The notes beneath the pieces were generated by a model, which had not been told where the DNA came from, did no database searches, and saw nothing but the letters and a program-made list of their open reading frames with translations. From assembly GCA_030065115.1 (NCBI GenBank), contig JASJDO010000007.1, positions 1 through 35,251 on the forward strand: a stretch of 35,251 bases of DNA, written 5' to 3'. The first letter of the stretch is position 1; each line of letters starts with the position of its first letter. This DNA comes from Rhizobiaceae bacterium. GTDB taxonomy: Bacteria > Pseudomonadota > Alphaproteobacteria > Rhizobiales > Rhizobiaceae. This document shows, piece by piece, positions 1-35,251 of the stretch. Made by a program: the position numbers and the translations under genes.

Positions 1-459
1 ATAAAGAGGATGGTCTGCTTCATGTAAGAATATTAATGGTCGGAAACCGCTGTCTTGAAATTCAACTTCACAATGCATAGCCCAAGTGTCTTCAAAACCG
101 GGAATTTCATGCATCAGATAGCCAAAACAAGTCTCTATTCCAAAGGCTCCACTCTTGAAGTCCTGACGATAAGCCAGCCAATTTTTTTCAGAAACAGAAA
201 TCCAGACACCAAAAGAAAAAACCGCATTTTCACCAAGAACCGGAAAACGCATTACGCTTCTTACATAATGCTCGTTTTGCTCCCCCTTGCGCCATATCTT
301 GCAAAGATCACTGTCCTTTTTTGAGAAAAGACGCTCGAAAAAGCTGCTAGAAGGCCAATTATGAGGGCTTGAGAAACTCATATCCATTGGCAAGCCGGCT
401 TGCTCTTCTCCGCAACATTTGCAAGTCCATCGGTATTCATAAAAATCGCCCACACTCAT
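1..459 (-). CDS. DUF2199 family protein, 3' end beyond window
   Basis: This reading frame is open from an ATG at 459 to the left edge (153 codons, no stop), so the C-terminus is missing. The start reads MSVGDFYEYRWTCKCCG. The family pattern is visible: an N-terminal Cys-x-Cys-Cys-Gly motif (residues 13-17), a Leu-Pro soon after, an Asp-Leu-Cys segment, a central FGVWISVSEKNW block, and a late Asp-His-Pro-Leu close to the window edge. This is the layout of DUF2199 proteins, whose function is unknown. The Cys motif may bind metal, which is inference. The start lies 14 nt downstream of the bolA stop on the same strand, so the two are probably co-transcribed. A plus-strand frame at 55-324 is only its shadow. 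Confidence 0.8.
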   Translation of the reverse strand, partial: MSVGDFYEYRWTCKCCGEEQAGLPMDMSFSSPHNWPSSSFFERLFSKKDSDLCKIWRKGEQNEHYVRSVMRFPVLGENAVFSFGVWISVSEKNWLAYRQDFKSGAFGIETCFGYLMHEIPGFEDTWAMHCEVEFQDSGFRPLIFLHEADHPLY

Positions 460-473
460 TTAAAAGATGCACC

Positions 474-743
474 CTATTCACCCGCCGCCTTGACCTCTAT
501 CGCACAGGCGTGAAGACCCTCATCGATCTTCGGTTGGGCAATTGCATTGATCGCACGGTGACGCGCCACACGGTTCATGCCCTTGAAAGCATCAGCGACA
601 ATGCGAATGCGAAGATGGGTTTCACCCTCCCCATCATGGCCATGATGACCAGCATGCAGGTGGCTTTCGTTGACAATCTCAAGGCTTTCTGGCGCGAATG
701 CTTCTGTCAGTTTGTTTTGAAGATACTGCGCGACCGGTCCCAT
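474..743 (-). CDS. bolA: BolA family protein
   Basis: The product has 89 residues, normal for the family. BolA proteins partner monothiol glutaredoxins and take part in iron-sulfur cluster handling and stress or iron signalling in the cytoplasm. The recognisable parts are the His-rich segment after residue 27 (ESHLHAGHHGHDGEG), the ETHLRIRIV strand, and the family signature RVARHRAIN (residues 58-66). A His-rich beta1-beta2 loop fits the BolA1-type cluster ligand region, which is family knowledge. The ATG follows GAGGTGAAAAA, a good ribosome site. It is divergent from the J-domain gene and upstream of the DUF2199 gene. The bolA and J-domain gene pair beside cobST is a common Hyphomicrobiales arrangement. 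Confidence 0.93.
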   Translation of the reverse strand: MGPVAQYLQNKLTEAFAPESLEIVNESHLHAGHHGHDGEGETHLRIRIVADAFKGMNRVARHRAINAIAQPKIDEGLHACAIEVKAAGE

Positions 744-853
744 TTTTTCACCTCAAACGAAGAATTTGCGTGTCCGCATAACCGCGCTTTGTGCGGGGTA
801 AGCGGGTGAAAGTCAATCCTTGTTTATGAGCGAAAAAACTCCATAATTAGCAG

Positions 854-1483
854 ATGAATACAAACTCCAAATATTTTGATTCGATCCGCATCACCAAGGG
901 CAAGAAAAAGAAGCCCCAAGCGAGTGCGCGTCAAACCACGTCTGAAGTCTGTCAGTGGGATGGCTGTGAAAAACCAGGAACTCACAAAGCGCCACTTGGC
1001 CGTGACATGGAAGGCAAATACCTGAGTTTCTGTATTGATCATGTCCGAGAGTACAACAAAGGCTATAATTACTTCTCAGGTCTTGGTGACGATGACATCA
1101 AGAAGTTCCAGAAAGATGCACTAACGGGCCATCGTCCAACCTGGACCATGGGCGTGAACAAGGATGGGAAGAAAAACCCATATTCAGAAGGCGATCCACG
1201 CGCTGCAATTGCCGACCGTGTGATCCAACGCTCCATGCGTCGTACCGGCCAACTACACGGGTCAGGGGCTCCGGCAAGAAAGCTTAAAGCACTGGAGAAA
1301 AAAGCCTTTGACGATCTCGGTATTCCTCATTCAGCTACCCCGGATGACATCAAAAAGCACTACAAGGCGCTCGTGAAACGTCACCACCCGGACATGAATG
1401 GCGGTGATAGAAGTGCAGAAGTTCGACTGGCGCAGATTATCAAGTCATACAAAATTCTGAAACAAGGTGGATTCTGTGCTTGA
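854..1483 (+). CDS. J-domain (DnaJ-like) protein with N-terminal Cys/His motif
   Basis: The product has 209 residues. A C-terminal J-domain covers about 149-207 and carries the essential HPD tripeptide at 168-170, so it should stimulate a DnaK-type ATPase. It lacks the Gly/Phe region, zinc-finger repeats and substrate domain of true DnaJ, so it is a specialised co-chaperone. The N-terminal half has a Cys33, Cys38, His44, Cys60, His63 array that could bind zinc (inference), followed by a conserved-looking segment near residues 90-100. It lies 110 nt upstream of cobS on the same strand. An ATG at 827 opens only a seven-codon frame, so 854 is the start. Whether it serves the cobaltochelatase is unknown. 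Confidence 0.88.
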   Translation: MNTNSKYFDSIRITKGKKKKPQASARQTTSEVCQWDGCEKPGTHKAPLGRDMEGKYLSFCIDHVREYNKGYNYFSGLGDDDIKKFQKDALTGHRPTWTMGVNKDGKKNPYSEGDPRAAIADRVIQRSMRRTGQLHGSGAPARKLKALEKKAFDDLGIPHSATPDDIKKHYKALVKRHHPDMNGGDRSAEVRLAQIIKSYKILKQGGFCA

Positions 1484-1593
1484 AAAAGCACCCAAGACGC
1501 GACAAAACCTCATCTAACCACGGTTGAAAAAACCTTTTACCCCAAAAGGCAGAAAAATTATCGCCTAGACCTAACCATGAAAGGGTTCGGGAC

Positions 1594-2562
1594 ATGACAC
1601 AGGGATTGCCGGATACGGAAGTTTCCGTCCGCGAGACATTTGGAATTGACAGTGACTTGATGGTGCCAGCCTACAAGGAACGCACAGAGCATGTGCCAGA
1701 ACTGGACCCCGACTACCTTTTTGACGGCCCTACGACGCGTGCCATTCTGGCAGGTTTTGCACATAACCGCCGGGTCATGGTGTCTGGCTATCACGGTACG
1801 GGTAAGTCCACACACATTGAGCAGGTTGCTGCACGCCTTAACTGGCCATGTGTGCGGATCAACCTCGACAGCCATGTGAGCCGTCTTGACCTGATCGGCA
1901 AAGATGCCATCACCGTCAAAGATGGTCTTCAGGTGACAGAATTCCGCGATGGTATCCTTCCATGGGCATATCAAAACAATGTGGCGCTGGTGTTCGACGA
2001 ATATGACGCGGGTCGTCCTGATGTGATGTTCGTTATCCAGCGTGTATTGGAATCCTCCGGTCGCCTGACCTTGCTCGACCAAAGCCGCGTTATTACACCG
2101 CACCCGGCGTTTCGCCTGTTTGCCACTGCGAACACGGTAGGCCTCGGTGATACAACCGGACTTTATCATGGCACCCAACAGATAAACCAGGCGCAGATGG
2201 ACCGCTGGTCACTCATCACAACACTGAATTATCTGCCGCATGATCAGGAAACCGATATTATTGCTGCCAAGGTCAAATCGTTCGACACCCCTGAGGGCCG
2301 CGAAATGATTTCCAAAATGGTGCGTGTCGCGGATATGACCCGTTCGTCCTTTATCAATGGTGACATCTCCACAGTGATGAGCCCCCGGACGGTGATCAAC
2401 TGGGCCGAGAACCACGAGATTTTTGATGACCTTGCCTTCGCGTTCAAGCTCACCTTCCTCAACAAATGTGATGAGTTGGAACGTGTCACCATTGGCGAAT
2501 TTTACCAGCGTGCATTTGGCGAAGAGATATCTGACACCGTCATCAACATGGCAGTAGCCTGA
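1594..2562 (+). CDS. cobS: Cobaltochelatase subunit CobS (AAA+ ATPase)
   Basis: CobS is the ATPase subunit of the aerobic CobN-CobS-CobT cobaltochelatase, which inserts Co2+ into hydrogenobyrinic acid a,c-diamide during aerobic cobalamin synthesis. At 322 residues it has the usual length. The AAA+ signatures are clear: Walker [10 protein letters not shown] (65-73), Walker B ALVFDEYD (131-138) and a sensor-like FATANT (176-181). The N-terminal [11 protein letters not shown] and the [12 protein letters not shown] stretch are typical CobS. cobT starts 13 nt after its stop, so the two form an operon and would assemble into a two-tiered ring like Mg-chelatase. CobN is not in the window. I see no cobalamin riboswitch in the short upstream gap. 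Confidence 0.97.
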
Positions 2563-2575
2563 TCGGTAGGAAGAT

Positions 2576-4486
2576 TTGGCAGGCTCCGGCGACAACTCAA
2601 AGCGCGGCAATGCGAAAGCGCAGGACTTCGAGCCCGTAAAGCAGGCGCTCGCCAATTGCGTGCGCTCTATCGCTGGAGATCATGAGCTTGAAGTTGTGTT
2701 TTCCGGTGATAAACCGGGCATGGCCGCCAATCAGGTTCGGCTGCCGGAAATGGGACGCAAGATGTCCCGCCGCCAACTCGCTGTGACCAGGGGACTTGGC
2801 GACGCGATGGCATTGCGCAAAGCCTGCCACGACGCGAAAATTCACAACAAGCTGGCACCTGAAGGTGACAATGCGCGGGCTATTTTTGATGCTGTTGAAC
2901 AGGCGCGTGTTGAAGCTATCGGCGCGAGCCGTATGGAGGGTGTTGCCAATAATCTTCACTACATGTTGGAAGACAAGTATTCCAAGCAAAATTATACGGC
3001 TGTTCAACAACGTAGCGATGCTCCCTTGGAAGAGGCGCTGGCAATGGTCGTGCGTGAAAGGCTGACTGGCTACAAGCCGCCTTCCAGCGTAGATCAGGTT
3101 GTCGGCCTTTGGAAAGACTGGATCGAAGAACGCGCAGGTGAGAAACTGGACGCACTCGGGGACGATATCGAAAATCAGGCCGCGTTTGCTGAAGCCATTC
3201 GCGATGTGCTGGTTGCATTTGATATGGCTGATGAGCTGGGCGAGCAAGAACCTGAACAAGACGAAGATCAGGAAGACGATCAGGACCCGAACGAAGAAGA
3301 GCAGGAAGGCGAACGCGACAACGAAGAGTCGACTGGTGAAGATTCTGGCGAACCTGAAGAAAACGAATCTGAATCCCAGGAAGAGCAAGAAGGTCAAATG
3401 GAAGCCACCGAAGCAGAAGGTGGCGACGATTTTGATGAAGACGATCAGGATGAAGAAACACCTGGCGAAACCACACGTCCTGATCTTCCGTTCTCTGAAC
3501 TGCCACCGGATTTCGACTATACCGTTTTCACAACACAGTTTGATGAGGAAGTAGCTGCCGAAGACCTTTGTGATTCCGCTGAGCTTGAACGCCTGCGAGC
3601 ATTTCTCGACAAACAGTTGGCTCATTTACAGGGTGTGGTTGGTCGACTGGCGAACCGTCTGCAACGCCGCCTTATGGCGCAGCAAAATCGCGGCTGGGAT
3701 TTTGATCTTGAAGAGGGGGTGCTGGATACTGCCCGCCTCACCCGGATTATAACTGACCCAATGACGCCTCTATCGTTCAAGATGGAGCAGGATACGATAT
3801 TCCGCGATACCGTTGTAACGCTCGTCCTCGACAATTCGGGCTCCATGCGCGGTCGTCCAATCACAGTAGCAGCAACTTGCGCGGATATTTTGGCCCGCAC
3901 GCTGGAGCGGTGTGGCGTGAAGGTTGAAATTCTTGGCTTTACAACCAAAGCCTGGAAAGGCGGCCAATGCCGCGAAGAATGGTTGAAACGTGAGAAGCCT
4001 GCCAATCCAGGACGCCTGAATGACCTGCGCCATATCATCTATAAGTCAGCTGATGCACCATGGCGTCGCGCACGACCAAACCTTGGTCTGATGATGCGAG
4101 AAGGTTTGCTTAAGGAAAACATCGACGGTGAAGCGCTGTTGTGGGCTCACCAGCGTCTGATGGGTCGCTCCGAGCAACGCCGTATCCTTATGATGATCTC
4201 GGACGGCGCTCCGGTGGACGATTCAACGCTCTCTGTAAACCCGGGCAATTATCTGGAACGCCACCTGCGTCATGTGATTGAAGACATCGAAAACAATTCT
4301 CCGATTGAATTGCTTGCAATCGGCATCGGACATGATGTTACTCGCTACTATAAGCGTGCCGTGACCATCGTTGATGCGGAAGAACTCGCTGGCGCAATTA
4401 CCGAACAATTGGCCGACTTGTTCGAGGAAAATCCTGAAGTCGCAGCGCGTCCGGGTGCTCGAAAGAAAATGAAACGGGCGAGCTAA
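2576..4486 (+). CDS. cobT: Cobaltochelatase subunit CobT (VWA domain)
   Basis: CobT is the adaptor of the aerobic cobaltochelatase, forming a complex with CobS and acting on CobN. The product has 636 residues, normal for the family. It has an N-terminal domain, a very acidic Glu/Asp/Gln-rich linker (about 219-300), and a C-terminal von Willebrand A domain with the MIDAS motif Asp419-Asn-Ser-Gly-Ser423. The start is a TTG just after GGTAGGAAGA. It yields MAGSGDN, which matches the N-terminus I know for CobT, so TTG is preferred over later codons. It sits 13 nt after cobS. The strong purine bias of the linker opens long spurious frames on both strands here. Confidence 0.96.
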
Positions 4487-4501
4487 ATCAAGAGGCCTTG
4501 T

Positions 4502-5464
4502 ATGTTACGCATGTTCTCTTTTTTGCTCGGGATTTTCCTTTTATCATCCACCACCCTTGCAGATAACTTGAAAATCAAGGCAGAGCCGATCAGCGTTTTC
4601 AAACCCGGATCGACTGAAACACGTTTCGGAAAGCTCGAATTTCTTGGTGGGCTGGTGCTTACCAGCAAGCATGATGATTTTGGCGGCATTTCCGGCATTC
4701 GCTTTGTCAAAGACAATAATTTTATAGCCGTTACTGACAAGGCACGTGTCATTACCGGGCGCCTTGAACGTAAAAACGGCAAACCGCATGCGATTAAAGG
4801 TGAAGAAATTACCCGCATAAAAGCCGCGAACGGCAAGACAATAACGGGCGCTGATGACAAGGATGCTGAGTCGATTGAGCTTGCAGGAAACCAGTTTTTG
4901 GTTGGCTATGAGCGCAATGATCGTATTTTGAGACTTAACCTGCGTGGCAGGAAACTGATTGCTGACGGGTCCTACAAAATCGACTTTGAGCCCTATGATT
5001 TTCCCGACAACAAGGGGCCGGAGGCAATGGCGCTCGATCCCAATTCCGGAAAACTATTTGCCTTTGCCGAATATGCCCTGAACAGTAAAGGCAACCATCA
5101 GGGGTTCATCATTTCCGGGGGGAAGGTTGAGAAAACAATCTCAATGAAAGAGCGCAATGGCTTTTCGCTAACCGATGCGCATTTTCTCCCTAATGGGGAC
5201 CTCTTGATGCTAGAGCGCTACTACAATCCCTTTACCGGACCATTCATGCGTATGCGCAGAGTGGCAAAGGCTGATCTTTTTGCGGACACGCCTCTTGATG
5301 GCGAAATTCTGATCGACGTAGATGATGACTACGAAATCGATAACATTGAGGGATTGGCCATCTCTCAAATGGACGATGGCTCAGCCCGATTGACACTTGT
5401 TTCTGACGACAATTTTTCAAAACGTCAGAGAACAGTCCTATTGGAATTCAAACTGCTTGATTAG
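4502..5464 (+). CDS. Secreted phytase-like/esterase-like beta-propeller protein
   Basis: The product has 320 residues. The N-terminus is a signal peptide: MLRMFSFLLG, then a hydrophobic run ending near Ala20, so it is probably periplasmic. The mature part fits the 'esterase-like activity of phytase' family (PF13449), a predicted beta-propeller. Supporting segments are GGISGIRFV near 60, a DDKDAESIEL segment near 120, NKGPEAMALDPNSG near 170 and the NIEGLAIS stretch near 280. Enzymatic activity is unproven for most members. It starts 15 nt after cobT and is probably co-transcribed with it, although no link to cobalamin is known. An in-frame Met4 is an alternative start. Its stop overlaps the stop of the convergent transporter gene. 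Confidence 0.85.
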   Translation: MLRMFSFLLGIFLLSSTTLADNLKIKAEPISVFKPGSTETRFGKLEFLGGLVLTSKHDDFGGISGIRFVKDNNFIAVTDKARVITGRLERKNGKPHAIKGEEITRIKAANGKTITGADDKDAESIELAGNQFLVGYERNDRILRLNLRGRKLIADGSYKIDFEPYDFPDNKGPEAMALDPNSGKLFAFAEYALNSKGNHQGFIISGGKVEKTISMKERNGFSLTDAHFLPNGDLLMLERYYNPFTGPFMRMRRVAKADLFADTPLDGEILIDVDDDYEIDNIEGLAISQMDDGSARLTLVSDDNFSKRQRTVLLEFKLLD

Positions 5465-6075
5465 GCGGCCTTGGTTTCGGTTACTTTCAGAAATCCGCCG
5501 TATGGGATCAACGCGAAGAGACCGACACAAATTTTGACAATCATGTCGCCCACAGCCAAAGATGCCCAAAGAGGCATTTCAATGCCAAATGCACTGGCTG
5601 GGAAGCCAAGCGAATTGTCATCAAATCCGAACGCCGCATCGATACCAGCAAACGTCGGTGCAAAAGCCATGCTGAAGAAAATCACGGTATCGACGACAGA
5701 ACCAATAAAGGTTGAGATGAAAGGTGGGACCCACCAGGCGTTGTTGCGCAACTTGTCAAAAATGCTGATATCGAGGAAATGCGCAACCAGAAACGCGGTG
5801 CCGGAAGCAATCGCAATCCGCGGCGTTGCGAGCCAGATCGATAGAATAACTGCAATCACAAATCCGATAAGAACTACTTTGCGCGCTGCCGCACTGCCTA
5901 GATGTCGGTTGGTCAGATCATTGACCAAAAACGCGAACGGATACGTCAACGCTCCCCAGGTAAGAACTTCCTGAAGCCCAAAATACTGGACCTGAGTTTG
6001 AACGAGGATGTTGGCTGCCACAACAATGACAACCATCGCGATGATGTATGGAACTAAACGGGAAATGTTTTGCAT
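5461..6075 (-). CDS. VUT-family queuosine precursor transporter (YhhQ-like)
   Basis: This is a 204-residue integral membrane protein with about six hydrophobic segments. The first is MQNISRLVPYIIAMVVIVVA, and others lie near 35-50, 70-90, 95-110, 115-140 and 170-195. The FGLQEVLTWGALTYPFAFLVND stretch, with FLVND-LTNR just after, is the hallmark of the VUT/YhhQ family, which imports queuosine precursors (preQ0/preQ1 or related bases) for tRNA modification. The conserved SxVDTVIFF-like segment (GSVVDTVIFFSMAF) is also present. It lies downstream of rpmB beyond a terminator, so it may have its own leader. Its stop overlaps the convergent phytase-like gene by 4 nt. Substrate assignment is by family only. 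Confidence 0.9.
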   Translation of the reverse strand: MQNISRLVPYIIAMVVIVVAANILVQTQVQYFGLQEVLTWGALTYPFAFLVNDLTNRHLGSAAARKVVLIGFVIAVILSIWLATPRIAIASGTAFLVAHFLDISIFDKLRNNAWWVPPFISTFIGSVVDTVIFFSMAFAPTFAGIDAAFGFDDNSLGFPASAFGIEMPLWASLAVGDMIVKICVGLFALIPYGGFLKVTETKAA

Positions 6076-6112
6076 TTTTTTACCCTGGGTGATGCCACCA
6101 GCTAGAGGACAA
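6076..6112 (-). promoter_or_regulatory. Short leader with hairpin next to the transporter ribosome site
   Basis: On the minus strand the leader contains CTGGTGGCATCACCCAG, which can fold as a stem (CTGG/CCAG, extended by TG/CA across a bulged C). AGGGTAAAAAAATG follows at once, so the stem shares bases with the ribosome site of the transporter. A queuosine-precursor transporter is a plausible target for a preQ1 riboswitch. The leader has CUAGCU, CACCC and an A-rich tail, reminiscent of class I, but I cannot align a convincing consensus fold. Confidence 0.25.
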
Positions 6113-6113
6113 G

Positions 6114-6137
6114 AAAAAGGCGGGGTCTGCCCGCCTT
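6114..6137 (-). terminator. Rho-independent terminator of rpmB
   Basis: On the minus strand the sequence reads AAGGCGGG, loop CAGAC, CCCGCCTTTTT: a perfect 8-bp GC-rich stem followed by a T run. It begins 29 nt after the rpmB stop and separates rpmB from the transporter gene. Confidence 0.88.
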
Positions 6138-6165
6138 CGATATCAAATTTAGGTCTGCTTAAATG

Positions 6166-6459
6166 TTAAGCAGCAGCTTCAGCTTGTGCTTTTGCAACCT
6201 GTTTTTTGATTAGCTTGGCTTTTTGTGAAAGCTCGCTTTCCTTTGCTTTAGCAAGAAACGCGTCCAAGCCACCACGATGCTCAACAGTGCGCAATGCCTG
6301 AGTGCTGATACGGAAGCGAACACGCTGGTTCAAAGCTTCGCTCATCAAGGTTACGTCTACAAGGTTTGGTAAAAAGCGACGACGGTTCTTGTTGTTCGCA
6401 TGGCTAACATTATTGCCGCTCATCACGCCTTTACCGGTCAATTCACAACGTCTGGACAT
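6166..6459 (-). CDS. rpmB: 50S ribosomal protein L28
   Basis: Ribosomal protein L28 of the large subunit, 97 residues, the usual alphaproteobacterial length. The N-terminus [20 protein letters not shown] is diagnostic, followed by [11 protein letters not shown], and the C-terminal Lys/Ala-rich tail is typical of the group. The frame is open further upstream to 6648, but the ATG at 6459 follows CAGGATAGACCC (AGGA site) and gives the canonical N-terminus, so the longer version is rejected. A good promoter lies about 100 nt upstream and a strong terminator follows the gene, so it is probably monocistronic. Confidence 0.98.
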
Positions 6460-6562
6460 GGGTCTATCCTGATAAATTCTGTTTTTGTGTTTCCACGCAA
6501 TGCGAATGGATTGCTCGTTCTCCTGAGCCGAAAAATCCGCAAGCTTTCGGAAGGTTGGCAGG

Positions 6563-6591
6563 GTAATAGTGCCAACAAGCCCGCAGGTCAA
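6563..6591 (-). promoter_or_regulatory. rpmB promoter
   Basis: On the minus strand TTGACC (6591-6586) and TATTAC (6568-6563) are separated by exactly 17 nt. This is a good sigma-70-type promoter for an alphaproteobacterium. Transcription would start near 6556, leaving a leader of about 97 nt before rpmB. That leader contains a CCGAAA/TTTCGG inverted repeat around 6528-6550 of unknown role. Confidence 0.7.
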
Positions 6592-6726
6592 GCAAAACCT
6601 TGCCAATACGAGATGAAATAGCTGTGTCAAAACCGTGCCAGGCAACATGGTTTTTCCTCATTCAGGGTTTATTCAGTTAGCAAGAATTAAAAGCATTATC
6701 GAATGCGATCCAGTTGGGGGCATAAT

Positions 6727-7551
6727 ATGCCAGTAAACACACACATGAAAATTGCACTCTTTTCAGTAGGACTTGCTGTATCAAGCGCCCTGCCCACTCT
6801 TGCAGAGACAGTAGAACATCAAACGCAATTTTCGGTCAGGTTTGGCGGATTGGAAATCGGTGTTGCCAATTTCGACATAAAGTTTGATGAAAAATCATAC
6901 AAACTTGTTGGATCAGGCAAAACCACAGGATTGATCCAATGGTTCGCGCCTTCCACCGGCAGCTTCACCAGCGCTGGTCAGATGATTGAGAACCAGTTGC
7001 GTCCGGCAAAGCACAAAGTTTCAGTGAAAGAGCGGAAGAAGAAGGAACAAAGCGTTCTTCTTGCATTTGCCAATGAGAGCGTTTCAGACATCCAGATCAA
7101 GTCAAATAAACCATCAAAGAAGCGTGTTGCCCCTGCTTATGTTCCGGTAGAAGCAAAACACATGGCTAAAGTGCTTGATCCTGTAAGCACATTGATTGTC
7201 CCAATGTCAGGCCAGGATGCCCAAAGTGGCTCCAAGGTTTGCAATCAGCGTTTTCCTGTTTTTGATGGCGAAACCCGCTACGATATCCAGCTGAACTACA
7301 AAAGCACAAAGCCTATAAAAACCAATGGCTACAATGGCCATGCCTATGTTTGTCAGATGCGCTACGTGCCAGTGGCCGGGCACAAAAAAGACCATCGGTC
7401 CGTCAAAGAGATGGCTGCAAACAAGAACATGGAAATTTGGCTTGCACCAATGGCGGGAGTGAGCGTCTTCACACCAATTCAAATTCGCGTCGGCACCAAA
7501 TATGGACGGTTTACAGCCTCGCCAAAATATTTTGGTCCAAAGGCGAATTAG
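6727..7551 (+). CDS. DUF3108 domain envelope protein
   Basis: This is a DUF3108 protein of unknown function. The start chosen here (274 residues) is the ATG at 6727 because TTGGGGGC lies just upstream. An in-frame ATG at 6703 lacks a ribosome site. The N-terminus is a signal peptide, hydrophobic from the second Met to the Ala-Glu near residue 27 (TLAET), so the protein is exported. The mature part is predicted beta-rich: an early FSVRFGGLEIG segment, a TTGLIQWFAPSTGSF segment, and a C-terminal EIWLAP with PIQIRVGTKYG typical of DUF3108. It is divergent from rpmB and 63 nt upstream of the helicase gene on the same strand. Confidence 0.85.
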   Translation: MPVNTHMKIALFSVGLAVSSALPTLAETVEHQTQFSVRFGGLEIGVANFDIKFDEKSYKLVGSGKTTGLIQWFAPSTGSFTSAGQMIENQLRPAKHKVSVKERKKKEQSVLLAFANESVSDIQIKSNKPSKKRVAPAYVPVEAKHMAKVLDPVSTLIVPMSGQDAQSGSKVCNQRFPVFDGETRYDIQLNYKSTKPIKTNGYNGHAYVCQMRYVPVAGHKKDHRSVKEMAANKNMEIWLAPMAGVSVFTPIQIRVGTKYGRFTASPKYFGPKAN

Positions 7552-7614
7552 CCACTGGCAGGCATTGTCGCCAGACGATATTGTCGGGAAAACTTTTCGA
7601 CCAATATCTTTTTC

Positions 7615-10452
7615 ATGCCCTCCAAACCATCATCTTCAAAAGGCTACGGTGTTACAGCTGTCCTTGGCCCTACCAATACCGGTAAGACCCACATGGCCAT
7701 TGAGCGGATGGTTGCGCATGGGAGTGGCATTATTGGATTACCGCTCCGATTACTCGCGCGTGAGGTCTACAATAGAATTTGCGAGAAGGTTGGCGTTGCC
7801 AGTGTCTCACTTGTCACTGGCGAAGAGCGCATTACGCCAAAAACCGCCCAGTTTCAGGTCTGCACTGTCGAAGCAATGCCGGATCAAACGAACGTTGATT
7901 TTGTGGCAATCGACGAAGTGCAGCTTGCTGTTGATCTTGAACGCGGCCACTTCTTCACAGATCGCATCTTAAACCTGCGAGGCAAACACGAAACCATGTT
8001 GCTAGGGGCAGATACCATGCTGCCGGCACTGAGGGACCTGTTGCCTGGTATCAAGATCGTCACACGACCGCGAATGTCCGTCCTTTCCTACGCAGGGTCC
8101 AAAAAGATAACACGCATGCCTTCCCGCTCCGCCATAGTGGCATTTTCTGCTGACGAGGTTTACGCAATAGCAGAACTGGTGCGTCGGGAACGCGGTGGCG
8201 CAGCCGTTGTGACAGGTTCCCTGTCCCCGCGGACAAGAAACGCTCAAGTTGCCCTCTATCAGTCTGGCGATGTTGATTTCATCATTGCGACAGACGCCAT
8301 CGGCATGGGGCTGAACCTTGATGTGAATCATGTGGCTTTCGCGCAGGACAGCAAGTTTGACGGGTATCAATATCGCAAACTGACAGCGTCAGAACTTGCT
8401 CAGGTTGCTGGACGTGCGGGCAGGTATACCCATGACGGAACCTTTGGTGTGACAAGTCGGGTTCAACCCTTTTCAGAAGAACTTGTTGAGGCCTTGGAGA
8501 CCCATATCTTCGAGCCCTACAAAGTGCTGACATGGAGAAACCGCGAACTCGATTTCTCATCTATTTCCAAACTCCAAAAATCCCTCGAAATACCTGCCAA
8601 TTCGCCACGATTGATGCGAGCGCCGTCAGGCACTGATGTCGTGGCGTTGGACAGCCTCTCTAGAGATCCGGACATACATGACCTCGCCGTAGGGGAAGAC
8701 AGGGTAAAACTACTGTGGGAAGTTGCGAAAATCCCGGATTACCGGAAAATTTCACCATCATCCCATGCCGAAATTCTGGCTGAAGTGTATACTGGCTTAA
8801 CAACAGAGGGGCATATACGCGAGGACTGGTTCGCAAATCTGGTAAACACCGCAGACAACACGCATGGTGAAATTGATGCTCTTTCTACCCGCATCGCGAG
8901 CATCAGAACCTGCACTTATCTCTCAAATCGCGATAACTGGCTTGAAAAACCTGCGGAATGGCGCGAAAAGACCCGTGAGGTAGAAGACAGACTATCGGAC
9001 GCCTTGCATGAAACCCTGACCAAACGCTTTATTGACCGCCGCACAAGCGTCCTCATGAAGCGACTGAAAGAAAACCGAATGCTTGAAGCAGAAATTGGTA
9101 CGGATGGAAAAGTGACTGTGGAAGGTCACGAAATCGGAGCGCTTCGCGGCTTCCGCTTTTCAATTGATGGTTCAAGTGGCAAAGACGCCAAGGCATTGAA
9201 TGCAGCCGCGACAAAAGTCCTGTCAGCAGAAGTGGAAAAGAGAGCTGAACGTCTGAACGCCAGCCCGAACAGCGACTTTGTATTGTCCAATGACGGTTCT
9301 GTTCGTTGGTTGGGTGAAGTCATTGCCAAACTTGGCTCAAGCGAGACATCTCTCAAGCCGCGCATAATCATGCTGGCCGATGAATATCTGACGGGCCCAA
9401 CGCTTGATAAGGTCACTGCCCGAATAGATCGCTGGTTGGCAAACCACGTAAATACCGTGTTGAAACCTCTTGCTGATCTTGAGAACAATCAGGAATTGCA
9501 GGGCATCGCAAAAGGTGTGGCCTTCAGGCTCCTGGAGAACATGGGGTCGATAGATCGCAAAGAGATCGCCAATGACGTCAAAAGTCTGGACCAGGAAGCC
9601 CGCGGAAGCCTGCGGCGTTGTGGCGTTAGATTTGGCGCATATCATATCTTCATGCCAGCCCTTCTCAAGCCAGCTCAAAGCCAGTTAATCAGCTTGCTTT
9701 GGGCTGCACAAAACGACAAACTTGACGCGGACGGATTGTCGGAAGTTCCCGAATTATCTGCAGCCGGGCGTACATCTGCCCCAATTGATGAGAACTTCGA
9801 ACCTCATTTCTATGCCCTGTCAGGATTCAGAATTCTTGGCAAAAAAGCAGTCCGGATTGATATTCTCGAACGTCTCGCCGATCTCATTCGTCCAACCACG
9901 CTCTGGAAGCCTGATAGTGACGCACAGAAGCCAGAAGGCGCCATTGACGGGCGCGATTTCTTTGTAACACCAGCCATGATGTCTATCCTTGGTGCAACAC
10001 ACGACGATATGGAAGTCATCCTCAAGGAGCTGGGTTACAAATCCGAGTCCAGACTTGAAGCGGAAATCAAACCAGTGGCAGAGATCGCCAGCTCTGATCT
10101 TCCTACGGAGAAAGCTGATGCCGAAACACCAAAAGCTGAAACAGATACGATAGAAGCACCTGCGGAACCAAAAGACAACGCTGCAACAGCAATCGAAACT
10201 GAAACGCCTTCTGAACCTGAAGAAGAAAAACGGATATTGATCTGGCGTTACGGAGGTGCTGGAAACCGCAACAATCAACGACCGCCAAATTCAAACAAAA
10301 ACAAGAAAAACTTCGGCAAAAAAGGCCACCACAACAAAGCTGGTGGCAAACCTCGTACAAGCTCAGGAAAATCAAAACCGAAACAGGCAGACCCGGATTC
10401 ACCATTTGCGGCTTTGGCTGCTCTCAAGGCCGGCATGAAATCTGACGAATGA
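7615..10452 (+). CDS. SUV3/MgpS-like DEAD-box family RNA helicase with low-complexity tail
   Basis: This 945-residue superfamily 2 helicase is related to mitochondrial SUV3 and alphaproteobacterial homologues. Motif I is GPTNTGKT (18-25), motif II is Asp-Glu-Val-Gln (100-103) rather than DEAD, a GLN-rich ATDAIGMGLNLDV block follows, and motif VI is QVAGRAGR (263-270). An ATP-dependent RNA unwinding role, perhaps in decay or ribosome maturation, is family inference. The C-terminus is unusual: an acidic Ala/Glu/Thr-rich linker (about 820-870), the short ILIWRYGG segment, then an Asn/Lys/Gly-rich basic tail (about 881-930) that probably binds RNA. The ATG at 7615 has no obvious ribosome site. 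The stop overlaps the start of the next gene by 4 nt. Confidence 0.93.
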   Translation: MPSKPSSSKGYGVTAVLGPTNTGKTHMAIERMVAHGSGIIGLPLRLLAREVYNRICEKVGVASVSLVTGEERITPKTAQFQVCTVEAMPDQTNVDFVAIDEVQLAVDLERGHFFTDRILNLRGKHETMLLGADTMLPALRDLLPGIKIVTRPRMSVLSYAGSKKITRMPSRSAIVAFSADEVYAIAELVRRERGGAAVVTGSLSPRTRNAQVALYQSGDVDFIIATDAIGMGLNLDVNHVAFAQDSKFDGYQYRKLTASELAQVAGRAGRYTHDGTFGVTSRVQPFSEELVEALETHIFEPYKVLTWRNRELDFSSISKLQKSLEIPANSPRLMRAPSGTDVVALDSLSRDPDIHDLAVGEDRVKLLWEVAKIPDYRKISPSSHAEILAEVYTGLTTEGHIREDWFANLVNTADNTHGEIDALSTRIASIRTCTYLSNRDNWLEKPAEWREKTREVEDRLSDALHETLTKRFIDRRTSVLMKRLKENRMLEAEIGTDGKVTVEGHEIGALRGFRFSIDGSSGKDAKALNAAATKVLSAEVEKRAERLNASPNSDFVLSNDGSVRWLGEVIAKLGSSETSLKPRIIMLADEYLTGPTLDKVTARIDRWLANHVNTVLKPLADLENNQELQGIAKGVAFRLLENMGSIDRKEIANDVKSLDQEARGSLRRCGVRFGAYHIFMPALLKPAQSQLISLLWAAQNDKLDADGLSEVPELSAAGRTSAPIDENFEPHFYALSGFRILGKKAVRIDILERLADLIRPTTLWKPDSDAQKPEGAIDGRDFFVTPAMMSILGATHDDMEVILKELGYKSESRLEAEIKPVAEIASSDLPTEKADAETPKAETDTIEAPAEPKDNAATAIETETPSEPEEEKRILIWRYGGAGNRNNQRPPNSNKNKKNFGKKGHHNKAGGKPRTSSGKSKPKQADPDSPFAALAALKAGMKSDE

Positions 10453-10847
10453 ATGAACCCGTCACAAGCCAACGTATTGACAAGTGGCTTTGGCATGCAC
10501 GGATAACCAAGACGCGAAGCCTGGCACAAAAACTTGTGACTGGTGGCAAGGTCCGCTTAGACCGCGAAAAAATCACCAACTCGAGCTGCAAGGTAAACAT
10601 TGGCAGCGTGTTGACCGTTACACTGTCCCGCGAAATAAAAATTCTCGAAATCATTGCTTTTGCAGACAAACGTGGCCCGTACTCGACCGCATGTACATTG
10701 TACAATGATTTGAGCCCACCAAAACCCCAAAAGCATGGTGAAACGAACGATACCAAAACGATTGACGGTCTTGTTGCTGGTCCACGTCCAACGAAACATC
10801 AGCGCAAAGAGGCCATGCGCTTGAAACGGAATCCTAATAATTCCTGA
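10449..10847 (+). CDS. Hsp15-like S4 RNA-binding protein
   Basis: The product has 132 residues. An S4 RNA-binding domain occupies about 8-70, starting with the typical QRIDKWLWHARITKTRSLAQ and continuing as KLVTGGKVRLD. A basic tail with PTKHQRKEAMRLKR follows, as in Hsp15 (HslR), which binds free 50S subunits carrying a stalled nascent chain and helps recycle them. The ATG overlaps the helicase TGA (ATGA), so the two are translationally coupled and likely act in related RNA or ribosome processes. The following gene starts 117 nt later and may be separate. Confidence 0.92.
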   Translation: MNEPVTSQRIDKWLWHARITKTRSLAQKLVTGGKVRLDREKITNSSCKVNIGSVLTVTLSREIKILEIIAFADKRGPYSTACTLYNDLSPPKPQKHGETNDTKTIDGLVAGPRPTKHQRKEAMRLKRNPNNS

Positions 10848-10964
10848 TTCAGCAAAAAATCCATCTGCGACATCACGGCATCAGAGCAAGCAAGCCCTTG
10901 TTTAGCTGAATGAAACACGTTAATCGGTTTGCTGAAAGTTTGTCACTTCATTCTGGAGTTCTGA

Positions 10965-11303
10965 ATGACGTATATCGTTGATGATAACTGCATCAAATGT
11001 AAGTACATGGACTGTGTGGAAGTCTGCCCGGTGGATTGTTTCTACGAGGGTGAAAACATGTTGGTCATTCATCCCGATGAGTGCATTGACTGCGGTGTTT
11101 GCGAACCGGAATGCCCGGCTGAAGCAATCAAACCAGACACCGAACCGGGTCTGGAGAAATGGCTTCAGATCAACAAAGAATATGCGGAAAAATGGCCAAA
11201 CATCACGATCAAACGTGAAGGCCCAGCTGATGGTAAAGAATTTGACGGTGTGGAAGGCAAGTTTGAAAAATACTTCTCTCCAGAGCCAGGCGAAGGTGAT
11301 TGA
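10965..11303 (+). CDS. fdxA: Seven-iron ferredoxin FdxA
   Basis: A 112-residue [3Fe-4S][4Fe-4S] ferredoxin of the Azotobacter FdI type. By comparison with that protein, Cys9, Cys17 and Cys50 should bind the 3Fe cluster, and Cys21, Cys40, Cys43 and Cys46 the 4Fe cluster. Cys12 and Cys25 are the extra free cysteines. The long C-terminal extension ([19 protein letters not shown] onward) is typical of FdxA. It acts as a cytoplasmic low-potential electron carrier. The ATG follows CTGGAGTTCTGA, a good ribosome site. The order fdxA-carD-rpoH is a common Hyphomicrobiales arrangement. Confidence 0.96.
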
Positions 11304-11668
11304 TCGATTTTTGGGCGGCGCGTTCCGGTTATTTGATATTTGGCAATGCTTTCCGCATATGCAAAGGAAACCGTTAGGCATGTGATTTGTCTGCGGGTTG
11401 AAAAAACGTCGTTTTTGTGATATCGTTTCTCTAACAGAAAAAAACCGCATTGGTTCTATAATTGAAAATCTCAAGAGTATTGTGTCAGATCGCGCCAACC
11501 CTAACGCATAGTGGCTGGCCAAGGGGTATTTTTCCAATCTTGCTAATCAATTGACAAACTCAAGTCGATTTTGCTGCCGACTGTTCGCGAAGAACTTTCA
11601 GCGGTGCAGAACCTGTGTCTGTGTGTAGTTAATCAACCGGTCCTGGGCCGGAAACAAAGGAGCCAAAC
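11304..11668. other. 365-nt intergenic region between fdxA and carD
   Basis: No credible gene is seen here. It holds a perfect 15-bp dyad, AAAAACG-T-CGTTTTT (11402-11416). A TATAAT sequence lies at 11457-11462 without a good -35. A hairpin-like stretch is followed by TATTTTT (about 11497-11535), which might end the fdxA transcript. A consensus TTGACA lies at 11551-11556 but without a clear -10 at the right spacing. carD probably has a long or multiple-start leader. A ribosome site AAAGGAGCCAAAC precedes carD. Confidence 0.5.
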
Positions 11669-12232
11669 ATGGCAGCTGCTAAAAAGACCGTACAACGCCA
11701 GGGATTCAAGACAAGCGAGTTTGTTGTCTATCCAGCTCATGGTGTTGGGCAGATCATTGATATTGAGGAACAGGAAGTGGCAGGCTTCAAGCTTGAGCTT
11801 TTTGTAATCAACTTCTCACAAGACAAGTTGACCTTGCGCGTACCAACATCAAAGGTCGAGTCTGCCGGCATGCGCAAGCTTTCCGAACCTGCCAGAATTG
11901 AAAAGTCTCTGAAAACAGTTCAGGGGCGTGCCCGTATCAAACGCACCATGTGGAGCCGCCGTGCACAGGAATACGAGGCAAAAATAAATTCTGGAGACTT
12001 GATCTCAATCGCAGAAGTGGTTCGCGATCTTTTCCGGTCCGAAAACCAGCCTGAGCAATCATACTCCGAGCGTCAACTTTATGAAGCAGCGCTTGACAGA
12101 ATGGCTCGTGAAATTTCAGCTGTGAAGAAGGTTTCTACCACTGAAGCGGTCACTGAAATTGAAAAGAACCTGGCGTTGAGCCCTAAACGCGGCGCTAAAA
12201 CTGAAGACGACGATCAGGAAGAAGCTGCATAA
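11669..12232 (+). CDS. carD: CarD family transcriptional regulator
   Basis: The product has 187 residues. CarD/CdnL proteins bind the RNA polymerase beta subunit and stabilise open complexes at many housekeeping and rRNA promoters. The N-terminal RNA polymerase-interacting domain (about 17-65) has the typical EFVVYPAHGVGQI and LRVPTSKVESAGMR. The helical C-terminal DNA-binding part (about 75-165) includes the TMWSRRAQEYEAKINSGD segment and AEVVRDLFR. The acidic tail EDDDQEEAA is common in alphaproteobacteria. The start has an excellent AAAGGAG site and a strong terminator follows, so the unit ends here before rpoH. Confidence 0.96.
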   Translation: MAAAKKTVQRQGFKTSEFVVYPAHGVGQIIDIEEQEVAGFKLELFVINFSQDKLTLRVPTSKVESAGMRKLSEPARIEKSLKTVQGRARIKRTMWSRRAQEYEAKINSGDLISIAEVVRDLFRSENQPEQSYSERQLYEAALDRMAREISAVKKVSTTEAVTEIEKNLALSPKRGAKTEDDDQEEAA

Positions 12233-12258
12233 GCGTCTATATTTCAAAGAGTTAACAG

Positions 12259-12285
12259 CCCGGCAGAAATGCCGGGTTTTTTTTT
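12259..12285 (+). terminator. Rho-independent terminator of carD
   Basis: CCCGGCA (12259-12265), a GAAA tetraloop, TGCCGGG (12270-12276), then nine T residues. A perfect 7-bp GC-rich stem makes this a strong terminator, 27 nt after the carD stop. Confidence 0.95.
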
Positions 12286-12321
12286 CGTTTTCGTGAACAC
12301 TTTTTACTGTTTGTGTCGTTG

Positions 12322-12339
12322 CTAAGACTGTAGTCTTAG
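12322..12339. promoter_or_regulatory. 18-bp perfect dyad upstream of rpoH
   Basis: CTAAGACT-GT-AGTCTTAG has two 8-bp arms with a 2-nt spacer. It ends 17 nt before the rpoH start and lies directly upstream of AAAAAAGG, the ribosome-site region. As DNA it could be an operator. As RNA it could form a 7-bp stem with a UGUA loop in the leader. It is not a terminator because no T run follows. Confidence 0.5.
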
Positions 12340-12356
12340 AAAAAAGGTTCTCGGAT

Positions 12357-13223
12357 ATGATGCATCAGGAAAATATTGGCAAAAGCCTTATCAAGGCAGC
12401 GAGCAAAGCACCTTATCTTGAGAAAGAACAAGAGCACCAACTTGCTCTGCGATGGGCTGAAAAACAAGACCAGGAAGCACTGCACCAGCTTACGTCAGCT
12501 CATATGCGCCTCGTAATCGCCGTTGCTGCAAAGTTTCGCAGATATGGTTTGCCATTGTCTGATCTGGCACAAGAGGGCCATGTTGGGCTATTGGAAGCTG
12601 CTGCGCGTTTCGACCCATACAGAGATGTCCGTTTCTCTACATACGCCACCTGGTGGATCCGTGCATCGATCCAGGATTATATTTTGCGTAATTGGTCGAT
12701 TGTACGTGGCGGAACAAGCTCCGGACAAAAGTCTCTTTTCTTCAATCTTCGCCGGTTACGCGCCAAGATCATGAAAGACAACAAATCCATGAACAGCCAG
12801 GACCTCTACAAGGAATTGTCTGCGGCTATCGGTGTTTCAGTCAAGGATGTTGCCACCATGGATTCAAGGCTGAGCGGTCCCGATATGTCGCTTAATATGC
12901 CAGTGGCATCAGATGATGAAGCGAGTACGGAGCGTCAGGATTTCCTGGAATGTGACCAGCCCACTCCTGATGAAACCGTTGGTGATATTATAGACGGGGA
13001 GCGTCGTTCTACATGGCTGAACACAGCGCTCAACATCCTGAATGAGCGGGAGTTGATGATTGTCAATAAGCGGAGACTGAGCGAGCGCGGTGCAACTCTA
13101 GAAGAACTAGGCGATGAACTTGGAATTTCTAAAGAACGCGTGCGGCAGTTGGAAAACAGGGCACTGAAGAAACTTCAGGACGAGTTGGTAAAAACAAATC
13201 CTGAAATTGTTCATCTGATCTAA
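12357..13223 (+). CDS. rpoH: RNA polymerase sigma-32 factor, RpoH2 type
   Basis: A 288-residue heat-shock-family sigma factor. Region 2 (about 41-112) contains RLVIAVAAKFRRYGLPLSDL and RFSTYATWWIRASIQDYILR. The RpoH box QKSLFFNLRRLR is at 124-135. Region 4 with its helix-turn-helix (LEELGDELGISKERVRQLE) is at about 248-266. The FRRYGLPLSDL, QEGHVGLLEAA and SIVRGGTSS blocks match the RpoH2 subgroup of rhizobia better than RpoH1, so a role in oxidative or general stress is likely (inference). Met1 or Met2 may be the start, as the codons are adjacent. An 18-bp dyad lies just upstream. The gene is convergent with the M48 peptidase gene. Confidence 0.94.
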   Translation: MMHQENIGKSLIKAASKAPYLEKEQEHQLALRWAEKQDQEALHQLTSAHMRLVIAVAAKFRRYGLPLSDLAQEGHVGLLEAAARFDPYRDVRFSTYATWWIRASIQDYILRNWSIVRGGTSSGQKSLFFNLRRLRAKIMKDNKSMNSQDLYKELSAAIGVSVKDVATMDSRLSGPDMSLNMPVASDDEASTERQDFLECDQPTPDETVGDIIDGERRSTWLNTALNILNERELMIVNKRRLSERGATLEELGDELGISKERVRQLENRALKKLQDELVKTNPEIVHLI

Positions 13224-13246
13224 AGCCTGGCGACACCCTCATCTTG

Positions 13247-14743
13247 CTATCTGCTGGTGACAATCTTCACCCGCATTCCCGGTTGAACAACATCATCAGA
13301 AGAAAGCCCGTTGATTAATCTGAACAAAGCCAATTGCTTGTTGGTACCTTGCATGCGGGAAGCGATGCGGGTTTGTGTGTCCCCTGCCTGAGCTTGAACA
13401 ACCTTGACTCGCAAGGGTTTCAACTGGGCAACTTCCCTTTCAGAAAGGGTTCTGAAGCTTCCTGTTATCTGACGGGAAACAGCATCCAGATTGGTATTCG
13501 TCTGCGGGGCAGCGGTAATAAACCTGAACACTTGACTGTCGTCGCGAACAACACGCACCTTAAAACGCCAGCCATCTCCCCGTGCAGTGGCACTTGCAGT
13601 CTTCAAGTCATTGAGCGTCTCTTCGCGAATGGTTTCCTCAACAAGTCCGGTAATCCAGCCACTTTGGAGATATTCAGTCAGTGATGTGCGCTTTGAAACG
13701 ACTGTTGCGTCAAAACGGGTTGCTATATCATTTGGGCCAGAAACAAGAACCGCTTTCGACTGGTTGTCGATGCGGAAACCTGAAGGTGCTTTGAACGTCA
13801 CTCCTAGTCCGGCATGCGAAAAAGTCCGACCGCGAACAAAGCCTTCTTCCGGCGTATCGCCAAACATCATGCCATCAATACCGGCATAGTAACGTTCAGC
13901 ACCTCGTTCTCCAATTCCCGGTGCGCCGAAAAACCGTGCATGACGTCTCGCAAGTTCGACACGCTTCGGAGTTGAGGGATGGCTTGAGGCAAAGTTCTCA
14001 GTATCATCAAAACTTTTATCGCCTGACAAAAATGCCCGATAGGCGTCCATGGTCCTTAAAAACCGTTCGGCCGCATAAGGATCATAACCTGCACGGCCAA
14101 TCATGCGAATACCGATCGTATCAGCCTGTAATTCCTGATCCTGAGAAAAGGCTGCGAGGCGCAGCTTGTTGGCTGCAACCGCAAATTGCCCAGCGGTGTT
14201 GCCTCCCAAAACCTGATTGGCAACGCGTTCTCCGATAGCTGCACCTTCGAGTTGTTCCTTGCGAACAATTGCGTGGTTGGCGCTCACATGCGCCATCTCA
14301 TGAGCAAGTACGGCCGCCACTTCGGAAGAATCATTCGCCAATGCAAGCAACCCGCGGGTTACGTACAAATAACCACCCGGCAAAGCAAAGGCGTTGACCT
14401 TGGGCGAATCCAACAGTGTTACCTTGAAAACCCGTGATGGATCTTCGGAAACACTGACCAATTTACCGATAACAACCGCAATAAGCTTCTCGGCTTTCGG
14501 ATTGGAGTACACCCCGCCGTAGCGAGCGACAACGAGAGGGTGTTCTTTTTTACCAATGCTTTCTTGAGGATCTTCCGGACGCACCCAACTGGAGGTAAGA
14601 CTTGTTTTCTCATTCAATCCTGAATTGGGGTCCACACAGCCAACAAGAGTAAGGGTCGCCAGAACAATTCCTGCCAACTTGCGTCTTACAGAAGAAGACG
14701 CCTCACCGCCGAGGCAATGTGAATGGTACAATCTTTCGTTCAC
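13247..14743 (-). CDS. M48 family metallopeptidase lipoprotein with LysM domain
   Basis: The product has 498 residues. The N-terminus carries a lipoprotein signal: Arg-Arg-Lys, a hydrophobic stretch and the lipobox Leu33-Val-Gly-Cys36. The zinc motif is HEMAH (148-152) with the third ligand Glu214 in ELQAD, so it should be an active Zn protease. The C-terminus (about 442-498) is a LysM-like peptidoglycan-binding domain (VQAQAGDTQTRIASRMQG, then a PGMRVKIV end). By analogy with BepA/LoiP-type proteases it probably works in outer membrane or periplasmic quality control. The start is a GTG at 14743. No ATG precedes the signal sequence, so GTG or the nearby TTG (codon 5) is needed. Confidence 0.92.
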   Translation of the reverse strand: MNERLYHSHCLGGEASSSVRRKLAGIVLATLTLVGCVDPNSGLNEKTSLTSSWVRPEDPQESIGKKEHPLVVARYGGVYSNPKAEKLIAVVIGKLVSVSEDPSRVFKVTLLDSPKVNAFALPGGYLYVTRGLLALANDSSEVAAVLAHEMAHVSANHAIVRKEQLEGAAIGERVANQVLGGNTAGQFAVAANKLRLAAFSQDQELQADTIGIRMIGRAGYDPYAAERFLRTMDAYRAFLSGDKSFDDTENFASSHPSTPKRVELARRHARFFGAPGIGERGAERYYAGIDGMMFGDTPEEGFVRGRTFSHAGLGVTFKAPSGFRIDNQSKAVLVSGPNDIATRFDATVVSKRTSLTEYLQSGWITGLVEETIREETLNDLKTASATARGDGWRFKVRVVRDDSQVFRFITAAPQTNTNLDAVSRQITGSFRTLSEREVAQLKPLRVKVVQAQAGDTQTRIASRMQGTNKQLALFRLINGLSSDDVVQPGMRVKIVTSR

Positions 14744-14903
14744 TACGCCCGCTTAACTATCGACTTGTCTCCGAAGATATATGATTCATGCTCCAAATTC
14801 GCAGAATTCTCGCAGATATCGATCAAATTCGCCTACAAAAGCTTACACTCAGTTAAATTCCAAATTTTGGCCTAAATGTGCAGATTGGGAGCAAATCCTG
14901 ATG

Positions 14904-16211
14904 CTACGAGGTCGTTGGCCGACCGATTGAATGATAGTCGAAGTCTTTCACCTCGTCCAATGGATAAATATTTCGCAAATCAACAAGGGTTGGGGACTTC
15001 AAGAGCGCCTTCATTCGGCCCTTGTCCAATGCGCGGAACTCGTTCCACTCCGTTAATATGACTGCGGCATCCGCATCTTCCATACATTCATAGGCACCAT
15101 CACAAAACTCGACATTGTCAAGCAATTCTGAAGCTTCCTTTAGCCCTTGAGGGTCGTATGCACGTATGTTGGCGCCCCTTTCCTGAAGTCCTGGTACGAT
15201 CACAAGGCTGGGGGCTTCTCGCATATCGTCCGTATTCGGCTTGAATGTCAGTCCCAGTATAGCAATGGTTTTGCCAGAAACTGAACCACCCATCGCTTTT
15301 TCGATCCGCTGGATCATGGATACTTTTCGCTCGTCATTCGATTTGATTACCGTATCAACAATGCTGATAGGTGCATCATAGTCATGGGCTGTCTTAGACA
15401 AGGCGAGCGTATCTTTTGGGAAACAGGAACCACCATATCCGGGACCTGCATGCAGGAATTTCGACCCGATCCGGTTATCAAGACCTATGCCTTTGGCAAC
15501 CTGTTGCACATTGGCACCTACCGCATCACAAAGGTCAGAGATTTCATTGATAAAGCCGATTTTGACTGCAAGAAACGCGTTTGCCGCATATTTGATCAAT
15601 TCAGCAGTGCGTCGCTCCGTTTTCAGCAATGGAGTCTCATTCAGATAAAGCGGTCGGTATAATTCGGTCATCGCTTCAAAGGCTTTGTCCGACTGTGCTC
15701 CAACCACCACACGATCAGGGCGCTTAAAGTCTTCAATCGCAGCGCCTTCACGCAAAAACTCGGGGTTGGACGCCACATCAAATTCTGCAGAAGGGTTTGT
15801 CTTCTGAACAATGGCATCCACTTCATCGCCGGTTCCCACAGGAACGGTCGATTTGTTAACGATAACTGTATAGCCTTTGAGGTATCCGGCAATCTCCTCT
15901 GCAGCTGCATAGACATAACTCAGATCGGCATGGCCATCACCACGACGGGTTGGTGTGCCAACGGCTATAAAGACGATGTCGGCTTCACCAATTGCCGTTT
16001 CAGGATCCGTCGTAAAATCCAGACGCCCCGCCTTCACATTGGTGTCAACAAGAACATCCAGGCCAGGTTCATAAATCGGCATAACGCCATTCTCGAGATT
16101 GTCGATTTTAGACTGATCCTTATCGACACAAGTTACGGTATGACCAAAGTCCGCAAAACACGCGCCGGAAACCAGCCCTACATATCCTGTCCCAATCATG
16201 ACCACACGCAT
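14904..16211 (-). CDS. ugd: UDP-glucose 6-dehydrogenase
   Basis: A 435-residue enzyme that oxidises UDP-glucose to UDP-glucuronate with two NAD+, a precursor for acidic exopolysaccharides or glycolipids. The N-terminal Rossmann motif is MIGTGYVGLVSGACFADFGH (5-24). The catalytic nucleophile Cys263 lies in GPGYGGSCFPKD. The STVPVGTG segment (121-128) and NPEFLREG (149-156) are characteristic, and ILGLTFKPNTDDMREAPS marks the C-terminal UDP-binding domain. The length is normal. It lies behind the M48 gene on the same strand but with about 160 nt between them, and it is divergent from the sensor kinase gene, from which it is separated by 153 nt. Confidence 0.97.
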   Translation of the reverse strand: MRVVMIGTGYVGLVSGACFADFGHTVTCVDKDQSKIDNLENGVMPIYEPGLDVLVDTNVKAGRLDFTTDPETAIGEADIVFIAVGTPTRRGDGHADLSYVYAAAEEIAGYLKGYTVIVNKSTVPVGTGDEVDAIVQKTNPSAEFDVASNPEFLREGAAIEDFKRPDRVVVGAQSDKAFEAMTELYRPLYLNETPLLKTERRTAELIKYAANAFLAVKIGFINEISDLCDAVGANVQQVAKGIGLDNRIGSKFLHAGPGYGGSCFPKDTLALSKTAHDYDAPISIVDTVIKSNDERKVSMIQRIEKAMGGSVSGKTIAILGLTFKPNTDDMREAPSLVIVPGLQERGANIRAYDPQGLKEASELLDNVEFCDGAYECMEDADAAVILTEWNEFRALDKGRMKALLKSPTLVDLRNIYPLDEVKDFDYHSIGRPTTS

Positions 16212-16364
16212 ATGGAATTCTCCTGGAAAATAATCGTGTTTGACCGCGAATTACGGTTCATTTTTGTAGCTTCGAAGCTGATGACTTAACCTGAGAAAGT
16301 GCCATCAGAACACCGACTGAATGCCACAAGCAGAAACGTCTTTCAACAGTCCTAACTGCAGGAT

Positions 16365-19226
16365 ATGTCGCGCAAAACTACATCGAATGATAACGCCCGC
16401 ATTTACGAAAATTTGGTAAAAAGGTGTTACCGGTGTCGAATGGGCAAAAACATACAAAAAATCAAAAGATCACAGCGACTTGGATACCGATTATCAATAG
16501 GTCTTGGCATCCTGATTTTTTGTGCTGTAACGATTGCGTCCGGATCGGTTTCCTGGTTTGGATTCAAGCGTGAACTTGCCCAACAGCAATTGCTCTTCAC
16601 AGGAGCCGCTGACATCTTCTCTGTTTCCCTGGCCGAGCCACTTGCAGAAGACGACACCCGATCTGTGCAACGGGTTCTGACGGCAATCAGAAAATTTGAT
16701 GCCTTCGAGTTCGCGAAAGTTGTTCTCCCATCCGGGCAAAACTACGCAGAAATGGGTGGAGGGATCACATTAGAGAGCGATGATAACAAGACTGCAGAAT
16801 CCAGCCTGCTCTTTACTGAGAGACTTTGGATAGAAAGTGAAATTACAAACGCCGGCACCAATATCGGAACACTGTCTATCCTTGCAGATGTTTCCAACAT
16901 CAAAAATGCATTTATTCGTAATATTCTGCTCAATCTTTTGCTGGCTGCCGGAGCAACGATCGGTGCAATCACGCTCGCGCTAATGCTTGTAAGGAAAATC
17001 ACGCACCCAATAGAATCACTGTCCTCCCTTATGGCGAAGCTTGGTGCAAATGCAGATTACTCCCGTAGAGCGCCAGAGGATGAAAAAGGCGAGATCGGAG
17101 TTTTGGCCACATCCTTTAACAGGATGCTGAACGATATCCAAACCCGCGATCAGGCGCTTCTGGATTATCAAAACACATTGGAACTCAAGGTCGAAGATCG
17201 AACAAAGGAACTGCTTGTCGCCAAAGAAGTTGCAGAAAACGCCAACGCAGCCAAGTCTGAATTCCTTGCAACCATGAGCCACGAGATCAGAACGCCGATG
17301 AATGGCATGCTGTTGATGTCAGAACTTCTCGCTACCGCAGAATTGACCCCAAAATACCAGCGCTACGCCGAAGTGATCATGAAATCCGGCAAGAGCCTAT
17401 TGGCGATCATCAACGATATTCTCGATTTTTCAAAGATTCAGTCCGGCAAACTCGAACTTGAGACAATTGAAGTATCCACCAGCAGCCTTGTCGAAGATGT
17501 CATGAGCCTCTTCTGGCAAAAAGCGGAGGAGAAAGGGCTCGACCTTGCCGCCTATATCAGTCCCGCGGTGCCGGAGAAAATCCTGGGCGATCCGACACGC
17601 CTCAATCAGGTACTCAGCAACCTTGTAAACAATGCACTCAAGTTTACGGACAAAGGCAGTGTCATCATCAGTGTCGACCCGACAAATGTGAACAACCAGC
17701 CTGGCATTCAGGTCTCGGTGATGGATACCGGGATCGGCATTGCACCGGAAAACATATCAAAAGTCTTCGAAAGCTTCAGCCAGGCCGATCAAAGCACAAC
17801 CAGAAAGTTTGGCGGAACGGGATTGGGTCTGCCGATCTGCAAGCGGCTCACAGAAGCAATGGGCGGCGAATTAGGCATCACAAGCGAGCTTGGTATCGGT
17901 TCCACATTTTATTTCACACTCCCAATCGCTCAATTGCGCAATGCGCCGAGCTACTTGTCATATGCGCCCAAGCGAACCTTGGTTGCCCTGCCCGTGACGC
18001 CAACTCTCGAAATAATTAACCGCGAGCTCCGGTCACTAGGCTGCCCAATACATAGTGTTTCTCCGGAACAATTGCCCAACGAAGATATTTCCGATTGGGA
18101 GGTAGTCATTGCAGAAACCTCAACACTCGCCAGGCTCGAGGCTCTGAACCCGGGGCAAACCTGCATCGGCATGAGCAAACTGGGTGACAGCCTCCTGGAA
18201 TCATTAATCGAAAGCGAACTCGTCCACGACTGCTTCTCTAAGCCCGTCTCCTCTCTTTCGATACGCAAAACTCTGGAGCGGGTTTTGCGCGGCGAAGCCA
18301 TGGGCAAATCCCTGTTGAAAGTACAAAAAACTCAGAGCGAAAACCTGCCGCAATACAGCAACAAGCGCGTGCTGGTTGCAGATGACAGCGCCGTAAATAG
18401 GGAGGTTGTCATTCAGGCACTTAACCGTTTCAACATTAATCCGGTTGTCGTGGATAACGGACCTGAAGCCATCGAGAGATTCAAAAATCAGAAGTTCGAT
18501 CTGGTGTTTATGGATTGCAGCATGCCGGAAATGGATGGCTTTACCGCCACCCGCGAACTCAGAAAGCTTGAAGACAACAAATCAGAGCAACCAATTCCAA
18601 TCATCGCGCTGACAGCCCATGTGGCTGAAAACATAGCAACCAAGTCAAATGAAGCTGGCATGGATGAAGTTGTGGTCAAACCATTTACGATCCAATCAAT
18701 CGGCGATTGCCTCGCGCGGTGGCTTGAACCTGCATCCGAATTGGCTCTAATGGGCGAGCAGCACAATGTCGAAGAAACCCAATCATCTGTAACGTCTGAC
18801 ACGGTTGATGGTTCTGAACAAGGCGTCCCAATTGACTCCAAATTGCTACAGAACCTCCAGGAAATAGCCGGTGATAGTTACCAGTCGGTGATCCGACAAC
18901 TCAATACGATCTATTTGGACAATGCTCCCGCTGCATATGAAGAACTGAAATATGTTATGGTTGAAGACAGTGATACAGAACTTCTCAACCAAGCGGCTCA
19001 TGCGCTCAAATCCATGAGCATGAACATCGGGGCAAAACGACTAGGTGATTTGTGTCAAAAAATCGAAGTTCTCGCCATGGCAACCGAATTTGATCAGATC
19101 ATTGCACTGAAAGACCGTCTGGATGACGAGTTTTCAACAGTGGTGGACCATCTGGAAACTGTTATAGCGCAGGAAGAAGCGCCGCAGACCTCTCTGCCTG
19201 TAAGCCCTCAAGTGGCAGGCGGCTGA
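16365..19226 (+). CDS. Hybrid histidine kinase (HAMP-HisKA-HATPase-pseudoREC-REC-Hpt)
   Basis: A 953-residue membrane sensor kinase. Transmembrane segments at about 41-66 and 187-209 enclose a periplasmic sensor region. HAMP follows to about 262. HisKA has the phosphorylated His306 in [12 protein letters not shown]. The ATPase domain has NLVNNALKF (about 419-427), DTGIGI and GGTGLGLPI. Residues about 533-642 look like a degenerate receiver: a KPVSS end but no acceptor Asp pocket. A true receiver follows with ADD near its start and acceptor Asp717 in [11 protein letters not shown]. The C-terminal Hpt has His879 in HALKSMS. The ligand is unknown. An alternative start is Met26 (16440). The REC-EAL gene starts 67 nt downstream and is a likely phosphorelay partner. 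Confidence 0.93.
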
Positions 19227-19293
19227 TTTCATTATGAGATTTATGAGTTTGTTAACGTGGACATAGGATTATCTGGGATCAGGAACCAAAACG

Positions 19294-20499
19294 ATGACTA
19301 GATATCAAAGCGTCCTTATCGTCGATGACGACCCAACTCAGATCACTCTGCTGACCTCCTATTTCATTGCGATGGGAGCGCGTAAAGTGGACGGCGCAAC
19401 CAATGCTGCTGAAGCAGTTTCCAAACTGTTGGAGCATGGCCCGGATATAGACCTCATCGTAACTGACCTCCAAATGCCAAAAATGGACGGCTTGGAGTTT
19501 ATGCGGAATATCAAGGATACAGAGTTTGCAGGAAAGTTTGCGATCGTCTCAGGTGTAAAAGCCGACCTGATCGGGCACGCTGCGAGGCTCGCCAAGATGC
19601 ACTCACTTGATTTCATTGGGCAAATAAAAAAACCAATTACTAAAGATTCACTAGACGCTGTATTTCTCAAAGAACATGGCGACAAAGACAAACCGACTTC
19701 CGAACGTGGTAGTGTGATTACGCAAGATGCCTTTTCACTAGCAATGCGTACAGGAGAAATTATTGCCCATTATCAACCCAAAGTGTCAGTCAAAACAGGC
19801 AAGATAGAAGGCGCAGAAGCTCTCGCTCGCTGGATCAGAAGCGATGGAACAATGGTTCCCCCAGAAGATTTTGTACGATTTGCCAGCAACGCTGGCCGAA
19901 TGAATGAGCTGACCTTTCACCTGTTCGATACCGTACTGAAAGACTTACCCCGTTTTGTTGATCACTGTCCCGAACTGAAAGTCGCCATCAACCTGGATGC
20001 CGAGAATATTCGAAACAGGGCCCTGCCGGATCAATTCTTCGATCGGATGAACATGCGCGGCATCAAGCCCAAAAACCTTAGTTTTGAGGTAACAGAGAGC
20101 AACATTCTCGACCTGGATGTGACAACATTGGAAGTTCTTTCGCGTCTGCGCGTTTTCGATTTTGACGTGGCAGTGGATGATTTTGGCACCGGTTCATCCA
20201 ATATTCAGACCCTGCGCGATTTTCCATATTCAGAGCTCAAGATCGACAAAACGTTCATATCTGATGCAATCACAAACGCATTCTCGAAAGAAACCGTGAA
20301 AGCGGCTGTTGGCCTGGCGCGTCAGCTGGACATGAATATTGTCGCGGAAGGTGTCGAGGACATTGCTACCTGGGAAATGATCCAGGAACTGGGTGTTGAT
20401 CAGGCACAAGGATTTCTTGTTTCCAAGGCGATGCCTCGTGATGATTTCCTCCGCTTCATTACAGAAAACCCTGAGGGAATTCATCTTAGAGCTGCGTGA
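19294..20499 (+). CDS. Receiver-EAL response regulator (c-di-GMP phosphodiesterase)
   Basis: The product has 401 residues. The N-terminal receiver (about 5-125) has acidic residues DDD at 11-13, acceptor Asp58 in VTDLQMPKMDG, and a Lys in IKKPITKD. The C-terminal EAL domain (about 145-395) keeps the residues expected of an active c-di-GMP phosphodiesterase: EAL at 175-177 in GAEALARW, an Asn in INLDAEN, a Glu in FEVTES, Asp295-Asp296 in VDDFGTG, a Lys in LKIDKTFI, a Glu in VAEGVED and Gln-Gly in AQGFL. It should hydrolyse c-di-GMP under control of phosphorylation. It follows the hybrid kinase on the same strand, and both probably act in one pathway controlling attachment or motility. Confidence 0.93.
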   Translation: MTRYQSVLIVDDDPTQITLLTSYFIAMGARKVDGATNAAEAVSKLLEHGPDIDLIVTDLQMPKMDGLEFMRNIKDTEFAGKFAIVSGVKADLIGHAARLAKMHSLDFIGQIKKPITKDSLDAVFLKEHGDKDKPTSERGSVITQDAFSLAMRTGEIIAHYQPKVSVKTGKIEGAEALARWIRSDGTMVPPEDFVRFASNAGRMNELTFHLFDTVLKDLPRFVDHCPELKVAINLDAENIRNRALPDQFFDRMNMRGIKPKNLSFEVTESNILDLDVTTLEVLSRLRVFDFDVAVDDFGTGSSNIQTLRDFPYSELKIDKTFISDAITNAFSKETVKAAVGLARQLDMNIVAEGVEDIATWEMIQELGVDQAQGFLVSKAMPRDDFLRFITENPEGIHLRAA

Positions 20500-20578
20500 C
20501 TGAGCGACATCGGAATTTGCCCGGAACAGGCACCAAAACCTTTTCAAATTCTTCAAGCGTGTAGTATCACTCTCATGT

Positions 20579-20655
20579 GGTCCCGTAGCTCATCAGGATA
20601 GAGCGCAAGATTCCTAATCTTGAGGTAATAGGTTCGAGTCCTATCGGGATCACCA
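20579..20655 (+). tRNA. tRNA-Arg (anticodon CCU)
   Basis: The cloverleaf is complete. The acceptor arm is GGTCCCG with CGGGATC (one G-U pair) and the D-arm is GCTC/GAGC. The anticodon stem CAAGA/TCTTG encloses loop TTCCTAA, giving anticodon CCU, which reads AGG. The T-arm is ATAGG/CCTAT with loop TTCGAGT. Discriminator A and an encoded CCA end the gene. It stands between the signalling genes and the convergent homogentisate operon. tRNA genes of this kind are common integration sites, but no integrase or repeated 3' end is visible. Confidence 0.97.
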
Positions 20656-20685
20656 TATCAGATTTTTCCAAAGCAGATTGCAATT

Positions 20686-21312
20686 TTAGTGAGCGAAAAC
20701 TTCAGGAGACGCTTTGGCAAAAGCATCAAGTGACGCACAAACACGCTCCACCTCAAGAATCCGGGACAAGTCATCAATTTCAACACCCCAGCGACGGGCA
20801 TTATACAGCTGCGGTATAAGGCAAATATCGGCCAAAGAAGGTGTATTGCCCACACAAAAAGGAGCTTGTTTAAACCCTGCCAATTGGGCCTCAAAGGCTT
20901 CCAATCCCGGGCGGGTAAATCGACGCATCCATTCGGAGCGTTGAGGCTCCTTTCCTTTGGTAGCGTAAGTTACCACAGACAGATTGCATACTGGATGTAC
21001 ATCCACCGCAAGTGTGTAAGCTAATGACCTTACACGTAATTTCTCAGCAGGATCATCCGGGAGAACACTAAGCTTCCCTGTGTCATTCAAGTATTCGATG
21101 ATCGCCAGGGACTGGGTAAAGCGCTTGCCATCAATCTCCAACACAGGCACAAGGCCTTGCGGACTGCGGTTGATATGCTCTTCAGTTTTTTGCGTGCTTT
21201 GAAGCAAATCAACCATCTCACTGCGAAACGAAATACCAGCCAGATTAAGCGCAATACGCACCCGATAGCTTGCGGAAGATTTTGGATAATCCCACAAAAC
21301 CGCTTCGGTCAT
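20686..21312 (-). CDS. maiA: Maleylacetoacetate isomerase (zeta-class GST)
   Basis: A 208-residue zeta-class glutathione transferase fold enzyme. It isomerises 4-maleylacetoacetate to 4-fumarylacetoacetate with glutathione, the second step after HmgA in homogentisate breakdown. The signature SSASYRVRIAL (12-22) is diagnostic, Gln67-Ser68 in FTQSLAIIEYL is the glutathione-binding pair, and SLADICLIPQLYNARRWG is typical of the C-terminal domain. Its ATG overlaps the stop of the DUF2783 gene (4 nt), so translation is coupled. It is the last gene of the operon and ends 31 nt from the convergent tRNA. I see no convincing terminator hairpin after it. Confidence 0.94.
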   Translation of the reverse strand: MTEAVLWDYPKSSASYRVRIALNLAGISFRSEMVDLLQSTQKTEEHINRSPQGLVPVLEIDGKRFTQSLAIIEYLNDTGKLSVLPDDPAEKLRVRSLAYTLAVDVHPVCNLSVVTYATKGKEPQRSEWMRRFTRPGLEAFEAQLAGFKQAPFCVGNTPSLADICLIPQLYNARRWGVEIDDLSRILEVERVCASLDAFAKASPEVFAH

Positions 21313-21491
21313 TTCGCAGCTTTCAACGCTTCCTGCAAAACCGTTCGATCACCAATCTGATTGGCAAGTACCAAGATTAGCCGAGCGTTGAATGCATCAC
21401 TTTCCTCCTTAGAGAGGCCCTCATGGGCGGCCAGCAATTCATCGTAAAATCCGTCAGGGTCCGGAATATTGGGTTCCACATTTATGGACAT
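21309..21491 (-). CDS. DUF2783 small protein, possible MhaB-like coupling protein
   Basis: A 60-residue acidic protein of the DUF2783 family: MSINVEPNIPDPDGFYDELL, then AAHEGLSKEES and a C-terminal ARLILVLANQIGDR segment. It has no signal or membrane segment and is probably helical. It sits directly after a flavin hydroxylase gene (25 nt gap) and overlaps maiA by 4 nt. The Pseudomonas putida U 3-hydroxyphenylacetate 6-hydroxylase needs a small coupling protein, MhaB, of about 6.3 kDa beside the flavoprotein MhaA. Size and position fit this protein. I cannot compare the sequences here, so the functional link is inference. Confidence 0.82.
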   Translation of the reverse strand: MSINVEPNIPDPDGFYDELLAAHEGLSKEESDAFNARLILVLANQIGDRTVLQEALKAAK

Positions 21492-21516
21492 CAGCGCACC
21501 TTTCCATTGGTCTTTC

Positions 21517-23139
21517 TTAATCGCTGCTGATTGCAGTGCGTAACGCGGAGCGAATTGCTTCCATATCGAACTCGGGCCATCTGGCTACCACGTGCTGATC
21601 CGGACGGATAAGATACACAGCACTATTATTACTACCGAGATAGCGTTGTTTCATTTCACTAGAGGGCTCAGTTACAGACAGCGTTTTGACATCAATGCCA
21701 TTAATCAGCAGATTATCTGCTACCGGTTCGTTGACGGCGAGTAGGCAAAAGCCGTTGTTAAGGTGATCGAGCAAAAATCCTTCGCCCAAAGGCGCATCCG
21801 GGCATGGCCGTCCGGGTTTGGTCACATCCGGCCCATCGAGTTTATCTTCTCCAAACAGCGGGAACTCGTGGTAAGTGCAAGGCACAGAAAGTCTTCCCGA
21901 ATTGACCAGAGGACGGGCAAAGGCATGGTCGCGGGCAAGGTGAAGCACCGCATCCCGGAACATTCTGGACATTTCGCTTTTGGGCGTCATGAAGTCAGTT
22001 GCTCTAGAAGAGTTCAAAATGTTTTCGTCGGCCCCATGGCCGCGCTCATGACTGTAACTGTCAAGCAAGCTTTCTGGTGCGAGTCCTTTCAGCACCAAGT
22101 AGAGTTTCCAGGCCAGGTTTTCTGCATCCTGCATACCTGAATTGGCACCTCTGGCTCCGAAGGGCGAGACCTGATGCGCGCTATCTCCCGCAAAGAAAAC
22201 ATTCCCTTTACGAAACTCTCTCATCCTGCGGCATTGAAACGTATAAATAGAAGTCCAGACCAGTTCATATTCCGGCACAGTGCCGGTCTGGCTGGAAAGC
22301 ATCGCATCAACACGGGCTCGGATGCGTTCAGGATCCATTTCCAGTTCTCGGTCGATATCCCACCCAAGTTGAAAATCGATGCGCCAAGTATCATCTGGCT
22401 GCTTATGCAACAGAGCTGATTGTCCCGAATTTTTGAAGGGTGGTTCGAACCAGAACCAGCGCTCCGTGGGAAAATCAGCTTGCATGCGCACATCGGCAAT
22501 AAGGAAATTGTCTTCAAACACCCGACCTTCAAAACCAAGCCCTAGCATTTCCCGAACTGGGGAACGTGCACCGTCACACGCAATTACCCAATCGGCTTCC
22601 AGCTCATAGGGACCATCAGGCGTATCAACTTCCAACAGCGCATGTTCGTCATGTTGAATCAGGTTGGTAACCTTATTGCGGCCGCGAATTTCAATCGGCT
22701 TACCCGCCAATTGAGCGCGATTGATTTCTTCGACGAGAAACCGCTCAAAATAGGGTTGCTGCAGATTGATAAAGGCCGGATGGCGATGGCCTTCTTCAGG
22801 TAGAAGATTGAACTCAAAGAGACGATTTTCATCATGAAAAACTTTGCCTAGATTCCATACGACCCCTTTTTCCACCATGGGCTTCGCTGCACCAAGGCGG
22901 TGACAAATGTCCAATGTGCGCTTTGCAAAGCAAATCGCCTTCGAACCAAGACCTGCGCCATCGTGATCATCAAGCACCAGAACCGGTGTACCTTTCTTGC
23001 CAAGGTCCAGTGCAAGGCCCAGCCCCACCGGACCACCGCCAATCACCACAACCTTGTGGCGTTTGGGTGGCGCCGTCTGATCGGCCACCTTTTGATAAGG
23101 ATAGAGCTGGAATGCAGTTTCGTAACGTTGTGCGACCAT
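21517..23139 (-). CDS. FAD-dependent aromatic hydroxylase, MhpA/MhaA-like
   Basis: A 540-residue class A flavoprotein monooxygenase. It has the dinucleotide fold VVVIGGGPVGLGLALDLGKK near 30-50, the DG motif WVIACDGARSPVRE in the middle, and the GD motif FAGDSAHQVSPFGARGANSG followed by MQDAENLAWKL. This is the 3-(3-hydroxyphenyl)propionate hydroxylase family. In this operon the likely product is homogentisate, for example from 3-hydroxyphenylacetate (MhaA of P. putida, about 63 kDa) or a related phenol; the substrate is inferred. The ATG at 23139 is chosen because CTGGAGGAGATT precedes it. A frame extension to 23181 runs into the upstream gene and is rejected. DUF2783 follows by 25 nt. Confidence 0.9.
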   Translation of the reverse strand: MVAQRYETAFQLYPYQKVADQTAPPKRHKVVVIGGGPVGLGLALDLGKKGTPVLVLDDHDGAGLGSKAICFAKRTLDICHRLGAAKPMVEKGVVWNLGKVFHDENRLFEFNLLPEEGHRHPAFINLQQPYFERFLVEEINRAQLAGKPIEIRGRNKVTNLIQHDEHALLEVDTPDGPYELEADWVIACDGARSPVREMLGLGFEGRVFEDNFLIADVRMQADFPTERWFWFEPPFKNSGQSALLHKQPDDTWRIDFQLGWDIDRELEMDPERIRARVDAMLSSQTGTVPEYELVWTSIYTFQCRRMREFRKGNVFFAGDSAHQVSPFGARGANSGMQDAENLAWKLYLVLKGLAPESLLDSYSHERGHGADENILNSSRATDFMTPKSEMSRMFRDAVLHLARDHAFARPLVNSGRLSVPCTYHEFPLFGEDKLDGPDVTKPGRPCPDAPLGEGFLLDHLNNGFCLLAVNEPVADNLLINGIDVKTLSVTEPSSEMKQRYLGSNNSAVYLIRPDQHVVARWPEFDMEAIRSALRTAISSD

Positions 23140-23159
23140 AATCTCCTCCAGATCGCTGC

Positions 23160-24110
23160 TTAACCTTGCAACTGTGCCCACATGTCAAGATCGCGCTCAG
23201 CAGTCCATATCCGAGGCGTATCAATGCCACGTGCTTCGTCGTAAGCGCGCGATACGTTAAAGGGCAGACAGTGTTCATAAATCGCATATTCTGAAAATTT
23301 CGGATCACAACTAGCTCTGACAGCGTCCCAGGCTTCCTTCAGTGTTCCCCCTCGGGCAGCAACCTTGGCTGCCGGATCATAGGTGGAATAGACAAAATCC
23401 CGTGTGCTTTCGATGGCTCGGGCCACTGCCTCTTTGCCAATCAGCGCACCACCACGACCAGGCGCAATAGCATCAACGTCAAAAGCCATGATGTTGTCCA
23501 GCGTGTCGCCCCAATCGGCAAAATGACCATCGCCGCAATAGCATGCCGAGTGATCTTCCACGATATCACCGGTAAACATGACGTTTTCATCAGGCACATG
23601 AATAACAATGTCACCCGCCGTATGTGCCCGCCCAAGATGCATCAAGTCTACGCGTCGATTGCCAAGATAGACCGTCATAGAGTCGCTGAATGTTGTGGTG
23701 GGAAACGTAAGTCCGGGAATACTCTCATGGCCCTCAAACAGTCGAGGAAACCGTTGAAACTCGGAATCCCAGTCTTCCTGACCCCGCTCGACCACCATAG
23801 CGCGAGCCGCATCGCCCATAATTACCTGATCAGCTGAATATGCTGAGGCTCCCAGCACACGCACAGCGTGGTAATGGGTCAGCACCACATGACTTATTGG
23901 CTTGTCAGTGACAGATCGAACCTTTTCAATAACCTTTTCAGCCAGGCGAGGTGTCGCCTGAGCTTCAACGATCATCACGCTGTCATCACCAATTATTACG
24001 CCGGAGTTTGGATCGCCTTCAGCGGTGAAGGCCCAAAGGTCTTTGCCTACTTCGTCAAACGTGATCTTCTTCTCTGTCATGTCCCCCTGGGACGCAAAAG
24101 CTTTAGCCAT
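23160..24110 (-). CDS. MBL-fold protein with altered metal site
   Basis: A 316-residue metallo-beta-lactamase-fold protein in the homogentisate operon. The usual HxHxDH motif is replaced by His79-Tyr-His81-Ala-Val83-Arg84. Later ligands are His163 (GRAHTAGD) and Asp182 (FTGDIVEDH), while the usual last His is Arg219 in APGRGG. So the site-1 histidines remain and the site-2 Asp and two His are absent. A long C-terminal extension (about 240-316) follows the core. The function is unknown; a hydrolase for a thioester or ring-cleavage by-product is only a guess. The ATG overlaps the end of the preceding gene by 8 nt with GTGGAG upstream. A longer start at 24158 lies inside that gene and is rejected. 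Confidence 0.88.
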   Translation of the reverse strand: MAKAFASQGDMTEKKITFDEVGKDLWAFTAEGDPNSGVIIGDDSVMIVEAQATPRLAEKVIEKVRSVTDKPISHVVLTHYHAVRVLGASAYSADQVIMGDAARAMVVERGQEDWDSEFQRFPRLFEGHESIPGLTFPTTTFSDSMTVYLGNRRVDLMHLGRAHTAGDIVIHVPDENVMFTGDIVEDHSACYCGDGHFADWGDTLDNIMAFDVDAIAPGRGGALIGKEAVARAIESTRDFVYSTYDPAAKVAARGGTLKEAWDAVRASCDPKFSEYAIYEHCLPFNVSRAYDEARGIDTPRIWTAERDLDMWAQLQG

Positions 24111-25122
24111 TTTTTTTCTCCACAACTTGTTCAATCGCACCGAAGATGGATTTGCCATCGTGATCCTTCATTTCGATGCGTACAGTATCTCCAAATCTCA
24201 TGAAACCCGTAGTTGGCTTTCCATCCTTGATGGTCTCAATCATCCGGATTTCCGCAATACAGGAATAGCCCACACCACCTTTTGAAACCGGCTTGCCGGG
24301 ACCATTTTCCAGTTTGTTGGAGACCGTGCCTGATCCAATAATGGCGCCAGCTCCAAGGGGCCTGGTCTTAGCCGCATGTGAAACCAACTGGCCAAAATCA
24401 AATGTCATGTCGATGCCTGCCTCTGCCCGACCAAATGCTTCGCCATTGTAATCCACGCAAAGCGGCAAGAGCACCTTGCCGCCATCCCAAGCGTCTCCCA
24501 GTTCATCCGGCGTAATTGCAACAGGAGAGAAGGCAGAAGAGGGTTTGGATTGGAAAAATCCGAAGCCCTTGCCCAACTCTGCCGGGATCAATCCCCGTAA
24601 AGAGACATCGTTGACCAGCATAATCAAACGAATAGCTTGCGCTGCTTCTTCGGGCGATGCGCCCAGAGGCACATCATCAACAATAACGGCCACTTCGCCT
24701 TCCATGTCGATTCCCCAGTCTTCCGCACCATCAGGGAAAGAAATCGGATCGCGAGGACCCAACAAGGTATCTGAACCGCCCTGATACATGAGAGGGTCTG
24801 TCCAGAAACTCTCTGGCATTTCTGCGCCACGCGCCTGACGCACAAGTTCGACATGGTTCACATAGGCAGATCCGTCTGCCCATTGATAGGCGCGTGGAAG
24901 CGGGCTCATGGCGTCCTTCTCATGAAAGCGCTGAGTTGGCTGACTAGCCGTCTCAAGCCCTTGTGCTACCCGGGCCAATCTGGGGGCAATTGCTTCCCAG
25001 TCATCAAGAGCTGACTGCAATGTAGGAGCGATGTGACCGACTGCTGTGCATTGTGTCAGGTCCTTGGAGACCACGACCAGCACCCCGTCTCGGGTGCCAT
25101 TTTTAAGGGTTGCGAGTTTCAA
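24103..25122 (-). CDS. Fumarylacetoacetate hydrolase family protein
   Basis: A 339-residue FAH-superfamily enzyme, most likely the one cleaving fumarylacetoacetate to fumarate and acetoacetate, since it lies between hmgA and maiA. It is shorter than eukaryotic-type FahA (about 420 residues) and belongs to the shorter bacterial type. Metal ligands of the family are visible: Glu141 and Glu143 in DMEGEVAVIVDD, and Asp172 in MLVNDVSLR. GSGTVSNKLENG and FMRFGDTVRIEM match the core. The start is a TTG at 25122. It gives MKLATLKNGTRDG, which fits the family N-terminus, but the ribosome site is weak, so translation may be coupled to hmgA 21 nt upstream. Confidence 0.92.
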   Translation of the reverse strand: MKLATLKNGTRDGVLVVVSKDLTQCTAVGHIAPTLQSALDDWEAIAPRLARVAQGLETASQPTQRFHEKDAMSPLPRAYQWADGSAYVNHVELVRQARGAEMPESFWTDPLMYQGGSDTLLGPRDPISFPDGAEDWGIDMEGEVAVIVDDVPLGASPEEAAQAIRLIMLVNDVSLRGLIPAELGKGFGFFQSKPSSAFSPVAITPDELGDAWDGGKVLLPLCVDYNGEAFGRAEAGIDMTFDFGQLVSHAAKTRPLGAGAIIGSGTVSNKLENGPGKPVSKGGVGYSCIAEIRMIETIKDGKPTTGFMRFGDTVRIEMKDHDGKSIFGAIEQVVEKKNG

Positions 25123-25143
25123 GTGTCTGATCTTTCTGTTTAG

Positions 25144-26505
25144 CTATTTTTTACCTGGCGTTCCGTCGAACTTCTTGTCTAGTGACGTCCAGCAATCAAT
25201 GTAATCGTCCTGCAAGGGCGCCTCCTTCGCTGCGAATTCAGTCAGGTGCTGTGGAAAGCGTGTCTCGAACATGAATGACATGGTGTTGGATAGATATTCA
25301 GGCTCAAGATCGGCGTTCGACGCCCCTTCAAAAGCGTTCTTGTCCGGTCCGTGGGGCAGCATGCAATTGTGCAGGCTCATCCCACCAGGCACAAATCCCT
25401 TCGGTTTGGCATCATAGACACCATAAATGTTGCCCATCAATTCCGACATAACATTTTTGTGGTACCACGGCGGGCGGAAGGTATTTTCCGCAACCATCCA
25501 ACGGTCCCTGAACAATACAAAGTCGATATTCGCAGTACCCTCCATGCCTGACGGCGCGGTAAGAACGGTGAATATGGAAGGATCCGGATGATCAAACAAA
25601 ATTGCACCAACCGGACAATAAGTTCGTAAATCGTATTTATACGGTGCGTAGTTGCCGTGCCATGCCACCACATCCAAAGGGCTATGCCCGATTTTGGTTT
25701 CATGGAACTGACCGCACCATTTAATCGTCAGCGTAGAGGGAACCTCACGGTCTTCAAAGGCAGCAACAGGTGTTTTAAAATCCCTCCTATTCGCCATGCA
25801 ATTGGCTCCAATGGGACCGCGGCCCGGAAGCTCAAATTTCTGACCGTAATTTTCACAGACAAAACCACGGCATGGCCCATCCAGAACTTCCACCCGGTAA
25901 ACCAAACCGCGGGGTATGACAGCGATTTCCTGCGGCTCGATGTCAATGACACCCAGTTCTGTACAAAATCGTAGCCGACCTTCTTGCGGCACAATCAGCA
26001 ATTCAGAATCCGCAGAATAGAAATAAGCATCCACCATGCTTTCGGTCACCAGATAAACGTGACTTGCCATGCCTGTTTGCGTGTTCACATCTCCCGCAGT
26101 GGTCATGGTGCGCATTCCGGTGAGCCATGTCAGGGACTCCTTGCTTGTTTCCACCGGATCCCAACGATACTGCCCGAGGGATGTTACATCTTCGATGACA
26201 TGAGGAGCCGATTTCCAATAAGGCATGTCGATGCGCTCAAAACGATGTGTATGCTTTACCGACGGGCGAATTCGATAGCACCATGTCCGCTCATTTTGAT
26301 GGCTTGGTGCGGTAAAGGCTGTGCCCGATAATTGTTCGCCATACAGACCATAATTACACTTTTGAGGGCTGTTCATGCCTTGTGGGAGTGCATCCGGCAA
26401 AGCTTCAGTTTCAAAATCGTTGCCAAATCCCGGCATATATTCGAGAGAGCTCCGACTTGAATCATTTTCGACATCAATCGTCTTAGAGGAGACATCAATA
26501 TTCAT
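25144..26505 (-). CDS. hmgA: Homogentisate 1,2-dioxygenase
   Basis: A 453-residue enzyme that opens the homogentisate ring to maleylacetoacetate using Fe2+ and O2. The iron ligands, by comparison with the human enzyme, are His349 and Glu355 ([14 protein letters not shown]) and His385 (LPHGPD), with the expected spacing. [19 protein letters not shown] and the [15 protein letters not shown] segment mark the N-terminal half. The ATG at 26505 is chosen because GAAAGGGACTATT precedes it. The frame extends to 26577, overlapping marR, but that extension covers the promoter and is rejected. It is the first gene of a six-gene operon and diverges from a MarR regulator, with an operator-like dyad in the promoter. 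Confidence 0.97.
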
Positions 26506-26530
26506 AATAGTCCCTTTCGTAACTTTCCAA

Positions 26531-26559
26531 AATGTACTAGTTGCTTTTGTAACTAACAA
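26531..26559 (-). promoter_or_regulatory. hmgA operon promoter
   Basis: On the minus strand TTGTTA (26559-26554) and TACATT (26536-26531) are separated by exactly 17 nt. The predicted start near 26524 leaves a leader of about 19 nt to the hmgA ATG. The spacer is filled by a dyad, which suggests direct repression. Confidence 0.65.
26538..26555. promoter_or_regulatory. Putative MarR operator between hmgA and marR
   Basis: TAGTTGC-TTTT-GTAACTA is an 18-bp imperfect dyad: 7-bp arms with a single mismatch. It lies in the spacer of the predicted hmgA promoter and 20 nt before the marR start. It would suit a MarR dimer repressing both directions. A second GTAACTT half-site lies at 26519-26525. Confidence 0.55.
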
Positions 26560-26575
26560 GCGATAATTTCCATTC

Positions 26576-27010
26576 ATGGATCAGAAAAATTCTTTTGAAC
26601 TCACAGACTTCTTGCCTTACCTGCTCAATCAGGCGGCGGAAGTAACCAGCCGTGACTTTGAGCCATATTATAAGAAGAAATACGGCATGTTGCGTACAGA
26701 ATGGCGAGTACTGTTTCATCTGGGTCAATACGGCACCCTAACCGCGAAAGACATCTGCCAACGCGCACGAATTCACAAGACCAAGGTCAGTCGCGCAGTC
26801 CATGCACTTGAACAGAAACGCTACCTGAGTCGCGAGCAACTTCCCGATGATCGTCGTCATGAGAAGCTGGATTTAACCCGATCAGGACAACGGGTGTTCA
26901 AGGACCTTGAAACTGAGGCCCAGAATTTTGATCGGCAGATGATGACGAGTTTCACTGAGGAAGAGTATCAAATGTTCCGCTCTCTTCTGGCCCGTGTGGC
27001 GAAACTCTAG
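26576..27010 (+). CDS. MarR family transcriptional regulator
   Basis: A 144-residue MarR-type winged-helix repressor. The core reads [22 protein letters not shown], and the recognition region [21 protein letters not shown] is followed by the wing [20 protein letters not shown]. It is divergent from hmgA with a 70-nt gap that holds the hmgA promoter and a dyad, so it very likely controls the homogentisate operon, with homogentisate or an upstream phenolic as inducer (inference). No ribosome site precedes the ATG. A TTGCTT (26541) and TAATTT (26564) pair with 17-nt spacing would start transcription about at the ATG, suggesting a leaderless message. Confidence 0.9.
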
Positions 27011-27250
27011 GCACATGATTGCTCTGATGTTGTCTTCCTTCTTTCGGGATACCCAAAGAATTTCTTTATCATAGAATTCCAGAAATCTTTTGCGCCAAGA
27101 AAGGTTAGACAACTCATTTGGTTGGGTGAAACCAATTGCTAGAAGATCTGTCATTCAACTCAGCAAAACTGAAAACGGAAAATGTATTCCGATGCATTCC
27201 GACATGTTGGGCGGATATAGTTCTGAGATATTTCGAAAGCATTCTTGAAA

Positions 27251-27280
27251 CACCGGCCCGCGAAATACCGCAGCCCGGTG
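27251..27280 (-). terminator. Putative terminator hairpin after the GMC dehydrogenase gene
   Basis: On the minus strand CACCGG-G-CTGCG, loop GTATTT, CGCGG-G-CCGGTG folds as an 11-bp interrupted stem starting 10 nt after the dehydrogenase stop. Only TTT follows, so it is a weak intrinsic terminator or an mRNA-stabilising hairpin. Confidence 0.5.
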
Positions 27281-27290
27281 CTTCATATTT

Positions 27291-28862
27291 CTAAAGGTTT
27301 CCTGCAGCCATTTCTGACGCAAGATGGTCCGCCTGACGGATCGCCAAGGCGACAATCGTCAATGTGGGATTCTCTGCAGCACCTGTTGTGAACACACTGC
27401 CATCCGAAACGTATAGGTTCGGGATATCATGCGTCCGTCCCCATTTGTTTACCACGCCATCACGCGGGTTTTCTGACATCCTGTTGGTGCCAAGGTTGTG
27501 TGTGGATGGATATGGCGGCGTCGGGAAGGTTCGGGTTGCTCCAACAGCATCATAGACCGCCTGCCCTTGCTGATATGCATGATTGCGCATGGCAATGTCA
27601 TTCGGATGATCATCAAAATGCACATTCACAACCGGCAAACCATATTTGTCCTTCACATCATTGTTGAGGGTAACACGGTTGGTTTCCTGGGGCATGTCTT
27701 CACCCACGAGCCACATACCAGCCATGTTTTCATACATGTCCAATGCAGTTGTAAACTCGCGACCCCAGGCACCCGGATCAAGGAACGCAGCCATAAACGG
27801 TAATCCAAGTGCCAGTGTTTCCATCTCGTAGCCGCCCACGAACCCACGGCTCGGGTCATGTCTGGACTCATCCGTGATAATTCCAGCCATGGTGGTTCCA
27901 CGCCACATTTTCACAGGCTTGTCGAACACGGCATAAACGGAGCCGGTCATGTGCCGCATGTAGTTGCGCCCAACTTGACCCGAAGAGTTAGCCAGACCAT
28001 CTGGGAACATGCTGGACGCTGAATTGAGCAACAGACGTGGGCTCTCAAAGGAGTTACCAGCAACACAAACGACACGTGCCTTCTGCATTTGCAAATTGCC
28101 GTCCTTGTCGAAATACTCGACACCGGTCACCTTACCTTCGTCATTGTGAAGAATGCGTGCAACATGCGATTCTGGACGGACTTCCAGATTTCCGGTTGCC
28201 TCCCCTTCCTCAATGTCGTGATAGCCTGCTGACCATTTTGCACCCCACTTGCAACCCTGGAAGCAAAAGCCGGTTTGCTGACACATCGTGCGATCGGTAT
28301 TATCACTCGAAGAAATTGCCATTCTGCCGGTATGAACGTCCTTGTATCCAAGGGACTTCGCACCTGCTTCAAACACCTTATAGTTGTTGTTGCCAGGCAG
28401 GCCTGGACGGTTACCGGTTCGCGTCACATGCAATTTGTCCTCTGCCTTTGTGTACCAGGGATCCATTTCCGCCGCATCAATCGGCCAGTCCAGAAGGCTC
28501 GCGCCCTGAACATTGCCATAGGTTGTTGCAGCCTTCCATTCATGGTCCTGAAACCGTAAGGAAGCCCCCGCCCAGTGCTGGGTAGTCCCACCAACCGACT
28601 TTACGATCCATGCGGGAAGTCCGGAAAAGTCCTTGGCAACGCGCCAGTCGCCCGAGGTAGTTCTGGGATCAAGCCAGGCCAACTGGCCGAAACTGTCCCA
28701 TTCATCGTTGATGAAATCTTGCGGTGTGTGTCTTCCACCTGCTTCTAGCGCAACGACGCTGACGCCTTTCTGGGCGAGTTCGTTCGACAGAACACCGCCA
28801 CCGGCGCCTGTTCCGATTACCACGACAACACTGTCGTCATTCTTGTCAAATGGTGCAGCCAT
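27291..28862 (-). CDS. GMC-type FAD dehydrogenase, catalytic subunit (FAD-GDH/gluconate dehydrogenase-like)
   Basis: A 523-residue GMC oxidoreductase. The FAD motif is GTGAGGG (17-23). GGTTQHWAGA (91-100) and HNLGTNRMS (His455 the likely catalytic base) follow, with a C-terminal TGAAENPTLTIVALA. Cys194-x5-Cys200-x3-Cys204 matches the cysteine spacing that binds the [3Fe-4S] cluster in the Burkholderia FAD-glucose dehydrogenase alpha subunit, as I recall it. It has no signal peptide and would be exported with the Tat small subunit encoded just upstream (15-nt gap). The sugar or sugar-acid substrate is unknown. The expected multihaem cytochrome c subunit gene is not in the window. GGGGAGGA precedes the ATG. 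Confidence 0.9.
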   Translation of the reverse strand: MAAPFDKNDDSVVVVIGTGAGGGVLSNELAQKGVSVVALEAGGRHTPQDFINDEWDSFGQLAWLDPRTTSGDWRVAKDFSGLPAWIVKSVGGTTQHWAGASLRFQDHEWKAATTYGNVQGASLLDWPIDAAEMDPWYTKAEDKLHVTRTGNRPGLPGNNNYKVFEAGAKSLGYKDVHTGRMAISSSDNTDRTMCQQTGFCFQGCKWGAKWSAGYHDIEEGEATGNLEVRPESHVARILHNDEGKVTGVEYFDKDGNLQMQKARVVCVAGNSFESPRLLLNSASSMFPDGLANSSGQVGRNYMRHMTGSVYAVFDKPVKMWRGTTMAGIITDESRHDPSRGFVGGYEMETLALGLPFMAAFLDPGAWGREFTTALDMYENMAGMWLVGEDMPQETNRVTLNNDVKDKYGLPVVNVHFDDHPNDIAMRNHAYQQGQAVYDAVGATRTFPTPPYPSTHNLGTNRMSENPRDGVVNKWGRTHDIPNLYVSDGSVFTTGAAENPTLTIVALAIRQADHLASEMAAGNL

Positions 28863-28877
28863 TTTCGTGTCCTCCCC

Positions 28878-29402
28878 TTAAATCCAGTTAATGTCGTTAA
28901 AGCCGCGATCGATGTAGCCACCTTTTGAGAAGCTTTCACCTTCGTAGCCAAAGAGTGGCCATACGGCTTTTTGATTGTACAATCCCGTGACAAGGCCGCC
29001 CCGGACGGTTTGGAAAAACGGGCTGTCTTCCATGCCCCGCAAAATGTCCACGCGGTCTCGTTCCCAGCCAGCGCCCACGTAACTTGAATGCCCTTTACCG
29101 ACAGCAGCAGCATTCAGCGCTGCGATACCGGCTTCAACCGTATCCTTGCTGTCTGCGGAATCGTAACCTTTTACCGCTGCAGCGTAGAACTCGTCTCCCA
29201 CATGGTCATGGGGATAGATATCACGTGCCATCTGGATGAGTGTCGCCATGGTTTCCGGCTTGAGATGCTGTACTTCCAGCGCCCAACTGGCTGTTGGACT
29301 TGCAACGAACCCGGCGCCTACAACAAATGCCGCCCCAAGGGCCGCACTTCCTGACAACAACTGTCGCCGGGTCATGCTTACAACAGATTTTTCTTTCTTC
29401 AT
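28878..29402 (-). CDS. Gluconate 2-dehydrogenase subunit 3-type small subunit (Tat)
   Basis: A 174-residue protein of the gluconate 2-dehydrogenase subunit 3 family (PF13618). The N-terminus has a twin-arginine signal: TRRQLLSGSAALGAAF, then a hydrophobic stretch ending at an Ala-rich SWALE near residue 42. The mature part contains MARDIYPHDHVGDEFYAAAV and a late FGYEGESFSKGGY, both typical. In the FAD-glucose, gluconate and sorbitol dehydrogenases this subunit carries the folded GMC subunit out through Tat. Length and order (small subunit then GMC) fit those operons. A strong AGGAGGAAATT site precedes the ATG. A VOC-family gene lies 34 nt upstream. Confidence 0.92.
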   Translation of the reverse strand: MKKEKSVVSMTRRQLLSGSAALGAAFVVGAGFVASPTASWALEVQHLKPETMATLIQMARDIYPHDHVGDEFYAAAVKGYDSADSKDTVEAGIAALNAAAVGKGHSSYVGAGWERDRVDILRGMEDSPFFQTVRGGLVTGLYNQKAVWPLFGYEGESFSKGGYIDRGFNDINWI

Positions 29403-29436
29403 AATTTCCTCCTAGTCACTTTTTTCTCTCCCTCTC

Positions 29437-29832
29437 CTACTGATACCGGCCATGGCGCTGCATGACCTCGATCTCATATCCGTCCGGGTCCTGAACAAAG
29501 AAAAACTTCGCCAGCAATGCGCCGTCGCGATTGAACTCAACAATTTTTCTTGGGTTAAGGCCTGCCTCTTGAAAACGGACATGCTCGCTATCGAGGTCTT
29601 CCACCACAACAGCCAAATGACCATATCCGTTGCCAAGATCGTATGGCTCCGTCTGATCCTTGTTGATCGTCAGCTCGACTTCGAAATCAGCTTCTGCATT
29701 CCTCAGGTAAACCAGTGTGAAACTGTCAAAATCGAGACGTGTATCGATATCCAGATCAAATGCAGTCTTGTAGAAATTGACCGAACGCTCTTCATCAAGC
29801 ACGCGGATCATGGTGTGAACTGACTTTGCCAA
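29437..29832 (-). CDS. VOC/glyoxalase I-like protein
   Basis: A 131-residue vicinal oxygen chelate protein resembling lactoylglutathione lyase (GloA). The GloA-type metal ligands appear conserved: His6, Glu53 (EVELTI), His72 (GHLAVVV) and Glu122 (DPDGYEIEVM). Glyoxalase activity is likely, but substrates in this superfamily vary. The start is a TTG at 29832 after AAGGGAGAGAGAAGC, since no upstream ATG is in frame and Met8 would remove the first metal ligand. It is the first gene of a minus-strand unit with the small subunit and GMC dehydrogenase. Removal of a reactive dicarbonyl from sugar oxidation would be a reasonable role (inference). Confidence 0.88.
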   Translation of the reverse strand: MAKSVHTMIRVLDEERSVNFYKTAFDLDIDTRLDFDSFTLVYLRNAEADFEVELTINKDQTEPYDLGNGYGHLAVVVEDLDSEHVRFQEAGLNPRKIVEFNRDGALLAKFFFVQDPDGYEIEVMQRHGRYQ

Positions 29833-29939
29833 GCTTCTCTCTCCCTTTGTTTTTACTGGGAGGATACCCGCTTTGGCATTTGGACTGGTAGTAAGCGACT
29901 ACTACACTTGGATAATTACGAGACTGGTACCAAAGCTTT

Positions 29940-30251
29940 CTAAGCCACTTGGGCTTCGATTTTCAGGGCTGCAATACGGTCAGAATTGCCACGTACTTCT
30001 TCAACATAAGTGAGACAGGCGCACCTTAGTAAAGAAGCGAAGTTTTGCACCTCTCCCCTGAGGTCCAGCACTTCATCGTGTAACGTGGTCAAGAATTTGC
30101 TTAGTGCCATTCCCTGTGCGGCTGAAACTTCTTCGAGTATTTCCCAATAAGCGGTCTCAAGTCTTACACTCGTGACATGGCCTCCAAGGCGGATGGATCG
30201 GGTCTCTCCTGAATATCTTTCAGGGGCCTGACCTGCAAATATCTGACACAT
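29940..30251 (-). CDS. Ribbon-helix-helix domain protein (RHH_4-like)
   Basis: A 103-residue protein from the ATG at 30251, which follows CTGGAGGAGAAAAT. The frame extends upstream to 30335, but that part lacks a ribosome site and covers the promoter. After MCQIFAGQAPERYSGETRSI comes RLGGHVTSVRLETAYWEIL, the strand-helix start of a ribbon-helix-helix fold, then SKFLTTLHDEVL. This matches the PF13467-type family found in alphaproteobacteria and often near catabolic genes. DNA binding is expected from the fold, but a target is unknown. It precedes the VOC gene on the same strand with a 107-nt gap and may regulate it. Confidence 0.8.
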   Translation of the reverse strand: MCQIFAGQAPERYSGETRSIRLGGHVTSVRLETAYWEILEEVSAAQGMALSKFLTTLHDEVLDLRGEVQNFASLLRCACLTYVEEVRGNSDRIAALKIEAQVA

Positions 30252-30270
30252 ATTTTCTCCTCCAGACCTA

Positions 30271-30298
30271 AAAGTAAAATATGGGATCGAGTTTTTGT
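30271..30298 (-). promoter_or_regulatory. Promoter of the ribbon-helix-helix gene
   Basis: On the minus strand a consensus TTGACA (30298-30293) and TTTTAC (30276-30271) are 16 nt apart. The predicted start lies about 14 nt before the ATG and leaves room for the GGAGGAG site. The -10 is poor, so the call is moderate. Confidence 0.45.
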
Positions 30299-30396
30299 CA
30301 AATTTCTTCGGCCTCACGTCGCCTAACTTCGCCATTCGATTGGCAGCGCAAGCGGCAAGTCCAAGTGTATAATGGTAGTCACCGCTTCCTATTCCA

Positions 30397-31293
30397 TCAC
30401 TTCAATGCCGGTAAACTGCGTAGTCTTTCTCGTGCCAAATCAAGGAAACTGCGGATTTTTGTCGGCACCCGTCTTCCTTCGTTGTGAACGAGATGAATGG
30501 GCAGCGGTTCGGGTTCAAAATCGTCGAGCACACATTCCAATTGCCCTGAAAGCAAGTCTGGACCGACTTGATATGACAAGACTCGTGTCAAACCCCACCC
30601 TGATCGCGCTAGTGACACAGCAGTTGCCACGCTGGAAACGGATAATTTCGGTGTCAACTTTAAGAGTATTTCTTCTTTTTTGCCAAATCGCCACTCAACC
30701 TTGGGTGCGACGGTGGTCGCAGCAACAAGGCGATGATGCTTCAGATCACCTGATTCTTTAGGTCTGCCATGCCGCTCAAAATATTCAGGAGAGCCGCAGA
30801 TCACACGACGAACTTCTCCAACCTTCAATGCCATCAGTCCTGATGATGTAAGCGGTCCAATCCTCACGCCAATATCCAACCCTTCTTCGGCGAGATTGAC
30901 AACACGGTCTACCGCCAGCAAACGCGCACTTACCTCGGGATAAAGATCGAGATATTCAGCCAGAATAGGCGCGACATATATGCGACCAAACTCCACCGGC
31001 GCAGTCAGTCGGAGGACACCTTTTGGCGTACCAATGGTGCCTGAGACACCATCATTCGCCGCTTCCAGATCTGTCAAAATAGTTCGCACTTCGTCCAGAT
31101 AAGTTCTGCCAACATCGGTTAGTCGTACAACTCGTGTTGTTCGAATGAACAGTCGGGCACCCAAACGCTCTTCTAATTCATTGATACCTCTTGTGGCAGA
31201 GGGAGCACTAATACCCATTGTTCGTGCGCCACCAGAAAAGCTCTCAGCTTCGGCAACCGCCACAAATATTTCCAATGCATTCAACCTGTCCAT
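30397..31293 (-). CDS. LysR family transcriptional regulator
   Basis: A 298-residue LysR-type regulator. The N-terminal winged helix-turn-helix (about 1-60) reads MDRLNALEIFVAVAEAESFS, then the recognition-helix region SAPSATRGINELEERLGARLF. The effector domain (about 90-290) follows the type I periplasmic-binding fold, with GVLRLTAPVEFGR at its start. It belongs to the DsdA/AaeR-like subgroup that often regulates a divergent operon. It is divergent from the DUF1348-GST-flavoprotein operon, and the 113-nt gap holds a perfect T-N11-A dyad. It probably activates that operon in response to an electrophile or aromatic inducer (inference). Confidence 0.93.
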   Translation of the reverse strand: MDRLNALEIFVAVAEAESFSGGARTMGISAPSATRGINELEERLGARLFIRTTRVVRLTDVGRTYLDEVRTILTDLEAANDGVSGTIGTPKGVLRLTAPVEFGRIYVAPILAEYLDLYPEVSARLLAVDRVVNLAEEGLDIGVRIGPLTSSGLMALKVGEVRRVICGSPEYFERHGRPKESGDLKHHRLVAATTVAPKVEWRFGKKEEILLKLTPKLSVSSVATAVSLARSGWGLTRVLSYQVGPDLLSGQLECVLDDFEPEPLPIHLVHNEGRRVPTKIRSFLDLARERLRSLPALK

Positions 31294-31318
31294 AATGCCG
31301 ATTAATAATTACAGAAAA

Positions 31319-31335
31319 TGAAATAATCAATTTCA
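31319..31335. promoter_or_regulatory. Inverted repeat next to lysR
   Basis: TGAAAT-AATCA-ATTTCA has perfect 6-bp arms with a 5-nt spacer, 26 nt upstream of the lysR start. It may be an autoregulatory half of the LysR site or an AT-rich promoter element. Confidence 0.35.
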
Positions 31336-31341
31336 AATCAA

Positions 31342-31366
31342 CAGTATTATTGTTTTCAGAATACTG
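31342..31366. promoter_or_regulatory. Putative LysR recognition site (T-N11-A dyad)
   Basis: CAGTATT-N11-AATACTG has perfect 7-bp arms with an 11-nt spacer, the classic LysR-box geometry. It is centred about 53 nt upstream of the DUF1348 start and 61 nt upstream of the lysR start, as expected for a regulator binding between divergent units. Confidence 0.65.
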
Positions 31367-31406
31367 ATTTATCTTGAAGCCCATCGAAATCAGAAAGTAG
31401 CAGCCT

Positions 31407-31883
31407 ATGACTACCGAAGCGCCTCGACATCCACTGCCACCCTTCACCCGAGAAACCGCAATTGAAAAGGTTCGATTGGCTGAAGACGGTTGGAATGGAC
31501 GTAATCCCGAGAAAGTGGCGCTCGCATACACGCCGGACAGCAAGTGGCGCAACCGGGTCGAATTTCCACAAGGCCGCGAGGAAATTGAAGGATTTCTGAA
31601 ACGAAAGTGGACCAGAGAGCTGGACTATCGCCTGATAAAGGAGCTTTGGGCGTTCACAGATAACCGCATCGCTGTGCGGTACGCTTATGAATATCATGAT
31701 GATAGTGGCAACTGGTTTCGGGCCTATGGCAACGAAAACTGGGAATTTGATGAGAACGGTTTCATGGCCTCCCGTCATGCCAGCATAAACGAACATCCAA
31801 TTAGCGAAGAAGACCGCAAATTCCGTTGGAAAGCAGGTCGCCGCCCCGATGATCACCCCGGTCTCAGCGATCTGGGCCTCTAA
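31407..31883 (+). CDS. DUF1348 / NTF2-like family protein
   Basis: A 158-residue single-domain protein of the DUF1348 family, an NTF2-like alpha-beta cone. Characteristic stretches are [21 protein letters not shown], then the [16 protein letters not shown] region, [19 protein letters not shown] and RASINEHPI. Function is unknown; the fold often makes a small-molecule pocket. It is the first gene of a probable operon with a glutathione transferase (28-nt gap) and a two-domain flavoprotein, divergent from a LysR gene. The pocket may bind the compound handled by that operon (inference). Confidence 0.9.
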
Positions 31884-31911
31884 CACTTCAAAAACGAAAC
31901 TGGAAAAGACT

Positions 31912-32538
31912 ATGACCCAACCCATCAAACTGTACCGCAATCCGAAGTCCGGCCATTGTCACCGGGCAGAACTCATGCTTGCGTTCCTCGGCTTGCCGTA
32001 TGAGCCGGTAGATCTCGACATGGCAAACGGCGCTCACAAGGCAGATGATTACCTGAAAATCAGTCCCTTTGGTCTTGTTCCTGCCATTGATGATGGCGGC
32101 TATACGCTTGCAGACAGCAATGCGATTTTGACTTATCTGGCGCATCAATATGCAAGTGGCACACATTGGATACCTTCTGACCCCAAAGATGCCGCGGAAG
32201 TACAACGTTGGCTCACCATCGCTGCTGACAACATCTATTCAGGCCCGTGTGCCGCTCGATTGGTAAAAGTTTTTGGCACATCCCATGACCATGCTGCGGC
32301 AGTAACAAAGGCTCATGACCTGTTTAAAGTTATGGATGCCCACCTTGTTGATCGCGATTGGCTCGCCACCAATGAAATTACGATCGCAGATGTGGCTGGC
32401 TACAGCTATATCGCTCACGCGCCCGAAGGTGGTGTTGATCTTAAAGCCTATCCAAATATCCGTGCATGGCTTCATCGGATCGAAGGGCAATCGGGATTTG
32501 TTCGGATGGCAAAATCTCCCATTGCAGAGCTAGCTTAA
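31912..32538 (+). CDS. Glutathione S-transferase family protein
   Basis: A 208-residue cytosolic glutathione transferase. The N-terminal thioredoxin-like domain (about 4-80) begins IKLYRNPKSGHCHRAELML, keeps the cis-Pro in GLVPAI, and has the glutathione-contacting Asp68-Ser69 in LADSNAILTYLA. The helical C-terminal domain has TIADVAGYSYIAHAPEGG, which includes the N-capping motif. The ATG at 31912 follows CTGGAAAAGACT. A longer frame from 31849 overlaps the end of DUF1348 and is rejected. It sits between DUF1348 and the flavoprotein gene, suggesting handling of an electrophile or thiol conjugate. It could also have isomerase or peroxidase activity. Confidence 0.92.
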   Translation: MTQPIKLYRNPKSGHCHRAELMLAFLGLPYEPVDLDMANGAHKADDYLKISPFGLVPAIDDGGYTLADSNAILTYLAHQYASGTHWIPSDPKDAAEVQRWLTIAADNIYSGPCAARLVKVFGTSHDHAAAVTKAHDLFKVMDAHLVDRDWLATNEITIADVAGYSYIAHAPEGGVDLKAYPNIRAWLHRIEGQSGFVRMAKSPIAELA

Positions 32539-32563
32539 CTCTGTTGTTGATGGAGCCCGAACA

Positions 32564-34189
32564 ATGACAATAGCAGTCTCCTCGAACCCGTTTCACTCAG
32601 GCGAAATTGAAGCTCAAAAGCGAGCAGGCGTGAGAGGACTTGCTTCACAGGTTGCCGGCTTCATCCGCCCATATATGCCTCAACAGCACAGGGAGTTTTT
32701 TTGCTCACTCCCATTCTTGGTACTCTCTGCAGCTGATGAGAATGGTCGGCCATGGATCACCATTCTTGAAGGAGAAGAGGGTTTTGTCGGATCGCCAGAC
32801 AATAAGAACTTAAGGCTAAGCACATCGCTTGACCCACAGGATCCCCTCGCAAACGCGTTTGAAAGTGGAACTGACATCGGAATGCTTGGTATTGAGCTGG
32901 AAACACGCCGCCGCAACCGCCTCAGCGGCTATTTCCATAAATCCACCGACGGTTATGCAATTGACATAAGACAGTCTTTTGGAAATTGCCCGCAATACAT
33001 TTCCGAGCGAAGATGGCATCGGGAAAGCAATGTAATTCCAGGCTCGGCTTCCAAGTCCAATGCGTTGAGCGTCAATCAGATCAAACGCATACAGGCATCA
33101 GATACAATGTTCATTGGCTCTGGCCAATGCGACCCCGAGGATGCAGCTTCCAATGGGTATGATGCATCACATCGCGGGGGTTTGCCGGGTTTCATTCAGG
33201 TTATTGATGAGACACATCTTCGCATTCCGGACTATGCCGGAAACAATTTCTTCAACACCATCGGCAACATCCTCAAAAACCCGAAGGTCGGGCTTCTTTT
33301 TGTTGAATTCGAGAGCGGCAGCTTGTTGCATGTTTCAGGTCATGCCGAGATTGATTGGGAGCCGAGAGACGGTCATGAACTTGGCGCATATCGCATGATC
33401 AATGTTACCATCGACGCCGTAGTGGACAGGCCGGCTGCAATATCTCTTCGTTGGGAGTCTGAAGGTCAGCCGGTCAGGCAAATGGTCGTTGCAAATAAAG
33501 TGGTCGAGGCCAAAGACATTGCCTCATTTTATCTGAAACCTGCCGATGGACGCCCGTTGGCTCCCTTCAAAGCTGGTCAACATCTGCCAATAGAACTTCA
33601 ACTCTCGGAACCATATGGCAAAGTGAGCCGGAGTTACTCCCTCTCAGCTGCTGCGCACGAAGACTTTTACCGGCTAAGCATCAAGCGGGAGGAAAAGGGC
33701 TTGGTATCACGCATTATGCATGATGTTCTTCAACCCGGGCAGGTTATAGAGGCACGTGCGCCAGCAGGCGAATTTACAATTCCATGTCAAGATTGCCCGG
33801 TTGTTCTCGCAAGTGCCGGCATCGGCATTACACCGCTTCTGGCCATGTTGAATGAGTTATCCGCGAAAAATTCCAGCCCTCCCATATGGTTCGTACATGG
33901 CGCACGAAACAAGGCAACTCACGCTTTTAGACAGGAAATTTCAGCTCTAGTTGGCGGGCATTCGAACATTAAGTCTCGAGTGTTTTACAGCAAACCGGAT
34001 CAAGAAGATCGCCAAGGAGTTGACTACGATCATTCGGGACGAGTTTCAGCTGACGCCTTACTTGAACTCAACGCTGGACCAGATGCGCACTACATGCTTT
34101 GTGGCCCCGCTGCGTTTGTGTCGAATATCCAAACGGGCCTTGAAACAGCTGGTATATCTCCTGACCACATTCACTTCGAAACTTTTTAA
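32564..34189 (+). CDS. Two-domain flavoprotein: PNPOx-like plus ferredoxin/flavin reductase, no 2Fe-2S domain
   Basis: A 541-residue fusion. The N-terminal part (about 40-290) is a pyridoxamine 5'-phosphate oxidase-like split-barrel: FFCSLPFLVLSAADENGRPW near the start, and NTIGNILKNPKVGLLFVEF later. From about 305 it is a ferredoxin-NADP reductase-type module: the FAD motif Arg356-Ser-Tyr-Ser, the nicotinamide motif ASAGIGITPL around 416-425, and YMLCGPAAFV with the C-terminal HIHFETF. Related proteins often continue into a C-terminal [2Fe-2S] domain with CxxxxC-type cysteines; this one stops at ETF. It should pass electrons from NAD(P)H through flavin to an unknown acceptor. GGAG precedes the ATG and the GST gene is 25 nt upstream. 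Confidence 0.9.
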   Translation: MTIAVSSNPFHSGEIEAQKRAGVRGLASQVAGFIRPYMPQQHREFFCSLPFLVLSAADENGRPWITILEGEEGFVGSPDNKNLRLSTSLDPQDPLANAFESGTDIGMLGIELETRRRNRLSGYFHKSTDGYAIDIRQSFGNCPQYISERRWHRESNVIPGSASKSNALSVNQIKRIQASDTMFIGSGQCDPEDAASNGYDASHRGGLPGFIQVIDETHLRIPDYAGNNFFNTIGNILKNPKVGLLFVEFESGSLLHVSGHAEIDWEPRDGHELGAYRMINVTIDAVVDRPAAISLRWESEGQPVRQMVVANKVVEAKDIASFYLKPADGRPLAPFKAGQHLPIELQLSEPYGKVSRSYSLSAAAHEDFYRLSIKREEKGLVSRIMHDVLQPGQVIEARAPAGEFTIPCQDCPVVLASAGIGITPLLAMLNELSAKNSSPPIWFVHGARNKATHAFRQEISALVGGHSNIKSRVFYSKPDQEDRQGVDYDHSGRVSADALLELNAGPDAHYMLCGPAAFVSNIQTGLETAGISPDHIHFETF

Positions 34190-34199
34190 GACGTCACAG

Positions 34200-34236
34200 C
34201 AAAAGCCCGAAGCATGAAATTTGTTTCGGCTTAGCT
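34200..34236 (-). terminator. Weak terminator-like hairpin between convergent genes
   Basis: On the minus strand AAGCCGAA, a 13-nt loop, then TTCGGGCTTTT makes an 8-bp stem with one bulged G followed by a short T run. It lies 26 nt after the SMP-30 stop, so it may end that transcript. Confidence 0.35.
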
Positions 34237-34261
34237 CGATATCAGAAACCAGTTTCAGAAT

Positions 34262-35167
34262 TCATGGTCTCTGCACACCAGCACGATTCAATATCACCCG
34301 ATATACGCTTGTCGTGGCTGTGATATAAAGTTCGTGCTTGGCGCGGCCACCAAAGCAAATGTTAGAAACCAGTTCTGGAACCAGAATTTTTCCCAGCAAA
34401 TTACCGTCAGGGGAAATGCAGTGAACACCATCTGCAGCCGATGACCAGACATTGCCATCAGTATCCACCCGGATTCCATCAGCACATCCGGGATTGATGG
34501 TATGAAACGCCTTTCCGTCTTTTAGTACACCAGACTGATCAGAAACCGAATATGCCTTGATACAACGCTCGGCGTTTTCATCGAACATTGTGCCGGTATC
34601 TGCTACATATAAGGTGTTTTCATCAGGAGAGAATGCCAAGCCGTTTGGACACGCCATATCGGTGACCTTGGCTTCAATTTGACCCGTATCTGGATTTACA
34701 CAATAGACATTGCACGGCAATTCCTGGTCTGACTTGAACCCTTCATAGTTTGTCATAATCCCGTAGTGAGGATCAGAAAACCAAATTGAGCCATCTGATT
34801 TGACAACTACATCATTCGGAGAATTGAGGCGCTTACCTTCAAATTCATCGGCAATTACTGTCACACTGCCATCATGTTCGGTTCGCGTGACCTGCCGTGT
34901 TCCGTGTTCGCAACTGATCAGACGTCCCTGCAGATCACGGGTATGGCCGTTCGAGTAATTGGACGGCTCACGATAGATGGAAACTCCCTCACTAGGTGTC
35001 CATCGCATGATCCGGTTGTTTGGAATATCTGAAAACAATAGGCATCCGGCATCGCCAAACCAAACAGGGCCTTCCACCCAATCAAAACCAGTCGCAAGTT
35101 GTTTAACGGGCGCATTGCCCATAAAAAAAGTGCCAAACTGCGGATCAATGACTTCTGCAAATGACAT
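34262..35167 (-). CDS. SMP-30/gluconolactonase-like protein
   Basis: A 301-residue six-bladed beta-propeller lactonase of the SMP-30/GNL/LRE family. The likely metal ligands are Glu32 (DWVEGPVWF), Asn175 (CPNGLAFS) and Asp230 (CADGIRVD), with Asn118-Asp119 in NSPNDVVV also typical. It probably hydrolyses a sugar lactone in the cytoplasm, since no signal peptide is seen. AGGAAAAACC precedes the ATG. It is convergent with the flavoprotein operon. The gene upstream on the same strand ends 20 nt before it, so it is probably a later gene of a sugar-catabolism operon. A link with the FAD dehydrogenase, which may yield lactones, is plausible but not shown. Confidence 0.93.
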   Translation of the reverse strand: MSFAEVIDPQFGTFFMGNAPVKQLATGFDWVEGPVWFGDAGCLLFSDIPNNRIMRWTPSEGVSIYREPSNYSNGHTRDLQGRLISCEHGTRQVTRTEHDGSVTVIADEFEGKRLNSPNDVVVKSDGSIWFSDPHYGIMTNYEGFKSDQELPCNVYCVNPDTGQIEAKVTDMACPNGLAFSPDENTLYVADTGTMFDENAERCIKAYSVSDQSGVLKDGKAFHTINPGCADGIRVDTDGNVWSSAADGVHCISPDGNLLGKILVPELVSNICFGGRAKHELYITATTSVYRVILNRAGVQRP

Positions 35168-35187
35168 TTTGGTTTTTCCTGTTTTTG

Positions 35188-35250
35188 TTATCCGCGACCG
35201 ATGAATGGCATAGCAGTTGCCATTACGGTGATAAACTGAACATTTGCTGA
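35188..35250 (-). CDS. C-terminal end of an upstream gene (partial)
   Basis: An open minus-strand frame enters from the right edge and ends at a TAA (35190-35188). Its last residues read SANVQFITVMATAMPFIGRG. The spacing to the SMP-30 start (20 nt) and the same orientation suggest the end of a gene in the same operon. The fragment is too short to assign to a family. Confidence 0.4.
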   Translation of the reverse strand, partial: SANVQFITVMATAMPFIGRG

Positions 35251-35251
35251 T

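Follow-up and report, generated by a model that had tools for sequence, protein, structure and literature searches.

We report that an MBL-fold protein encoded in a homogentisate operon belongs to a distinct family with an altered metal site, and that this family occurs together with both components of an aromatic hydroxylase system in a sample of 398 genomes. The reading that we prefer, with a probability of about 0.45, is that the protein would be a catalytic one-metal MBL enzyme in which a pair of arginines replaces metal 2 and grips a carboxylate, and that it would act as the third component of the MhaAB hydroxylase system by hydrolysing an acyl derivative. The MBL protein may therefore be an overlooked third part of the homogentisate-making pathway. 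The DNA from which the analysis starts, referred to below as the window, is a stretch of 35,251 nucleotides from a Rhizobiaceae bacterium.

The MBL gene and its operon

The protein is a member of the MBL-fold superfamily (PF00753, Lactamase_B: 46.9 bits, against a cut-off of 22.7). Its gene lies in an operon whose order on the minus strand is hmgA, FAA hydrolase, MBL, FAD hydroxylase, DUF2783 and maiA, with a divergent MarR gene (Table 1). The first 8 nt of the MBL gene (24103-24110) are also the last 8 nt of the FAA-hydrolase gene, and the FAD gene starts 20 nt past the MBL stop if its ATG at 23139 is used; the alternative GTG at 23181 would make the two genes overlap. The DUF2783 gene was absent from the preliminary description of this DNA. 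The FAA hydrolase of the window is of the short FAA_hydro_N_2 type, and the long FahA type is present in many relatives' loci: among 164 MBL loci, some of them only 4 kb long, the long type was counted in 104 and the short type in 21. Beyond the MarR gene, the window (27291-29402) also encodes a GMC-type oxidoreductase and its small partner, which, judged by eye, is like gluconate dehydrogenase subunit 3 and has a twin-arginine signal.

Table 1. Coordinates of the MBL gene, its metal-site residues and its neighbours in the window, and of VOC-family genes in other loci
Feature	Position	Strand	Basis or remark
MBL-fold protein, 316 aa	23160..24110	(-)	ORF, Pfam Lactamase_B match, AlphaFold2 model
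HYHAVR, residues 79-84	23859..23876	(-)	site-1 His79 and His81 kept; site-2 Asp replaced by Val83, then Arg84
His163, third site-1 histidine	23622..23624	(-)	143/143 in alignment
Asp182, kept	23565..23567	(-)	142/143 in alignment
PGRG, residues 217-220	23451..23462	(-)	Arg219 at usual place of last site-2 His
FAD-dependent aromatic hydroxylase, MhaA type (NF006002/PRK08132), 540 aa from ATG	21517..23139	(-)	731 bits vs 416
DUF2783 protein (PF10932), MhaB-like small coupling protein	21312..21482 (profile-match extent)	(-)	99.1 bits vs 25
maiA, maleylacetoacetate isomerase	20686..21312	(-)	TIGR01262, 208.7 bits vs 171
Fumarylacetoacetase-type hydrolase (FAA_hydrolase + FAA_hydro_N_2)	24103..25122	(-)	profile match
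hmgA, homogentisate 1,2-dioxygenase	25144..26505 (ATG at 26505 assumed)	(-)	TIGR01015, 656.8 bits vs 510.75
MarR-family regulator, divergent	26576..27010	(+)	PF12802
VOC-family proteins	L158:12880-13437, L176:8371-8898, L180:5860-6411, L154:10077-10625		

The two genes that follow the MBL gene point to a known enzyme. MhaAB, the 3-hydroxyphenylacetate 6-hydroxylase of Pseudomonas putida U, is described in the main text of PMC3053370 as a two-component system, with a reported activity that converts 3-hydroxyphenylacetate to homogentisate. The same text places beside hmgA1 in Burkholderia xenovorans LB400 two genes, mhaA (560 aa) and mhaB (60 aa), whose products are homologous to the P. putida U hydroxylase and coupling protein, and the word 'lactamase' does not occur in it. 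In one of our loci (L165), the order FAD gene, DUF2783, hmgA is that of mhaA, mhaB and hmgA1 in LB400. Because order, length and family match, we infer that the NF006002 and DUF2783 proteins correspond to MhaA and MhaB.

The gene content of the window genome (assembly 94% complete) is informative as to the origin of its homogentisate. No match to a 4-hydroxyphenylpyruvate dioxygenase was found in it at E<=0.001 and paaA is present, so that its homogentisate probably has a different origin, for which MhaAB is the obvious candidate; the compound would probably be made from a hydroxyphenylacetate via this hydroxylase, and not by the usual route from tyrosine. Among MBL loci of at least 14 kb, paaA is present in 7 of 119, against 0 of 25 loci without MBL, which form a weak control as only 20 of them are 15 kb long, three short ones repeat three long ones and six are FAD-DUF2783 loci. 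A link to phenylacetyl-CoA cannot be established from only seven loci.

Conservation of the altered metal site

Canonical dinuclear MBL hydrolases carry an HxHxDH motif, followed by a His in the second half of the protein, an Asp, and a last His (PGHG). The residues listed in the preliminary description, namely HYHAVR, His163, Asp182 and PGRG, were all recovered in the protein encoded at 23160-24110 on the minus strand. Asp182 occupies what we take to be the position of the residue that usually bridges or ligates metal 2. An arginine at position 84 is found too in subclass B1 lactamases (BcII, once aligned, reads HAHADR), and the diagnostic changes are therefore Asp83 to Val and His219 to Arg.

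The family was examined in an alignment of 143 distinct sequences, comprising the window protein and 142 relatives that share 42-92% identity with it, below 70% in the case of 42. Eighty of these relatives are the best 80 of at least 580 matches, and 62 more come from a draw of 398 genomes within Pseudomonadota, the phylum of the window; five loci duplicating others, as well as L081, which is the window itself, were dropped before alignment. The canonical dinuclear motif is replaced throughout: V83, R84 and R219 stand for Asp, His and His in 142, 143 and 143 of the 143 sequences, respectively. H81 and H163 are invariant, as are both arginines (143/143 each), and H79, V83 and D182 are each found in 142, all three exceptions residing in a single sequence, L115. 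P217 is replaced by Gly in 6 of the 143. Beyond the metal site, R109, D113, E117, R120, R123, R288, W200 and D307 are also constant (143/143), and E108, H280, D291, E292 and W302 are present in 142 sequences. The first eight plasmid loci read have HYHAVR with PGRG or GGRG in all cases, and the two nearest outsiders recovered (G057 and G105, 30-33% identical) have HTHLDH with PGHG.

The altered metal site is a trait of a distinct family under constraint, and not a product of decay. This bears out the proposal of the preliminary description that the protein is conserved and specialised: the altered motifs hold across the 142 relatives aligned, none of which combines HxHxDH with PGHG. That description had left the choice between a mono-metal or non-metal enzyme and a binding protein for a pathway intermediate. 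A single metal is favoured here, as conservation is equally strong in the site-1 ligands and in the arginine pair, and, judging from these conservation patterns, the protein is probably a catalytic one-metal enzyme. The same alignment bears on the idea of a dinuclear enzyme in which metal 2 would be held by His280-Cys281, by the Cys190/Cys192 pair or by Asp194. We consider it improbable: besides H280, C281 (141/143) and D194 (143/143) are nearly invariant, as the idea would have it, but positions 190 and 192 are less constant (with Cys in 120 and 121 of the 143, respectively), and an Arg at both 84 and 219 should disfavour a second cation at that place.

Co-occurrence with the hydroxylase components

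The distribution of the family was determined in the 398 Pseudomonadota genomes of the draw. MBL matches at E<=1e-30 were obtained in 62 genomes, which, less the two outsiders with HTHLDH/PGHG (G057 and G105), leaves 60; NF006002, counted at E<=1e-100 with all matches above cut-off, is present in 59, and DUF2783 in 59. The NF006002 and DUF2783 genome sets are identical, and all 59 are contained in the 60 MBL genomes (Fisher 3e-70 for MBL against FAD, which is indicative only, as kinship was ignored in the statistics). The 59 genomes with the triad are spread over 13 of the draw's numbered families. One of these, f1, contains the window genome with the triad and 16 listed genomes without it, showing that members of one family can acquire or lose the triad as a set. 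We regard a partnership of the MBL protein with MhaAB as highly probable.

The genes are often, and not always, neighbours. MBL and FAD genes are at most 6 kb apart in 52 of the 59 genomes; the other seven have both genes, not within 6 kb (G367 being counted provisionally, as its MBL gene is near a contig end), and both of the unlinked MBL genes whose neighbours were scanned, L129 (G019) and L132 (G231), adjoin a TetR gene. These arrangements are relevant to a different role, that of a metal-binding, non-hydrolytic partner that would assemble with MhaA/MhaB or guard against leaked quinone or peroxide, its metal being structural or product-binding. Such a role would agree with an altered active site, and complete co-occurrence with both hydroxylase components in the 398 genomes is what is seen for a complex subunit. 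The seven genes not within 6 kb and the two TetR neighbours would nevertheless be unusual for a subunit, and few residues are as well conserved as the metal ligands and arginines, so that we find this role unlikely.

The preliminary description had presented the gene as part of the hmgA operon, a framing that does not hold across genomes, where the MBL protein is constantly accompanied by the FAD hydroxylase and by DUF2783. HmgA is present in 108 of the 398 genomes, 49 with MBL and 59 without, and 11 of the 60 MBL genomes lack HmgA. Neighbours were counted by tblastn with known neighbours, in replacement of a greedy ORF clustering and a GC-based gene call that called genes wrongly in some genomes. 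By this count hmgA lies within 4 kb of MBL in 64 of 71 close relatives' loci (among the matches listed), and distance correlation over 90 loci does not tell FAD and HmgA apart (partial 0.56 each); these genomes are related and kinship was ignored. Both results would suit a general hydrolase of homogentisate operons that has no tie to the hydroxylase and owes its co-occurrence to common ancestry and operon transfer. Three observations make such a hydrolase quite unlikely: no FAD genome lacks MBL (0/59), as opposed to the numerous genomes in which HmgA and MBL are found one without the other; MBL copies that do not lie near the FAD gene still co-occur with it; and of 37 loci of the wider genome draw, only 15 have hmgA within 4 kb, versus 29 for FAD and DUF2783.

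Several genes of possible relevance were found where HmgA is missing. Gentisate as a general alternative in the 11 MBL genomes without HmgA finds no support, since TIGR02272 is above cut-off in 3 of the 11 and never near MBL. A recurrent neighbour of the FAD/DUF2783 or MBL genes, including in several loci missing hmgA, is a VOC-family protein of about 180 aa that may represent an unrecognised ring-cleavage or isomerase step; a VOC-FAD-DUF2783 operon is listed for Bradyrhizobium diazoefficiens in PMC6710368. In another locus (L116:10926-12074), from a genome without TIGR01015 HmgA, the trio and a MarR gene flank the gene of a protein that resembles HmgA but is divergent (HgmA_N 62.8 bits; 23% identity with the window HmgA in a tblastn match), and a PaaX-type regulator and paa genes are close by. 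Ring cleavage in the absence of HmgA may be due to this protein or, elsewhere, to the VOC protein beside fahA or the FAD gene.

Annotated plasmids offer a further view of the locus. Twenty plasmid records were considered, four of them without annotation, and 16 loci were read, in whose records the MBL protein is annotated only as 'MBL fold hydrolase'. MBL, FAD gene and DUF2783 are together in 12 of the 16, including one in which DUF2783 is unnamed in the annotation and was found by separate comparison. The neighbours of these 12 trios are hmgA/fahA/maiA, or VOC and fahA, or TRAP transporters, and on pDSHI02 of Dinoroseobacter shibae the trio stands directly before pcaF-paaABCD. Within the remaining four loci the trio is incomplete: DUF2783 is missing from two Rhodococcus loci and that of Bosea vaviloviae, and Acidovorax has a partial FAD match. 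In Bosea sp. 685 and the two Rhodococcus, identity of the FAD partner reaches only 34-36%. On the Rhodococcus plasmids (L151:8995-11628 and L152:8992-11625) the MBL gene adjoins this distant FAD monooxygenase (35-36% identity); a DUF2783 gene was not found in the vicinity, and acetyl-CoA acetyltransferase and CoA-transferase genes are also carried there.

The FAD proteins were compared in a midpoint-rooted tree, read from its topology without support values, of 62 sequences chosen from 147, from which pieces shorter than 430 aa (the copies of L170, L177 and L179 among others) were excluded. All members of the main clade have DUF2783 within 0.8 kb, except L148, at a contig end, and all come from genomes with MBL, which lies outside the locus in the case of L165, L176 and L180 and inside it in the others. 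Members of a paralogue clade have neither DUF2783 nor MBL nearby, and the Rhodococcus and Bosea proteins are outside both main clades. Potential counter-examples come from family f44, which we guess to be the Pseudomonadaceae, and in one genus of which MBL was found in 0 of 25 genomes at E<=1e-30. Three of 298 f44 genomes have an NF006002 protein above cut-off and no member of the MBL family (best E 3.9e-11, about 25% identity), and neither DUF2783 nor HmgA was found in the 15 kb around their FAD genes. As these three FAD proteins belong to the paralogue clade, in our judgement the genomes are not to be counted against the triad.

The reverse situation, MBL with neither FAD gene nor DUF2783, is met in a single genome of the draw, G139. 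Its MBL copy (L115:8604-9545) has an intact frame with the changes H79N, V83L, D182A and E185V, and is the only one among the 143 sequences with lost metal ligands. It departs from 4 of the 47 positions that are invariant in the other 142, compared with 0-1 in seven other divergent members tested. The four ORFs scanned beside it encode a protease, a UvrD-type helicase, a transporter and an acetyltransferase, and the protein may have a new role or be decaying. In this one case, then, absence of the hydroxylase goes with loss of the metal site. The observation weighs against the possibility that the protein carries no metal and has a binding or regulatory role towards a pathway intermediate, to which the loss of three canonical ligand positions and the ability of arginines to bind an acid might lead. 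We hold it to be very improbable: His79, His81, His163 and Asp182 are conserved as strongly as the arginines, and the non-metal option of the preliminary description loses likelihood because the sole copy without its ligands sits where both partners are missing.

Proposed reaction and relation to known systems

In the one-metal enzyme that we favour, a metal in site 1 (His79, His81 and His163, with Asp182) would activate water, and Arg84 and Arg219, in their presumed positions in the fold, would hold the carboxylate of an aromatic acid in the former place of metal 2. The MBL protein would be a constant third component beside MhaA (the FAD hydroxylase) and MhaB (DUF2783), which make homogentisate. 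Its most likely substrate would be an acyl derivative of hydroxyphenylacetate or homogentisate, either a 2-coumaranone lactone or a CoA thioester, whose hydrolysis would supply the hydroxylase or HmgA with the free acid. Ortho-hydroxyphenylacetates, homogentisate included, readily form lactones, and 2-coumaranones are for this reason the first candidate substrates. Lactone or thioester hydrolysis is nevertheless put forward tentatively, at a lower likelihood than the scheme as a whole. A bolder extension, which we view as a long shot, is that MhaAB-type homogentisate synthases are really three-component: the MBL protein would open a 2-coumaranone or thioester leaking from phenylacetyl-CoA epoxidase metabolism, or its single metal would act as a Lewis acid and rearrange a dienone (quinol-acetate) to homogentisate.

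The fold was predicted with AlphaFold2 from a 50-row alignment (mean pLDDT 95.1, pTM 0.92); a prediction on the single sequence was discarded (pLDDT 42.9). Two identities suggested by profile searches were rejected, namely that of a class B beta-lactamase (NCBIfam B2 69.7 bits vs 240; B1 62.8 vs 200) and that of a SoxH-related quinoprotein relay hydrolase (TIGR04559 110.6 vs 280; TIGR04558 85.8 vs 300), the latter two profiles being the best NCBIfam matches of the MBL protein by E-value. Open-literature searches, which leave most subscription journals outside their coverage, found no paper describing the MBL protein, nor did a search for the code 8d2z find one on that deposited structure. The entry 8d2z, an MBL superfamily protein of Burkholderia cenocepacia, is a member of this MBL family, with 53% identity and a Z score of 47.3 at an rmsd of 1.1 A over 303 residues; it matches the window protein with 372.9 bits across residues 1-315, with HYHAVR and PGRG aligned.

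Subclass B2 carbapenemases such as CphA and Sfh-I share the MBL core and have one-zinc forms (Z 24.8-25.5). These B2 enzymes use the other metal site. Beyond the family, the nearest listed fold is that of the chlorothalonil dehalogenase Chd (6uxu; Z 30.0 over 276 residues, model residues 9-296), which is described in the text of PMC12784990 as having one catalytic Zn per chain, held by Asp116, His117, Asn216 and His257, and an aromatic substrate. The Chd ligands would lie on the site-2 side, and their window counterparts, as assigned by motif order, would be V83, R84, D182 and R219. The MBL family and Chd are thus apparently mirror images in the metal site that each has kept.

As for MhaAB, the partner genes of the window match MhaA and the 60-aa MhaB in length and order, whereas the activity of the window protein is only predicted. 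A homogentisate route described as two-component appears to have a third component, from Alphaproteobacteria to Rhodococcus. The family would also provide a clean natural case in which one metal site of a dinuclear fold has been exchanged for other residues, arginines included, and for which a crystal structure is already deposited. What is likely to be new, relative to these known systems, is a variant of a known fold with a role as third component of a hydroxylase system.
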